Below the pieces are notes generated by a model. The model was not told where the DNA came from. It saw only the letters and a list, made by a program, of their open reading frames with translations, and did no database searches. Below are positions 1-64,000 of a stretch of DNA of 64,000 bases, piece by piece. The translations under genes were made by a program, and so were the position numbers. The DNA lies in contig NZ_JBEWSZ010000001.1 of the NCBI RefSeq assembly GCF_040537815.1, positions 4,526,001 through 4,590,000 on the forward strand, in the 5' to 3' direction. The number at the start of each line of letters is the position of its first letter. The stretch's first letter is position 1. This DNA comes from Mesorhizobium shangrilense (GTDB lineage Bacteria > Pseudomonadota > Alphaproteobacteria > Rhizobiales > Rhizobiaceae).

Positions 1-539
1 AGCTCGGTGGCATAGGTGTTGAGGACGACGGCAATGTTGCTGCTCTTGTCCAGTTCGTCGGCGAACTTCTCGCCGAACCGCACCGCCGGGCTCTTGATCA
101 ATTGCACCCAGCGAATGTCATCGGAGATCGGCACGTCTGGCCGGAAGTCAGGCAGTTCAAGAATGTCGTGCACCTCCGGCAGGAAGGGCTCGATGTCGGC
201 ACGGCTGATCGGCCAGCCTGTATCAGGCGCCCAGGCCTTCGGCTCGAAGTCCTGCTTGTCGAGCACGCGGCACCAGCCGGCCCAATGGTTGGAACTGCCA
301 CCCATGAAACGCAGCCGGGTGATGTCGAGATCGAAATAGGGATCGCCGACCGTGGTGCCGCGGTAGAAATCCTGCGATTCATCGCTGAATTCGCGTGAGC
401 CGGCCTCCAGCACCACGACCGGGACGCCGGCGGCGCCGAGCTTCCTGGCAATTGTGGTGCCGGCCGGGCCTGAACCCAGGATGCAGACCCTGGGTTTGAA
501 ATTAGCCGCGCGAAACGCCTCGTAGCTGCCGAAGATCAT
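1..539 (-). CDS. GMC-family FAD-dependent oxidoreductase (N-terminal part; gene runs off the window)
   Basis: The reverse strand from ATG 539 reads open to base 1, giving about 179 N-terminal residues. Residues 23-28 are GSGPAG, the dinucleotide-binding turn of an FAD Rossmann fold. An acidic residue at the end of strand two (VVVLEAGS) and the segment RFMGGSSNHWAGWC, typical of glucose-methanol-choline oxidoreductases, follow. Family members oxidise alcohols or sugars with FAD. The catalytic His pair lies in the missing C-terminal half, so the substrate cannot be inferred. The start overlaps the stop of the 50-residue upstream gene by ATGA, implying translational coupling. That pairing resembles two-subunit sugar/polyol dehydrogenases in which a small Tat-signal protein accompanies the flavoprotein. 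Confidence 0.85.
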   Translation of the reverse strand, partial: MIFGSYEAFRAANFKPRVCILGSGPAGTTIARKLGAAGVPVVVLEAGSREFSDESQDFYRGTTVGDPYFDLDITRLRFMGGSSNHWAGWCRVLDKQDFEPKAWAPDTGWPISRADIEPFLPEVHDILELPDFRPDVPISDDIRWVQLIKSPAVRFGEKFADELDKSSNIAVVLNTYATE

Positions 540-688
540 GCGAGGTCGCTCCGCTTCAGGATCCAGCCATTGACCTCGACGATCTCATCGGGGGCGGTAT
601 CGGGAAGCTTGCGAAACAGGGACAAGGCGGGCAGTGCGACAAGCGCCTGCACGACCCCGCGGCGCGATATTTTCTTGAAGAAACTCAT
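536..688 (-). CDS. Small Tat-signal-like protein coupled to the GMC oxidoreductase
   Basis: This encodes 50 residues beginning MSFFKKISRRGVVQALVALP. ATG 688 was chosen because a GAGAG Shine-Dalgarno-like sequence lies about 8 bases upstream; an in-frame ATG at 718 would add ten residues without such support. The N-terminus has the positive-RR-hydrophobic pattern of a twin-arginine signal, followed by a short tail ending VNGWILKRSDLA. The stop codon overlaps the start of the flavoprotein gene (ATGA). By analogy with dehydrogenases whose small subunit carries the export signal, it could help export or anchor the oxidoreductase, but no known domain is visible and this is inference. Confidence 0.6.
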   Translation of the reverse strand: MSFFKKISRRGVVQALVALPALSLFRKLPDTAPDEIVEVNGWILKRSDLA

Positions 689-912
689 GACACGTCTCTC
701 GATGGGGCTTCGATCCACGCATGGCGTTCCCCGAACGGCACACGCGCCGAGGCAGAAGCCAATTTCGTGCCAAGCCTAGCCATGAACCCGCTTCAAACCG
801 GATAAACGGCACGGCCGAATGCGAACAGGGTTAGGGCTTTCTTAATGGCGGTTGGCATCGCAAACCTCGAACTCCTCAATGGTGCGCTTGCGCCCTGGCG
901 GCCATCCGAAAC

Positions 913-1674
913 TCAGGCGGCCTCGGAAATATCCTTGTCGAGGATCGTCTGGTTGCGGCCCCGATGCTTGGCCTGGTAGAGGCGTCGGTCGGCGGCACGC
1001 ATCAGTTCCGAGACATTGCTGTCTTCGCCGCAAACCGTGCCGCCGATGCTGACCGTGAGCGGAACCGTTCGTTCGTCGACCGGCCGGAAGCGGATCAGCT
1101 CGACCTCGCGGCGGATGCGCTCGGCGACGCGCTTGGCTTCCTGTTCGGTGGCGCCAATCAGGAACGCGCCGAATTCCTCGCCGCCGATCCTGCCCAGCAC
1201 ATCGCCGCTGCGCACGCCGCGTTCGATGGCGCTGGCGATCAGCAGCAGCGCTTCATCGCCGGTCAGGTGCCCGTAGCTGTCGTTGATGGCCTTGAAGTGG
1301 TCGGCGTCGATGATCAGCAGCGCGCCGCGATCGGATTTGCGCCGGGAGCCGTCGAGCGCCGCAAAGAAGCTCTCACGGTTTAGCATGCCGGTCATGTCGT
1401 CGCGGCTCGCCTTCTCCGCCAGGCGGCGATGCGTGGCCGCAAGCTGGGCGTGTGTGCGGGCGAGATCGCGATGCGCTGACTTCAGCTTGTCGCTCTGCCA
1501 GAACGTGTAGGCGCCGGCGATCCAGGCAAGGACGAGCGGGCACACCGTGGAGGTCAACCAGATCGTGCGGTTGACGGAGAAACCCATGGCGGGGACGACG
1601 ATCAGCGTCAACAAAAGCGAAGCCGCGACGGAAGCGAAAGCAATGGCGGCGGACTTCAGAAATATGCGATTCAT
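913..1674 (-). CDS. Membrane-bound diguanylate cyclase (GGDEF)
   Basis: This encodes 253 residues. Two hydrophobic segments (about 9-30 and 36-57) form a membrane hairpin. A charged, probably coiled-coil linker (62-92) follows, then a GGDEF domain (about 93-245). The active-site motif is GGEEF at 164-168, an accepted active variant. RSGD at 155-158 lies exactly five residues before it, the position of the allosteric product-inhibition site (RxxD). The protein should therefore make cyclic di-GMP from two GTP and be feedback-inhibited. No EAL or sensor domain is present, so the signal must be sensed by the short membrane part or by dimerisation. ATG 1674 is preceded by GGGAG. The gene stands alone. 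Confidence 0.93.
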   Translation of the reverse strand: MNRIFLKSAAIAFASVAASLLLTLIVVPAMGFSVNRTIWLTSTVCPLVLAWIAGAYTFWQSDKLKSAHRDLARTHAQLAATHRRLAEKASRDDMTGMLNRESFFAALDGSRRKSDRGALLIIDADHFKAINDSYGHLTGDEALLLIASAIERGVRSGDVLGRIGGEEFGAFLIGATEQEAKRVAERIRREVELIRFRPVDERTVPLTVSIGGTVCGEDSNVSELMRAADRRLYQAKHRGRNQTILDKDISEAA

Positions 1675-1835
1675 CGCTTGCTCCCACTGGACTGCCTAAG
1701 TGCCAGCAAGGCCTGAAGGCAGCCTTTCCGGGATGGCTAAAATTTGAATCGTGAGAGCGATTTTGCCACTCCCAGCGCGTGCAAGTTGTGGATAAAGCCT
1801 CTGGCGGAACCGCCAATTCATGCCATAAGGATCAT

Positions 1836-2653
<818 letters not shown>

Positions 2654-2658
<5 letters not shown>

Positions 2659-3499
2659 CCCCTAATTTATAGAATCGGCTGATGATGCCCCAGGCCTCGT
2701 CGGCGGTGTCGACGAAATCGATGATATCCTGGTCGCCGGGGCTGATCGTGCCCTGCTCGGCGAGGAAATCGAGGTCGATCGCCCGTTTCCAGAACGACTT
2801 GCCGAACAGGATCACCGGCACGCGCTCCATGCGCCCGGTCTGGATCAGGGTCAGCGTCTCGAAGAACTCATCCATCGTGCCGAAGCCACCCGGAAACACC
2901 GCCACCGCCTTGGCACGCATGACGAAATGCATCTTGCGGATGGCGAAATAGTGGAAGTTGAAACAGAGCTCCGGCGTCACGTAGATGTTCGGCGCCTGTT
3001 CGTGCGGCAGCACGATGTTGAGGCCGATCGATGGTGCGCCGACATCGTCGGCACCGCGGTTTCCCGCCTCCATGACGCCTGGGCCGCCGCCGGTCACCAC
3101 GACATATTCGCGGTAATAGGAACCGGCTGATTGCTGCGAGCACAACCGCGCGAATTTGCGCGCCTCTTCGTAATATTTGCTGTTTTCCTCGAGATTCTTC
3201 TTCTGCGTCTCGTTCTTGGCCGCCCAGGCCTCGCCGCCGGGCTCAGGCAGGCGCGCGCCGCCAAACAGGATCACCGTCGAGCGGATGCCGCGCTCGGCCA
3301 GGATCATTTCCGGTTTCAGCAGCTCAAGCTGCAGCCGCACCGCGCGCAATTCGCGCCGCGTCATGAAATCAGGATCGTTCCATGCCAGCCGGTACGTTTC
3401 GGCGCGTGTCTGCGGCGTGTCCGGCACGCTCTTTGACCGCTCCAGATCCTCGTCCGAATGCGGCAGCGGCGTCCATCCCGCCTTTTCCATAGGTGTCAT
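2654..3499 (-). CDS. LOG-family nucleotide phosphoribohydrolase-like protein (TIGR00730 type)
   Basis: This encodes 281 residues. The family signatures are present: GGGPGVMEAG at 137-146 and PGGFGTMDE at 203-211. These form the nucleotide-monophosphate site and carry the catalytic Arg/Glu of LOG proteins, once misnamed lysine decarboxylases. LOG enzymes release the base from cytokinin riboside monophosphates, or more generally cleave AMP-like nucleotides. An N-terminal extension of about 70 residues is longer than in the short plant-type LOG and fits the larger bacterial subgroup. The start may be M1 or M4. The last two codons lie within the heptamer repeat. It diverges from dapD. Confidence 0.88.
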
Positions 3500-3645
3500 A
3501 TGCTTTTACCCGTCCAATTCTTTCACTTGCGCCGTCCCATGACGCACCCGCGATTGACCCTCACCATGGCTTCACATAGGGTCCGCGCGACTTTGAAAAC
3601 AGGTTAAGGCGTTGCCCCTTAACAGCTTGGTAATGGAGCGAATTC

Positions 3646-4500
3646 ATGTCGAAGCCCGATCTGGCGAGCCTCGAAAAGACCATCGAAAAGGCCTTCGAGG
3701 AGCGTGACACGATTTCGACGGCGACGCGCGGCGAGACGCGTGACGCCATCCAGTCGGCGCTGGACCTGCTCGATCGCGGCGCTGCCCGCGTCGCCGAGCG
3801 TCAGGCCGACGGCAAGTGGCATGTCAATCAGTGGCTGAAGAAGGCCGTTCTGCTGTCCTTCCGGCTCAACCCGATGGAGATCATCAAGGGTGGCCCGGGC
3901 GAGGCTGTGTGGTGGGACAAGGTGCCGTCGAAGTTCGACGGCTGGGGTGCTGTCGATTTCGAGAAGGCGGGCTTCCGCGCCGTGCCGTCGTCGATCGTGC
4001 GCCGCTCGGCCTATGTCGCGCCGGGCGCCGTGCTGATGCCGTCCTTCGTCAATGTCGGCGCCTATGTCGATACCGGCACCATGGTCGACACATGGGCTTC
4101 GGTCGGCTCCTGCGCCCAGATCGGCAAGAATGTGCATCTGTCGGGTGGCGTCGGCATCGGCGGCGTGCTGGAGCCGATGCAGGCAGGCCCGACCATCATC
4201 GAGGACAATTGCTTCATCGGCGCGCGCTCGGAAGTGGTCGAAGGCTGCATCGTGCGCGAAGGCTCGGTGCTCGGCATGGGCGTCTTCATCGGCCAGTCGA
4301 CCAAGATCGTCGACCGCGCCACTGGCGAAGTCTTCTACGGCGAGGTGCCCCCCAATTCGGTCGTCGTCGCCGGCTCGATGCCAGGCAAGCCGTTCCCCAA
4401 TGGTGAACCAGGCCCAGGTCTCTACTGCGCCGTCATCGTCAAGCGCGTCGATGCCAAGACCCGTTCCAAGACCTCGATCAACGAATTGCTGCGCGATTGA
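3646..4500 (+). CDS. dapD: 2,3,4,5-tetrahydropyridine-2,6-dicarboxylate N-succinyltransferase
   Basis: This encodes 284 residues, the normal length. It transfers succinyl from succinyl-CoA to tetrahydrodipicolinate, the entry step of the succinylase branch of meso-diaminopimelate/lysine synthesis. The N-terminal helical domain ([16 protein letters not shown]) is followed by hexapeptide-repeat left-handed beta-helix turns (about 105-235, such as [18 protein letters not shown] and [12 protein letters not shown]). The C-terminal part has [31 protein letters not shown], typical of DapD; the enzyme is a trimer. The next pathway enzyme of this branch in the window, dapE, lies 2.4 kb downstream, separated by two membrane proteins and a reverse-strand gene. 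Confidence 0.97.
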
Positions 4501-4634
4501 TCTTTCCCAAGGGCGAGCGCACCTTCAGCCAGCGCGGCCAAGGGTCGCGCCAGGATGTCGATCAAAGGGGTGGCATGGAATGAGATGCATTCCGATATGT
4601 CTCGACATCCCAGGCACAAAGGGTGCCAATCAAT

Positions 4635-5027
4635 ATGGATCGGACCCGCTTGCCTGACAAATCAGACCTTACCTGGCTTTTCTTCAAGACATCGGGCCGC
4701 GTCAGCCGCGCGGCCTATTTTCTCGGCGGGTTGCTCGTCGCCATAATACAGGCCTTTCCGCTTTATCGCTTCACGCTGGTGCCGGAAGGCTCCCCCGAGA
4801 GCAATATGTGGTCGTTCATCTTCTTCATCGCCTTCATCGCCTCGCTCTGGTCCAACATCGTGCTGGCGGTGAAGCGACTGCATGACCTCGATAAGCCAGG
4901 CATCGCGTCGCTGATCCTGTTCGTGCCCGTCGTTTCGATCATCGCCTTCCTGGTGCTTTGCCTGTTTCCGGGGCAGCCAGGCCCCAACCGCTACGGCAGA
5001 CGCACCAACGCGCCAGCCGAATCATAG
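4635..5027 (+). CDS. DUF805 family inner-membrane protein
   Basis: This encodes 130 residues from ATG 4635, about 11 bases after AAAGGG; an alternative GTG at 4623 adds four residues. The DUF805 pattern is clear: an amphipathic start (LTWLFFKTSGRVSRAAYFLGG), hydrophobic segments around 30-47, 63-81 and 92-112, the conserved KRLHDLDKPG before the last helix, and a C-terminal PGQPGPNRYG. The function of this widespread family is unknown. It lies in the dapD-dapE interval and is followed 21 bases later by another membrane protein gene, so the two may be cotranscribed. Confidence 0.87.
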   Translation: MDRTRLPDKSDLTWLFFKTSGRVSRAAYFLGGLLVAIIQAFPLYRFTLVPEGSPESNMWSFIFFIAFIASLWSNIVLAVKRLHDLDKPGIASLILFVPVVSIIAFLVLCLFPGQPGPNRYGRRTNAPAES

Positions 5028-5048
5028 GGAAGCGACCGGACATCCGCC

Positions 5049-5753
5049 ATGCGCTACCGCACGCTTGATCCGAAACTGATCATCGAGACGGCGGAGCGGC
5101 TGGAAGGGCGGATCGCCGATCGTTTTCCGGAAGCCGGCCTGCGTGGCGTCGCGGCCGAGCTGGTGTCGCTGTCGCGCGATCTGGCCAAGGCCGCGCAAGC
5201 GCTGGAAGCGCCGATCTGGTGGCTGCGCGGCGTCATCAGCGCGGCCTTCCTCGCCGGTGTCCTGATGTTCCTGTTCGTCGGCACCATCCTGCCGCTCGAC
5301 CGTATCTCGGGAGCCGACGACGCGGTCCAGTCGGTGCAAGGCATCGAGGCCTCGCTCAACACCATCATCCTGGCGGTGCTCGGCTTCCTCGCCCTGATCC
5401 GCACCGAGGAACGCATCAAGCGCAAGCGGGTCTTCCGCGAGCTGCACGGGCTGCGCTCGCTGATCCACGTCATCGACATGCACCAGCTGACCAAGGACCC
5501 GGCAACGCTTTCGGCCAACTTCAAGCCGACCGCGAGTTCGCCCGCCCGCATCACCAACGCCGCCGACCTGGCGCGCTATCTCGACTATTGTTCCGAGATG
5601 CTGTCGATCACCGGCAAGATCGCCGCGCTCTTCGCCCAGTCGGTCAATGACGACGTTGTCATCGACGGCGTCAACGACATCGAGAACCTGAGCTCCAACC
5701 TGTCGCGAAAAATCTGGCAGAAGATCACGCTGATCAACGCGCCGTTGCGCTAA
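5049..5753 (+). CDS. Conserved hypothetical membrane protein
   Basis: This encodes 234 residues. There are two predicted membrane helices, about 57-79 (WWLRGVISAAFLAGVLMFLF) and about 101-118 (NTIILAVLGFLALI). Between them is a short loop, and a long cytoplasmic C-terminal half follows that starts with a basic cluster (RTEERIKRKR). No catalytic motif or named family is recognised. It follows the DUF805 gene closely. Its 3' end overlaps the convergent reductase gene by 20 bases (5734-5753). Confidence 0.7.
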   Translation: MRYRTLDPKLIIETAERLEGRIADRFPEAGLRGVAAELVSLSRDLAKAAQALEAPIWWLRGVISAAFLAGVLMFLFVGTILPLDRISGADDAVQSVQGIEASLNTIILAVLGFLALIRTEERIKRKRVFRELHGLRSLIHVIDMHQLTKDPATLSANFKPTASSPARITNAADLARYLDYCSEMLSITGKIAALFAQSVNDDVVIDGVNDIENLSSNLSRKIWQKITLINAPLR

Positions 5754-6762
5754 CTTCCTCCGGCATCAAGCAGGGCGGGCCATGATTGCGCGCTTCCGCC
5801 TCGCGCACCAACGCCGCAACCCGCGCGATCAAGGGCGCGGGCGTGCCAGCCGTCTGCGCCAGCCGCAGGATCGCGCCCTGCAGCTCGTCAACCTCTGTTG
5901 CCCGGCCGCGCTGGAGATCGTCCCACATCGACGAGCGTGCCCGCGGATCGATGGCCAGCATCCGACGCGCCAGCAGCTTGAACAGCCAGTCCGGCAGCCG
6001 CAGCACTTTCGGCAACAGCGCGGGACGCAGGCCGGTGATCCCAGCGGGCACGATGTGGCAGGCTTTCATCGCCGCAAGCGCCTCGTCGATCTGGCCAGCC
6101 AGGATCGACCGCCAGCGCCGGTCGGCGAGTTCGCTCGCCAGCGGCAGGCCGGAAAGCGCCACCAGCGCGTTGTTGAGGTTCATCAACAGTTTGCCCCACT
6201 GCACCGCCTTCATGTCGGCGTGAAGCTCGACCCCGAACCCATCGACATCGAGGAGTTCGACAAGGCCGGGCGCGCCATCCTCGACCAGCGCCTTGCCGTC
6301 GCTGGCGCGGTGCACGCGAAGCGGCACATCACCCTCCGGCGACTGCACCACGTTGAACGGCACCATGCCAGCCAACACACGCCGCTGGCCAAGCACGGCC
6401 CGCAGCGTCTCGGCATTGTCGACGCCGTTCTGGAAAGTGACCACGATCGCTTCCGGGCGAGCATGAGCCGCGATGATTCCGGCCATCTCCCTGGTCGCGC
6501 CGCTCTTGACCGTCACCAGGATCACGTCCGCCCTGGCCAACGCAACCGCCGCATCGGCGGTGGCCGAAAGCTCTCCCGGCCCCAGCAATCGGTCAAGGCC
6601 GTCAAGGTCGGTGATGTGCAATCCGCCTTCGCGCAGCGCTGCCTGGATGCGCGGGCGCGCCAGCAGAATCACCTGCCGCCCGGCCAACGCCAGGCAGCCG
6701 CCGACATAGCAGCCGATGCTGCCGGCACCGGCAATGGCGATCGTGCTCCTTGCGCTGATCAT
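5734..6762 (-). CDS. 2-dehydropantoate 2-reductase (ketopantoate reductase family)
   Basis: This encodes 342 residues from ATG 6762; an in-frame ATG at 6834 adds 24 residues lacking family resemblance. The NADPH-binding motif GAGSIG is at 12-17, followed by FQNGVDNAE and the KAVQWGKLLMNLNNALVALSG helix. That helix corresponds to the family's catalytic Lys and substrate-binding Asn region. The C-terminal ketopantoate reductase domain contains SSMWDDLQRGRATEVDELQG, a signature of PanE/ApbA proteins. The expected reaction is ketopantoate to pantoate in CoA synthesis, but rhizobia carry several paralogues and this one may use another 2-oxo acid, so no gene symbol is given. Confidence 0.88.
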   Translation of the reverse strand: MISARSTIAIAGAGSIGCYVGGCLALAGRQVILLARPRIQAALREGGLHITDLDGLDRLLGPGELSATADAAVALARADVILVTVKSGATREMAGIIAAHARPEAIVVTFQNGVDNAETLRAVLGQRRVLAGMVPFNVVQSPEGDVPLRVHRASDGKALVEDGAPGLVELLDVDGFGVELHADMKAVQWGKLLMNLNNALVALSGLPLASELADRRWRSILAGQIDEALAAMKACHIVPAGITGLRPALLPKVLRLPDWLFKLLARRMLAIDPRARSSMWDDLQRGRATEVDELQGAILRLAQTAGTPAPLIARVAALVREAEARNHGPPCLMPEEVSATAR

Positions 6763-6878
6763 CACGTGATTCCGCCCGATCCCGCGACTATACGACATGA
6801 AAACCATATTGTCGGCGCCATCACTGGCCCTCATGTCTGGCCGTGACAGGCCCCGCGCTTTCGACTATCGCTTTTGCC

Positions 6879-8066
6879 ATGACTCTGCCGACCGATCCCG
6901 CCGAAAACCTCGCCGCCCTCATTCGTTGCGCTTCCGTGACGCCCGCCGAAGGCGGCGCGCTGACGGCGCTGGAAACAATGCTGAAGCCGCTCGGCTTCTC
7001 GGTCGAGCGCCCGGTGTTTTCCGAGGACGGCACGCCGGACATCGAGAACCTCTACGCGCGGCGCTCGGGCAACGGCCCGCACCTGATGTTTGCCGGGCAC
7101 ACCGACGTGGTGCCGGTGGGCGACGAAGCGGCATGGACGCACCCGCCTTTCGCCGCCGAGATTGCCAAGGGCGAGATGTATGGCCGTGGCGCCGTCGACA
7201 TGAAGGGCGGCATCGCCTGCTTCATCGCCGCGGTGGCGCGTCATGTCGAGCAGAAGGGCGGCCCGAAAGGCTCGATGTCGCTCTTGATCACCGGCGACGA
7301 GGAAGGGCCGGCGATCAACGGAACGGTCAAGCTCCTGGACTGGGCCGTTGCCAAGGGCGAGACGTGGGATGCCGCGATCGTCGGCGAGCCCACCAACCCG
7401 GACGCGCTTGGCGACATGATCAAGATCGGCCGGCGCGGTTCCCTGTCCGGCAGCATCACCGTCAATGGACGCCAGGGGCACGTCGCCTATCCGCATCTTG
7501 CCGACAATCCGGTGCGCGGGCTGATGACGCTGGTCGACGCCCTGCTGCACCCGGTCTTCGACAAGGGAACCAAGGATTTCCAGCCGACCAACCTGGAGGT
7601 GACTACATTCGATGTCGGCAATCCCGCCACCAATGTGATCCCGGCCAAGGCAACCGCGACCTTCAACATCCGCTTCAACGACAGCTGGACGGCCGAGACC
7701 ATCCAGGCCGAAATCCACAACCGCCTCGACCAGGCGGCCAAGCGCAAGAAATACCGGACGGGCAAGAAGACGCCAGTCGACTACGACATCATCTGGCGCG
7801 ACAGGCCGAGCCATGTCTTCCTCACCCGCGACGAGAAGCTGATCGAGACGCTCAGCGGTTCGGTCAAGGCGGTGGTCGGCAGGCAACCGGCGCTCTCGAC
7901 ATCAGGCGGTACTTCCGACGCACGCTTCATCAAGGACCATTGCCCTGTCGTCGAATTCGGGCTGGTCGGCAAGACGATGCACATGGTCGACGAACGTGTC
8001 GCAGTTGCGGATCTCGAGACGCTGACACAAATCTACCTGCGCTTCATCGAAGACTGGTTCGGATAG
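6879..8066 (+). CDS. dapE: Succinyl-diaminopimelate desuccinylase
   Basis: This encodes 395 residues from ATG 6879 ([17 protein letters not shown]); the longer in-frame start at 6843 adds twelve atypical residues. It is an M20-family di-zinc hydrolase that removes succinate from N-succinyl-LL-diaminopimelate. The metal ligands are visible in [12 protein letters not shown] (His) and [10 protein letters not shown] (bridging Asp). The general base is in [11 protein letters not shown], and further ligands lie in the C-terminal SGGTSDARF and around MHMVDERV. The dimerisation domain occupies the middle. The next gene begins 6 bases downstream and probably shares the transcript. Confidence 0.96.
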
Positions 8067-8072
8067 GACAGC

Positions 8073-8678
8073 ATGCTTTCGGCGGACGAGACACATGCTT
8101 CGCTCAACGGCGCCTGGCGGCTGATGCTGGGCAAAACCGATGGGTTGCGCCTGCTTGATCTGTCGGCGGACGGCTTCTGGAATTCCTTCTTCGCCATCGT
8201 CGTTGCCGCGCCGGCACTGATCGTCGGCTGGGTCGGCGTTGCCAACGAGATCGGCGATCCCGATGCTTTCGCCGGACGTTTCAGCATGCTGATCCGCCTG
8301 GCGACGGTCGACATCGGCTCCTGGGTTCTGCCCCTCGTCGGCTTGGCGCTGGTCGCGCCGCGTCTGGGGGTGGGTGGGCGTTTCGTCCACTATGTCGTGG
8401 CCAGCAACTGGGCCTCGGCCATTACCGCCTGGTTGATGCTGCCGTCGGCGCTGATCAGGCTTTTCCTGCCGCCTTCCAACGCGTTTTCCGGCCTTGTTTC
8501 ACTGTTTCTGTTCGCCCTGTCGATGGTGCTGACCTGGCGCATGACCAATGCGGCCATCGGCAAGGGTGCGGCTGTCGGAACCGCCGTTTTCGTCGGCATG
8601 TTCATAGCCTCGCTTCTGGTGCTGTTCGGCCTGCAGTTTTTGCTCGGCATCGACGTGCCCGACTATACGAGCGCCTGA
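8073..8678 (+). CDS. Conserved hypothetical membrane protein downstream of dapE
   Basis: This encodes 201 residues. A soluble N-terminal segment (1-33) with LNGAWRLMLGKTDGLRLLDLSADGFW is followed by about five hydrophobic helices (roughly 38-55, 80-98, 109-130, 143-158, 168-192). I recognise no catalytic motif. A six-base gap after dapE suggests cotranscription. It converges on truA. Confidence 0.7.
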   Translation: MLSADETHASLNGAWRLMLGKTDGLRLLDLSADGFWNSFFAIVVAAPALIVGWVGVANEIGDPDAFAGRFSMLIRLATVDIGSWVLPLVGLALVAPRLGVGGRFVHYVVASNWASAITAWLMLPSALIRLFLPPSNAFSGLVSLFLFALSMVLTWRMTNAAIGKGAAVGTAVFVGMFIASLLVLFGLQFLLGIDVPDYTSA

Positions 8679-8704
8679 CAAGAAACTGCCCGCGCGAGCA
8701 GCGT

Positions 8705-9475
8705 TCAATCCGGGTGGACGCTCTCCGTATCGGGATAATCGACACCCACCAGAAAGAGCCCGTCCGGCGGCGCCACCTGGCCGCAGGCGGCGCGGTCATG
8801 GGCGTCGAGGGCAGCCCTGAGTTTGGCGGCGGTCCAGCCACCTTCGCCGACGCGTTTCAGCGAGCCGACCATCGATCGCACCTGATTGTGCAGGAATGAC
8901 CGCGCCGAGGCGCGGATCTCGATCACGTCACCTATGCGATTCACCTCAAGCCGCTCCAGCGTGCGGACCGGGCTGTTGGCCTGGCACTGGGTCGAGCGAA
9001 AGGTGGTGAAGTCGTGCCGCCCCAGCAGCTGTTTTGCCGCCTCGTGCATGGCAGCGGCATCGAGCCGCTTCGGCACCCACCACACCTTGCCCTTGTCGAG
9101 CGCGGCAGGCGCGCGGCGGTTGACGATGCGGTAGAGATAATGGCGGCCGGTCGCCGAGAAGCGCGCATCGAAACCGTCTGGTACCGCGGCGGCCCTGAGA
9201 ATGGCGATGCGGTCGCCGGAAATCTGCAGATGCGCGTTGATGGCGTCGCGTACCTTGTCATTGGGCCACGCCTTGACGAGATCGACATGCGCGACCTGGG
9301 CGGTCGCGTGGACGCCGGCATCGGTGCGGCCGGCGGCGCGCAATCTTACTTGCTCGCCGCAGAATTTTTCGACCGCCCGCTCGATCGCCTGCTGCACCGA
9401 AGGCTGATCCGCCTGGTGCTGCCAGCCGGCATAGAGGCTGCCGTCATATTCGATGTCGAGGCGAAAACGCGGCAT
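8705..9475 (-). CDS. truA: tRNA pseudouridine(38-40) synthase
   Basis: This encodes 256 residues from ATG 9475 ([19 protein letters not shown]), the usual start; an in-frame ATG at 9559 is rejected because it would overlap the upstream GNAT gene. The nucleophile is D52 in [11 protein letters not shown]. The C-terminal [13 protein letters not shown] is the second conserved motif. It isomerises uridines 38-40 of the tRNA anticodon stem-loop. It is the last gene of a def-fmt-GNAT-truA run on the minus strand. Confidence 0.96.
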
Positions 9476-9492
9476 AGGCGATGAGCGCTCGC

Positions 9493-9999
9493 CTAGGCAG
9501 CGAGCGCGGTGAAGGCAGAGGCGTAGACCAGCTTGCCGGCTTCGGGCGCTTCGCCCCATGCCAACGCCTGCAGCGCCTCGCCCTGGTACTCGCTTTCGAA
9601 GTGTTCGGCGCGAGCGTGGCTATAGCCGAAACGGCCGTAATAGGTGGGATCGCCCAGCACCACGGCCAGTGTCTCGCCGGCATCCTTCAAGCGGATATGC
9701 GCTTCGCGGATCAGCGCACCACCGATGCCGCTGCCATGGAACGACGGCTCCACCGCCAGGGGCGCTAGCGCCACAGCCGGGAAACTCTTGCCGCCATTGC
9801 GCACGTAAAGCCGCGAAAACAGGATATGTCCGACGACCTGTCCATCTTCTTCCGCCACCAGCTCAACAACAGCATCGCCGCCGGTGACCAGCGCGTCGAC
9901 CAGTCCGGCCTCCGCCTGCTGGCCGAAAGCGTGTTCCTCGACGAGGCGAATAGCCTCGCGGTCCCGCGGCGTCGCCGCGCGTATTGACATCATGCTCAT
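9493..9999 (-). CDS. GNAT-family N-acetyltransferase (YhbS-like)
   Basis: This encodes 168 residues. The acetyl-CoA-binding motif A is [21 protein letters not shown], with the GSGIGGA pyrophosphate loop, and [13 protein letters not shown] is the YhbS-like substrate-side signature. The substrate is unknown. The start overlaps the fmt stop by ATGA and two more in-frame ATGs lie within three codons, so the exact start is uncertain. It sits between fmt and truA in one operon. Confidence 0.88.
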
Positions 10000-10931
10000 G
10001 AGAACTTCATTCCTTTTTCGATCTTGGCCCCGCGCAGAAACTCCTGCGCGGCGGCGGGCTTTCCGCCCGCCCGTTGAACTTCGACCAGTCTGATCGCGCC
10101 TGCCCCGCAGGCGACCGTCAGCCGGTCATCGAGAATTCCTCCCGACTCGCCGGCGCCTTGCGAAAGCGTCGAGCGAAGCAGTTTCAGCCGCTCCATACGG
10201 CCGCCAATTTCAGTCTCCGACCAGGCGCCGGGAAAGGGCGACAGGCCGCGAATATGATTGTGGACTTCGGCGGCAGGCCGTGTCCAGTCCACGCGCGTCT
10301 CGGATTTATCGATCTTTCTGGCATAGGTCACCCCCGACATTGCCTGCGTGGTAAATGTCAGGGCGTTCCTTTCCAGCCGCGCCAGCGCTTCCACAATCAG
10401 CGCAGCGCCAACATCCATCAGCCGATCATGCAGATCGCCGGCTGTTATATCGGGTCCAATGACCAGTTTTTCAACCATTGCCACCGGACCCGTGTCCAGA
10501 CCTTCCTCCATCCGCATCACCATCATGCCGGTTTCGCTGTCGCCGGCCATGATCGCGCGGTGGATGGGAGCTGCACCACGCCAGCGCGGCAAGAGTGAGG
10601 CATGGCCGTTCAGGCAACCGAGTCTCGGCGCATCGAGAACGGGTTTGGGCAAAAGCAAGCCATAGGCCACGACGATTGCGACATCGGCCTCGACGGCGCG
10701 GAACGCGGCCTGCTCGGACTCGCCCTTGAGCGACACTGGCGTGCGTACCTCGATGCCCAGCCGCTCCGCCTCGCGCTGGACCGGCGACGCCGTCAATTCC
10801 AGCCCGCGGCGGCCGGCGGCGCGGGGCGGCTGCGTATAGACGGCTGGTATCAGATGCCCGGCTTCAGCGATCGCGCGCAACGTCGGCACGGCAAATTCCG
10901 GCGTGCCCATGAAGATGACGCGAAGGGGCAT
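9996..10931 (-). CDS. fmt: Methionyl-tRNA formyltransferase
   Basis: This encodes 311 residues, the standard length. The N-terminal formyltransferase Rossmann domain starts [16 protein letters not shown]. The catalytic region [20 protein letters not shown] contains the conserved Asn, His and SLLPRWRG loop, and the catalytic Asp is in EGLDTGPV. The C-terminal OB-fold domain binds tRNA. It formylates initiator Met-tRNA with 10-formyltetrahydrofolate. It starts 4 bases after def, the peptide deformylase that later removes this formyl group, which is the classical pairing. Confidence 0.97.
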
Positions 10932-10935
10932 TGCC

Positions 10936-11466
10936 CTATCCCACCAGTTTGCCCGGCACCTTGTCCTTGGCGAGTTTCTTGAACTTCTTCACCACCATGT
11001 CGCGCTTCAGCTTCGAAATGTGGTCGATGAACAGCACGCCGTTGAGATGGTCGATCTCGTGCTGCAGGCACGTCGCCATCAGGCCTTCGGCCTCGATCTC
11101 CGCGAGCTTGCCGTCGCGATCGAGATATTTCACCCGGACGGCGGCCGGGCGTTCGACCTCGGCATAATAGTCGGGGATCGACAGGCAGCCCTCCTCGTAG
11201 ACCGAGCGCTGATCGGCGCTTTCGAGGACTTCCGGATTGATGAAGACATGCGGCGCCGGCGTCTCGTCTTCCTTGGCAAGGTCGATCACCAGCATGCGCA
11301 GCGGCTCGCCGATCTGGATCGCCGCCAGCCCGATGCCGGGCGCGTCATACATGGTCTCCAGCATGTCGTCGGCAAGCTTGCGCAAAGCGTCGTCGACGCG
11401 CTCCACCGGTTTGGAAAGCTGGCGCAGGATGGGATCGGGAAGGATGATGAGCGGCTTGATCGACAT
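10936..11466 (-). CDS. def: Peptide deformylase
   Basis: This encodes 176 residues from ATG 11466 ([16 protein letters not shown]). The three deformylase motifs are intact: [10 protein letters not shown] (motif I), EGCLS (motif II, metal-ligand Cys) and HEIDHLNG (motif III, two His ligands and catalytic Glu). It removes the N-formyl group from nascent proteins using an Fe(II)-type metal. It is the first gene of def-fmt-GNAT-truA and diverges from rmuC across a region of about 100 bases. Confidence 0.97.
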
Positions 11467-11569
11467 GGCGTTCCACCTAAGACCTCCCGCGAAAAGCGTC
11501 AACCGGGGCGTCCGGCTAACGTTCACGTTTTGATCTGTCCGGGCATGCCGAATCATCTATGCTGTCCAC

Positions 11570-12841
11570 ATGAATGACCTAGCACCGATCCTTTCGCAGC
11601 CCATCGCCCGGCTTGGTGCCACCACGGTCACGCTTGGCCTCGCCCTGGCTTTCGGCGCGATCCTGTTTGTTGGCCTGCTCGTGACGCTCGTCGTCGCGTT
11701 GTGGCGGTCAGCCCGGGCGCGGACCATTGCCGCAACGGATGCCGCCGACCTTGCCCGCGATGCCGAGGCCCGCATGGCCGGCATTTTGCAGAGCCAAGCC
11801 GAGATGCAGGGCCGCATGGGGGCCATTGCCGAAGTGTTCGGCGCGAGGCAAGCGGAACTGACGCAATCAATCGGACAGCGGCTCGACGCCATGACCGGCC
11901 GTATCGGCCAGACCATGACCGAGCAGACCAAATCGACACATGAAAGCCTGGCCAAACTGCAGGAGCGGCTGGCGATCATCGATACGGCGCAAGGTAACAT
12001 CCAGTCGCTCGCCGGGCAGGTCGTGCAGCTGCAGGCGATCCTCTCCAACAAGCAGACGCGCGGCGCTTTCGGCCAGTCGCGCATGGAGGCGATCGTCGCC
12101 GACGGACTGCCGCATGGCGCCTATGAGTTCCAGGCGACCTTGTCGAATGGCAGCCGGCCCGATTGCCTGGTGAAAATGCCGAACAGCGCGCCCTCGCTTG
12201 CCATCGATGCCAAATTCCCGCTGGAAGCCTGGAATGCCATCCGCGCCGCCGATGGCGCCGACCTGCAGAAGGTCGCGGCGCAGGCCTTCCGCCGCGACAT
12301 CGAGATCCATGTCCGCGATATCTCGGAAAAATACCTGATCCAGGGCGAGACGCAGGACACCGCCTTCATGTTCGTGCCGTCGGAATCGGTGTTCGCCGAA
12401 ATCCACGAGAATTTCGAGGCCATCGTCCACAAGGCGCACCGCGCCCGCATCGTCATCGTCTCGCCGTCGCTGCTGATGCTGTCGATCCAGGTCATCCAGG
12501 CGATCCTCAAGGACGCGCGCATGCGCGAACAGGCGCATCTGATCCAGGGTGAGGTCATCCGGCTGATGGAGGATGTCGGACGTCTCGACGAGCGCGTGCG
12601 CAAGCTGCAGGTGCATTTCAGCCAATCCGCCAAGGATGTCGACGACATCCTTGTTTCGACGTCCAAAGTGACCAAGCGCGGCCAGAAGATCGAGGCGCTG
12701 GAGTTCGGCGCGCAACCCGACGGCGATGCGGGCCAGGGCGCCGCGTCACGGGCTGCCGCTGCAAAGGTCGATGCAGGCGCGCGCACGGCAGATTCCAAAA
12801 CAGGACAGCTCAGGCTGAGGGTCGTCGAAGGCGACGACTGA
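11570..12841 (+). CDS. rmuC: DNA recombination protein RmuC
   Basis: This encodes 423 residues. An N-terminal membrane helix (about 20-44, TLGLALAFGAILFVGLLVTL) is followed by a long coiled coil (about 48-140) and the RmuC domain. The RmuC domain includes KQTRGAFGQSRMEAIVADGLP, LAIDAKFPLEAW and FMFVPSESVFAEIHE, consistent with the nuclease-like fold assigned to the family. RmuC limits inversions at short inverted repeats in E. coli, which may matter in a genome with so many palindromic repeats. The C-terminal tail is low-complexity. Confidence 0.94.
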   Translation: MNDLAPILSQPIARLGATTVTLGLALAFGAILFVGLLVTLVVALWRSARARTIAATDAADLARDAEARMAGILQSQAEMQGRMGAIAEVFGARQAELTQSIGQRLDAMTGRIGQTMTEQTKSTHESLAKLQERLAIIDTAQGNIQSLAGQVVQLQAILSNKQTRGAFGQSRMEAIVADGLPHGAYEFQATLSNGSRPDCLVKMPNSAPSLAIDAKFPLEAWNAIRAADGADLQKVAAQAFRRDIEIHVRDISEKYLIQGETQDTAFMFVPSESVFAEIHENFEAIVHKAHRARIVIVSPSLLMLSIQVIQAILKDARMREQAHLIQGEVIRLMEDVGRLDERVRKLQVHFSQSAKDVDDILVSTSKVTKRGQKIEALEFGAQPDGDAGQGAASRAAAAKVDAGARTADSKTGQLRLRVVEGDD

Positions 12842-12856
12842 ACCGCCGGCGGTCCG

Positions 12857-13261
12857 CTACTGCTCCTCCACGATCGTCGTGCCCTGAAGTTCCGGTAGCC
12901 AGTGCAGTGCCGAACGGTGCCAGTACTGCGTTCGGGGAACCAGTTCATCGCGCTGGCGTGCCGTGCCGACCCGGATGCCATAGACCTTCGGCCCATCGCC
13001 AACCGATGTCGCGTAGAGATGGGAGCCGCACTCGCCGCAAAAGCCCTGGGCGCGCTTGGCGCCGCTGGACCCGGTCTTGACGTAGACCTTTGGCGTGCCC
13101 TTGGTGATCCGGTAGTTCTCCTCGGGCACCCGCACCGATACACGAAAAGCCGTACCGGTCAGCTTCTGGCAGTCCGTGCAGTGGCAGATCGAGGTCTTTT
13201 CAGGATCGACCTCGGCCTCGTAAGTGATAGCGCCGCAATGGCAGCCGCCGTCGATTTTCAT
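12857..13261 (-). CDS. GFA/CENP-V fold zinc-binding protein
   Basis: This encodes 134 residues from ATG 13261, which has a good GAGGAG upstream. The zinc ligands are GGCHCGAI, ICHCTDCQKLTG and CGECGSHLY, the pattern of the glutathione-dependent formaldehyde-activating enzyme (GFA) family. Only some members act on S-hydroxymethylglutathione; for many the substrate is unknown. No formaldehyde oxidation genes are adjacent, so the activity is not assigned. It converges on rmuC. Confidence 0.85.
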   Translation of the reverse strand: MKIDGGCHCGAITYEAEVDPEKTSICHCTDCQKLTGTAFRVSVRVPEENYRITKGTPKVYVKTGSSGAKRAQGFCGECGSHLYATSVGDGPKVYGIRVGTARQRDELVPRTQYWHRSALHWLPELQGTTIVEEQ

Positions 13262-13317
13262 GTCTGCTTCTCCTCGTCCTCGCAATGATAGCCGGCGTCG
13301 GCCGCGCCATGCAATTT

Positions 13318-14286
13318 TCACCCTGCCAGCTCTTCTCCAGAGGCGGCTTCAATGACCTTGCGCCGTTTCTCCCACGTGCCGCCTGTCTGTGGTTTGACGA
13401 ACAACCTGGTGATCTCCGGCATCTCCGCTTTCAGCCGCGCCTCGATGCGCTCGACACAGGCCTCGATCTCTGGCGCCGACAGATGATCCTCGAACTCTAT
13501 GCTAAGGCCCGCAACAATCTCATCCGGTCCCATATGAACTGTCAGCACGCCATTGGCGCGCTGTACCGCCGAATCCTGCTGGGCGATGGCCAGCACTTTC
13601 CTCTGCACCTCGGGTGACGCCGGCTCGCCCATCAGCAGGCTCTTGCTCTCGCGTGCCAGGAAGATTGCCGTCGCCGCGAGGATCAGCGAGATACCGACCG
13701 AGGCAGCGCCATCGAGCGCCGGCATGTCCAGAAGTTCCGCCGCCAGGATCCCGGCAAAGGCGAAGACCAGGCCCAAAAGCGCCGCACTGTCCTCGAACAG
13801 AACAGTATAGACGCTTGGATCCTTGCTCCGGTGTATCGCGGCGAACCAACCGAGCTTGCCCTTGCTCTTGCGGAACTCTTTCAGCGCCACTAGCCACGAG
13901 GCGCCTTCAAACAGCGCCGATATCGCGATCACGATGTAGTTGACCTTGGCGTTGACGACCGGTTCGGGCGCCAAAACGTGCACAACGCCTTCGTACAAGG
14001 ACACGCCAGCGCCGAGCGCGAAGACCAGCAGCGCAACGATGAAGCTCCAGAAATAGAGCTCGCGGCCATGACCCAGCGGATGCGTGCGATCTGCAGGCCG
14101 CGCGGCACGATGCATGCCGTAGAGCAGCAGGCCGCCATTGCCTGTATCGACCAGTGAGTGCACGCCTTCCGACAGCATCGCCGAACTGCCGGTGAAGAAG
14201 GCGGCGGCGAACTTGGTCAGCGCGATGGCAAGATTGCCGGCGAGCGCCGCGTAGATAACCTTTTTCGAGCCGCCATGCCCGGCCAT
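13318..14286 (-). CDS. Cation diffusion facilitator (CDF) metal exporter
   Basis: This encodes 322 residues. An N-terminal six-helix membrane domain starts KKVIYAALAGNLAIALTKFAAAFFTGSSAMLSEGVHSLVDTGN. The SEGVHSLVDT helix carries a His/Asp pair of the CDF metal site, and HPLGHGRELYFWSF is the conserved signature after helix two. The C-terminal cytoplasmic ferredoxin-like domain (about 215-322) includes EFEDHLSAPEIEACVERIEARLK. Such proteins export Zn, Co, Fe or Mn divalent cations in exchange for protons; the metal cannot be named from the sequence. Confidence 0.92.
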   Translation of the reverse strand: MAGHGGSKKVIYAALAGNLAIALTKFAAAFFTGSSAMLSEGVHSLVDTGNGGLLLYGMHRAARPADRTHPLGHGRELYFWSFIVALLVFALGAGVSLYEGVVHVLAPEPVVNAKVNYIVIAISALFEGASWLVALKEFRKSKGKLGWFAAIHRSKDPSVYTVLFEDSAALLGLVFAFAGILAAELLDMPALDGAASVGISLILAATAIFLARESKSLLMGEPASPEVQRKVLAIAQQDSAVQRANGVLTVHMGPDEIVAGLSIEFEDHLSAPEIEACVERIEARLKAEMPEITRLFVKPQTGGTWEKRRKVIEAASGEELAG

Positions 14287-14314
14287 GCCGTGTCGTCCCT
14301 CCGAGGCGCCCAGA

Positions 14315-14357
14315 GCAATTCCAGGAAAGCGTGAAACGGTCTTCCGTCCGGAATTGC
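14315..14357. repeat. Intergenic palindrome of the GCAATTCC family
   Basis: GCAATTCC at 14315-14322 and GGAATTGC at 14350-14357 pair around an inner segment that also folds. The same outer arms occur at 21308-21350 and similar inner arms within 35909-36050. It lies between two minus-strand genes, upstream of the CDF gene. Confidence 0.7.
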
Positions 14358-14466
14358 GTCAAAACAAACTCTAGCGGCCCTGCCGCCGATGCTCCACAGG
14401 CATCACAACGCGCGAACTGTCGGGACGTTCACGTCGGCGTCAAAGACTTGCGGGCGAAAACGCCGG

Positions 14467-15276
14467 CTACTCGACGAGTTCGTCGGTCCACACTTTGAAG
14501 CCGGCAAGCGTGCCGGGTCCAAAAATATGGGTCAGCGGCACATCGGCGGCATCGCGGCCGGAGGCGATGAGGACGCGGCCGATGCGCGGCGAATTGTTGC
14601 GCGGGTCGAAGACATGCCAGCGGCCGCCGAGATAGACCTCCATCCAGGCGGCGAAATCCATGCTCGACCACGGTTTCGGCATGCCGATGTCGCTGATGTA
14701 GCCGGTGCAGTAGCGCGTCGGGATGTTGAGCGCCCGGCAGAAGGTGACGGCGAGATGCGCGAAGTCGCGGCACACGCCGCTCTGTTCGCGATAGGCTTCG
14801 GCCGCGGTGCGCGTCGGCCGCGCATTGCCATAGTTGAAGATGATATGATTGTGGACGAAATCGCAGACCGCCCGCACACGTGGAATGCCGAGCGGCGTGT
14901 GGCCGAACAGCCGCCATGCCTCGGTCGCCAGCAGATCGCTTTCGCAAAAGCGGCTGGGCAACAGGAACAGCAGCGTGTCCGAAGGCAGGTCCCACACTTC
15001 GTGCTGCCAGGCCATCAGGTCGCCCATCTCGAAGGTGCCGGGATCGCGGATCACGGCGTCGGTGCCGAAAGTAAACCTTCCCGGCGGAGCGACGAAACGG
15101 TTGCACCAGTTGCCGAAACTGTCGCGATAACTCTGGATCGGCACCGGTGGATTGGAGACCAGGAAATCCGGCCGCTCAAGATCGGAGGCGCGGGAATAGT
15201 GGACGTTGAGCATCGCGATCAGCGGCGTTTCCTGCGGAAAGTCGAAGCTCATCTCGCAGCCGATATGGATTCGCAT
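14467..15276 (-). CDS. Transglutaminase-like cysteine protease-fold protein
   Basis: This encodes 269 residues from ATG 15276, chosen over ATG 15282 because AGGA lies at better spacing. The catalytic triad is visible: Cys in SGVCRDFAHLAVTF, His in GRWHVFDPRNN and Asp in the same segment. An N-terminal domain precedes it that matches bacterial transglutaminase-like proteins (YIH-type start, MRIHIGCEMSFDFPQETP). The reaction is probably proteolysis or amide-bond hydrolysis rather than cross-linking. No amide-ligase partner gene is adjacent. Confidence 0.87.
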   Translation of the reverse strand: MRIHIGCEMSFDFPQETPLIAMLNVHYSRASDLERPDFLVSNPPVPIQSYRDSFGNWCNRFVAPPGRFTFGTDAVIRDPGTFEMGDLMAWQHEVWDLPSDTLLFLLPSRFCESDLLATEAWRLFGHTPLGIPRVRAVCDFVHNHIIFNYGNARPTRTAAEAYREQSGVCRDFAHLAVTFCRALNIPTRYCTGYISDIGMPKPWSSMDFAAWMEVYLGGRWHVFDPRNNSPRIGRVLIASGRDAADVPLTHIFGPGTLAGFKVWTDELVE

Positions 15277-15487
15277 TGTCATCCTGACCGGACTGCCCGT
15301 TCATCGCCGGCGAAGGCACGATCGATGCTGCAGTGCGAAAGAAGACCATGACACGGACCCGCGTCGTTTGCGAGGGGAATAGAAAAGTCGTTGACGGAGA
15401 CCGAGCCAAGCCGATGACGGCCAGCAACCTCTTGCGGCGCGGCCAATCTCTTGTTTCACTTCGACATCATCAACGGAGGAACGAATC

Positions 15488-15613
15488 ATGGCTAAAGGCG
15501 CGATGAAGGCAGGCAAGGAAGCCCGCAAGCCGAAGAAGGATGCGAAGAAGCCCGCCCCGGCCCCGGCCCTGAAGGCGCCGCCGGTCAAGGCGATGAAGCT
15601 CAAGGACAAGTAA
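15488..15613 (+). CDS. Small Lys/Ala/Pro-rich basic protein (41 aa)
   Basis: ATG 15488 follows a strong GGAGGAA 7 bases upstream. The 41-residue product begins MAKGAMKAGKEARKPKKD and ends KAMKLKDK. About one third of it is lysine, with a central Ala-Pro run, resembling histone-H1-like tails. It may bind nucleic acid or be a disordered chaperone; no domain can be assigned. The strong ribosome-binding site and standalone position between a divergent gene and a hairpin argue that it is real. Confidence 0.7.
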   Translation: MAKGAMKAGKEARKPKKDAKKPAPAPALKAPPVKAMKLKDK

Positions 15614-15646
15614 GCCGGCCATTTCTTCTACATGCTTTGATCCGAG

Positions 15647-15700
15647 GCGGCGCATGGGCCCGAAAATCAGACTCTGATTTTCGGAAGCCTTATGCGCCGC
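15647..15700. terminator. Long stem-loop after the 41-aa gene
   Basis: GCGGCGCAT (15647-15655) pairs with ATGCGCCGC (15692-15700). Inside it CCGAAAATCA pairs with TGATTTTCGG. There is no U-run, so this may be a mosaic palindromic repeat rather than a true intrinsic terminator. It separates the small basic gene from the riboswitch-controlled exporter. Confidence 0.5.
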
Positions 15701-15762
15701 TTCGACGTTCGGTGTGCCCCGCCGAAATTGTTGATTGAGCGCGCAAGACCTCCTATATCGAC

Positions 15763-15815
15763 GCGGCGAGGACGGCCTCGCGCTCTCCCCCGAAAACCGG
15801 CCGGGACGACCCGCT
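15763..15815 (+). promoter_or_regulatory. Guanidine-II (mini-ykkC) riboswitch controlling sugE/gdx
   Basis: Two successive hairpins each close an ACGR tetraloop. The first is GCGAGG-ACGG-CCTCGC at 15766-15781 and the second is CGGG-ACGA-CCCG at 15802-15813. They are separated by a 20-base linker. GGAG at 15824-15827 then leads to the ATG at 15835. Twin hairpins with ACGG/ACGA loops just before the Shine-Dalgarno sequence of a small multidrug-resistance gene are the defining architecture of the guanidine-II class, known to switch on translation of guanidinium exporters. The mechanism here is inferred; the structural match is seen directly. Confidence 0.9.
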
Positions 15816-15834
15816 AACTCAACGGAGCGTTCCA

Positions 15835-16149
15835 ATGTCCTGGATTTTTCTTTTTATCGCTGGCCTGTTCGAAATCGGCTGGGCGATCGGCCTCAAATAC
15901 ACTGACGGATTTTCAAAACCGCTGCCAACCGTTCTGACGGTTGCCTCGATGATCGTCAGCCTTGCCTTGCTCGGTCTGGCGCTCAAGGCGCTGCCAGTCG
16001 GCACGGCTTATGCGGTGTGGACCGGCATCGGCACTGTCGGCACGGCACTGCTCGGCATCTGGTTGCTGGGCGAGCCCGCGACCGCTATCCGCCTGGGCTG
16101 CATCGCGCTGATCGTCTGCGGCATCATGGGATTGAAGCTCGCGGCGTAA
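15835..16149 (+). CDS. sugE: Guanidinium exporter Gdx/SugE (SMR family)
   Basis: This encodes 104 residues with four membrane helices. The essential proton/substrate-coupling Glu is E13 in [17 protein letters not shown], which matches the guanidinium-exporter (Gdx) branch of the small multidrug resistance family rather than EmrE. The GWAIGLKYT context and [18 protein letters not shown] in helix three are typical. As a dual-topology dimer it exchanges guanidinium for two protons across the inner membrane. It sits directly behind a guanidine-II riboswitch, which strongly supports the physiological substrate. Confidence 0.95.
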
Positions 16150-16173
16150 CCCCAAAAGGCATGCCCGCGGAAA

Positions 16174-16202
16174 GATCATGGTCAACCAGGCTGGCCATGA
16201 TC
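16174..16202. terminator. Stem-loop between convergent sugE and DUF6481 genes
   Basis: GATCATGG (16174-16181) pairs with CCATGATC (16195-16202), with partial pairing inside. It lies between two converging genes, so bidirectional termination is plausible. No clear U-run is seen. Confidence 0.45.
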
Positions 16203-16290
16203 CTGCCGTGATGGACCGGCTCCAGTTTGGAGCACAAACACGTTCAGGGCCGCTGCAAGGCGACCCTGATCTTTCAACTGCCTGGAAACG

Positions 16291-16725
16291 CTAGCGGGCG
16301 GAGAAGCCCGGAGGCGTCCTGCCGGTGCGCTGCTTGCGCGCCGCATAGCGTGCGTCGCGCTTGGCCTTGCGTTCGGCCTCGTCGGCAAGCAAACGGGCAA
16401 TGCGCTCGTTCTCATCAGCTTCCCGAAGCCTGGCTTCCGCCTGCGCCGCCTCTTCAGCGGCGATGCGCGCTGCTTCGGCCGCAGCTTCGCGCTCGGCTTT
16501 CTCGATCGCCTCGCGTGCCAGCTTCTCCTGCTTCAGCCTGGCCTTCTCGGCCTCACGTATCGCACGAGCCTCGAGGATTGCCTTGCGTTCGGCCTGTCGC
16601 GCCAGCACTGCGGGATCATCCGCCGCCGGCTTTGACTTGAAGCGCTCCAGAAGCGCCTTCTTTGCCTCGTTTGCGGCATTGCGCCGCTCGAAAACGTCTT
16701 TTTCCCTGTAGATAGCCAAGTCCAC
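16291..16725 (-). CDS. DUF6481-type highly charged coiled-coil protein
   Basis: This encodes 144 residues, almost entirely Ala, Glu, Arg and Lys in heptad-like spacing between about residues 30 and 130 (for example LARQAERKAILEARAIREAEK). An N-terminal FERRNAANEAKKALLERFKSKPAADDP segment resembles DUF6481 proteins of alphaproteobacteria. It is probably a single long helix or coiled coil. The function is unknown. Confidence 0.72.
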   Translation of the reverse strand: MDLAIYREKDVFERRNAANEAKKALLERFKSKPAADDPAVLARQAERKAILEARAIREAEKARLKQEKLAREAIEKAEREAAAEAARIAAEEAAQAEARLREADENERIARLLADEAERKAKRDARYAARKQRTGRTPPGFSAR

Positions 16726-17008
16726 TTCCCTGAAGTCAATTCGCGAGGCTTACATACGCCCGAAAACCGAGAGTTCAAGCGCCAAAACGGCATGCCAGCC
16801 ATGAAATTCTGGGCTGTTGCAGGCGGGAGACGCCTTTTTCGACCGAAACCGACATCCACTGTTCACCGCCGCCCTCTGGCAGCACCGCGGGCGGCTCGCT
16901 ACCTCTAGCGCGACAAACAAGACACTGGTGTGTCGAACCGGGCATCCGTTCGTCACATCTGCTTCACACTGTGCGAATTATGGGATTCGCCCACCAGGAT
17001 GATACGAC

Positions 17009-18070
17009 ATGGAACTCGGTCTCTACACTTTCGCTGACGTCAGCCCGGAACCGGGCCTCGATGCAGTCGGCCCCTATGAGCGGCTGCGCAACCTGATCGA
17101 GGAGGTCGAACTGGCCGATCAGGTCGGGCTCGACGTTTTTGGGCTGGGCGAGCACCATCGCCCCGACTATGCCGCTTCCGCGCCAGTCGTGGCTCTGGCC
17201 GCGGCAGCCGAGCGCACCAAGCGCATCAAGCTCACCAGCGCCGTCACGGTGCTGTCTTCCGACGATCCGGTTCGCGTCTTCCAGCAATTCGCGACGCTCG
17301 ACCTTCTGTCAGGCGGACGGGCCGAGATCATGGCCGGACGCGGCTCGTTCATCGAGTCCTTCCCGCTGTTCGGCTACAATCTCGAGGATTATGACGAGCT
17401 GTTCGCCGAAAAACTCGACCTGCTGCTTGCCATCCGCGACAGCGTGAAGGTGACGTGGTCCGGCAATCTGCGTTCCCCGATCAACGATCGCGGCGTCTAT
17501 CCGCGTCCCTTCCAGGACAGGTTGCCGGTGTGGATCGCGATTGGCGGCACGCCGCAATCGGCCGCTCGCGCCGGCGCGCTCGGCCTGCCCTTGGCGCTTG
17601 CCATCATTGGCGGTGAGCCGGCGCGGTTCGCGCCGTTGTTCGATGTCTACCGGGAGGCGGCCAAGCGGGCCGGCAGTGACCCGGCGGGACTAGCCACCAG
17701 CATCAATGTGCACGGCTTCATCGCCGAGACGACGGAACGGGCGGCTGATGATTTCTACGGCCCGCAGGCCGAAGTGATGAACCGCATAGGCCGCGAGCGT
17801 GGCTGGGGCCTGACGTCGCGGGCCCATTTCGACCAGTCGCGTGGCCCGAAGGGCGCGCTGTTCGTCGGCAATCCCGAACAGGTGGCCGAGAAGATCGTCG
17901 CCCAGCACAAGATCTTCGGCAACGACCGATTTCTGTTGCAGATGGCGATCGGCACCATGCCGCACGCCAAGATCATGAAGGCGATCGAACTCTACGGCAC
18001 CAGGGTGGCGCCGATCGTGCGCAGGGAAACGGCAAAGGCCACTCCCGCCGTGGCCGCCCCGGCCGCCTGA
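17009..18070 (+). CDS. LLM-class flavin-dependent oxidoreductase
   Basis: This encodes 353 residues with a luciferase-like TIM-barrel fold: [70 protein letters not shown] region, presented here as a family pattern of GEHH, the [12 protein letters not shown] loop and DLLSGGRAE. It uses reduced FMN or F420-like flavin to hydroxylate or reduce an unknown substrate. No flavin reductase gene is adjacent. About 280 bases upstream hold no gene I can support. Confidence 0.85.
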
Positions 18071-18223
18071 TTTCAGCACGGCGCGCCAGATAGCGCGAAG
18101 CGCTCTGGGAGGGACGTGGGAACAAGACCACGTCCCAAGCCGGCTCATGGAACCTTGCAAGGAATGTCGCGTTTTGACGCAAGCCTGTCACGCGTCGACA
18201 CGCGATGGGCCGCGAGGGGTACC

Positions 18224-19390
18224 ATGAAAGCTGAATCCGCGGCCCCGGGGGCCGGAACCCATATTTCCGAGGACGCCCGGGGCGAGGCGCGCGCGGACAT
18301 GCAGCTGATGCGTTCGCTGCTCATCGGCATATTCATCTTCATGGCCATCTACGCGCTCGACTTCGCCAAGGCCTTCTTCATGCCGGTGATCCTGGCGTTC
18401 CTGCTGGCGCTGACGCTGACGCCGATCGTCCGCTTCCTGCGCAAACGCGGCATCCCCGAAGCGCTGTCGGCGACGCTTCTGGTGGTTCTGTCACTCTTCA
18501 TCGTCGTCAGCGCCGGCTATCTCCTGAGCGGCCCTGTCATCGATCTGATCAACAACACCTCCACGATCGGCCAGCAATTGACGGAGCGCCTGGCGCAGCT
18601 GCGCCGTCCGTTCGAGAAGATCATGGAGATTTCGCACCAGCTGGAAGGTTTGACCGAGACAACTCAGGAACCCGGCATCCAGAGGGTCGCGATGGCGCAG
18701 TCCGGCATTCTGTCCTCGGCAGCCAGCAATGTCCTGTCGGCGGGAACAAGTTTTACCATCATCTTCGTACTGTCGCTGTTCCTGCTCGCCTCGGGCACGA
18801 TGTTTTATGAAAAGATCATCCAGTCCTTCACCAGCCTGAGTGAGAAGAAGCGGGCGCTGCGCGTCGTCTTCGACGTCGAGCGCGAAATCTCGCACTATCT
18901 GCTCACCGTCACCATCATCAACGCCGGGCTTGGCACGGTCATCGGCCTTGGCCTGTGGGCGCTCGGCATGCCCAATCCGCTGGTATGGGGTGCTGCCGCG
19001 GCCCTGCTCAATTTCCTGCCCTATGTCGGCGCGCTGATGACGCTCGTGCTTGTCGCGGTCATCGCCCTGATCAGCTTCGACACGATCTCCTATGCCCTGC
19101 TGGCGCCGGCCTTCGTGCTGCTGTGCGACATCATCGAAGGCCAGTTCGTGACGCCCATGGTGGTCGGCCGACGCCTCGAGATCAACGCGGTGGCGATCTT
19201 CATCGCCATCGCCTTCTGGTCATGGCTGTGGGGCTTCGTCGGCGCGTTGATGGCGGTGCCGCTGCTGGTCGTCATCAAGGTGTTCTGCGACCATTTCGAC
19301 GGACTGACCCATGTCGGCAATTTCCTGGCCGCGCAACAGACGGCCGTGGTCGAGGACGAGCCCGTCGAAGAGGCCCACAAAGCCGGATAG
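18224..19390 (+). CDS. AI-2E family transporter (PerM/TqsA-like)
   Basis: This encodes 388 residues from ATG 18224 with GAGGGG five bases upstream; longer in-frame starts (18116, 18164) are possible. Membrane helices are predicted near 32-60, 72-95, 178-200, 240-262, 270-290, 295-330 and 338-365, with a soluble segment between helices three and four. This is the DUF20/AI-2E pattern, including [19 protein letters not shown]. Members include TqsA (AI-2 export) and Na/H antiporters; the substrate here is unknown. Confidence 0.87.
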
Positions 19391-19460
19391 ATCGGCACCG
19401 GTTGTTTGCGAGGCCCGGACCGAATGCCTATATCGAGCCGGTCACAGTCCGGATCCCCCC

Positions 19461-20288
19461 ATGACCGATGCCGTCTTCGATATCGACGCCTATTTCGCCC
19501 GCATCGGCCACACCGGCGGGAGTGACGCGTCGCTGGCAACGCTGCAGGCGCTGCATCGGCTGCATCCGCAAGCGATCCCCTTCGAAAACGTCGATCCGTT
19601 CCTGGGCCAGCCGGTTCAGCTCGACCTCGCGTCGCTGCAGAAGAAAATCATCGCCGATCGCCGGGGCGGCTACTGCTTCGAACATAATCTGATTTTGATG
19701 CATGCGTTGAAGGCACTCGGTCTTGAAGTCAGCGGCCTTGCCGCACGCGTGCTATGGGGCCAGCCTGAGGATGCCGTCACCGCGCGTAGCCACATGCTGC
19801 TGCGTGTCGAACTCGGCGGCCGAACCCATATCGCCGATGTCGGCTTTGGCGGGATGACCCTGACCGCGCCGCTGCTGCTCGAACCGGGCTTGGAACAGCA
19901 GACGCCCCATGAAACGTACCGCATCGTAGAGACGGGCGACCATTTCCGGCTGCAGGCCAATGTTGGCAGCGATTGGCGCACGCTCTACCGCTTCGACATG
20001 CAGCAGCAGTATGAGATCGACTATTCGGTCGCCAATTACTTCCTGTCGACTCATCCGACCTCGCATTTCCTGTCCACCATCGTCGCGGCGCGCGCCTTGC
20101 CCGACCGGCGCTACGCGCTTCGCGGCAACCGGCTGTCGATCCATCATCTTGGTGGCCGCACCGAGCAGAAGGAGCTGACGACAGCTGTCGAGCTGACGGA
20201 GACGCTGGAGCATCTGCTCGAGATCATCATCCCAGACCGTGCGGCCTTCGAGGCCAAGCTACGGCAGAAGAAAATCGTGGAGACCTAG
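19461..20288 (+). CDS. Arylamine N-acetyltransferase
   Basis: This encodes 275 residues from ATG 19461. The catalytic Cys is C72 in [11 protein letters not shown]. The triad His follows in [11 protein letters not shown] and the Asp in HIADVGFGG, giving the NAT Cys-His-Asp triad. It transfers acetyl from acetyl-CoA to arylamines, hydrazines or related aromatic amines. The next gene starts 3 bases after its stop, so the two are probably cotranscribed. Orthologues of this pair may detoxify aromatic amines, which is inference. Confidence 0.93.
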
Positions 20289-20291
20289 ACA

Positions 20292-21293
<1,002 letters not shown>

Positions 21294-21307
21294 CTATTTG
21301 TTTTCCT

Positions 21308-21350
21308 GCAATTCCGGGCGCGGAGCATTCGCTCTTTTTCCCGGAATTGC
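21308..21350. repeat. GCAATTCC-family palindrome, probable terminator
   Basis: GCAATTCCGGG (21308-21318) pairs perfectly with CCCGGAATTGC (21340-21350) just after the LLM gene stop at 21293. A U-rich patch (ctcttttt) lies in the loop. It probably acts as a terminator on either strand. The outer arms match those at 14315-14357. Confidence 0.65.
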
Positions 21351-21421
21351 TTCAGGACACTTTTGCCGACGGCATCCTTTTGCTAAGGGCGGAACATCTC
21401 CCTCAAGATCGAGTCCCGCCT

Positions 21422-22225
21422 GTGAAAAATGACCATGACGCGCGAATGCTATTCGCCATCGAACTGGCGCGCCGCGCGGGCGAACTCGGGCTGAAGTATT
21501 TCCGCGACCTCGACAGCCTGATCATCGAGAGCAAGGGCCATCAGGACCTGGTCTCGGATGGCGACCGCGAGGTGGAGCTGTTCGTGCGCGCCGCGATCGC
21601 CGCCGAATACAAGCAGGACGGCATCGTCGGCGAGGAACATGCCAGCGTTGCCGGATCGACGGGATATGTCTGGGTGATCGACCCTATCGACGGTACGGCC
21701 AACTTCGTGCGCGGCATTCCGGCCTGGTGCGTGGTGATTGCTTGCGCCAAGGATGGAGAGACCGTCGTCGGCGTGATCCATGAGCCTTCGACCGGCGAGA
21801 CATTCCATTGCCGGCGTGGCGGCGGCGCCTTCGTCAATGGCAGGCCGATCAAGGCCAGCATCGCCGCCAGCCTCGAGGACGGCTCGGTGGGAACCGGGTT
21901 TTCGAACCGGGCGGAGGCCGACAATATCGGCGTGCTGATCCGCCTCATCCTGGCCGAAGGCGGCGTCTTCTTCCGCAATGCGTCGGGCGCGCTGATGCTG
22001 GCCTATGCGGCCGCCGGCAGGCTGCTTGGCTATGTCGAAGAGCACATGAACGCCTGGGATTGCCTGGCCGGCCTGCTGCTGGTCGAGGAAGCCGGCGGCG
22101 CGATCGTCAAGCCCGATCCGAAGACGGTGCTGCAGGACGGGACCATGGTGATCGCCGGTGGAAAGGACATCTTTCCGAAACTGCGGGAGCTTTGTTCAGG
22201 GGTGTTCGCGGCTTCGTCATCGTAG
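21422..22225 (+). CDS. Inositol monophosphatase family protein
   Basis: This encodes 267 residues from GTG 21422; ATG 21446 is the alternative start. The metal-binding Li-sensitive phosphatase motifs are present: GEEH (Glu), WVIDPIDGTANFVRG (two Asp and Thr) and WDCLAGLLLVEEAGG (third Asp). It likely dephosphorylates inositol phosphate, histidinol phosphate, fructose bisphosphate or PAP. The family is promiscuous and no pathway neighbour decides. The final codons and stop lie in a palindromic repeat (22212-22254). Confidence 0.88.
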   Translation: MKNDHDARMLFAIELARRAGELGLKYFRDLDSLIIESKGHQDLVSDGDREVELFVRAAIAAEYKQDGIVGEEHASVAGSTGYVWVIDPIDGTANFVRGIPAWCVVIACAKDGETVVGVIHEPSTGETFHCRRGGGAFVNGRPIKASIAASLEDGSVGTGFSNRAEADNIGVLIRLILAEGGVFFRNASGALMLAYAAAGRLLGYVEEHMNAWDCLAGLLLVEEAGGAIVKPDPKTVLQDGTMVIAGGKDIFPKLRELCSGVFAASSS

Positions 22226-22254
22226 GGTCAAGCCCGAGGATGACGAGCGCGAAG
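22212..22254. repeat. Short palindromic repeat at the IMPase/LacI junction
   Basis: TCGTCATC (22214-22221) pairs with GATGACGA (22239-22246) around GGGTCAAGCCC. The right half is identical over about 20 bases to the right end of the larger element at 60199-60359. It encodes the last residues and stop of the IMPase gene and separates it from the convergent LacI gene, so it could serve as a bidirectional terminator. Confidence 0.75.
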
Positions 22255-22259
22255 AGGAA

Positions 22260-23327
22260 CTACGCGCTCGCGCTCTGCACCATTGTCCCCAGCGGGCGGC
22301 ATGAATTGCGAATCATCAGGCGGCCCTTGAGGACCAGCTTGCGCGGCGGCGCGTCCCTGTTGCCGGCGAGACGGTCGAGCAGGAGATTGGCCGCCTGTTC
22401 GCCGATCGCCTGCACCGGCTGCGCCACGGTGGTCAGTTGCGGCTGAAAGACATCCGACCACGGGAAATCGTCGAAACAGGCAACCGAGATATCATCCGGG
22501 CAGGACAGGCCGATGTCGCGGATCGCCTTCATGGTGCCGATCACCATCGGATTGTTGGCCGAGAAGATCGCGCTTGGCCGATCGTGCGAGGACAGCAATT
22601 GCATGGTGGCGTTGTAGCCGTCGATCTCGTGGAAATTGCCTGAGCGAATCAACTCCTCGGCCACCGGCAGGCCGGCTGCGTGAAGCGCCTCGCGATATCC
22701 CGTCATACGGTCATGCATGGGCGAAATGTCGGATGTTCCGGTGATGTAGCCGATGCGCCGATGGCCGAGATTGATCAGGTAGGTGATGGCGTCGAACACC
22801 GCGCGCTGGTTGTCGAGGACCACCGTGTCGGTGTCGACACCCTCGCAGACGCGGTCGAGCAGCACGACCGGCACATTGGCGTCATCGACGATCCCCTTGA
22901 GGATCGCGCCGTCGCCGACGCGGGCCACGATCAGACCGTCGACCATGCGGTCGAGCAGCAGCCTGATCTGGTCGTCCTGGGTGTTCAGGTCCTCGTCCGT
23001 GCAGCACAGCATGACGGCATAGCCGGCGCGGTCGAAGGCCTGCTGTATGACCGAGACGACGTCGGTGAAGAACGGGTTGGTGATGTGCGGCACGGTCAAG
23101 CCGATGGTGCGCGTCGTGCCCATCTTCAGGCTGCGGGCGATCGCGTTGCGCTTGTAGCCGATGTCGCGGATCGCCTGTTCGATGCGCTGGCTAAGCTCCG
23201 GGCTGACGGTCGCCGTGCCGTTGATCAGCGCCGACACAGTGGCGACCGAGACACGCGCCGCTTCAGCCACATGAAGCATGGTGGGGGCGGTGGATTTCCG
23301 CTGCCTTGTCCGTTTGGATGCTGCCAT
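22260..23327 (-). CDS. LacI-family transcriptional regulator
   Basis: This encodes 355 residues from ATG 23327. The N-terminal HTH is LHVAEAARVSVATVSALINGTATVSPELSQRIEQAI, followed by the hinge helix NAIARSLK, which contacts the minor groove of a palindromic operator. The C-terminal periplasmic-binding-protein-like domain (about 62-350) binds the sugar effector. It diverges from a three-gene sugar ABC importer. AAACGTTT palindromes lie just before its own start and before the importer, so autoregulation plus repression of the importer is likely. A 16-residue basic extension precedes the HTH. Confidence 0.95.
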   Translation of the reverse strand: MAASKRTRQRKSTAPTMLHVAEAARVSVATVSALINGTATVSPELSQRIEQAIRDIGYKRNAIARSLKMGTTRTIGLTVPHITNPFFTDVVSVIQQAFDRAGYAVMLCCTDEDLNTQDDQIRLLLDRMVDGLIVARVGDGAILKGIVDDANVPVVLLDRVCEGVDTDTVVLDNQRAVFDAITYLINLGHRRIGYITGTSDISPMHDRMTGYREALHAAGLPVAEELIRSGNFHEIDGYNATMQLLSSHDRPSAIFSANNPMVIGTMKAIRDIGLSCPDDISVACFDDFPWSDVFQPQLTTVAQPVQAIGEQAANLLLDRLAGNRDAPPRKLVLKGRLMIRNSCRPLGTMVQSASA

Positions 23328-23329
23328 TT

Positions 23330-23341
23330 CGAAACGTTTCG
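23330..23341. promoter_or_regulatory. LacI-type operator 1 (CGAAACGTTTCG)
   Basis: A perfect 12-base palindrome, CGAAACGTTTCG with T and C flanks, ends two bases before the regulator start codon on the minus strand. The central CpG in AAACGTTT is the hallmark of LacI-family operators. Binding here would block translation start or early transcription of the regulator gene. Confidence 0.75.
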
Positions 23342-23437
23342 CCACCCTTCCGTACGCTATACCTACGGAATAGCGCGGTTTTTCGCAAGAATTGAAATGG
23401 GTCAATCCTGGGTTATCAGATATCGGCTTGACACGAT

Positions 23438-23448
23438 CGAAACGTTTA
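23438..23448. promoter_or_regulatory. LacI-type operator 2 in the importer promoter
   Basis: CGAAACGTTTA shares the AAACGTTT core with operator 1, 108 bases away. TTGACA at 23428-23433 lies just upstream and may be the -35 box of the importer promoter, putting the operator in the spacer, where a bound repressor excludes RNA polymerase. No convincing -10 box is visible. Confidence 0.65.
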
Positions 23449-23498
23449 GATTAGCGTTTGAGGACGTTGACGACGACGGAAGGGAGGCCGCCATTGTC

Positions 23499-25084
<1,586 letters not shown>

Positions 25085-25088
<4 letters not shown>

Positions 25089-26401
25089 ATGCCTTGAAAC
25101 TCCTGTCCCGGACCAAGCTCTATTGGGGCCTGATCGCCATCTTCCTGATCGGCGTGCTGGGATCGCCGATCAGTTCCAAGGGCAACAACATTTTCCTGTC
25201 CTACGGCAACCTGCTCGACGTGCTGCGCCAGGTGTCGACAACCGGCCTGATAGCCACCGGCATGACGGCGGTGATCATCACCGGCGGCATCGACCTTTCC
25301 GTCGGCTCGCTGATGGCGATCTGCTCGGTGGTCTGCGCCATGCTGCTGACGGTTCCCGGCGTCACGCCGGCGGTGGTTCTGGGCGTGCCGACGGTCGCCG
25401 TGGTCGCGCTCTGCCTCGGTTTCGTCGTCACCCGCTTCATCTTCCTCAACCTTGCAAAATCCCGCGCCGGCGCCGACGCCGTTCGCGACGTCAGGCTGGA
25501 TGGCGTTCGCGGACTGGTCACGCCCGGCATCGTCGGCGTGATCCTGTGCTGCCTTGCGCTGTGGTTCCTGCTGCCGCAGATCGAACCGAAATTCGGCGTG
25601 CTCGGCGTGCTGCTGGTGGCGCCATGCGTCGGCCTGCTGTTCGGCGCGCTCAACGGCTTCATTATCGTCGCCGGGCGGCTGCAGCCCTTCATCGTCACGC
25701 TGGCGATGATGGTGACGGCGCTCGGTATCGCGCGGCTGACCGCCGGCCAGAACAATGCGGTGCTGCCGGTCTATACCGGCTCGAACGCCACCGCCGATTT
25801 CGAGATGCTGCGCTCGCTGGTGTTCGGCGTGATCCCGATGCCCGGCCTGTTCTTCCTCGGCGCGATCCTGATCTACGGCGCGGTGCTGCGCTTCACGCCC
25901 TTCGGCCGCTATGTCTATGCCATTGGTGGCAATGAGGAGGCAGCGCGACTTTCCGGCATCGCCGCCGGCCGCGTGAAAATCGTCACCTATGCCGTATCCG
26001 GACTGCTCGCCGGCATCGCCGCCGTGCTCTATGTGGCGCAGTACCGGCAAGGCAAGCCCGATGCCGGCGCCGGGCTGGAGCTCGATGCGATCGCCGCCGT
26101 GGTCATCGGCGGCACCAGCCTGATGGGCGGACGCGGCAGCCTCACCGGCACCTTCTGCGGCGTGCTGATCTTCGGCCTGCTGTCCAACATCCTGCAGCTT
26201 CACAACATCAATTCAAACCTTCAGCTGGTGCTGAAGGGGATGATCATCATCGGCACCGTGCTCGTGCAGGAGCGCAACGCCGGTGATCTCCTGGCCTATC
26301 TGCGCCTGCCCGGCGGACAAGCGGCGCACAAGGAAACGACCGCGACAAAGCGGCCGTCACAAGAGACCCCGTCTCTGAATCTTGGAGGAAACAAGAAATG
26401 A
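25085..26401 (+). CDS. Sugar ABC transporter permease (CUT2)
   Basis: This encodes 438 residues, longer than the usual 320-350 because of an extended loop around 125-165 and a polar C-terminal tail. The signatures TGGIDLSVGSLMAI and AVVIGGTSLMGGRGSLTGTFCGVL are the conserved permease motifs of RbsC-like proteins, and NEEAARLSGI precedes the coupling helix. About ten membrane helices are expected. The start overlaps the ATPase gene by ATGA and the stop overlaps the binding-protein gene by four bases. The RAGADAVRDVRLDGVRG insertion between helices resembles longer ABC permeases of the YtfT/XylH type. Confidence 0.93.
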
Positions 26402-27366
26402 AACGACGTGACATGCTGAAGCTTGCCGCCTTTGGCGCGGCACTGCTGACCACGACCGCGCTGCTGACCACCGGCAACGCCTATGCGCAGGACAAGAAGT
26501 GGAAGATCGGCTTTTCGCAGGTGACCACCATCGAACCTTGGCGCGCCCAGTTCAACAAGGACATCCTGGCCGAAGCCGCCAAACACCCGAATGTCGAGCT
26601 GATCGTCACCGACGGCGAGGACAAGACCGAGAAGCAGGTCGCCGATGTCGAAAACCTGATCCGCCAGGAAGTCGACGCGCTGCTGATCTCGCCCAAGGAG
26701 TCGGCCGGACTGACCGGCGTCGTGCAGCAGGCGATCGACGCCAAGATCCCGGTCTTCGTGCTCGACCGCAATGTCGACACCAAGGACTTTACCCAGTTCG
26801 TCGGCGGCGACAACAAGCTGATCGGCCGCGCGGCCGGCGAATATGCCGTCGAGCTTTTAGGCGGCAAGGGCAAGGCATCAGGCAATGTCGTCGAGATCTG
26901 GGGCGGCATGGGCACCGAGCCGGCGCATGACCGCCATGACGGCTTCCATGAATTCACCGACAAGGAGCCGGGCATCAAATACCTGCTCGATCAGCAGTCC
27001 GGCGACTGGAAGCAGGACCAGGCCTACAACATCATGGCTACCGCGCTGCGCAACAACGAGAAGATCGATCTCGTCTACGGCCACAACGACCCGATGGCCT
27101 ATGGCGCCTATCTCGCCGCCAAGGATGTCGGCCGCGAGAAGGACATCAAGTTCATCGGCATCGACGGCCTGCCCAATGAGGGCGTGCAACTGGTCAACAA
27201 GGGTGAACTGACGGCGACCTTCACCTATGTGACGCCAGGCGCCGAAGGCCTGCGGCAGGCGATCAAGTTCCTGAACGGCGAGAAGGTGGAAAAGACCATC
27301 ACCTTGCCGACGCAGAAGATCACCAAGGAGAATGCCGCGCAGGTGCTGAAGGATAACGGCCTCTGA
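26398..27366 (+). CDS. Sugar ABC transporter periplasmic binding protein (YtfQ-like)
   Basis: This encodes 322 residues. Residues 1-30 form a signal peptide with KRRDML, a hydrophobic core and AYA-QD cleavage. The mature domain matches the type I periplasmic-binding fold of the RbsB group: IGFSQVTTIEPWRAQFNKDI, PVFVLDRNVD, QQSGDWKQDQAYN, YGHNDPMAYGAY and FIGIDGLPNEGVQ. The IGFSQV...WRA start and LDRNVD resemble E. coli YtfQ, a galactofuranose-binding protein. The ligand is nevertheless only inferred as a hexose or pentose. No catabolic genes follow; a repeat element ends the operon. Confidence 0.94.
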   Translation: MKRRDMLKLAAFGAALLTTTALLTTGNAYAQDKKWKIGFSQVTTIEPWRAQFNKDILAEAAKHPNVELIVTDGEDKTEKQVADVENLIRQEVDALLISPKESAGLTGVVQQAIDAKIPVFVLDRNVDTKDFTQFVGGDNKLIGRAAGEYAVELLGGKGKASGNVVEIWGGMGTEPAHDRHDGFHEFTDKEPGIKYLLDQQSGDWKQDQAYNIMATALRNNEKIDLVYGHNDPMAYGAYLAAKDVGREKDIKFIGIDGLPNEGVQLVNKGELTATFTYVTPGAEGLRQAIKFLNGEKVEKTITLPTQKITKENAAQVLKDNGL

Positions 27367-27405
27367 GGTTTTCGCCGGAGACAAGCGCCAGAGGGGCATA
27401 GCTTA

Positions 27406-27583
27406 GCGCTGCCCCTCATCCCCCTGCCAGGACCTTCTCCCCGTAGAACGGGGAGAAGGGAGACGGCCGCAACGCCGGCGTCCTTTTGCGATGCTGAAAA
27501 TTGGCAAAACCGTCGATGACAGCGTCTTTCTCCCCGTCACTATACGGGGAGAAATGTCCGGCAGGACAATGAGGGGCGGCGCC
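27406..27583. repeat. Palindromic intergenic element, family A copy 1
   Basis: The termini GCGCTGCCCCTCAT (27406-27419) and ATGAGGGGCGGCGC (27569-27582) are near-perfect inverted repeats. Inside are two shorter hairpins with TTCTCCCCGT and ACGGGGAGAA arms. The same design recurs at 33397-33586. No ORF is supported in this 270-base gap; it separates the sugar operon from the convergent marR gene. Confidence 0.85.
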
Positions 27584-27636
27584 AACATGACAATGTAGAT
27601 GCTCCTGCCTTAACGCACCCACGCAAAAGGCAGTAC

Positions 27637-28098
27637 CTACGCCAGCTTGGCCAGCAGCTTCATGAAAATGGCGATCTCCTTGGGCGAGAGCGGCGCCAGC
27701 GTTTCCTGGGTGATTTGGCGTGCCAGCGGGATCAGCCGCTCGACCGCGTCGCGGCCCTCGGCGGTCAGGTTGACCAGCAGCCGCCTCTTGTCGACCTCAT
27801 GCTTGGAGAGATCGACCAGACCCCGCGCCTTGAGGCGGTCGATGACGCCCTTCACCGTCGCTGCGTCCATGGCGATCAGCGTTCCCAACTGGTTCTGCGA
27901 GGTCTCGCCGACATCGCGCAGCTTGGCCAGTGCGGCGAATTGCGGCGGCGTCAGGTCGTCTATATGCGCGGCGAAGATCGAGACGTGGCGCTGGTGCGCC
28001 TTGCGCAGGATGAAGCCGACCTGCTCCTGCAGGTGGTAATCGTGATCGTCGGCCTCCTCGACCTCGACCAGCTTCAGCAGATTGTCCTCGCCGCTCAC
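27637..28098 (-). CDS. MarR-family transcriptional regulator, last gene of the Mo-hydroxylase operon
   Basis: This encodes 153 residues from GTG 28098, whose start overlaps the stop of the upstream gene (GTGA). The winged helix is DLTPPQFAALAKLRDVGETSQNQLGTLIAMDAATVKGVIDRLKARGLVDL, followed by the wing HEVDKRRLLVNLTAEG, the canonical MarR signature. MarR proteins usually bind palindromes of 16-20 bases and are released by aromatic ligands, which suits regulation of an aromatic-ring catabolic operon. The predicted target is the palindrome at 35072-35087 before the first operon gene. Confidence 0.92.
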   Translation of the reverse strand: MSGEDNLLKLVEVEEADDHDYHLQEQVGFILRKAHQRHVSIFAAHIDDLTPPQFAALAKLRDVGETSQNQLGTLIAMDAATVKGVIDRLKARGLVDLSKHEVDKRRLLVNLTAEGRDAVERLIPLARQITQETLAPLSPKEIAIFMKLLAKLA

Positions 28099-28679
28099 CG
28101 CAGCCCGTCCCAGGCCTTGATACCATCGGCCGCCAGACCGCCCATGCGGTCGTGCACGCGTGGGCCGCAGGTCATGGCAAGGCAGAACAGGATTTCCTCG
28201 GGACGGGGCCCATCGCTGATGCCGACTTCCATGGCATCGAAATGGCTGCGCACATAGGCGGCGTTGATGTGGCCGAGCGGCACGTCGAGCCGCGAACCGA
28301 AGGCACCGACCTTCTTGGCCGACGGCACGATCGCCTTGGCGTCGCCGAGCCGCTCGCGCATGGCGTAGCCGCCCGGCACGTGCCAGAGCGCGCCGTGCTC
28401 CAGCTCACCCGCCGTGCCGACAATAGCACCCTTGCCATAGCCGTCGATCTGCTTGACGTCGCCACCGAGCGCCGCGATCAGCCTGTCGGCGAGCAGCAGG
28501 CCAAGCGGCTTGAGGTCGTCCATGGCGCTCTGCAGATCCTCGACATAGCGTCCGGCGAAGGGATTTTTCACCAGCGCCATGGCGGCGGCGCGCCGGCGCG
28601 GCACCTTGGCGACCGGCCCGCCCTCGTGAAAGATCTCTTCGGTCAGAACCGCGATCTTGCGGATCGGAAACTCAGGCAT
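28095..28679 (-). CDS. Amino acid synthesis family protein (DUF1185/AA_synth)
   Basis: This encodes 194 residues from ATG 28679. Recognisable family segments are IRKIAVLTEEIFHEGG, AAAMALVKNPFAGRYVEDLQ, GKGAIVGTAGELEHGALWHVPGGYAMRE and the C-terminal GDGPRPEE-like ISDGPRPEEILFC. The family has structures but no settled activity. The overlap with the UPF0280 gene (8 bases) and with marR (4 bases) shows it is an integral operon member. The context suggests a hydrolytic or isomerising step in ring catabolism; that is inference. Confidence 0.85.
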   Translation of the reverse strand: MPEFPIRKIAVLTEEIFHEGGPVAKVPRRRAAAMALVKNPFAGRYVEDLQSAMDDLKPLGLLLADRLIAALGGDVKQIDGYGKGAIVGTAGELEHGALWHVPGGYAMRERLGDAKAIVPSAKKVGAFGSRLDVPLGHINAAYVRSHFDAMEVGISDGPRPEEILFCLAMTCGPRVHDRMGGLAADGIKAWDGLR

Positions 28680-29559
28680 GGGCAACTTCCTTCCCTGGAC
28701 TTTTGTTGGGCGCGGCAAGCGCCATCGAACCACTGATGCGGGTCTCACCGCCAAGAAACAGCGCCGCTGCGGCAATCAAGCCGCGTCGGCGAAAATCTTC
28801 TGCGACGGCAAGGCCGTTGTCCAGCGCCCGCGCCACTTCGCCAAGCGCAAGCGTGCCAACGCTTTGTGTCACCAGCCGCGCGCCGAGATCGCTGTCGGGC
28901 GACAATTCGCATGCGGGAGTGCGCTTGATCGCGGGATTGCCGGGCAGATTTACCGCGTTGGCAATAAGCGTCGCCGCCGCGTCGGCCTCGGCGCCGGTCC
29001 GCGCGAGCACAGTGACGGCGTCGGCTATGCCAAGTGAGAAAGAGCGGCCGCGCCAACCGCTGGTGGCGACACCGCGAACATTATCCGACGAGCGGATCGT
29101 GATCCGGTCGGCGATGTCGGGGCCGGTGCCGGCGACCGCCAAGCCCATCGACTGGCCCTTGCCGATGTGAAGAGCGCAATCGCCGCCATTGTTGACATAG
29201 GCTCGATCGAGCTTGCGTCCAGCAAGCAGTGCGGCAATCATTTCGTCGGCTACCGATCCGGCAACGGCGGCCATCGGCGTTATGAAACATTCCGCCAAGG
29301 GGATGACGGCCGCTTCCATGCGACGCGCCGTCGGGCCATCAAAGGCGCGCGGCGCCAAGAAAAACGCCGGGAGCCGTAGTTCGGGAAGTTCCTTGACCAG
29401 TTCGATCAGGATCGTCTGGAACCGCGCGACGGCCTGCTCATAGGCCAAGCGGCATTCCTGCACCTCGCCGAAAGCCTCGACGATCAGGTCGATCGGCCCA
29501 TGGTTGAGATGCAGCCGCTTGCCGTCCTGCAGCCAATGCGCTTGCGGGCCGTCCATCAT
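28672..29559 (-). CDS. UPF0280 family protein (ApbE-like fold)
   Basis: This encodes 295 residues from ATG 29559, which overlaps the stop of the reductase gene (ATGA). UPF0280 features are visible: ECFITPMAAVAGSVADEMI, VNNGGDCALHIGKGQSMGLAV and the later GVATSGWRGRSFSLGIADAVTVLA. These recall the fold of ApbE flavin transferases (VDEG-GG[DN] pattern) but lack a proven activity. Its fixed place between an Fe-S reductase and an AA_synth protein suggests a catalytic or flavin-attachment role in the pathway. Confidence 0.85.
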   Translation of the reverse strand: MMDGPQAHWLQDGKRLHLNHGPIDLIVEAFGEVQECRLAYEQAVARFQTILIELVKELPELRLPAFFLAPRAFDGPTARRMEAAVIPLAECFITPMAAVAGSVADEMIAALLAGRKLDRAYVNNGGDCALHIGKGQSMGLAVAGTGPDIADRITIRSSDNVRGVATSGWRGRSFSLGIADAVTVLARTGAEADAAATLIANAVNLPGNPAIKRTPACELSPDSDLGARLVTQSVGTLALGEVARALDNGLAVAEDFRRRGLIAAAALFLGGETRISGSMALAAPNKSPGKEVAHA

Positions 29560-31097
29560 TTGGCCTCGTTCGACGCCGCGCGCCGCAACTGCGCCAGCGG
29601 CGGCCATGGATTGCCGACCGCGGCACCGGTGCCGCGGCGCGGATTGAGGTATTCGCCACCCTTGGCGACAATGTCATCGACGCTGCGGATCTCGGCCTCG
29701 TAGCCGCCAAGCCCGACATAGTCGTCGCGGCGCAGGGTGAACTCGATCGGCGCCACCAATGCCGGCGTCGGAACATAGCCGAAGGCGCCTTCCGGCACCC
29801 GTGTGACATCGACCATCAGCGTGATGCCGCCGCCCGGCCAGACATAGACCGGGGCGCCGCCGACCGTGACATAGGTTTTCAAGCCTTGCACAGAGCGGGT
29901 GAGATTGACCGGGTTTTCGGTGACGCCGGCGCGCAGCGAACCGCCGGCGCCGCCGATGAACAGCACCGTGCACAGCGCCGGCTCGCAATTGTCCTCGATC
30001 AGCCCTACGGATTTTTGCAGCCGCTCGGGAAACGGCTTTTCGACCGGCTTCAGATCGTCATCGAGTTCATAATAGGCGAACTGCTCGCCGGTCGTCGAAA
30101 CCATCAGCAGCGACAGGCCAGGACGCGCTCCTTTCTTGGCGTTCCATTCGCCAAGGATAGACAGCGGATCGGAAATGCTGGTGCCGCCCCAGCCAAGGCC
30201 GGGGTCGGACACTTTGAAATAGCGGCCCGGCGTCGAGCGGCGGCCGATGATCTTTATGCCGGTGTCCTGCCAGCCCAGCACCTTGCCGGCCTGATGCTCG
30301 GAGACGACGCCGGTGATGTGGTCGTCGACCACCACGACCTCGTCGACCAGGCCGCGCCATTGCGTGGCGAACATGCCGATGGTGGCCGAGCCGCAGCCGA
30401 CACGCATGCGGTGCTCGACCTTGCCGTCGATGACCGGTGGTTTGCCAGCTTCGACGATGATGGTGGCGCCGCCATCGATGGCCAGTTCGACCGGCTTGCG
30501 GTTGCACAGATTGAGCAGCGCGTCGCAGGTGGCGCGCCCTTCCGCCTTGGAGCCGCCGGTGAGGTGGTGCACGCCGCCCAGCGACAGCATCTGCGAACCA
30601 TATTCGCCCGTGGTGACATGGCCGATCGCCTCGCCTTGCGATCGTACGATGGCTGTCTCATCGCCGATGTGACGGTCGGTGTCGATCTTCACCTTGACGC
30701 CGCAGTAGGAGAAGATTCCTTCGGTGACGACGGTGACGAGATCGACGCCCTCGACTTGCTGGCTGACGATGAACGGGGCCGGCTTGTAATCGGGATAGGT
30801 GGTGCCGGCGCCTATTGCCGTGACGAAGCGGCGGCCGGTGTTGATCAGTTCGCCGTCCCATGCCTCGCCCTCGGCGACGAAAGGCACCATGGCGGCGCCC
30901 GTCTCCGCCGCATGGTCGAGGATGGTCAGCGGGTCCATGCGCACGATCCTGCCGCCGACATTGCCGTAGCGGTCGCAGGCGCCGGTGCGGCCATCGGCGA
31001 TGTAGCACATGACCGGGCAAGCATCGCAGCGGATCTTCTCCGCTACCAGCTTCTCGCCGGGATCATGCGTTTCGAAGCGTTCGGCAAGCTCGCTCAT
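29556..31097 (-). CDS. 6-hydroxynicotinate reductase-like Fe-S enzyme
   Basis: This encodes 513 residues. The N-terminal Cys cluster C24-x2-C27-x3-C31-x9-C41 (CDACPVMC...GAC) can bind a [4Fe-4S] centre. Conserved blocks include [61 protein letters not shown] and [12 protein letters not shown]. The closest family I recognise is the ferredoxin-dependent 6-hydroxynicotinate reductase, which reduces 6-hydroxynicotinate to 1,4,5,6-tetrahydro-6-oxonicotinate. It overlaps both neighbours by four bases and sits directly after a Mo hydroxylase, the class that makes 6-hydroxynicotinate. Substrate not proven. Confidence 0.8.
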
Positions 31098-34000
31098 GTG
31101 CGGGCATCCTTCTCGCGGATGGCGGCTCGGATACGCGTCGGCGTCGCCGGGACCTTGGTGATGAGAACACCGGTGGCGTGGCGGATGGCGTTGAGGATCG
31201 CTGGCGCCGTCGGAATCAGCACATGTTCGCCCAGACCCTTGGCACCGAACGGCCCCTCCGGATCGGGAACCTCGATCAGGATGGTCTCGATCGGCGGCAC
31301 GTCGCCTATCGTCGGGATGAGATAGTCGTGCAGATTCTCGGTGCGGCCGGGGATGTATTCCTCCATCAGCGCCATGCCGATGCCCTGGGCGATGCCGCCT
31401 TCGATCTGGCCTTCGACCAGCAGCGGGTTGATCGCCTTGCCGACATCGTGCGCGGCGGTGATCTTGATCAGCTTCACCGTACCGAGCTTGAGGTCGACCT
31501 CCAGTTCGGCGATCTGCGCGCCATAGCCGTAAACAGCGTAAGGCTTGCCCTGACCCTTGGCATCGAGCGGCAGCGTCGGCGGATCATAGGTTTCTTCAGC
31601 ACGGAAGACGAAGCCGTCGGCATCCGCGTCGAGGGCGGCGAGATCGATGCGGCGGGCGGCCTCGCCTTCGCGAATGACGATCGCCGAGCCGTCGAGTTGC
31701 AGCGCGGCCTTTTCGGAGACATTGGCGAAGCGCAGGATCTTTTCGCGCAATGCGCGACCGGCCTTTTCCGCGGCCTTGCCGGTCACAAAAGTCTGGCGCG
31801 AGGCCGATGTCTTGCCGGCGTCCGGGGTGATCGCCGTGTCGGCGCTTTTCAGTCGGAATTTTTCCAGCGGCAGGCCGAGTGCGTCGGCGCAGATCTGGGT
31901 GATGACGGTGTTCGAGCCTTGGCCGATATCGACGGCGCCCTGGTGCAGGATGATGTCGCCCGAAGCCGCGATGCCGACCCTGATGGTCGACGGGTTGGGC
32001 AGCGAGGTGTTGCCGCAGCCATACCAGCAGGACGCGACGCCGACGCCGCGTTTCTTGTTCGTATTGGCAATGTTGAATGCTTCAGTATCGGCCTTCGCAC
32101 GATCCCAATGCGGTTGCAGCGATTCCAGGCATTCGGCAATGCCGACGCCCGATTCCAGCCGCTGGCCGGTCACTGTTTCGGAGCCATCGCGAAGGCAGTT
32201 CTTCAAGCGAAAGTCGAGCCGGTCCATGCCGAGCTTGCCGGCCAACTCGTCATAAAGCGTCTCCTGCATGATGGTCGCTTGCGGCACGCCGAAGCCACGG
32301 AACGCGCCGGAGATCGGCCCATGCGTGTGGATGGCGCGGCCCTCAGCGCGATAGTTCGGCGTCGCATAGGGACCTGACGCGTGAACCGGCACGCGGTTGG
32401 CCACGGTCGGCCCCCAGCTGGCATAGGCGCCCGTGTTGAAATCGCCGGTAAAGATCATGCCGGTGACATGGCCATCGGCATCGGCGCCGATGGTCGCCTT
32501 CATCTCGGCGGGATGGCGCTTGGTGGTCGACATCATCGATTCATTGCGGGTGTAGGCGAGCGCTGCCGGCCGCCCGGTCTTCAGCGCCACAAGGCCGATC
32601 AGCGGTTGCAGCGACACGTCGAGCTTCGAGCCGAAACCCCCGCCGGTCGCGGTCGGCACGATACGCACCTTGTCAACGGCAAGGCCGAGAATTTTTGCGG
32701 TTTCGTCGCGGTCCATATAGGGCGCCTGCGTGCAGGCGAAGACGACCAGCGTATCGCCGTCCAGGTATGCATAGCCGGCTTCCGGTTCGATATAGGCGTG
32801 TTCGACATAGGAGGTGTCGATCGTGCCAGACACGGTCACGGCAGCATCGGCAAGGGCTGCCTCGGGATCGCCACGCTCGACAAAGCCCTTGGTCAAAAGA
32901 TTGGCTGGGCGGCTGTCATGGATCAGTGCCGCGCCCTCGGCCTGCGCTTCACAGGGCTGCAGAAAATGCGGCAATTCGGTCCAGCGGATAGGGAAATCCG
33001 ACAGGTCGAGATCGAGGATCGCCTCACGCTCGCCAGCCACCAGCGCCACCGCCTCGCCGCGAAGCCGCGCAAAGCCTTCGGCAAGCGCCGGCTGGTCGGC
33101 GAACGGCCCGATGACGCCGAAACAGTTTTTCCCGGGAATGTCGGCCGCTGTGAAGACACCGGCGATGCCGGGATGCCTCTTTGCCCAGCCTTCCAAGTCG
33201 CCGAAAGCGAAGCTGGCATGGTAGTGCGGCGAACGGATCACCAGCACGGAAAGCGCATCGGCCGGGAAGGAATCGCCGCCGAATTTCTCGCCGCCGGTGA
33301 CCTTTGGTATGCCGTCGAGCCGGACCGGTGAGGAGCCTACGGCGCTACCAGAAAGTGGCATTCTACGATCAAGACCGAGGTCAAATGAATAGCGTTGGCG
33401 CTGCCCCTCACCCTCACCCTTACCCTCTCCCCGTATAGAGACGGGGAGAGGGGGCGTCGACGCTGGAGCTTGTCCCTTCTCCCCGTCACTATACGGGGAG
33501 GTGAGAAGTGGTCCGCGCAGCGGAGGAAAGCCAACTGCTTGGCTTTCCGAATGACGAACGCCGGCAGGCGGATGAGGGGCAGCGCCGGCAGTCGATGATG
33601 CAATTGCGAACCGCCCGGCATCCATCACCGCCGCGATGATCTTCCGGTAGCCAGTACAGCGACACAGAATACCGCCCAGCGCATCCTGCACCTCGGTCTC
33701 GGTCGGGCTAGGCTTCTTGTCCAGCAATGCCGTCGCCGCGACCAGCAACGCCGGCGTGCAGATGCCGCACTGCGCCGCGCCATGCGCGAGGAAGGAGGCC
33801 TGCAAGGCCGACAGCCTGCCGTTGGCTAGACCTTCCACCGTCGTCACCGACGCTCCGGCAGCGGACGCCACCGGCATCAGGCAAGCGCAGACAGGATCGC
33901 CATCGACCAGCACGGTGCAGGCGCCGCAATCGCCGGCGTCGCAACCGACCTTGGTGCCGGTCATCAGCAATTCGTCACGCAGCACCAGGGACAGCCGGCG

Positions 34001-34138
34001 CAACGGCGGCACGTTGACCGAGATGGCTGATCCATTGACCTCGAAGGCGATGTCAGCGCGCTGAAGGCCAAGACCCGGCTGAATCCCACCCAGGTCCGGG
34101 AGAGCTTCACTGATTTCTTCAGGCAAGACCTGGCTCAT
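31094..34138 (-). CDS. Molybdenum hydroxylase, fused [2Fe-2S] and molybdopterin subunits (xanthine dehydrogenase/nicotinate hydroxylase family)
   Basis: This encodes 1014 residues. Residues about 25-180 are the small subunit with two [2Fe-2S] clusters ([13 protein letters not shown]...C and CGICTP...CRCTGYRK). Residues about 255-1010 are the molybdopterin subunit. It carries [10 protein letters not shown] (about 612), the substrate-pocket loop of the xanthine dehydrogenase family, and GAKGLGEHV (about 966) with the catalytic Glu. The enzyme would hydroxylate a heteroaromatic ring using water. The linker (about 185-248) is unusual: it is encoded by an intergenic palindromic repeat (33397-33586) read in frame. 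The flavin subunit is encoded immediately upstream with ATGA overlap. Confidence 0.92.
33397..33586. repeat. Palindromic intergenic element, family A copy 2, inside a coding region
   Basis: The termini GGCGCTGCCCCTCA (33397-33410) and TGAGGGGCAGCGCC (33573-33586) are perfect 14-base inverted repeats. Internal CTCCCCGTATAGAGACGGGGAG and CTCCCCGTCACTATACGGGGAG-type hairpins are seen (only their arms are cited). It is 190 bases long with no in-frame stop in the host frame and adds about 64 residues to the Mo-hydroxylase linker. Confidence 0.9.
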
Positions 34139-34998
34139 GCCGCCACCATCCCGTGGTCGCTCATCTGTCCGGAGGCTTGCAGAACAGCGCGGGCAACAAT
34201 CTCGCGCACCGCATCGAGCCTGTATTCGGCGCTTCCGCGCACATCGGCGATCGGTGACAGCTCAGCCATCGGCGCGGACTGAACCGCATCGGCGAGTCCG
34301 CCGTCCGCCGCCCGCCCGCGCAACGCAGCCTCGACACCGGCAAGCCGCTTGGCGACAGCCGAACAGGAGCCGACCGCGACCGCCGCTTCTCTCACGATAC
34401 CGTTCTCGACGACCAGACGCGCCGCCACCATGGCGATGGATATAACCAGGTAGCGCCGCGCGCCGAGCTTCACGAAAGCCGAGGTGCCGGTGGACGCAGG
34501 CTTCGGCACGCGGATGGCCGTGACCATCTCATCGCGCTGCAAGGCCGTGCGGCGGTTGCCGAGAATGAAATCCTGCAGCGGCAGACGACGTGTCACCGCA
34601 GCCGAACGCAATTCGACCTCGGCATCGAGCGTGAGCAGGCTAGGGACGCCGTCGGCGGCCGGGGAAGCGTTGCAGAGATTGCCGGCGACGGAAGCGACGT
34701 TCTGGATCTGCACGGAACCGACTTCCCGTGCCGCCTGTTTCAGCGCGTCGAGGGCCGGCGGCAGGGGATGGCGGATGATATCGGTCCAGGTCGTGCGCGC
34801 GCCGATGACAAGATGGCCGTCCGTCTCGGCGATGCCACGCAATTCGGCGAGGCCGTTGATGTCCAGGACATCATCGCGGAAGGGCTTGATGCCCTGTGCG
34901 GGGTAGAAATCGGTGCCGCCGGCAAGAATGCGCCACGCGCCATCGCCAAGCAAAGCGAGCGCTTCGTCGACCGTGGTGGGTTTGGCGTAACGGATCAC
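34135..34998 (-). CDS. Molybdenum hydroxylase FAD-binding subunit (CoxM/XdhB type)
   Basis: This encodes 287 residues. [10 protein letters not shown] is the first FAD pyrophosphate-binding loop (AGGTD), and [19 protein letters not shown] is the second (TIGGN-type). The C-terminal CO-dehydrogenase flavoprotein domain is [16 protein letters not shown] and onward. It passes electrons from the Mo/Fe-S subunit to an acceptor. It is the first gene of the six-gene minus-strand operon; a TTGACA/TATCAT promoter lies about 80 bases upstream. Confidence 0.92.
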
Positions 34999-35071
34999 GC
35001 TTTGCCTTCCAGAAAAGAGGCCTTCGCAAACTTGCCGAGCAATCTTTCCGGTACTTCGAGCCGGCCAAATT

Positions 35072-35112
35072 CATTCGTATGCAAATGATATCAAGCCGGC
35101 ACGAATTGTCAA
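35072..35112 (-). promoter_or_regulatory. Promoter and candidate MarR operator of the Mo-hydroxylase operon
   Basis: On the minus strand TTGACA (35112-35107), a 16-base spacer and TATCAT (35090-35085) make a good sigma-70-type promoter. The imperfect palindrome CATTTGCATACGAATG (35087-35072, six of eight pairs symmetric) overlaps the last three bases of the -10 box and the likely start site, so a bound MarR dimer would block transcription. Nothing else is supported in the 274-base gap to pncA. Confidence 0.6.
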
Positions 35113-35272
35113 AGCCAGAGTTTTGCGTCGTGCTCCCGCCCGCGCCGCCGGCAAGCATTTGTTGGCCATCGGAGGTTGACGCAGCCGGCCATCTGGTCAA
35201 GTTTCTGCGTCCGGTCGCGTCAGCGGCATCTTTCACCTGGAGCCTGATCCCAACAGAGAAGAAGGAGGCCGC

Positions 35273-35887
35273 ATGGCCGACGAAGCGCTTGTTGTCATCG
35301 ACCTGCAGAACGACTTTTGTCCAGGCGGCGCGCTGGCGGTGGCCGGTGGCGACGAGATTGTGCCGCTGGTCAACGATATGATCCGCCGTGCCGAGCACGT
35401 CGTGCTGACGCAGGACTGGCACCCCGCCGGCCATTCGAGCTTCGCCTCCAGCCATCCGGGCGCGCAGCCTTTCACGATGATCGACATGCCCTACGGCCAG
35501 CAGACGCTGTGGCCAGATCATTGCATCCAGGGAAGCCTCGGGTCGGATTTCCACTCCGGCCTTGCCTGGACCAAGGCCGAACTCGTCATCCGCAAGGGAT
35601 TTCGGCCTGCCATCGACAGCTACTCGGCCTTCTTCGAGAACGACCGGACGACGCCGACCGGTCTTGCCGGCTACCTGCGCGAGCGCGGCATCGACACGCT
35701 CACCCTGGTCGGGCTGGCGACCGATTTCTGCGTCGCCTTTTCGGCACTGGATGCCGTCAGCCAGGGTTTCAAGACCACGGTGCGGCTCGATGCCTGTCGA
35801 GGCATCGATCTCAACGGTTCGGTCGAGACGATGCTGCATCGGATGCGCGACGCCGGCGTGACGCTTGAAGACCATCTGTCGGACTGA
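35273..35887 (+). CDS. pncA: Nicotinamidase/pyrazinamidase
   Basis: This encodes 204 residues from ATG 35273 with AAGGAGG seven bases upstream. The catalytic triad is Asp in VVIDLQNDFCPGG, Lys in ELVIRKGF and Cys in LVGLATDFCVAFSA. The metal-binding Asp/His set is in TQDWHPAGHSSFA. It hydrolyses nicotinamide to nicotinate plus ammonia for NAD salvage. It diverges from the Mo-hydroxylase/6-hydroxynicotinate-reductase-like operon, and pncB, which uses nicotinate, lies 8 kb away. This gene therefore defines a nicotinate-centred neighbourhood. Confidence 0.95.
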   Translation: MADEALVVIDLQNDFCPGGALAVAGGDEIVPLVNDMIRRAEHVVLTQDWHPAGHSSFASSHPGAQPFTMIDMPYGQQTLWPDHCIQGSLGSDFHSGLAWTKAELVIRKGFRPAIDSYSAFFENDRTTPTGLAGYLRERGIDTLTLVGLATDFCVAFSALDAVSQGFKTTVRLDACRGIDLNGSVETMLHRMRDAGVTLEDHLSD

Positions 35888-35908
35888 ACGGATCGTGGGG
35901 CAGAACCC

Positions 35909-36050
35909 CCTCACCCGGATTGCCAACCGAATTGCAAAGGGCAATTCGGAGCAATCCGACCTCTCCCCAAGGGGAGAGGATGCCGGCAGCGGTGGCGCTT
36001 GGCTCTTCTCCCCGTTGGGGAGAAGGTGGCCGCGCAGCGGCCGGATGAGG
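35909..36050. repeat. Palindromic intergenic element, family B
   Basis: The termini CCTCACCCGG (35909-35918) and CCGGATGAGG (36041-36050) pair with one mismatch. Internal hairpins are CGAATTGC/GCAATTCG near 35928-35945, CTCTCCCC/GGGGAGAG near 35962-35979 and TTCTCCCC/GGGGAGAA near 36006-36024. The right end contains the ATG used as the start of the downstream antiporter gene. Confidence 0.8.
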
Positions 36051-37505
36051 CGGCTTTTCTCATACGAGATCAGCCTCTGCTCCTTGAACGCCTTGGCCGC
36101 AATCGTCGTGACGGCTCTTGCGATCCTATTTCCCGAGCATGCCCTAGCCGCAGAAGAACACGGCCTGCCAGGCGCCTCGATGTCGCTGTGGTGGGCGCTG
36201 CCCTTTGCCGGCCTGCTGCTGTCGATCGCCACCGGCCCGCTGCTGTTCCAGCATGTCTGGGAACACTACTACGGCAAGATATCGGCACTGTGGGCGGCGC
36301 TGGTGATCGTGCCGCTGGCATTGGCCTTCGGCACTCCATCTGCCACCGAAGCGGTGCTGCATGCGCTGCTCACCGAATACATGTCGTTCATCATCCTGCT
36401 GTTTGCGCTGTTCACCATTTCGGGCGGCATTCTGGTGGCCGGCAACATCCACGGCACGCCGCTGGTCAATGCCGGACTGCTGCTGGTTGGCGCGTTGCTC
36501 GCCTCGGTCGTCGGCACGACGGGCGCTTCGATGATCCTGATCCGGCCGATCATCCGCGCCAATGACAACCGGCCGTTCAATGCCCATGTCGTCGTCTTCT
36601 TCATCTTCCTGGTTTCCAACATCGGCGGCTCGCTGACGCCGCTGGGCGACCCACCGCTGTTCGTCGGGTTCCTGCGTGGCGTCGACTTCTTCTGGACGAC
36701 CACCAATCTCTACCGGGAGACCCTGTTCGTCGGTGGCGTGGTGCTGGCGGTGTTCCTGATCGTCGACATCATCCTGCATCGCCGCGAGGCCGGAGCGCCG
36801 AAGATCAAGGATCCGACACCGGATACGAAGATCCGCGTCCGTGGCTTGCCCAACATCCCGTTGCTTGCCGGCGTCATCGGCGCCATCCTGCTTTCAGCCA
36901 CCTGGAAACCCGGCGTGAGTTTCTCCATCCAGGGCGTGACCCTAGAACTGCAGAACCTGGTGCGCGACGCCATCATCCTGGCGCTTGCCTTCATCTCGCT
37001 GGGCGTCTCGCGCAAGGAGTATCGCGAGGCGAATGGCTTCAACTGGGGGCCGATCGCGGAGGTGGCGAAACTGTTTGCCGGCATCTTCATCTGCATCGTG
37101 CCGGTGGTCGCGATCCTGAGAGCCGGCCACGACGGCGCGCTGGCGCCGCTGGTCGCGCTCGTCACCTCGCCGCAAGGCGCGCCCAACGACCTCGCCTATT
37201 TCTGGCTGACCGGGGCGCTGTCATCCTTCCTCGACAATGCGCCGACCTATCTGGTGTTCTTCGAGCTTGCCGGCGGCGATCCACGCCACCTGATGACCGA
37301 GCTGGCCTCGACGCTTGCCGCGATCTCGGCGGGTGCCGTGTTCATGGGCGCCAACACCTATGTCGGCAACGCGCCCAACTTCATGGTCTATGCCATCGCC
37401 CGGCAGCGTGGCGTCAACATGCCCAGCTTCTTCGGCTACATGCTGTGGTCCGGGCTGGTGCTGATCCCGACATTTTTGGTTGCGGGTTTTCTGTTCTTCG
37501 GGTGA
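36045..37505 (+). CDS. Sodium:proton antiporter-like ion transporter (CitMHS_2 family)
   Basis: This encodes 486 residues from ATG 36045, which lies inside a repeat terminus; TTG 36084, GTG 36108 or ATG 36180 could be the ancestral start. An N-terminal hydrophobic segment ending HALAAEE may be a signal or first helix. About a dozen helices follow, with motifs NIGGSLTPLGDPPLFVGFLRG and LSSFLDNAPTYLVFFELAGG, the duplicated substrate-site loops of the ion-transporter (ArsB/NhaD/CitM) superfamily. It probably exchanges Na+ or an organic anion. It meets livF tail-to-tail at a TGATCA where both stops abut. Confidence 0.82.
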   Translation: MRRLFSYEISLCSLNALAAIVVTALAILFPEHALAAEEHGLPGASMSLWWALPFAGLLLSIATGPLLFQHVWEHYYGKISALWAALVIVPLALAFGTPSATEAVLHALLTEYMSFIILLFALFTISGGILVAGNIHGTPLVNAGLLLVGALLASVVGTTGASMILIRPIIRANDNRPFNAHVVVFFIFLVSNIGGSLTPLGDPPLFVGFLRGVDFFWTTTNLYRETLFVGGVVLAVFLIVDIILHRREAGAPKIKDPTPDTKIRVRGLPNIPLLAGVIGAILLSATWKPGVSFSIQGVTLELQNLVRDAIILALAFISLGVSRKEYREANGFNWGPIAEVAKLFAGIFICIVPVVAILRAGHDGALAPLVALVTSPQGAPNDLAYFWLTGALSSFLDNAPTYLVFFELAGGDPRHLMTELASTLAAISAGAVFMGANTYVGNAPNFMVYAIARQRGVNMPSFFGYMLWSGLVLIPTFLVAGFLFFG

Positions 37506-38240
37506 TCAACCGACGCCCACGTATCGCCGAACCGCCGAAGGGTCGGCGCGCAGTTCTTCGACATCGACCGTCTCGCGGTTGCGGCCGTTCTCGATGAACG
37601 CAACGCGGTCGGCGACCGACAGCACGGCATCGACCCGCTGCTCGACCAAAATGGTCGATACACCCATGTCGCGGAGCTTCGACACCGTCTCGCGTATTTT
37701 TGCGATCATCGACGGCATCAGCCCTTCGGTCGGCTCGTCGAGCAGCAGCACCTCTGGTTCCAGGCAGAGCGCACGCGCCATGGCCAGCATCTGCTGTTCG
37801 CCGCCCGACAGGGTACCGGAGCGTTGCCTCAGCCGCTGGCGCAGCAGCGGGAAGAGGTCGAGCACGCTTTCGCGCGTCGTCTTGCCCTTGCCGCGTGCCA
37901 TCAACCCGATCTCGATATTCTCAGCCACCGTCATCTCTGCGAACAGCCGCCTTCCCTGCGGCACATAGGCGACGCCGGCCTTCGGCACCTCATGCGCCGG
38001 CAGGCCGGTCAATTCCTGGTCACCGAGCCTGATCGAGCCGGCGCTGGCCGGAACCAGGCCCATGATGGCCTTCAGCGTGGTCGTCTTGCCGGCGCCGTTG
38101 CGGCCGAACAGGCAGAGCACCTCGCCCTTGTTCAGCGCGAGGTCGAGGCCATAGAGCACCTGGACCGCGCCATAGAAGCAGTCCAGCCCCGAGATGGTAA
38201 GTGCTTGAGACTTCGCCTCGGTCCTGTTTGTTTCAATCAT
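37506..38240 (-). CDS. Branched-chain-type ABC transporter ATP-binding protein 2 (LivF-like)
   Basis: This encodes 244 residues. Walker A is GRNGAGKTTTLKAI, the signature is LSGGEQQMLAMARAL and Walker B is LLLDEPTEGLMP. VPQGRRLFAEMTVAENI is typical of LivF/UrtE ATPases. It is the last gene of a livK-livH-livM-livG-livF type operon; each junction except the binding-protein/permease one overlaps by ATGA. The substrate class is amino acids, urea or amides in general; the particular substrate is unknown. Confidence 0.93.
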   Translation of the reverse strand: MIETNRTEAKSQALTISGLDCFYGAVQVLYGLDLALNKGEVLCLFGRNGAGKTTTLKAIMGLVPASAGSIRLGDQELTGLPAHEVPKAGVAYVPQGRRLFAEMTVAENIEIGLMARGKGKTTRESVLDLFPLLRQRLRQRSGTLSGGEQQMLAMARALCLEPEVLLLDEPTEGLMPSMIAKIRETVSKLRDMGVSTILVEQRVDAVLSVADRVAFIENGRNRETVDVEELRADPSAVRRYVGVG

Positions 38241-38962
38241 GGGGCCGTCCCCAGATAGGCTTCCTGCACCGCAGCGTTTTTTCGGATCGCTTCGGGCGTG
38301 CCTTCGGCCAGGATCTTGCCGGCGTTGAAGACGGTGATGCGGTCGGCCAGTTGCATGACGACGGGCATGTTGTGCTCGATCAGAAGCACGGTGGCGTTTT
38401 TGGCGATCTCGCGCACAAGCCCGATGAAATTGTCGATCTCGCTATCGGACAGGCCTTGCGTCGGCTCATCGAGGATCAACAGGCGCGGCGTCAGCGCCAG
38501 TCCCATTGCCACTTCCAGCAGGCGCTGGTGGCCGTAGGACAGCTGCCCGGCCGGCATGCGGGCGCGGTCGGCAAGGCCGGTGCGCTCGAGCGCCGCCATG
38601 ACCCCGGCATCTACGGCGCCCTTCGAGCGGCGGTCGCTCAGCGTGAGCTGCACCGGCAGCGCGACGTTGTCGTAGGCGGTAAGATTGGCAAAGACGCTGG
38701 TGAGCTGGAAGGTATACGCGATGCCGAGGCGAACCCGGGCGTATGCCGGCAGGCCGGTGATGTCGGCGCCGTCGAAGACGATCGTGCCCGAGGATGGCTG
38801 AATGCGACCGCTGACCAGGCTGACGAAAGTGGTCTTTCCGGCGCCGTTCGGACCGATGACGGCGCGGACCTCGCCCGGCATCAAAGTGAAATCGACATTG
38901 TCGACGGCGCGCAGGCCACCGAAATTGCGCGACAGGCCCTTGGTGGTCAGCAGCGGCATCAT
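38237..38962 (-). CDS. Branched-chain-type ABC transporter ATP-binding protein 1 (LivG-like)
   Basis: This encodes 241 residues from ATG 38962, overlapping the permease stop (ATGA). The longer in-frame ATG 39160 lies within the permease gene and is rejected. Walker A is GPNGAGKTTFVSLVSG, the signature is LSYGHQRLLEVAMGLAL (a variant with SYGHQ, common in LivG) and Walker B is LILDEPTQGLSDSE. RLGIAYTFQLTSVFANLTAYDN is the LivG-type Q-loop region. It pairs with LivF as the motor. Confidence 0.94.
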   Translation of the reverse strand: MMPLLTTKGLSRNFGGLRAVDNVDFTLMPGEVRAVIGPNGAGKTTFVSLVSGRIQPSSGTIVFDGADITGLPAYARVRLGIAYTFQLTSVFANLTAYDNVALPVQLTLSDRRSKGAVDAGVMAALERTGLADRARMPAGQLSYGHQRLLEVAMGLALTPRLLILDEPTQGLSDSEIDNFIGLVREIAKNATVLLIEHNMPVVMQLADRITVFNAGKILAEGTPEAIRKNAAVQEAYLGTAP

Positions 38963-39921
38963 GGCAGCCACCCGAGCCAGCGCTGCCGGGCGGTGCCCAA
39001 AATGCCCTTCGGAAAGAACAGCACCAGCAGGATCAGCGCGATGCCGACGATCAGCAGATAAGCGGAGGTGTAGCCGCTGGTGACGTCGATGACATAATAC
39101 ATGAACAGCGTGCCGAGCAGCGGTCCAAGCGTCGTGGCGGCGCCGCCGAGCAGCACCCACAGCAGCGGCAGGATGGAATATTGCACCGAAGCGAAGTTCG
39201 AGCCGACATAGCCGAACAGCAGCGCATAGGCGGCACCGGACGCCGCGCAGATGGTGCCGGAGACAATGACGGCGGCGAGCTTGTTGGAAAACGTGTCGTA
39301 GCCCAGCATCTTCGTGCGCTCCTCATTCTCGCGGATGGCGACCAGCACGCGGCCATATCGCGAACGGACGATTGCGAGGGTAACGAGCAGCGCGAGCGAG
39401 AACAGCGACAGCGCACTCATGTAGCGCACGGTCGGATTGGTGAGGTCCAGCGCGGTGGCGCCGAAAGTGAGGACGCGTGCCGGCTGCGGCACGACCATGC
39501 CTTGGTCTCCACCGGTCCAGACGGAAAAATAGAGGATGACGAGATAGAACACCTGGGCGAACATCATGGTGACGATCATGAAGGCTACGCCCGTGGTGCG
39601 CAGCGCCAGCAGGCCAATGACCAGGGAAAGAACAACACCACAGGCAAGGCCCGCGGCGAATGCCGCCGGCACGCTCCAGCCGAGCTGGATGACGGCAAGG
39701 CCGGCACCATAGAGCCCGGCGGCGAAGAACATGGCGTGGCCGAGGCTGAGCAGGCCGACATAGCCGAACAGCATGTTGTAGCCCATGGCGAAGACCGCCA
39801 GCACCATGATGCGGGCGAGCAGGCCGTGATAGTATTCCGGCAGCAGGAAGCTCGACACGAAGAGCAGGGCGATGACGCCGAAATGCAGGGCGTAGGCCTT
39901 TGCCGGCGAAGCTTCGCTCAT
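38959..39921 (-). CDS. Branched-chain-type ABC transporter permease 2 (LivM-like)
   Basis: This encodes 320 residues with about nine helices. GYNMLFGYVGLLSLGHAMFFAAGLYGAGL and RVLVAIRENEERTKMLGYDTFSNKL are the LivM signatures (the latter contains the coupling-helix EAA loop). It forms the translocation pore with the LivH-like permease, whose gene precedes it with ATGA overlap. Confidence 0.94.
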   Translation of the reverse strand: MSEASPAKAYALHFGVIALLFVSSFLLPEYYHGLLARIMVLAVFAMGYNMLFGYVGLLSLGHAMFFAAGLYGAGLAVIQLGWSVPAAFAAGLACGVVLSLVIGLLALRTTGVAFMIVTMMFAQVFYLVILYFSVWTGGDQGMVVPQPARVLTFGATALDLTNPTVRYMSALSLFSLALLVTLAIVRSRYGRVLVAIRENEERTKMLGYDTFSNKLAAVIVSGTICAASGAAYALLFGYVGSNFASVQYSILPLLWVLLGGAATTLGPLLGTLFMYYVIDVTSGYTSAYLLIVGIALILLVLFFPKGILGTARQRWLGWLP

Positions 39922-40799
39922 CGTGCCTGTGTCCCGAACAGGCCTTGCGGCCGGAACACCAGCACCATGGCGACCAGTAGCGTGGCGATGATCTTGGCCA
40001 GCGTCGGCGAGAAGAACATCGAGATGATGCCGTCGGACATGCCGATCAGCACGGCGGCGACGACGGTGCCGCGCAACGAGCCGAGGCCGCCGATGATGAC
40101 GACGATGAAGGACAGCAGCAGCGGGTCCTGCCCCATCAGATAATGCGCCTGGCTGATCGGCACGATCAGCACGCCAGCAACGGCCGCCAGCATGGCGCCA
40201 AGCGCGAAGACGCCGCCATAGACACGGCCCACCGGAATGCCGAAGGCCTGCGCCGTCTCGCTGTCATATTGCGTGGCACGCATGATGAGGCCGATCTTCG
40301 TGCGGGTCAGCACCAGCCAGGTCCCGATGAGTAGAAGCGCGGAGGCGGCGATAACAGACAGCTTGTAGCCGGAATAGCCGAACCATGGCAGCAGGATGCG
40401 ATAGCTGAACGGCGGCTGCACCGGCCTGGCCTCAGGACCGTAGAAGGTCAGCGCCAGCTGCTGGATGATGTAAAGCATGCCGATTGTGGCGACGATGGTG
40501 GCTTCCGGATTGTAGTTGAGCCGGCGCAGCACCAGCCGTTCGGCGACAAGCGCAATGGCGCCGACGATCAGCGGCGCCAGGACGAGGGCGGCCAGAAAGC
40601 CGAGCGCCGGGTGGCCACCGATGGCTGATGTGATCGCCCAGGCGAGCACGGCGCCGAGCATGAAGAACTCGCCATGGGCGACATTGACCACGCGCATGAC
40701 GCCGAACACCAGCGACAGGCCGAGCGCCGTCAGCGCCAGCACGGCGGAGGTGACGAGGCCTTCAAGGGTGGCGAGGAGGAGGTGGGGTCCGAAGTGCAC
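39918..40799 (-). CDS. Branched-chain-type ABC transporter permease 1 (LivH-like)
   Basis: This encodes 293 residues from GTG 40799. ALTALGLSLVFGVMRVVNVAHGEFFMLGA is the classic LivH N-terminal motif, and RATQYDSETAQAFGIPVGRVYG is the EAA-like coupling loop. The C-terminal helices include VVIIGGLGSLRGTVVAAVLIG. The ribosome-binding site is weak, and the gene begins 20 bases after the binding-protein gene, consistent with a lower dose of permease. Confidence 0.93.
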   Translation of the reverse strand: MHFGPHLLLATLEGLVTSAVLALTALGLSLVFGVMRVVNVAHGEFFMLGAVLAWAITSAIGGHPALGFLAALVLAPLIVGAIALVAERLVLRRLNYNPEATIVATIGMLYIIQQLALTFYGPEARPVQPPFSYRILLPWFGYSGYKLSVIAASALLLIGTWLVLTRTKIGLIMRATQYDSETAQAFGIPVGRVYGGVFALGAMLAAVAGVLIVPISQAHYLMGQDPLLLSFIVVIIGGLGSLRGTVVAAVLIGMSDGIISMFFSPTLAKIIATLLVAMVLVFRPQGLFGTQAR

Positions 40800-40818
40800 T
40801 GTGCTTAAAGAGCCAAGC

Positions 40819-42123
40819 TCACAGCGCCTGCGTCGTATAATCCCCTTCTGCCTCGTAAAGTCCGTCCTCGATCTTGGTCTTGTGGACGACCTTCAGCTTG
40901 CCGCCTTCGACTTTCGAGATGTTCTGGATGCCAAAGCACTGGTGGATCTTGCCGTTGAAGGTTTTTGCGCCCTGCGGATGCTCCGGACCTTCGGCGAAAG
41001 CGGTCAGCGCTTCGGTCGCCTCGACCAGCTTGGCACGGTCTTCCGGCCCCTTGTAGCCGGCGTCTTCCATCGCCTTCTTGACGACATAGAGAGTCTCCCA
41101 GCAGCCGAACATGTGCGCGGCGGTGGAGACGTCCTTGGGGTCGCCGACGGCCGCGCCATTGTCGTCGATGCCGACAGCGGCGCGATAGGCCTTCTGGGCG
41201 GCGGAATCATCGGGCTGGGCGTAGCGCGGCGAGCCCTCCCAGAAATGGCTGCCGTCGAGGAATTCGAGGCCGGGGCTGTTGATGTCGGTCGCTTCGAGCG
41301 AATCGATGAAACCGAACAGCTGCGGCCGGCTGGAGCCGTAGAACTCGCCGAGCTCCTTGACGAAGGTGAGCACCGCCGGGCCGACCATGACGTGGTAGAT
41401 CACCTCGGTCTCGGCGGGAATCTGCGGGAAGTATTTGGTGAAGGACGATTCCGTCGGCGGGATGGCGATCTGGGCGATGACATCAGCGCCCTGCGCCTTC
41501 AGCGCCGGCGGCAGATAGTCGCGGTGATCGTAGCCGAAGGCGAAATCCGGGTAGATCATGGTGACCTTCTTGCCGACATTGGCGGAGATCCACGGCGCCA
41601 TCGACTGGATCTGGCTCTTCACGTCGGTGATGCCGGGCTGGAAGACATAGCGGTTCAGCTTGGTCGAAGCGACATGATGGCCTTCGCTGACGACGAAGTA
41701 GGGGATCTTGGCCTCGCCGGCGGCGGGCGCCGAGCCGATCACGACATGCGAGAACAGCGTGCCGAAAACGATGTCGGTCTTGTGCTGGGTGGCGAACTTG
41801 GCGACCACTTCGGCGCCACGCGCCGGATCGGTGCCGTCATCCTCGATGACCACTTCGACCGGACGGCCATTGATGCCGCCGGCCGCGTTGATCGCCTTGA
41901 TGGCGGCCGCGGTTGTCTTCTCGTACCAGCGGCCGTAGGCGGCGCCGATACCGGTGCGGTGCGACTGGAAGCCGATCTTGACCGGTGCGGAGCTCTGCGC
42001 CTGGGAATAGCGGACGAAGCCCGGCGCCACCGCGAGGCCGGCGCCCGCGGCCAGTCCCTTCAACGCCGTGCGGCGGGTGAGACCGGTTTTCGAGAGATCA
42101 AAGAACCCATTCTTGTCAGTCAC
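40819..42123 (-). CDS. ABC transporter substrate-binding protein, Tat-exported (LivK/amide-binding type)
   Basis: This encodes 434 residues from GTG 42123 with AGGGGA seven bases upstream; ATG 42201 would add an atypical 26 residues. The N-terminus contains a twin-arginine-like signal (TRRTALKGLAAGAGLAVAPGF). The mature part is a two-lobe type I periplasmic-binding fold (VKIGFQSHRTGIGAAYGRWYEKT, INGRPVEVVIEDDGTDP, GSHFWEGSPRYAQ). AAINAAGGINGRPV is typical of Liv/urea/amide binders. Tat export suggests folding or a cofactor in the cytoplasm, though many rhizobial Liv-type proteins use it. The substrate is unknown. Its position between the pncA and pncB loci makes nicotinate-related compounds a possibility. 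Confidence 0.92.
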   Translation of the reverse strand: MTDKNGFFDLSKTGLTRRTALKGLAAGAGLAVAPGFVRYSQAQSSAPVKIGFQSHRTGIGAAYGRWYEKTTAAAIKAINAAGGINGRPVEVVIEDDGTDPARGAEVVAKFATQHKTDIVFGTLFSHVVIGSAPAAGEAKIPYFVVSEGHHVASTKLNRYVFQPGITDVKSQIQSMAPWISANVGKKVTMIYPDFAFGYDHRDYLPPALKAQGADVIAQIAIPPTESSFTKYFPQIPAETEVIYHVMVGPAVLTFVKELGEFYGSSRPQLFGFIDSLEATDINSPGLEFLDGSHFWEGSPRYAQPDDSAAQKAYRAAVGIDDNGAAVGDPKDVSTAAHMFGCWETLYVVKKAMEDAGYKGPEDRAKLVEATEALTAFAEGPEHPQGAKTFNGKIHQCFGIQNISKVEGGKLKVVHKTKIEDGLYEAEGDYTTQAL

Positions 42124-42276
42124 GGCAGTTCCCCTGTTTTCGAGTTTTGACCAATGGCTGGGACGAAACGGATCACCCCGGACATGAGGGTGAGATTGCA
42201 TGTGTACAAACTAAATCACCAAAGCCGAGGCCTGGCAAGCACGCTTCCCCTGGGGCAACGAAAGCCGGTTCTTGTC

Positions 42277-43722
42277 TCACCCGGCAGTCGGCGTGGCAAG
42301 CAACCAGAGACCGAACACCGTGTAGCCGATCATCAGCAGGGTGAGCGGAAACTGGCTGATCGCGGCGCCCGCGGGGCCTGGGTGCAACCGCCAGGCGAAG
42401 CCGTGGGCGAGGAGCACCGCGAGCATATGACCGAGGATGATGGCGCCGGCCTGAAAATTCCACAGCCACCAGGCGGAAGCAGCGCCTGCGATGACGCCGG
42501 CCTCGATCTGCATGTCGGCGGTTCCAAACAGGTTCCAGCCCAGCGCGAACGGGTCGGAAAGCGCTGCAACCGCGTACTGCCCATCGACGAGCAGCGCCGT
42601 CAGATAGTGCGCGAAATGATAGGCGAGCGCGATCGGCACGATCGACCAGACCAGCAGCCCGGCGGCCTGCTCGAGGGTATCGGGACTGCCGGCAAGCCGC
42701 TGTCCCACGAAAACGGCAAGCATGAATATGGCTGCCAGCAGGACAAACGACACGACCAGCCCCAGGCTGCCGATGCCCATCACCGCCGTGCGTCCCGGAA
42801 ACTCGAGCGGATTGATGTCGAACAGGCCCAACCAGAAGAAGGTTTTCGACAGGCCGTCGAAGGATACCGATGACAAGGCAAGCAACAGGAAGGCAATGCC
42901 GCTCACCGGCAGCGGCTCGGCATCGAGCAGTTTCGCGCCCGGCCAGCACAGCCTGACCCGACCGTCCCCGATGCGTTCCACGACGGCAAAGCGCGCCACC
43001 ATCGAGAAGAAGAGGCTCAGGAATTCACCCCGCCGGCGCCAGTCGTCGTGGCCGAACGCCAGCATGCACAGGAAGCTGAGCAGCCAGTAGAGCCCGGCGA
43101 CCACCGCCAGCCGCCAGGGATCGTCGGGAGCCGGGTCGATGAGTTCGAACCAGGCGAATGCGAAGAAGAGCACGAAGGCTGGCCAGCAGCCGAGCCATTG
43201 GGGGAGCCGCCACACCGGTCCTTTGTCCCTGCCAGGCAGGAGCGAGACGATACGGCACGGCCCATACCACGGGTTGAGCCATGACCAGAGGTCACCGAGA
43301 AGCCCCTGCATCAACGCCAGCCCGACCCACAGCAGCGTCCATATGGTCAGCGGCAGCGGATTGGAAAGCGGATCGCGGCTGCCGAAGATACCGGCGGCGA
43401 CCAGAATTGCGAAGCCGGCAAAGGATATCGTGCTGACGGCCACCCGGGCGCCGTCGCCGAATGCGAAAAGCCACAGGCGCCGCCGCCCGAAGCGATCGAG
43501 GACATCTGGCGACAGCGCCGAGAGCATGAGGAAGCTGACGGCGACGGCAAAGGCGCCAGCGGCCACGTAGTAGCCGGTGGGCAGAAGCAGGACATGGCCA
43601 CGGTCGGAGGCGTGAGCAAAGGCCGCCACGGGCCAGGCAAACAGCGCGGCCGGAGCGAGACGGTAAAAAAATTGAATTGACGTACGACTGCCTTCTACGG
43701 CGCTTCCCTCTGTCCTGCCCAA
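42277..43722 (-). CDS. Polytopic membrane protein of the fenitrothion-hydrolase-like group (uncertain)
   Basis: About 481 residues from TTG 43722, which follows GAGGGGA; the start is uncertain and sequence further upstream in this frame lies within pncB. A signal-like helix APAALFAWPVAAFAHASDRG is followed by about eleven to twelve helices. Landmarks are GDLWSWLNPWYGPCR, CMLAFGHDDWRRRGEFLSLFFSMVARFAV and SSVSFDGLSKTFFW. I associate this pattern, with modest confidence, with proteins annotated as fenitrothion hydrolase or as hypothetical membrane proteins. The His, Asp and Trp residues inside helices might bind metal. It follows pncB on the same strand at 13 bases. Confidence 0.6.
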   Translation of the reverse strand: MGRTEGSAVEGSRTSIQFFYRLAPAALFAWPVAAFAHASDRGHVLLLPTGYYVAAGAFAVAVSFLMLSALSPDVLDRFGRRRLWLFAFGDGARVAVSTISFAGFAILVAAGIFGSRDPLSNPLPLTIWTLLWVGLALMQGLLGDLWSWLNPWYGPCRIVSLLPGRDKGPVWRLPQWLGCWPAFVLFFAFAWFELIDPAPDDPWRLAVVAGLYWLLSFLCMLAFGHDDWRRRGEFLSLFFSMVARFAVVERIGDGRVRLCWPGAKLLDAEPLPVSGIAFLLLALSSVSFDGLSKTFFWLGLFDINPLEFPGRTAVMGIGSLGLVVSFVLLAAIFMLAVFVGQRLAGSPDTLEQAAGLLVWSIVPIALAYHFAHYLTALLVDGQYAVAALSDPFALGWNLFGTADMQIEAGVIAGAASAWWLWNFQAGAIILGHMLAVLLAHGFAWRLHPGPAGAAISQFPLTLLMIGYTVFGLWLLATPTAG

Positions 43723-43735
43723 GCGTCCCCTCGCT

Positions 43736-45040
43736 TCACACCTTGACCAATTGCTCCACGCGATCTTTTTCTCCGAAGATCCGCAGGTAGCGTTCGATCT
43801 CCTTTTCGTCGCCGGTGGCCTTGGCCGGATTGTCGGAAAGCTTGACCGCCGGCCGGCCATTGGCCTCGGTGACTTTGCATACCAGCGATATGGCGTCCAG
43901 CCTGCTGGTTTCGGTTGGCGCGCAGCCCTCGAAATCATTGGTGAGGTTGGTGCCCCAGCCGAAGGACATGCGCACCTTGCCCTTGAAGTGGCGATAGGTC
44001 TCCTCGATGGTTTCGACCTCGAGCCCATCGGAGAAGATCAGCAGCTTCTGCAGGGGATCCCTGCCCTTCTCACGCCACCAGGAAATGATCTTCTCGCCGC
44101 CCTCGATCGGCGGCGCGCTGTCGGGACGGAAGCCCGTCCAGTCGGCGACCCAGTCCGGCGCATCGCGCAGGAACGACGCCGTGCCGAAGGCGTCGGGAAG
44201 AACGATCAGCAGATTGCCGCCATAGTAGCGCTGCCAGTCCTGCAGCACCTTGTAGGGCGACTGCTTCAATTCCTTTTCGGAATTGGCGAGTGCGGCGAAC
44301 ACCATCGGCAATTCATGCGCGTTGGTGCCGAGCGCCTCGAGGTCGTTGTCCATGGCCAGCAGCACGTTGGAGGTGCCGGTGAAGGCATCGCCGATGCCTT
44401 CCTTCAGCGCCTCGACGCACCAGCGCTGCCACAGGAAGGAGTGGCGGCGGCGCGTGCCGAAGTCCGAAATGCGGATGCCGGGCAGCGCCTTCAGGCGCTC
44501 GGTCTTGGCCCACATCTTGGCCTTGGCGCGGGCATAGAGCACATCGAGCGCGAAGGGGCCGAATGCCCGCATGGCGGCGCGCGAGCGCAATTCGTTGATG
44601 ATGGCGAGCGCCGGGATTTCCCACAGCGTGGTATACATCCACGGTCCGCCAAAGGTGAGTTCATACTGGCCGTCGCGCCTGGAAAGCTCGTATTCGGGCA
44701 GCTGGAAATCTTCCAGCCAGGCAAGGAACTCCGGCTCGAAGATCTGCTTGCGGCCATAGAAATTGTTGCCGCCGAGCCAGATCATCTCCTTCTTGCTGAG
44801 CCGCAGCGTGCGGGCATGATCCAGCTGTTCGCGCAGCTCGCCTTCGTCGATCTCATCTGCAAGGCGGACCGAGGTGGTGCGGTTGATCAGCGAGAAGGTG
44901 GCGTCGACCTTGGGGTACATGCCCCAGATCATCTGCAGCATCAGAAGCTTGTAGAAATCGGTGTCGAGCAGGCTGCGGACGATCGGGTCAAGCTTCCAGG
45001 TGTGGTTGTAGACGCGCCGCGCTATATCGGTCTTTGCCAT
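43736..45040 (-). CDS. pncB: Nicotinate phosphoribosyltransferase
   Basis: This encodes 434 residues, the normal length. [17 protein letters not shown] is the N-terminal nucleotide-site motif. [17 protein letters not shown] contains the conserved Arg residues and the His phosphorylated during ATP-coupled catalysis. [27 protein letters not shown] and [11 protein letters not shown] complete the PRPP site. It converts nicotinate plus PRPP to nicotinate mononucleotide, the Preiss-Handler entry to NAD. It complements pncA at 35273 and competes for the substrate that the 29-35 kb operon may degrade. Confidence 0.96.
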
Positions 45041-45202
45041 GTCTCAATGCTGCCTTCGCTGCCTGCCATCCACAACCGCGACAGGCCTCATAGCATCGAA
45101 TTGGGCAAAGCGCTGCCCGGTTTGCTGGCTGGCCCGACAAAAAGGAAACCCTGCCGTCGACCGCAAGCAAGGCGGCAACAGCGACGCCGCCGCAAGCCGT
45201 TG

Positions 45203-46177
45203 TCAGGAGGCGGTCCTGGCGCCAACGACCCTGAGTGCCGGCCGCTTCCGGCGGACCCCGATCCGGCCTGCCACCGGCGCGCTGGCGCGCCCGTCATCCA
45301 GCGCTTTCTCGGCGAACAGCCAATCGATGAAGACCTGTGCGATCGGTGCCGATTTCATCTCGTTGCGGCAGACGACATAGAAATCGTCGACCGCCGGCAC
45401 CGACAGGCTGAACGGCGCGATCAGTTGGCCCCTGGCAAGCAGCGCGCTCGCCGTCACCGTATCGCCAAGCGCCACACCGTGGCCGTGGACAGCAGCCTCG
45501 GTCGCCATGCGCGCGTCGCCAAGATAGTGGCGGCGGCCGCGTTCAAGGTCGAGCCCGTCGGCGGCAGCCAGCCAGGTATGCCATTCCCGGCCGTCGTCGC
45601 CATGCAGGAAGACATGGTCGGCTAGATCGCGCACCGCGCGTATCGGGCGATTGTTGATCAGCGTCGGGCTGACCACGGGAAACAACTCGAGACCCGACCA
45701 TTTGCGCATCCAGCAGTCGGTCCAGCCGCCGTCGCCATAATGCAGGCAGACGTCGATATGCGCAGCGCGGATGTCCCTGGCATCGTTGGACGGAATGAGC
45801 GTCAGCCGGACATCCGGATATTGGGACGTGAAGCTGCCCAGTCGCGGGATCATCCACAGCGACAGCAGCGCCGGCACGCAGGACACCGACAGGGCACCGG
45901 TGCTGGCCGGCCTTGTCATGCGCTGGGTGGCGGCGGCGATGCCATCGAAGGCCGCGGATACCGCCGGCAGCAATTCGGCGCCGTGCGGCGTGAGTTTCAG
46001 CCGCTGGCCGACGCGCTCGAACAGCTTGACGCCGAGCGACTGTTCCAACGCCTTGATCTGGTGGCTGATGGCGCCATGGGTGACGCTCAGCTCACTTGCC
46101 GCCTTGGTCAGCGAGGCATGCCGCGCCGTTGCCTCGAAGGCACGCAGCGGATTGAGGGGAGGCAGACGCTTGGCCAT
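45203..46177 (-). CDS. LysR-family regulator (GcvA-like)
   Basis: This encodes 324 residues. The N-terminal winged helix LNPLRAFEATARHASLTKAASELSVTHGAISHQIKALEQSLGVKLFERVG belongs to the GcvA subgroup. The C-terminal effector domain (about 90-300) has two lobes and HGVALGDTVTASALL. It diverges from a ureohydrolase and transporter operon that it probably activates in response to the substrate. A GTGAG-N5-CTCAC dyad lies 17 bases before its start codon. Confidence 0.94.
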   Translation of the reverse strand: MAKRLPPLNPLRAFEATARHASLTKAASELSVTHGAISHQIKALEQSLGVKLFERVGQRLKLTPHGAELLPAVSAAFDGIAAATQRMTRPASTGALSVSCVPALLSLWMIPRLGSFTSQYPDVRLTLIPSNDARDIRAAHIDVCLHYGDGGWTDCWMRKWSGLELFPVVSPTLINNRPIRAVRDLADHVFLHGDDGREWHTWLAAADGLDLERGRRHYLGDARMATEAAVHGHGVALGDTVTASALLARGQLIAPFSLSVPAVDDFYVVCRNEMKSAPIAQVFIDWLFAEKALDDGRASAPVAGRIGVRRKRPALRVVGARTAS

Positions 46178-46193
46178 TGGCTTTCAGAAGTTT

Positions 46194-46208
46194 GTGAGTT
46201 TTTCTCAC
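46194..46208. promoter_or_regulatory. Candidate LysR binding dyad GTGAG-N5-CTCAC
   Basis: A perfect 15-base inverted repeat lies in the divergent region between the LysR gene and the ureohydrolase gene. Its position 17 bases upstream of the regulator start fits an autoregulatory recognition site, from which the activation site would extend toward the ureohydrolase promoter. The AT-rich stretch after it (46220-46245) may hold the promoter. Confidence 0.55.
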
Positions 46209-46372
46209 GCACAACAGCCTAACAATATCAATTGATTTTTCAATGCGCCTACCCGACACTTTGCCTGGGAATAGTATGAAATCGGCACGCAGCCCACGGA
46301 AAACGACCAGGCCGAACGACGGCCGCAAGCGTCGCCACGGGCTGCGGCATCAAGCCATGCAGGAGGACAGAC

Positions 46373-47434
46373 ATGGGTTATGATCGCGGCAAGCTCGAAG
46401 CGTTGCGTCGCAAATATGGCGAAAGCCATGGCGGCGAAATGTTCGACCCGAAGTTCCAGCGCGTGGCGGACAAGATCTTTTCCAAGAGCGGCACACGCCT
46501 GGCGCCCTATTCGGGCATCCCGACATTCCTCGCTGCGCCCTACCGTGAAATTGCCGCCGACAATCCGGATTTCGGCGATCTGCAGGTGGCGATCATCGGC
46601 GTGCCGATGGACCTCGGCGTGACCAACCGGCCGGGATCGCGCTTCGGGCCCAGGGCCTTGCGCGCCATCGAGCGCATCGGCCCCTACAACCACGTGCTGG
46701 AATGCGCCCCGACGCATGAACTCAGGGTCGCCGACATCGGCGACGTGCCGTTCCGCAGCCGCTACAGGCTGGAGACCAGCCATGAGGATATCGAGCGGCG
46801 CGCCAACCAGATCGTCGACGCCGGCGTCATCCCGCTGTCTGTCGGCGGCGACCATTCGATCAGCCATCCGATCCTGAAGGCTGTCGGCAAGAAGGCTCCG
46901 GTCGGGCTGATCCATATCGACGCCCACTGCGACACCAGCGGCCTGTTCGACATGACCAAGTTCCACCACGGCGGGCCGTTCCGCAACGCAGTGCTGGACG
47001 GCGTGCTCGACCCGTCGCGCACCATCCAGATCGGCATTCGCGGCTCGGCCGAGTATCTGTGGGAGTTCACCTACGAATCCGGCATGACCGTGGTTCACGC
47101 CGAAGAGGTGACGGGGCTCGGCATTCCCGCCATCATCGAGAAGGCGCGTAGAATAGTTGGCGACGGCCCGACCTATGTGTCGTTCGACATCGACAGCGTC
47201 GATCCGGCCTTCGCGCCGGGCACCGGCACGCCGGAAGTCGGCGGGCTGACGACGCGGGAAGTTCTTGAGTTGCTGCGCGGCCTGAAGGGCCTCAACATCG
47301 TCGGCGGTGACGTCGTCGAGGTGGCGCCGCAATATGACGCGACCACCAACACCGCCCATGCCGGCGCCCAGGTGCTGTTCGAGATACTGAGCCTGATGGT
47401 TTTCAGCCCGGCGATCACCGGCAAGGGAGCCTGA
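46373..47434 (+). CDS. Ureohydrolase (agmatinase/guanidino-acid hydrolase family)
   Basis: This encodes 353 residues. The dimanganese-binding motifs are complete: GGDHSISHP, HIDAHCDT and SFDIDSVDPAFAPGTGTPEVGGLT. Its N-terminal extension of about 40 residues (MGYDRGKLEALRRKYGESHGG) is longer than in E. coli SpeB. It would release urea from agmatine, guanidinobutyrate, guanidinopropionate or guanidine itself. The substrate loop does not let me choose. The following genes import an amino-acid-like compound, so an imported guanidino compound as nitrogen source is likely. ATG 46373 follows GGAGGAC. Confidence 0.9.
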   Translation: MGYDRGKLEALRRKYGESHGGEMFDPKFQRVADKIFSKSGTRLAPYSGIPTFLAAPYREIAADNPDFGDLQVAIIGVPMDLGVTNRPGSRFGPRALRAIERIGPYNHVLECAPTHELRVADIGDVPFRSRYRLETSHEDIERRANQIVDAGVIPLSVGGDHSISHPILKAVGKKAPVGLIHIDAHCDTSGLFDMTKFHHGGPFRNAVLDGVLDPSRTIQIGIRGSAEYLWEFTYESGMTVVHAEEVTGLGIPAIIEKARRIVGDGPTYVSFDIDSVDPAFAPGTGTPEVGGLTTREVLELLRGLKGLNIVGGDVVEVAPQYDATTNTAHAGAQVLFEILSLMVFSPAITGKGA

Positions 47435-47452
47435 CGTCTAAAACAGAAAAGG

Positions 47453-47479
47453 CGGCCGCCGCACTGGAGCCGGCGGCCG
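47453..47479 (+). terminator. Intercistronic GC-rich stem-loop before the binding-protein gene
   Basis: CGGCCGCCG (47453-47461) pairs with CGGCGGCCG (47471-47479) around a nine-base loop, 38 bases before the substrate-binding-protein gene. There is no U-run. Such hairpins often attenuate or protect mRNA so that the binding protein is made in excess of its neighbours. Confidence 0.55.
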
Positions 47480-47516
47480 ACCCAAACAAACAAAGCTTCC
47501 AGACAGGGGAATAAAA

Positions 47517-48323
47517 ATGACGATACACACGACACTCAGATCATCCATCGCCGCCGTCCTCATGGGAGCCGCCGGTCTCGGCCTCGCCATCCAGGCCGCC
47601 AACGCCGACGCGCTGGCAGACATCACCAAGGCCGGCACCATCAATGTCGGCGTCTTCGCCGACTTCCCGCCCTTCTCCTCGGCCAGCGCCGACATGAGCC
47701 TCAAGGGCTACGACATGGACGTCGCGCAATACATCGCCGACACGCTGAAGGTGAAGCTCAACCCGGTCGCCGTCACCGGCCAGAACCGCATTCCCTATCT
47801 GAACGACCATCGCGTCGACATCCTGATGAGCGTCGGCTACTCGAAGGAGCGTGAACAGGTCATCGACTTCGCCGCCGCCTACGCGCCTTACTACATCGCG
47901 GTGATCGGGCCCGCGGCGATGACGGTCAAAGGCAAGGAAGACCTCGCCGACAAGTCGATCGCCGTCAATCGCGGCACGCTGGAGGACACCTCGCTCACCG
48001 AGGCGGCACCCGCATCGGCCGACATCAAGCGCTTCGACAACTACAACGCCGTGATCCAGGCCTTCATCTCCGGCCAGACCCAGCTGATGGTCGTCGGCAA
48101 TGATGTCGGCGCGCAGGTTCTGGCAAAGCAGGACGCACTGAAGCCCGAGCAGAAGTTCCAGCTTCTGACATCGCCCTCGCATATCGGTCTCAACAAGAGT
48201 GAAGACAGCCTCAAGAAGGCGGTCAACGACGCCGTCGCCAAGATGCTGGTGGACGGCAAGCTGGACGAAAGCTCGAAAGCCTGGCTGAAGACCCCGCTCA
48301 ATCCCGACAATCTCAAGGATTGA
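47517..48323 (+). CDS. Amino-acid-type ABC transporter substrate-binding protein
   Basis: This encodes 268 residues. A signal peptide of about 30 residues ends ANA-DALAD. The mature protein has the type II (polar amino acid, SBP_bac_3) fold: INVGVFADFPPFSSASADMSLKGYDMDVAQYIADTLKVKLNPV, FAAAYAPYYIAVIGP and KSIAVNRGTLEDTSLTE. It follows the ureohydrolase with an intervening stem-loop, so its ligand is probably the hydrolase's guanidino substrate or a related amino acid. Confidence 0.93.
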   Translation: MTIHTTLRSSIAAVLMGAAGLGLAIQAANADALADITKAGTINVGVFADFPPFSSASADMSLKGYDMDVAQYIADTLKVKLNPVAVTGQNRIPYLNDHRVDILMSVGYSKEREQVIDFAAAYAPYYIAVIGPAAMTVKGKEDLADKSIAVNRGTLEDTSLTEAAPASADIKRFDNYNAVIQAFISGQTQLMVVGNDVGAQVLAKQDALKPEQKFQLLTSPSHIGLNKSEDSLKKAVNDAVAKMLVDGKLDESSKAWLKTPLNPDNLKD

Positions 48324-48329
48324 GTTCCC

Positions 48330-48986
48330 GTGGCCTTTGCCTGGCTCCCGGGTGCTCTAGGCGACATAGCGCGCGGCGCGGCCACGACGATCCTGCTGAT
48401 CGCCGTGACCACGCTCGCGGGAACGTTCCTCAGCATCCTCGGTGCCGCGGGACGACGAAACGGCCCTGTGCTGCTCAAGCGGGCGATCGGCGTCTATGTC
48501 GAGGTCGTCCGCAACACGCCGTTCCTGGTGCAGCTGTTCTTCATCTTCTTCGGGCTGCCCAGCCTCGGCATACGGCTCGACCCGGTGCTGGCCGCCATGC
48601 TGGCCATGACGCTCAACATGGCGGCCTACACGATCGAGATCGTCGGCGCCGGGCTTGACGCCGTGCCTGGCGGGCAGACGGAAGCAGCTCTGGCACTTGG
48701 GCTCAGGCCACGCCAGGTCTTCATCAAGATCGTGCTGCCGCAGGCGCTCAAGGTGATCTATCCGGCGCTCACCAGCCAGATCGTCATCATGATGCTGGAG
48801 TCCGCCGTCGTGTCGCAGATCGCCGTGCGCGAACTGACCTATGAAGCGGACATGCTGCAGGCACGCACGTTCCGCTCCTTCGAGACCTATCTTGTCGTGA
48901 CGGTGGTCTATCTCGTCCTGTCGATGGCATTGCGGCGACTGCTGGTCACCGGCGGACGGCGCGTACTCGGGGCTGGTGTGTCATGA
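48330..48986 (+). CDS. Amino-acid ABC transporter permease 1 (HisM/GlnP type)
   Basis: This encodes 218 residues from GTG 48330, only seven bases after the binding-protein stop. ARGAATTILLIAVTTLAGTFLSILG, EVVRNTPFLVQLFFIFFGLP and EAALALGLRPRQVFIKIVLPQALKVIYPALTSQ (the EAA coupling loop) are typical. Five helices are expected. It forms a heterodimer with the permease that overlaps it by ATGA. Confidence 0.94.
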   Translation: MAFAWLPGALGDIARGAATTILLIAVTTLAGTFLSILGAAGRRNGPVLLKRAIGVYVEVVRNTPFLVQLFFIFFGLPSLGIRLDPVLAAMLAMTLNMAAYTIEIVGAGLDAVPGGQTEAALALGLRPRQVFIKIVLPQALKVIYPALTSQIVIMMLESAVVSQIAVRELTYEADMLQARTFRSFETYLVVTVVYLVLSMALRRLLVTGGRRVLGAGVS

Positions 48987-49630
48987 TCGAATTCACCTTC
49001 TGGGATATCGTGCGCAATCTTCTGCTCGCCGCCCGCTGGACGGTGCTTCTGTCGCTGGCCGCCTTCGTCGGCGGCGCGGTGGTCGGCATGGTCATCCTGT
49101 TCTTCAGGATCGCCAAGAATAAATGGAGCCGGCGCATTGCCTCCGGCTACATCGCGCTCTTCCAGGGAACGCCGCTGCTCATGCAGCTTTTCCTGATGTT
49201 CTTCGGCCTGCCGATGCTGGGCTTGCGCATCGAGCCGTGGACAGCGGCGGTGCTCGGCCTCACCTTCTTCGCCAGCGCCTATCTCGCCGAGATCTGGCGC
49301 TCCGGCGTCGACGCACTGCCGCTCGGCCAATGGGACGCCGGCGCCAGCCTTGGCCTGCACTACCTGCAGGAGCTCAGGCTGATCATCCTGCCGCAGGCGT
49401 TTTCGATCACCCGGGCGCCGACCGTCGGTTTCCTGGTTCAGCTCATCAAATCGACGGCGCTGACATCGATCATCGGCTTCGAGGAACTGGTGCGGACCTC
49501 CAACGCCATCAACAACGCGACCTTCGAGCCGTTCAAGGTCTACGGGCTGGTGGCGCTGATCTTCTTCGTCATGTGCTTTCCGCTGACACAGTACGCACGC
49601 AAGCTCGAGCAACGCGCGGCGGCCCGCTGA
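48983..49630 (+). CDS. Amino-acid ABC transporter permease 2 (HisQ/GlnP type)
   Basis: This encodes 215 residues. LLAARWTVLLSLAAFVGGAVVGMVIL, GYIALFQGTPLLMQLFLMFFGLPML and DAGASLGLHYLQELRLIILPQAFSITRAPTVGF (the EAA loop) confirm the family. It overlaps permease 1 by four bases. No ATPase gene follows: a perfect terminator comes seven bases after the stop, so the ATP-binding subunit must be encoded elsewhere or shared with another transporter. Confidence 0.94.
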   Translation: MIEFTFWDIVRNLLLAARWTVLLSLAAFVGGAVVGMVILFFRIAKNKWSRRIASGYIALFQGTPLLMQLFLMFFGLPMLGLRIEPWTAAVLGLTFFASAYLAEIWRSGVDALPLGQWDAGASLGLHYLQELRLIILPQAFSITRAPTVGFLVQLIKSTALTSIIGFEELVRTSNAINNATFEPFKVYGLVALIFFVMCFPLTQYARKLEQRAAAR

Positions 49631-49636
49631 CCCCAC

Positions 49637-49670
49637 ACAAAACGCCGCCGGACACCCGGCGGCGTTTTGT
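49637..49670. terminator. Perfect bidirectional intrinsic terminator
   Basis: A 15-base-pair perfect stem (49637-49651 with 49656-49670) closes an ACAC loop. The plus-strand transcript ends in GUUUUGUUU and the minus-strand transcript in GUUUUGUGUG, giving U-tracts on both sides. It serves both the amino-acid transporter operon and the convergent MATE gene, whose stop begins two bases later. Confidence 0.92.
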
Positions 49671-49671
49671 T

Positions 49672-51075
49672 TCAGCGACCAAAGGTGAGCGGCGAGGCGA
49701 TCCTGTCGCGCCGCAGCCAGCGCGCCAGGAGCATCGCCGCCACCACGGCCAGTCCCAGCGCCAGCCCCATCCAGATGCCGACGCCGTGCAAGCCAAAATG
49801 GAAGGCCAGCACCACGCCAAGCGGCAGGCCAACGCCCCAATAGCCGATGGCCGCGTAGATCATCGGCACCTTGGTGTCGTGCAGACCCCTGAGCATGCCG
49901 GCAGCGACGGCCTGCGCGCCATCGAAGATCTGGAACAGCGCGGCAAAGACCAGGAACGATACGGCAAGCGCGATCACCCTTGCATTGGCCGGATCGCCGA
50001 GATCGATGAAGGCGCCGATCAGCAGATGCGGCCACAGGATCATGACCAGCCCCATCAGCGCCATGAACGAGACGCCGATGACATAGGCGGTCCAGCCGGC
50101 GCGCGAAACGCCAGCCGGATTGCCGGCGCCATGCGCAAGCCCGACACGCACCGTCACCGCCTGGTTGAGGCCAAGCGGCACCATGAAGGTGACCGAAGCG
50201 ATCTGGATGGCGATGGCGTGCGCGGCAAGCGAATCCGCATCAATCAGCCCCATGAGCAGGGCCGCCACGTTGAAGATCGTCACCTCGAAGGCGAGAAGGC
50301 CGGCGATCGGCAGGCCGAGCCGCAGCAATCCCTTGAAGCGCGGCCAATCGGAGCGCCAGAAGCGTCCGAACAGGCGGTAGCGACGGAATTTCGGTTCCAG
50401 CATCACCACGGCGACCATGCCGAAGAACATCAGCGCGCTGGACAGCGAGGTTGCGAGGCCGGACCCAGCAATGCCCATGGCGCTGACGCCGAGATTGCCG
50501 AACATGAACACCCAGTTGAAGAAGACGTTGCAGGCGACGGCGACGAAGACGATGACCAGCGCCCAGCCCGGCCGCTCCAGCGCCGAGATGAAGGAACGCA
50601 GGATGATGTAGCCGTAGAAGGGCAGCACCGCCCATTCGAGCCAGCGCAGATAGATGCCGGCCTGATGCGCCAGCGCCGGCTCCTGGCCCATGGCCAGCAG
50701 AATTGCCTCGCCGTGCCAAAGCACGATCCAGATCGGAATGCAGATGAGGATCGCCAGCCACAGGCCCTGGCGCACGGTGCGGCGCAGGTCGCGCACCGAA
50801 TGCCTGTTGCGGCCGAGCTCGGTGGCGATCATCGGCGAGGTCGCCAGCATGAGGCCGAGCCCGAAGATCAGCGGCATGAAATAGAGGTTGGCGCCGAGCG
50901 CGCCGCTGGCCAGCGTATCGGCCCCGAGACGCCCCATCATCATGACATCGGTCGCGGTCATCGCTGTCTGGCCGAGATTGGTCAGCACCATCGGCCAGGC
51001 GAGCGCCAGCGTCGCCCTGATTTCCTGACGCCAAAGGCTTCCCGGCGCGCGCGCGCCGGCTTCGATCGCAGACAT
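49672..51075 (-). CDS. MATE-family multidrug/cation exporter (NorM-like)
   Basis: This encodes 467 residues from ATG 51075; the in-frame ATG at 51273 is rejected because its 66 extra residues do not resemble the family. Twelve helices in two homologous six-helix halves are predicted. WPMVLTNLGQTAMTATDVMMMGRLGADTLASGALGANLYF is the N-terminal MATE motif and FQIFDGAQAVAAGMLRGLHDTKVPM the second-half motif. It exports cationic drugs or metabolites in exchange for Na+ or H+. Confidence 0.94.
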   Translation of the reverse strand: MSAIEAGARAPGSLWRQEIRATLALAWPMVLTNLGQTAMTATDVMMMGRLGADTLASGALGANLYFMPLIFGLGLMLATSPMIATELGRNRHSVRDLRRTVRQGLWLAILICIPIWIVLWHGEAILLAMGQEPALAHQAGIYLRWLEWAVLPFYGYIILRSFISALERPGWALVIVFVAVACNVFFNWVFMFGNLGVSAMGIAGSGLATSLSSALMFFGMVAVVMLEPKFRRYRLFGRFWRSDWPRFKGLLRLGLPIAGLLAFEVTIFNVAALLMGLIDADSLAAHAIAIQIASVTFMVPLGLNQAVTVRVGLAHGAGNPAGVSRAGWTAYVIGVSFMALMGLVMILWPHLLIGAFIDLGDPANARVIALAVSFLVFAALFQIFDGAQAVAAGMLRGLHDTKVPMIYAAIGYWGVGLPLGVVLAFHFGLHGVGIWMGLALGLAVVAAMLLARWLRRDRIASPLTFGR

Positions 51076-51294
51076 TGTTCCGCTCTTTCCGAGTGCGGCG
51101 CGTCGGCATCGAGCCGGAAGCCGCATTTCAAACGGCAAAACCTTCGGTCTCGCAGCGTTTGCGCCAGCTTTTGGACGAAACGCGACATGAAGGCAAGAGA
51201 GGAGGCGCAACGAGCGATTGAGCCAGGGCGAGACTCGGCAGGGCAGACACCGGCTCCGTCCTACCGTGCGCACCGCGACCAGAAGAGCCGCAGG

Positions 51295-54105
51295 CTATGC
51301 CTCTTCCGTCGGAAGAAGCGGTTTGCGGCCGCCCAAGATGTACGCAATGGATTCAAGGATGATGCCATTTGTGTTCACATCGGTCACCTGGATCAGCTTT
51401 CCGGTCCGCTCGGACACGCCGGATGAAAAACCCATTCCCGGCATCTTGGCCCGATTCCTCACAAAGGCGACAAGCTTCTGCGAATAGTCGCCTGGCCGCG
51501 TGGCGTGCCAGAGATAGGCACCTTTCGCACTGACCAGACGAAGCGAATTCGCCTGCTTTGCCGTCGCCTCCTTGTCGGAGGTCTTCATCGTGTCGACCGC
51601 GAAGTCGCCGCCATCGTCCGTCAGTTGGTAGCCTTGGTAGGTGAAGTAGGGAGGGCCAGCCATCGCCGATTCCGAAACGCAAGTGAGAATGCCTGTCTCG
51701 CGATACCGTTTCATCTGGGCGGCGTAGAGAATGTCGGCCATGAGGCGGCCGTGCGGCGACCCTCCAAGTTCGATTTCCTCGGTAACGTGGGGTTCGGTGG
51801 CAATCCGCCCTCGCCGCTGAATTTCCGCCAGAGCGGCGGTCGCGGCATCCATGCTGCGATCGGGATCGCCAGTGTCAAAGACGGGCTTGATCGACTGGCC
51901 CCAAAGGCTGTAGCCGCGACCGGCATAGCCGGCGTAGCTGTTTGCGTGCACGGACGAAATCTTGCCGTTCGCGCTCACAACGTGCATTTCGCCGTCCTTG
52001 AGGATCGGCCCGAACGACCAGTTGGAAACGAGCTTGAAGACGGGGAAGGCGCCGGCCGTATGCTGATCGAGAATTTTGAGCGCGATCAAAAGACGTCCGG
52101 TATCGGCGCTGTCGAAACCTTCGCGCTCGTCATCCTTCGCGCTCAACGCGCGCTCGGTATGCGGCAGGTTCCCGCCGGCATACTGGAAGCTCGTCTGGCC
52201 CAGGAACTCCAGGATTCGACTGATCGTCGTTTCGAATTCGCGTTGATCGATGATGCCCAGCTGCTGGGCGGACAGAGTGGCAAGAATATGTGTTCCCACG
52301 TCCCACATCGTGGTGAACGGGTAGCCCGCCTGCTTGCCGAATTCCATCCATGACGTCGCCGGCACGATGCCGTTGAAGTTCCTGGCGCCCCAATCGAAAT
52401 AGGTCCATGCGAGCTCGGCGTCGGCCTTGAGGATGCCACGGTCCAGCAGGTCCTGATCCGGCTTCCTCCAATCGCGCACCGCGACGTCGGCGCGCGCGCC
52501 TTGAATGCGTTGGACTTCCGGCATGGAAGGCGTGACGGCGCGGTAATACTCGTCGAAGTTCACCAGCCTGGTGCCACGCTGAGCGGACAGCTCAGCAAGC
52601 GTCTCAAGGATGACCGCCTTCTTTTTGGGCGAGTTGGCGGTATCGGGATGGATGCAGAAAACAGCATCATTGTCGGTCCCGAAATAGCTGAAGACCTCGT
52701 CCTTCGTGAAGTAGGGGATATCTTCGCTCCAGGCCTTCTCGAATTTCATCGTGTTCGAGACGTGGAGGATGCCTCGGCTGTCCAAACCATTGAACCAGCG
52801 CAGATCGCCTTTCTCGGCGCTGAATACAGGCGCTCCGGTGGCGGCCAGTGCATCGAGCGTATTGTCGTCGAATGCGTCATTGGGCGGAATGTAGGACGTG
52901 GGGAACCTGCCGGTCGAGCGATAGATCTCGCTGATACCACCCCGGATCAGGTCCAGATCCTTCCCGGGCGAATTGCCCAGAAGTTCCGAGGGCGTGTGGT
53001 TCCAGCCATGGGCGGCAATATCGAAGCGTTTATCGACGGACATGGCTTGCAGGTATGACTTGGCTGGTTTGTCCGCCGAGAGCAGGAAAGACTTCGGTGC
53101 CGGGATGATAGCGTCCGTAACCGGGTAGCCGGCTCCGATGAGATGGCGCACAAACGCCATGTGGCTTGGATCTGTGTCGGTATCCACCCTGAGATCATCG
53201 ACGCGGACGACGATGAGCCGGCTTACATCCCGGCTTTGCTTATAGAGCTGTTGTGGAAGAATGCTTCGGAACCCGCCGCCGGCGGATGCGGCAAGCACGG
53301 TTTGGGCGATCTCGGCCGCATAGCTGGCCGCATCGCTGTCGCTCAGCCCCGCCAGCGCCGCGAACGGAAGGTCGACAATGATCGGATCGTCGCCGGCGCC
53401 CAGTTTTGCGATGTTCGCGCCTAGGGCAGGCGCACCGAGAAGCCGGCCGCCGGAGGGCTGCAGCCCCGTTGAACTGAGCGGGGACGCGAAAAGGTTCACC
53501 AGACCTGTATCGGTCGACCAATAACCACCGCTGTCGGGCTGCAGGCCCACCGGATCCTTTATCCCTGCCCGAAGACGAATGACCGATCGAAAACCCGCCA
53601 TGCGCATCGACGCCGCATCCTGCGCCGAACGCAATGGTGAATTGGTGGTCAAGGTCAAGGCCGTGAGCACGGCCTTCGACTGGTACCTCTGGTACTCATT
53701 GATCAGGTAGGAAAACGCCGCCTGGATTTCACTTGCCTGGCGCGCTTGCAGATAGGGAACGTCCGACTGGATCAGGTCGGCATGGGCGCCGAATTCGATA
53801 CCGTCCGGATTGAGCCGAACCGCCTGGCGAAGCCGGAGAGCCAGGCTGGAATTGTAATCCAGCATTTTCCCAGCGGCATCGATGGGGGCGACCGTTACGG
53901 TGATCGGCACCTTGCGAGTCAAGAACGGGTCGGCGACGGCGGAAAGCCTGGTCGGCGTTGTCTGTGCGTCCACGCCACTGATCGTGACGACCAGCGGGTT
54001 GGGCAGTTTCTCCTTGGCTGCGGCCCATGAGACGCCTTTGCCGGCCGATGCCAGCAGCGGTACAGTCAGGCCACCAAGAAGAACGGAGCGGCGGGTTATG
54101 TTCAT
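51295..54105 (-). CDS. Tat-exported polysaccharide deacetylase-like protein with C-terminal DUF3131 domain
   Basis: This encodes 936 residues. The Tat-type signal is NITRRSVLLGGLTVPLLAS. Residues about 35-290 form a first, apparently degenerate, NodB-like region. A second region (about 295-520) has VRVDDLR (Asp-Asp near 300) and DIAAHGWNHTPSE (His-x3-His near 366), the metal ligands of NodB-type deacetylases. The C-terminal DUF3131 (about 545-930) includes PFTTMWDVGTHILATLSAQQLGIID, a fold linked to glycan-acting enzymes. It would act on an exported glycan in the periplasm. Its start overlaps the GT2 gene stop (ATGA). Confidence 0.85.
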   Translation of the reverse strand: MNITRRSVLLGGLTVPLLASAGKGVSWAAAKEKLPNPLVVTISGVDAQTTPTRLSAVADPFLTRKVPITVTVAPIDAAGKMLDYNSSLALRLRQAVRLNPDGIEFGAHADLIQSDVPYLQARQASEIQAAFSYLINEYQRYQSKAVLTALTLTTNSPLRSAQDAASMRMAGFRSVIRLRAGIKDPVGLQPDSGGYWSTDTGLVNLFASPLSSTGLQPSGGRLLGAPALGANIAKLGAGDDPIIVDLPFAALAGLSDSDAASYAAEIAQTVLAASAGGGFRSILPQQLYKQSRDVSRLIVVRVDDLRVDTDTDPSHMAFVRHLIGAGYPVTDAIIPAPKSFLLSADKPAKSYLQAMSVDKRFDIAAHGWNHTPSELLGNSPGKDLDLIRGGISEIYRSTGRFPTSYIPPNDAFDDNTLDALAATGAPVFSAEKGDLRWFNGLDSRGILHVSNTMKFEKAWSEDIPYFTKDEVFSYFGTDNDAVFCIHPDTANSPKKKAVILETLAELSAQRGTRLVNFDEYYRAVTPSMPEVQRIQGARADVAVRDWRKPDQDLLDRGILKADAELAWTYFDWGARNFNGIVPATSWMEFGKQAGYPFTTMWDVGTHILATLSAQQLGIIDQREFETTISRILEFLGQTSFQYAGGNLPHTERALSAKDDEREGFDSADTGRLLIALKILDQHTAGAFPVFKLVSNWSFGPILKDGEMHVVSANGKISSVHANSYAGYAGRGYSLWGQSIKPVFDTGDPDRSMDAATAALAEIQRRGRIATEPHVTEEIELGGSPHGRLMADILYAAQMKRYRETGILTCVSESAMAGPPYFTYQGYQLTDDGGDFAVDTMKTSDKEATAKQANSLRLVSAKGAYLWHATRPGDYSQKLVAFVRNRAKMPGMGFSSGVSERTGKLIQVTDVNTNGIILESIAYILGGRKPLLPTEEA

Positions 54106-55382
54106 GCTTGCCTCCCATGGGGAACGGAAACGGCGTAACGTTGCGGACTGATCCAGCGGCCGTCGGACTTCGCTGAAAACGACTTGAACAAAGCGCGCAG
54201 GAAAAGCGCGGCATCGAGGAGCCGGATCGCGGGAAACGCGAGGCCATAGAGGAGCAGGATCGGCCTGCGTTCTATCACCGCGACAATGACGGTGAGCGCG
54301 TAGTCCACCGCGAGGAACAGGGCCAACAGCTCAAGTGGCGAGACCGGCCTTACCGCGAGGTCCCCAAGCGACATCGCCGGGACCTCGATACCTGTGACAA
54401 GGTAGGCGACCGCGGCAATCGGCAAGCCCAGGGCGAAGACGGATATTATCAGAAGTTCGGCCAGCAGCCCGCCAAGGGACAGCCAGAAGCGGCTGGGCCA
54501 AAAGCCATGACGCCGCACGGTCTGCCAGAAGCCGAGATACCAGCGTTGAACCTGCTTGCGGTAATCGCCGAGCGTGAAAGGATCTTCCGACGAGCACCGC
54601 GCCCTGGGCGAATAGGCAACACGACCCAGCTGCTTGTGCTGGACTTCGAATGTCATGTTGAAATCCTCGATGACGAGCCCTGGCGCGGTGATGTCGATCT
54701 GGCGTAGCGCGCTTGTTCGGTAGATGCTGGCGAAGCCGGGCGCGATATAACTCACACTCGTCCATTTCCAGGATTGGCCGTACTGGAAGGCCGTCTGCAG
54801 GATCCGGTAGAGACGTGTCCTGTAAGCAGCGAAAAGCATGTCGAGGGTGGGCCAGCGCTGGTCGCGCCAGCGTGACAACACATGGCCAGCCACGGCCACC
54901 ACCTTGGGGTCGTTGAACAGCGGCAGTGCGTGTTCGAAATAACCGGGGTCGATCTCTGAATCCGCATCCTGGATCAGCACCGCCTTGTAGCGGTCGCACA
55001 GTCGATACTTGCGGATCGCCTTGTCGATTGCGCGCGCCTTTCCCCGGTTGGGCTGGATGTCGAGCGCCCTGCAGCCGGCAGCACGCGCGATGGCGACGGT
55101 GGCGTCGCGCGACCCGTCACTGGCGACATAGATCTGCCTTGCCGGAATGATGGCCTTCAGCGCTCCGATGCATTTCGGCAGTGCGATTGCTTCATTGTGG
55201 GCGGGAATGACCACGGCAACATCGGATACCCGTACCGCTTCCTGAAAGTGACCGGCTTTCGCATTCGAACCGATCTCGCTGACAAACCGGATGACGCCGA
55301 CGACGCACCAGAACGCGATGTTGATGCCCAGCGATGCGCTGAGAACCATCATCGTGATGTTGGTGGCGGCGATCCCGGTCAT
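54102..55382 (-). CDS. Processive family-2 glycosyltransferase (membrane polysaccharide synthase)
   Basis: This encodes 426 residues from ATG 55382. One N-terminal helix precedes the GT-A catalytic domain with VVIPAHNEAIALPKCI, DAD metal-binding motif in LIQDADSEIDPG, catalytic Asp in LVIEDFNMTFEVQ (ED) and QxxRW in YRKQVQRWYLGFW. These are the D, D, D and QxxRW residues of processive synthases such as NodC, BcsA and PgaC. Two to four C-terminal helices form the export channel. It polymerises and extrudes a glycan from a nucleotide sugar. The ATGA overlap on both sides shows strict coupling. Confidence 0.93.
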   Translation of the reverse strand: MTGIAATNITMMVLSASLGINIAFWCVVGVIRFVSEIGSNAKAGHFQEAVRVSDVAVVIPAHNEAIALPKCIGALKAIIPARQIYVASDGSRDATVAIARAAGCRALDIQPNRGKARAIDKAIRKYRLCDRYKAVLIQDADSEIDPGYFEHALPLFNDPKVVAVAGHVLSRWRDQRWPTLDMLFAAYRTRLYRILQTAFQYGQSWKWTSVSYIAPGFASIYRTSALRQIDITAPGLVIEDFNMTFEVQHKQLGRVAYSPRARCSSEDPFTLGDYRKQVQRWYLGFWQTVRRHGFWPSRFWLSLGGLLAELLIISVFALGLPIAAVAYLVTGIEVPAMSLGDLAVRPVSPLELLALFLAVDYALTVIVAVIERRPILLLYGLAFPAIRLLDAALFLRALFKSFSAKSDGRWISPQRYAVSVPHGRQA

Positions 55383-56449
55383 GGAAGCATCGTTCCCACC
55401 TGACCCCGACCGCTGGGCCGTTCCTGATAACCGACGAACCTGCGTTCGGACGATGCAGTCCTTGCCTTGGCGCGCTTTGCCTCCTGGATCGAAGCCAGCA
55501 GGTCCTGGTAGCTCTGGCGGATGCCCTTCGTGAGCGAAACCTTCTGGCGCCAGCCCAGCGCCTCGATCTTGCCGGTGTCCGGCCAACGGCCGCGATGATC
55601 GGCGATGAAGTGCTTTTTGAAGACGACGCTGCCGGGAAGGCCGGTTGCCTCCTTGATCAGGTCGAACAATTCGCGGATGGAGAGCTGGGTGGCACCCCCG
55701 ATATTATAGACCTCGGCGCACTCGCCTTTCTCCATCACCGTCAGCAGGCCGTCGACGAGGTCGTCGACATGCAGGAATGTACGAGTCTGCGAGCCGTCGC
55801 CGAAGAGTGGAACAGGCTGCCCGGCGATGAGATGCGAGAGCATCTGCGGAATGACACGCTGGTCGGCCGGCGACATTCCTGGGCCGTAGGTATTGAAAAT
55901 GCGCACGATGCGGACATCGACCTTGTGCTTGCGGCCCCAGAAGCGGGTCAGCGCTTCGCCGAACCGCTTGCCCTCCTCGTAGGGACTGCGCGGGCCCACC
56001 GGGTCGACCCTTCCGACATAGGTCTCCGGCTGCGGAAAGACTTCCGGGTCGCCGTAGGCCTCCGCTGTACTGGCAAACAGGTATTTTGCCTTTGACCGGC
56101 GCGCGACCTTGAGAAGATTGAGCGCTCCCACGGACGAGGCCATGAGCATTTCCTCGCCCAGCAAGGCGATGTTGGGAACGCCGGTCGGGCAAGCCAGATT
56201 GTAGACATGGGTATAGCGCCGCCGCTGCAATCGCGTGCAGAGGGCCGCGTCCGTGATGTCCATCTTGATGAACCTGAAATTTGGATACCGCGACAACTCC
56301 TCGACATTGGCTTTTCGCCCGGTCGAAAGATTGTCGACGACATCCACGAAGGCGCCCTGATCGAGCAGGCGGAGCGTCAGGTTGGTTCCCAGACACCCCG
56401 CGCCGCCAGCGACAAGGCATCTGATTTCTTCGGTCTTGCACGTATTCAT
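55379..56449 (-). CDS. UDP-xylose synthase-like NAD-dependent sugar epimerase/decarboxylase
   Basis: This encodes 356 residues from ATG 56449; an in-frame ATG at 56536 is less likely. The NAD site is GGAGCLGTNL. The family pattern YNLACPTGVPN, FASTAEAYGDPEVFPQPETYVGRVDPVG, SPYEEGKRFGEAL (catalytic Tyr and Lys) and RIFNTYGPGMSPADQRVIPQML matches UDP-glucuronate decarboxylase (UXS), which makes UDP-xylose. The diverging nucleotide-sugar dehydrogenase would supply the uronic acid. It heads the epimerase-GT2-deacetylase operon. Confidence 0.88.
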   Translation of the reverse strand: MNTCKTEEIRCLVAGGAGCLGTNLTLRLLDQGAFVDVVDNLSTGRKANVEELSRYPNFRFIKMDITDAALCTRLQRRRYTHVYNLACPTGVPNIALLGEEMLMASSVGALNLLKVARRSKAKYLFASTAEAYGDPEVFPQPETYVGRVDPVGPRSPYEEGKRFGEALTRFWGRKHKVDVRIVRIFNTYGPGMSPADQRVIPQMLSHLIAGQPVPLFGDGSQTRTFLHVDDLVDGLLTVMEKGECAEVYNIGGATQLSIRELFDLIKEATGLPGSVVFKKHFIADHRGRWPDTGKIEALGWRQKVSLTKGIRQSYQDLLASIQEAKRAKARTASSERRFVGYQERPSGRGQVGTMLP

Positions 56450-56901
56450 ATGGCGACAATCCTGCGTTGAATAGGAAGGAAAGCCGCACCCCTCAATGTG
56501 CGCTTTTGTGCATGGAAAGGGCATTTCCACAGACAACGCAACTGATAGTTAACAATATGCTAAACAACAGTGGTTAATTACCGCATTGTAATTGTTGATT
56601 TTTTTCGGTCATCACTCCTTGTATGAGCTATCTTGCAACAATAGTGTTCAAAAATGGGACAGGCGGCGGACTTGACACCACCTGTCTTCCGACGCAGCTG
56701 AAAATGCCGCAACCCTACCTCCTGAGCCCTTTCTTGAGCCGGCGCCCCGCGCTGGGAACAACTGGCACAAAGGTTGCGCTGGTCATCTCGAAAACCGTGA
56801 AGCCGTGGTGCCGGGAAAGGCTCGTCAAATCCCGCTACAGCGACTCGCGGGCATCGCATGACAGCAGCCGCAAGCGGCCGGCTGCATCAGTGGAGGCGCA
56901 A
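56450..56901. other. Divergent intergenic region of the polysaccharide module
   Basis: This 450-base gap separates the epimerase gene from the dehydrogenase gene. Bases 56530-56640 are distinctly AT-rich against the surroundings and contain TTAACAATATGC and GCATTGTAATTGTTG, an imperfect inverted repeat that could be a promoter or regulator site. The plus-strand frame of the dehydrogenase stays open back to 56623, but the encoded residues do not resemble the family. No other gene is supported. Confidence 0.55.
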
Positions 56902-58251
56902 TTGAACATTCTGGCGGATCAGGCCCGAGGGGCGATACTTCTTTCGAAACTGGATATGCGTACGGCCACGGTCGGAATCGTTGGACTTGGTTATGTCGGG
57001 CTGCCGCTCGCGGCGGCGGCGGCTCGCGCCGGCTTCAAGGTGATCGGCTTCGACGTGGACCACAGCAAGATTGAAAAGTTGAAGACGGGCCGATCCTATA
57101 TAGGCGCCGTCAGCGACGAGGCACTGCAGTCGGTCATGGCCGATGGATCGTTGCGGGCGACGTCCGACTTTTCGGTCTTTGCCGAATGCGATGTCATCTC
57201 GATCTGTGTGCCGACGCCACTGACCAAGCAACGCGAGCCCGATCTCTCCTTCGTCGAGAATACGACGCGCGCCATCGCCGCGTATCTGAGGAAGGACCAA
57301 CTGATCATTCTGGAGTCCACCACCTATCCGGGCACGACCGATGAAGTGATGAAACCTATTCTCGAAGCGCGCGGATACAGATCCGGGCGGGACTTTTTCC
57401 TCGGCTATTCGCCCGAGCGGGAGGACCCCGGAAGCGCAGGCTTCGAAACCGCCACCATTCCTAAGGTCGTCGCCGGTGACGGTCCGGTCGCCGCCAGACT
57501 GGTCGCGCTGTTCTATGGCGCCATCGTCGAGACGGTCGTGCCCGTATCGACGATCAAGGTGGCGGAAGTCGTAAAGCTCACGGAGAACATATTCCGTGCC
57601 GTGAACATCGCGCTGGTGAACGAACTCAAGGTCATCTACGGCGCCATGGGGATCGACATCTGGGAAGTGATCGAAGCGGCCAAGACCAAGCCTTTCGGCT
57701 ATATGCCGTTTTACCCAGGGCCAGGTCTCGGCGGCCACTGCATACCGATCGACCCTTTCTACCTGACATGGAAATCGCGCGAGTTCGAGGTTTCGACGAA
57801 ATTCATCGAGCTTGCCGGCGAGATCAATGTCTCCATGCCGCACTATGTGATGTCGAAGCTGTCGGAAGCGCTGGACACGCGTCTTGGCATTCCCCTCAGC
57901 CAGGCGTCCATCCTGATCGTGGGTGTCGCCTACAAGAAGAATGTCTCCGACGTGCGCGAAAGCCCGGCGCTGAAGTTGATCGAGTTGCTGGAATCACGGG
58001 CGGCCGACATCGCCTACCATGACCCCCACGTCGCGCGCATACCGAAGACGCGCAAGCATCCGATGCTTGCCGGCAAGGATTGCATTCGCCTCAGCCGGGA
58101 TTCGATCGGCGCCTATGACGCGGTCGTCATCGTCACCGATCACGACGGGATCGACTATGGACTGCTGGCAAACCATTCGCGGCTGATCATCGACACGCGC
58201 AACGCCATGCAGCGCAACGGCATTGTCTGTGATCGTGTTGTGAAGGCGTAG
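56902..58251 (+). CDS. UDP-N-acetylglucosamine/UDP-glucose 6-dehydrogenase (WbpA-like)
   Basis: This encodes 449 residues from TTG 56902, five bases after GGAGG; GTG 56890 or ATG 56623 are alternatives. The NAD motif is GIVGLGYVGLPLA. The catalytic Cys lies in GPGLGGHCIPIDPFYLTWK, and GKGPGVG-type PYMPFYPGP precedes it. KLTENIFRAVNIALVNEL is the conserved helix and the C-terminal VAYKKNVSDVRESPALKL the UDP-binding domain. FYPGPGLGGHCIPIDPFYL resembles the UDP-GlcNAc dehydrogenase branch. It oxidises C6 of a UDP-sugar to a uronate for the divergent synthase operon. Confidence 0.9.
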   Translation: MNILADQARGAILLSKLDMRTATVGIVGLGYVGLPLAAAAARAGFKVIGFDVDHSKIEKLKTGRSYIGAVSDEALQSVMADGSLRATSDFSVFAECDVISICVPTPLTKQREPDLSFVENTTRAIAAYLRKDQLIILESTTYPGTTDEVMKPILEARGYRSGRDFFLGYSPEREDPGSAGFETATIPKVVAGDGPVAARLVALFYGAIVETVVPVSTIKVAEVVKLTENIFRAVNIALVNELKVIYGAMGIDIWEVIEAAKTKPFGYMPFYPGPGLGGHCIPIDPFYLTWKSREFEVSTKFIELAGEINVSMPHYVMSKLSEALDTRLGIPLSQASILIVGVAYKKNVSDVRESPALKLIELLESRAADIAYHDPHVARIPKTRKHPMLAGKDCIRLSRDSIGAYDAVVIVTDHDGIDYGLLANHSRLIIDTRNAMQRNGIVCDRVVKA

Positions 58252-58265
58252 GTTCTGAGCCCCGA

Positions 58266-58283
58266 CTGTCCGGCCCCGGACAG
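58266..58283 (+). terminator. Hairpin after the sugar dehydrogenase gene
   Basis: CTGTCCGG and CCGGACAG are complementary around two bases, 15 bases after the dehydrogenase stop. It has no U-run on either strand and may be only a pause hairpin. Confidence 0.45.
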
Positions 58284-58347
58284 CCGTGACGCTGCGCTCA
58301 ACCTGACGGAGAAGCGGGCAATACCGAGCGGACGCACGACAAGCGCC

Positions 58348-58717
58348 TCAGCTTCGCCCGTAGAACGCATTCTCGACATGCACCGGCCAGCGCCACGGCA
58401 GCACCGCCACCATGTCGAAGCGCATCGACAGTCTGCCATAATCGGATTGACGCGAGAGCCAGACATCGGCCGCAGCCTCGATACGGCGTTCCGATTCATG
58501 GCTGATCGCCTCCATGGCTTCCATCAACGTGCGACGAGCCTTGACCTCGACGAAGACAACAAGGTCGCCACGCCGCGCAATCAGGTCGATCTCGCCGAAG
58601 CGCGTGCGGTGGCGGCGAGCGAGGATGCGATACCCCTTGAGCATCAGCGACGCTGCCGCCAGCCATTCGCCGCGATGGCCGCGCCGATAAGCCTTCTGGC
58701 GGCTGGCGCTGGTGCGT

Positions 58718-58743
<26 letters not shown>
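58348..58743 (-). CDS. yraN: UPF0102/YraN family nuclease-fold protein
   Basis: This encodes 131 residues from ATG 58743; GTG 58725, overlapping the rsmI stop with GGAGAGG upstream, is an equally good start. The restriction-endonuclease-like core is [21 protein letters not shown], with Asp and EVK of the PD-(D/E)xK fold. It is coupled to rsmI (26-base overlap), the usual arrangement. The function is not firmly known. Confidence 0.9.
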
Positions 58744-59632
<889 letters not shown>

Positions 59633-59777
59633 ACATTCTCCGTTCGGCTCTGTTTGGCATGGCTGATGGCCGCTTGCAAAAGCCCATGTCGATGTAAAGT
59701 GACCGCCATTCCTTTGCCACAGTAGGGAACGAAACCGGGATTGGCAGATTTAGCCCCTGATTCCCAAGGAGGACAGG

Positions 59778-59963
59778 ATGGACAGCCTGAAGATACAGGA
59801 CGCTTTCGAGCCCTATTATGTCGGCCGCCGGCGCTTTGCCTCACCAGCAGACAAGGCCCGGCCTGCCAAAGTCGATGAAAGCCGAGCCAGCAAACCGCCA
59901 ACGAGCCGTTTGCCATCTGAAATCAGGCTTTCGACCGAAACCTATAGCACGACGGAGCACTGA
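59778..59963 (+). CDS. Small hypothetical protein (61 aa)
   Basis: ATG 59778 follows AAGGAGGACAGG, an excellent ribosome-binding site. The 61-residue product starts MDSLKIQDAFEPYYVGRRRF and is polar and basic with no membrane segment. No family is recognised. It is followed 8 bases later by another small ORF, suggesting a small-protein operon. Confidence 0.6.
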   Translation: MDSLKIQDAFEPYYVGRRRFASPADKARPAKVDESRASKPPTSRLPSEIRLSTETYSTTEH

Positions 59964-59970
59964 CCGGACG

Positions 59971-60159
59971 ATGCCCAATAGATTCGATATTTTCATCACC
60001 CGCCTTGAAACGCAGACCGCCCGCAATGGCGCCCCACCGCATCCGATAGGCGATCAACAACGGGCCCGCCGCGACAAGAACGACCCGAAGCAAACCCGTT
60101 CGGGCGAGGCCCCTTCAGAGAAAGGCCGCGCCAAGCACCGCCACAAGCACGATGCCTGA
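59971..60159 (+). CDS. Small charged hypothetical protein (62 aa)
   Basis: ATG 59971 begins MPNRFDIFITRLE and encodes 62 residues with a very basic, Lys/Arg/His-rich C-terminal half (ending KHRHKHDA). No strong Shine-Dalgarno sequence is seen, so it may be translated by reinitiation after the preceding small gene, eight bases upstream. The nucleic-acid-binding look of the tail is suggestive only. Confidence 0.45.
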   Translation: MPNRFDIFITRLETQTARNGAPPHPIGDQQRARRDKNDPKQTRSGEAPSEKGRAKHRHKHDA

Positions 60160-60198
60160 GCTACCGCAAACGTCCGAGATCGGCGGAGACCACAGCCT

Positions 60199-60359
60199 CT
60201 TCGTCATCCTGGGGCGTAGCAAGGAGCGAAGCGACGCGGCGCAGACCCCGGGATCCATGCCGCGACATCGAAGCGTCGCGACGGATCAGAGTTATGCCGC
60301 CGCATTCCTCGGCAAGGGTCGCGGCCTGGTTCCTCGGGTCAAGCCCGAGGATGACGAAG
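60199..60359. repeat. Palindromic intergenic element, family C
   Basis: The termini CTTCGTCATCCT (60199-60210) and AGGATGACGAAG (60348-60359) are a perfect 12-base inverted repeat, with inner GGAGCGAAGCGACGC-type hairpins. The right end matches the element at 22212-22254 over about 20 bases. It fills the gap between the small ORFs and the convergent phosphatase gene, and no gene is supported in it. Confidence 0.82.
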
Positions 60360-60387
60360 GCGCGGTTACCGGCACTCGGCCATATCC

Positions 60388-60711
60388 TCAGCCGAGATAT
60401 CGCGGGACCTTCGCCTCCAGCAGGCGAACAAGAGCCGGGTCCATGAATTCATAATCGTCGGGAATATCGAGGCAGATGACCCTGGCCTTCTTCAGGCTCG
60501 ACTTGAATTTCTTCTGCAGCTTGGCGCGGTGCGCCTTTTCCATGACGAAGATGATGTCGGCCCACGCGACCATCTCGTTCGTCAGCGGCGTATCGGCATC
60601 GTGGTTTGTTCCCGCCGATGCGACCTCGATGTCCCTGCGTTTGGAAAACACCTGCTCGGCGGTCGGGCTGCGCAAGCGGTTCTGGCTGCAGACGAAGAGG
60701 ACGTTCTTCAC
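60388..60711 (-). CDS. Low-molecular-weight protein tyrosine phosphatase-like protein
   Basis: This encodes 107 residues from GTG 60711, after AGGAGG. The P-loop C8-x5-R14 (CSQNRLRSPTAE) is intact. The general-acid Asp region is LDIPDDYEFMDP. It is shorter than classical LMW-PTPs (about 150) but fits the small subgroup of that fold. It follows a frameshifted gene (60754-61072) by 42 bases on the same strand, and the two seem to form a pair. Confidence 0.85.
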   Translation of the reverse strand: MKNVLFVCSQNRLRSPTAEQVFSKRRDIEVASAGTNHDADTPLTNEMVAWADIIFVMEKAHRAKLQKKFKSSLKKARVICLDIPDDYEFMDPALVRLLEAKVPRYLG

Positions 60712-60753
60712 CGGCTCGCGGCCTCCTGGTACAGCGGCACTTCGGCTACGATA

Positions 60754-61072
60754 CTACTCATCTAAGATTTCGCGTACCGATTTGGACAGCGGTATGTACT
60801 CGTCAAACGTCAGTCCGTAGAGTTGAAATTCTACCGCATGCTCGCGCGGCAGTACCCTCAGGTTTATACCGACATAGGTAAGAAAACCCCCGAATTACAT
60901 CGAACTCCGTCATGCCTGAGGGCTTCACTTTCGATATAACCTTCTGATTTTTTATAATCACGGCATCGGCTTGATAAAAATCGTCGTCGGCCTTCCAAAT
61001 TTCGGTCAATCCAAACTCGAACACATCATCCGTGTTCAATGTCCGCAGCGTCTCATGGATCAGGAACTTCAT
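60754..61072 (-). pseudogene. Frameshifted hypothetical gene paired with the phosphatase
   Basis: From ATG 61072 the frame reads MKFLIHETLRTLNTDDVFEF and runs to IRGF near residue 63; then it continues out of family as an 89-residue product ending at 60803. Skipping one base in the run AAAACCCCC (60883-60891, GGGGGTTTT on the coding strand) opens a frame reading LTYVGINLRVLPREHAVEF and ending SVREILDE at stop 60754, for 105 residues. The region is AT-richer than its neighbours. Either a real frameshift or a sequencing error explains it. Function is unknown. Confidence 0.75.
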
Positions 61073-61187
61073 GGCAAGACCTATTGGATGCGGCGCAATG
61101 GCCTTTCGGCTGAGTAAACCGAACTCCTAGCATCCTTGGTCGAGCCGATAAATCGTCCACCACAGTCAAGCCAATTGACCTCTGGGC

Positions 61188-62351
61188 TTACCTCGCCAGA
61201 TCGGCCACGACGGCATCGAGCACGATCATGCCCGCCGGCGTGGCGCGCAGGCGAGCATTGCCGATCGGCGCCACCAGCCCTTCCTCCTGAAGGGTCGACA
61301 GGCGCCTCGTCGAAAGCTCCCGCCCGGAAAACGCCTCGTAGCGGGAAAGGTCGATACCCTCGGCCAGCCTCAGCCCCATGAGCAGAAATTCGTCGGCCTC
61401 TTCCGAACGGGTCAGGATCTCGCCGCCGGTGATGCCGTGGCCCTTGGCCTCGACCAGATTGGCCCAGGTTTCCGGCATCCTCTCGGCGATCGTCACCACG
61501 CGACGCCCGCTTTCGACGAAGCGGCCATGCGCGCCGGGACCGACGCCGACATATTCGCCATAGCGCCAATAGGTCAGATTGTGCCGGCTCTCGGCGCCCG
61601 GCCTGGCGTGGTTGGAAATCTCATAGGCCGGCAGGCCGTGCGCCGATGTAATCTCCTGCGTCAACGCATAGAGGTCGGCGGCATGGTCATTGTCGGGAAT
61701 GATGAATTTCTTCGCCGCGTGCAGGGCGTGGAAGGGCGTGCCTTCCTCGATGGTCAGCTGGTAGAGCGACAGATGATCAGCCGCGTGGCCGATCGCCTGT
61801 TCGAGCTCGGCCTGCCAGTCTTCCGGGGTCTGGCCGGGCCGGGCATAGATCAGATCAAAGGAGAGGCGCGGAAAGATTTCGCGCGCCAGGCCGATCGCAT
61901 GGAGTGCCTCCGACACATTGTGTAGCCGACCAAGGAAACGCAAATCCTTGTCGTTCAGCGCCTGCACGCCGAGCGAGACGCGGTTGACGCCGGCTGCCCG
62001 GTAGCCGCGAAAACGCTCGGCCTCGACCGATGACGGATTGGCCTCCAGCGTCACCTCGATGCCATCAGGCACCGTCCAGTTCTTCGCCACGGCGTCCAAA
62101 ACCCTGGCCACCGTTTCCGGCTTCATCAGCGACGGCGTGCCGCCGCCGAGGAAAACGCTGGTCACCTCGCGCGAACCGGTGCGCTGGCGCATTGTTGCCA
62201 GTTCGGCCTCGAAGGCGCTGGCAAAGCGATCCTGATCAACCGGCTGGTGGCGGACATGGCTGTTGAAGTCGCAATAGGGGCATTTGGCCGCGCAGAACGG
62301 CCAATGGATGTAGACGCCGAAGCCGGGGCTACGGTCGAGCAGCATGTTCAT
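61188..62351 (-). CDS. hemW: Heme chaperone HemW (radical SAM)
   Basis: This encodes 387 residues. The radical-SAM cluster motif is C20-x3-C24-x2-C27 (CAAKCPYC), followed by [10 protein letters not shown] and the HemW-type continuation [16 protein letters not shown]. The HemW C-terminal domain is present. HemW inserts heme into cytochromes and is often misannotated as an oxygen-independent coproporphyrinogen oxidase. It overlaps the rdgB stop by ATGA; rph-rdgB-hemW is the conserved alphaproteobacterial order. Confidence 0.93.
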
Positions 62352-63010
62352 GTCGAACCCAATCGGGCCAGATTCAAGCGTGCCTGGGCAAATTTCTGGA
62401 AGGCGCGGGCGCGGTGCGACAGCGCCGTCGGCTGGCCGGGTTTCCAGCCGTGCTTTTCCTCGGCACTCATCTCGCCGAAGGTCTTTTCGAATCCACCAGG
62501 CAGGAACACCGGGTCATAGCCGAAGCCAAGTTCGCCGCGTGGCGGCCACACCAGCGTGCCCTCGACCTCGCCGCGATAGTATTCGGCATCGCCGTCGGGA
62601 AAGGCGAGGCAGATGACGGCGACGAAGCGGCCCTTGCGCTGCTCCGGCGAGGCCGCGCCGACTTCATGCAGCGCCACCTCTGTGCGCTGCATGGCCATGC
62701 CGAAATCGCGTGAACCGTCGGCTTTTTCAGCCCAGTTGGCGGTGTAGACGCCCGGCGCGCCGTCGAGCGCATCGACACAAAGGCCGGAATCATCCGACAG
62801 CGCCGGCAGGCCCGTGGCCTTGGCCGCGGCCAAGGCCTTGATGTAGGCGTTCTCCTCGAAAGTGGTGCCGGTCTCGTCCGGTTCCGGCAGGCCATAATCC
62901 CTGGCCGATTTCGCCTCGAAGCCGAACGGCCCCATCAGGTCGGCGAATTCGCGCAGCTTGCCGGCATTGTGGCTGGCGACAACGATCTTTTTCCCGTCAA
63001 GCGTATGCAT
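62348..63010 (-). CDS. rdgB: Non-canonical purine NTP pyrophosphatase (RdgB/HAM1)
   Basis: This encodes 220 residues from ATG 63010, which shares a base with the VOC gene stop (TGATG). [27 protein letters not shown] and [13 protein letters not shown] are the HAM1 motifs (Asp residues bind Mg). It hydrolyses ITP, dITP and XTP to monophosphates, cleansing the nucleotide pool. It lies between the VOC gene and hemW on one transcript. Confidence 0.95.
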
Positions 63011-63420
63011 CAAAGGCCCCAGATTCGTGGCTCGGCAAATTCGATGGAATTGCCCGAGGGATCGCGGATATAGATCGAACGACCGCCCTGCGGCCATTCG
63101 AATTCGCTTTCGATGGCAATCTTCTTCGCCTCTAGATGCGCCTTCCAGCCCGCGATTTCCACAGCGCTGGCGGCAAAGCAGAGATGACCTTCGCCGACAG
63201 TGCCATGCGGCGGCACTTTCAGTCTCGCGTCGGGCGCGGGCGGCACTTTCGTCGCTTCGGCGTTGAAGATGAGCAGGACACCGGCACCGCAGCGGAAAAA
63301 GAGGTGCCGGCCGTCGACCTTGCCGAGGAGGCGGAGGCCGAGGATATCGGTGTAGAAATTTTCGGCCGCCGCCAGATCGGTGACGTAGAGGGCGGATTCC
63401 AAGATTGTGGAAGGAGTCAC
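63010..63420 (-). CDS. VOC-superfamily (glyoxalase-like) protein
   Basis: This encodes 136 residues from GTG 63420. The glyoxalase/bleomycin-resistance beta-alpha repeats are visible: [27 protein letters not shown] (first half) and [21 protein letters not shown] with [16 protein letters not shown] (second half, with the metal-binding Glu). A dioxygenase or glyoxalase activity is possible, with substrate unknown. The start codon lies four bases from a repeat element (63425-63582), whose G-rich end supplies the only Shine-Dalgarno-like sequence. Confidence 0.86.
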
Positions 63421-63424
63421 GAGA

Positions 63425-63582
63425 CACCCCCCTCTGCCCTGCCGGGCATCTCCCCCGCATGGGGGGAGATTGGCAGCTTCAGCGTCACAGCCCACTCTGC
63501 AGCGCTAGGGTTTAGCGAAAGCTTCGGCGACAGCCGATCTTCCCCCTTGCGGGGGAGGTGGCCGGCAGGCCAGAGGGGGGTG
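63425..63582. repeat. Palindromic intergenic element, family D
   Basis: The termini CACCCCCCTCTG (63425-63436) and CAGAGGGGGGTG (63571-63582) are a perfect 12-base inverted repeat. Inner arms CTCCCCCGCATGGGGGGAG-type hairpin and CCCCCTTGCGGGGG are seen. It separates rph from the VOC gene; no gene is supported in the gap from 63421 to 63620. Confidence 0.82.
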
Positions 63583-63620
63583 GGAAGGATCGCCAACCTT
63601 TATCGCCTTACAATCGGAAC

Positions 63621-64000
63621 CTAAGCCACCGCCATCTGCTGCAGGCTGACCAGGCGCTGGATGCCCTTCTTGGCCAGGCCCATCAAGGACGCGAACTGCT
63701 CTTCGGAGAAGGGTTCGCCCTCGGCCGTGCCCTGGATCTCGACGATGCCGCCCTTGCCGGTCATGACGAAATTGGCGTCGGTGCCAGCCGAGGAATCCTC
63801 CACATAGTCGAGATCGATGACCGGCTGGCCATCATGGATGCCGCAGGAAATCGCCGCGACATGATCCTTCAGCACCTTGGAAACGCTGGCCATCTGCCGG
63901 GCTTCCATCCAGCGCAGGCAATCATACAGCGCCACCCAGCCGCCGGTGATCGATGCCGTGCGGGTGCCGCCATCGGCCTGGATCACGTCGCAGTCGACGG
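63621..64000 (-). CDS. rph: Ribonuclease PH (C-terminal part; gene enters from outside the window)
   Basis: The reverse strand is open from the window edge to stop 63621. It encodes about 126 C-terminal residues containing [20 protein letters not shown], the conserved RNase PH active-site region, and [20 protein letters not shown]. RNase PH trims tRNA 3' ends by phosphorolysis. It heads the rph-(VOC)-rdgB-hemW order; the VOC gene and a repeat have been placed between rph and rdgB. Confidence 0.94.

Follow-up and report, generated by a model that had tools for sequence, protein, structure and literature searches.

A guanidine-II riboswitch that turns on translation of a guanidinium exporter very probably lies directly upstream of gdx (sugE) in Mesorhizobium shangrilense. 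Guanidinium is a small toxic cation. The element was read in the window, by which we mean the whole 64,000-nucleotide stretch of DNA that was analysed.

The aptamer, the exporter gene and the promoter

A cmscan search with Rfam 15 matched the leader to the guanidine-II family RF01068 with 32.5 bits, only just above the family's gathering score (32); the E-value was 0.011 in the search of 64 kb against 4227 families and 4.7e-5 in one limited to 281 nt. This was the sole Rfam family to reach its curated cut-off in the window, with guanidine classes III and IV both falling short there. Across the 8.35 Mb of the same genome, no second RF01068 match was reported at E<=0.001, and no match to guanidine-I was found. 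The first-pass annotation had assigned the leader to the guanidine-II (mini-ykkC) class on the basis of two tetraloop hairpins about 20 bases apart, a GGAG and an ATG, all of which direct reading located in their places. It had also proposed a covariance-model check, which the leader passed narrowly. Because the pass was narrow, conservation was tested without Rfam.

The features of the family are all present, namely two GC-rich hairpins capped by ACGR loops (ACGG and ACGA), a short linker of 20 nt and, 21 nt past P2, the start codon of a Gdx protein, which places a guanidine export gene downstream. Both loops carry the C-G bases that the predicted kissing contact would require. When formulated as a pattern (two ACGR hairpins of at least 4 bp each, 8-45 nt apart), the pair occurred once in a search of both strands of the 64 kb and in 0/5000 dinucleotide-shuffled versions of the 150 nt that precede the gene. 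Among the 80 best relatives selected on the SugE protein, 52 carried the pair within 150 nt upstream, where shuffles expect 0.0; it was found in 0/80 within the first 150 nt of sugE and in 0/80 within the 150 nt past the gene. The fifth and sixth P1 pairs from the loop, which lie outside the criteria used to select the relatives, could form in 52 and 48, respectively, of 58 distinct relatives (shuffled, 27.6 and 34.8). The corresponding P2 pairs beyond the 4-bp stem were near chance, at 23 and 32 of 48 relatives (shuffled, 17.3 and 24.3). This conservation before sugE, taken with the RF01068 match, supports the original guanidine-II assignment.

The predicted fold of the 101-nt leader is no more stable than that of its shuffles (z 0.04) and in itself gives no signal for a riboswitch, as would be the case for a chance pair of GC-rich hairpins without a sensing role. 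Such a coincidence is contradicted by the family score, the conservation before sugE, the position and the gene context, and we regard it as extremely improbable.

The gdx product matched Pfam PF00893 with 96.6 bits and passed the NCBIfam equivalog for SugE, NF008512 (137.7 bits against a cut-off of 126). Its best solved relatives were PDB 6wk5 (E 2.7e-28) and a close variant, and it has E13, W16, S42, Y59 and W62 together with a GIG motif. According to the accessible text of PMC7695847, 6wk5 is Gdx-Clo, Trp16 is conserved in Gdx proteins and replaced by Gly or Ala in Qac pumps, and Glu13 is common to multidrug SMRs. The window protein aligns with residues 1-102 of Gdx-Clo and has all five of these residues in common with it; Gdx-Clo comes from another organism, however, and guanidinium transport by the window protein is a prediction. 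The SugE equivalog score, the 6wk5 relative and Trp16, the residue that marks the Gdx subtype, bear out the earlier description of a Gdx-type exporter. The use of Glu13 as an indicator of guanidinium does not hold, since this residue also occurs in multidrug SMRs and it is Trp16 that discriminates. Two further SMR genes in the same genome both encode Gly at the Trp16 place, and neither has a guanidine-II or guanidine-I match. The closest named relative at the locus is Mesorhizobium amorphae, whose SugE is 98% identical.

A promoter is predicted immediately upstream of P1. In the 28 nt before P1, a -10-like box (TANA[TA][TC]) was present in 65 of 106 leaders from the genus, where shuffles expect 6.0 (13/119 leaders had been dropped as their upstream sequence was missing). 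This box stood at one shared distance from the P1 loop in 61 of the 65, including the window, and in 65/65 it was preceded by a TTG at a distance of 16-18 nt. A generic promoter scan of the locus returned 0 promoters because the boxes fall below its threshold. The conserved placement of the -10-like and -35-like sequences suggests that the transcript probably begins at about position 15766, the first base of P1, in which case the leader would be about 69 nt long and consist almost entirely of riboswitch. Against this start, the second coordinate set listed for the Mesorhizobium huakuii element in the available text of PMC5596092, taken as an RNA-seq product, begins 28 nt before the element.

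Two further features lie upstream. A possible small ORF of 41 aa, rich in Lys, Ala and Pro, was read by eye, and a near-perfect palindrome separates it from the riboswitch promoter. A mir-5615 match within the palindrome (15641-15704; 19.4 bits against a cut-off of 82) was dismissed as a chance match to the palindromic sequence. The palindrome was likewise rejected as a widespread repeat, with just two partial extra copies in the genome (86-89% over 35 nt, E<=0.001).

Table 1. Features of the gdx leader in the window and loci of the AtpB2 group (L, G and C numbers are our handles for loci, genomes and contigs)
Feature	Position	Strand	Remarks
Possible small ORF, 41 aa	15488-15613		Read by eye
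Near-perfect palindrome	15640-15706		Between the small Lys-rich ORF and the riboswitch promoter
-35 box TTGATT, predicted	15731-15736	+	Direct reading
-10 box TATATC, predicted	15754-15759	+	17 nt after -35; six bases before P1
Guanidine-II (mini-ykkC) aptamer, Rfam RF01068	15764-15814	+	cmscan, 32.5 bits
P1 hairpin GCGAGG-ACGG-CCTCGC	15766-15781	+	6 pairs, loop ACGG 15772-15775; direct reading
Linker	15782-15801	+	20 nt; contains CUCUCC, the complement of GGAG, as in published anti-SDs
P2 hairpin CGGG-ACGA-CCCG	15802-15813	+	4 pairs, loop ACGA 15806-15809; also predicted anti-SD
GGGACG	15803-15808	+	Predicted partner of CGUUCC 15828-15833 with P2 open; minimum-energy fold
Shine-Dalgarno GGAG 15824-15827 and CGUUCC 15828-15833	15823-15833	+	Direct reading and fold
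P2-pairing segment	15823-15825	+	Predicted partner of P2 15811-15813 when OFF
gdx/sugE, 104-aa SMR guanidinium exporter (predicted)	15835-16149	+	ATG 15835; Pfam, NCBIfam, PDB relative, W16
AtpB2 loci in the genus	L132/L287 = G030:C5:105391-106631; L174/L288 = G061:C62:83655-84950
Further AtpB2 loci	L298-L327, L329-L338, L347, L348; L328 = NZ_CP088276.1:89136-89885
Distinct long AtpB2 leaders (24)	L301-L309, L311, L312, L314, L318-L320, L323, L325, L326, L328, L330, L332-L334, L347		92-225 nt

Predicted pairing between P2 and the start site

P2 and the Shine-Dalgarno (SD)/start region are predicted to compete. Without guanidinium, P1 would be folded and P2 open, with the 5' half of the open P2 paired to the CGUUCC that immediately precedes the start codon and the 3' end of P2 paired to the SD sequence, which would hide the start site. 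Guanidinium in both ACGR loops would, as proposed for the family, bring about kissing through their C-G bases and hold P2 shut, leaving GGAG free for the ribosome. The Gdx pump, predicted to export guanidinium against protons, would then switch the system off again.

Energy calculations, which ignore the kissing contact and the ligand, form the basis for the predicted release of the SD on formation of P1 and P2. In the minimum-energy fold computed for the window, P1 was kept and P2 was open, pairing GGGACG with CGUUCC and CCG with CGG (Table 1). Forcing both hairpins to form cost 2.4 kcal/mol and lowered the price of opening the SD from 4.61 to 2.88 kcal/mol. This gain of 1.74 kcal/mol (p 0.03, 60 shuffles) is a weak test on its own, since swapped aptamers gave 1.51. 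The calculation was extended to a set assembled from 286 loci, many of them duplicates or not sugE leaders. Setting aside 87 without a recognised start and 30 without a hairpin pair kept 169, to which 19 were added by position to give 188, and removal of near-duplicates left 77 non-redundant leaders.

Across these 77 leaders, the mean SD gain from P1 and P2 was 1.46 kcal/mol, compared to 0.09 after shuffling of the stretch from P2 to the start; having been chosen for two hairpins, the set says nothing about leaders that lack them. The gain exceeded the leader's own shuffle mean in 59/77 (p<0.1 in 31/77) and was no better than that mean in 18/77, and the leader's own aptamer outperformed swapped aptamers in 52/77 (p 2.8e-5). 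When the contributions were separated, P2 accounted for 1.15 kcal/mol (p 1.1e-6) and P1 for 0.07 (p 0.2).

The published expression platform, as described in the accessible portions of PMC9094411, PMC7544219 and PMC9300104, differs in placing the anti-SD in the linker, so that CUCUCC would occupy GGAG while the switch is OFF and be withdrawn once P1 and P2 kiss. The complementarity is plain in the window sequence, yet the computed partner probabilities of the SD there were 0.02 for the linker and 0.43 for the 3' half of P2. Over the 77 leaders, pairing of the SD with the 3' half of P2 reached 0.244, about five times its control of 0.050 (p 1.3e-5), whereas pairing with the linker (0.086) was below both of its shuffle controls (0.145 and 0.110); pairing with the stretch between P2 and the SD (0.244) was not above control (0.211). 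Blocking the linker yielded an SD gain of 0.42 kcal/mol over all leaders (p 0.013). This figure divides into 0.89 kcal/mol for the 45 leaders outside the genus (p 0.00067) and -0.25 for the 32 within it, where an unpaired linker leaves the SD closed. Leaders of the L133 type do use the linker as anti-SD in the computed fold. As the sole anti-SD, the linker was weaker than P2 in both the pairing probabilities and the blocking calculations, and we consider the linker-based arrangement unlikely for the window.

The anti-SD thus probably lies in P2 more often than in the linker, as far as these models go. The available text of PMC9094411 also reports a state with P2 open. In addition, RNA-seq of an Escherichia coli strain that lacks 20 bp including P2 revealed constitutive upregulation of gdx, according to the accessible part of PMC13064478, in a comparison with one sample per condition, a strain carrying other mutations and a deletion that extends into the stretch between P2 and the SD. 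Such upregulation is expected if P2 carries the block. The preference for P2 over the linker that emerged from the 77 leaders therefore agrees with a published deletion and is directly testable.

The E. coli K-12 leader, with an SD gain of just 0.79 kcal/mol in this model, offers a point of comparison in the guanidine-II element of gdx/sugE. It has two ACGR-loop hairpins, a short linker, GGAG and a Gdx exporter in common with the window. The two differ in loop order (ACGA then ACGG in E. coli, ACGG then ACGA in the window), in the length of P1 (8 bp against 6 bp) and in the anti-SD, which is predicted in P2 for the window but placed in the linker by the published model.

Distribution in Mesorhizobium and beyond

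RF01068 matches were found in 120/146 genomes of the genus, 113 of them above cut-off, in a search whose filters may lose weak matches. Among the 26 genomes without a match, 25 have an SMR-like match, 21 of these with 79-97% identity along almost the entire protein. We scanned 20 of 30 loci from the match-free genomes by cmscan, leaving out L205 (a close sugE) and L225-L233, and detected a sub-threshold copy of 24.6-29.9 bits in 12/20. In two match-free genomes, sugE is apparently broken or partial (L227/L231 in G100:C7 and L228 in G110:C1), with protein matches in separate pieces or confined to residues 1-21. In wider samples that both include the M. shangrilense genome, 19/190 genomes of the class and 39/200 of the phylum matched RF01068, the phylum sample also containing other members of the genus.

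An RF01068 element in M. huakuii 7653R, MH_s35, was already listed in 2017 (accessible text of PMC5596092). It shares the Rfam family and genus name with the window element and is given as a 51-nt intergenic element for which a transcript is listed, but belongs to a different strain. Since the element is common in the genus and had been listed by then, the window copy is of an ordinary, already known kind, part of a textbook riboswitch/exporter pair, and has little importance past annotation.

Leader design varies within the genus. The ACGG/ACGA loop pair of the window is uncommon (9/119 leaders, against 106/119 with ACGA/ACGA). P2 lies at most 30 nt from the start codon, as in the window, in 26/119 leaders and at least 31 nt away in the other 93. 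In all 93 leaders with at least 40 nt past P2, that stretch has a predicted fold below -5 kcal/mol, a figure obtained with no shuffle control. Short and long leaders occur intermingled in the genus; in M. amorphae (L002), for example, 82 nt separate P2 from the start, compared to 21 in the window.

The threshold score, short P2 and uncommon loop pair could also describe a decayed riboswitch that has lost switching. The score is indeed close to the low end of the 30.5-51 bits listed for the genus, in which ACGG in P1 is uncommon. Against decay, the stem and the ACGR loop of each hairpin are intact, the promoter-like boxes keep their conserved position, P2 stems of 4 bp are the norm in the genus, and the missing outer pairs of P1 fall at or beyond the predicted transcript start. 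Furthermore, the hairpins and loops recur unchanged in another leader (L194), whose linker is 19 nt long and whose start codon likewise follows at 21 nt. We therefore judge decay to be very unlikely.

Some copies in the genus precede other genes. Second guanidine-II copies of 34.5 bits (L178 and L180; G045:C1:1551637 and G048:C22:115111) are followed by a gene whose product we take to resemble a urea-carboxylase-associated protein of the carboxyguanidine deiminase type. A guanidine-II-like sequence with an expanded P2, at 31.3 bits and below cut-off (L200; G046:C1:5211519-5211578), precedes what is presumably an amino-acid ABC permease-like gene.

A bacterium that associates with legumes would plausibly encounter this ligand. 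Plants make guanidine, with up to 2.4 umol per g dry weight in legume seeds and seedlings (available text of PMC11018352), and hydroxyguanidine from canavanine breakdown triggers a guanidine-I riboswitch (accessible part of PMC10018355).

A second ATP-synthase subunit a downstream of guanidine-II elements

In two genomes of the genus (G030 and G061), an above-threshold guanidine-II element is located directly before a gene for ATP-synthase subunit a, which is followed by a Gdx-type gene. Both genomes also have a canonical atpB elsewhere; the M. shangrilense genome has one atpB only and is without this second, stand-alone form, here termed AtpB2. A protein search of 346 genomes of the family retrieved at least 40 AtpB2 copies at 70-93% identity with all 248 residues aligned. 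Canonical copies align from residue 3 or 4 and reach 72% identity, so that identity alone does not separate the two. Among 385 genomes sampled across the class, the top match apart from the canonical copy of M. shangrilense was 61% identical, and no AtpB2 was thus seen beyond the family. Among named strains, AtpB2 is carried by Ensifer adhaerens L18, Rhizobiales bacterium AFS045263 and, on plasmid pT1293b, Phyllobacterium sp. T1293. The E. adhaerens genome shares coordinates with family member G816, so the family is probably Rhizobiaceae in the broad sense.

Rfam placed a guanidine-II element at or above cut-off upstream of atpB2 in 28 of the 30 best copies; the exceptions were L316, without an element, and L327, with 28.4 bits upstream. 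Six canonical atpB loci scanned alongside had no guanidine-II match. Among the 43 distinct AtpB2 copies read (L331 of the listed 40 was left out), an element preceded 40, of which 37 were recognized by pattern, L317 and L322 by Rfam, and L327 by its sub-threshold score and by eye. The pattern and Rfam tests found no riboswitch before atpB2 in L316, L335 and L336, and 0/20 distinct canonical atpB genes had an element up to 450 nt upstream. Position and conservation make control of atpB2 by the riboswitch well supported at the level of sequence.

Arg210 of subunit a (E. coli numbering) is essential, and the changes that mark AtpB2 flank it. At E. coli positions 207 and 214, His and Val were present in 43/43 AtpB2 copies and Leu and Asn in 20/20 canonical copies. 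AtpB2 was first told apart by its His, which makes this residue in part a matter of definition, unlike the Val and the riboswitch. I248M and L251I were also fixed in 42 aligned copies. In a FastTree phylogeny rooted on E. coli, AtpB2 formed one clade with modest support (0.575).

We infer that AtpB2 protects ATP synthase from guanidinium. Guanidinium, which mimics the head group of arginine, would poison the arginine-based path that protons take between subunit a and the c-ring; AtpB2 would be swapped into ATP synthase as guanidinium builds up and, with its L207H and N214V changes beside Arg210, would be resistant. That gdx is one arm of a guanidinium-protection regulon, with a riboswitch-controlled AtpB2 that in related genera of the family is swapped into ATP synthase to resist guanidinium poisoning, is a tentative proposal to which we give slightly less than even confidence. 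Amiloride is an acylguanidine. The accessible text of PMC8873251 describes an amiloride derivative that acts on the mycobacterial F1Fo-ATP synthase. If the proposal is true, ATP synthase would be a physiological target of guanidinium; confirmation of the AtpB2 link would name a cellular target of this cation and bear on why so many bacteria sense and expel it.

The association of guanidine-II with AtpB2, which lies outside the window, looks new and merits separate study. Within the accessible portions of the open-access literature, we found no paper linking a guanidine riboswitch with ATP synthase or atpB, or a second rhizobial atpB to such a riboswitch, and in the available part of PMC9971707 ATP synthase is mentioned only in connection with the Na+-I riboswitch.

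A gdx-like gene was present within the fetched stretch around atpB2 in 8/30 cases. With start codons chosen by script, the distance from the riboswitch to the atpB2 start was 11-22 nt in some leaders and 92-225 nt in others. A loose rule, applied with no shuffle control, picked out a possible small ORF ending near the start codon in 19/24 distinct long leaders, and in Phyllobacterium the stop of the small ORF overlaps the atpB2 start.
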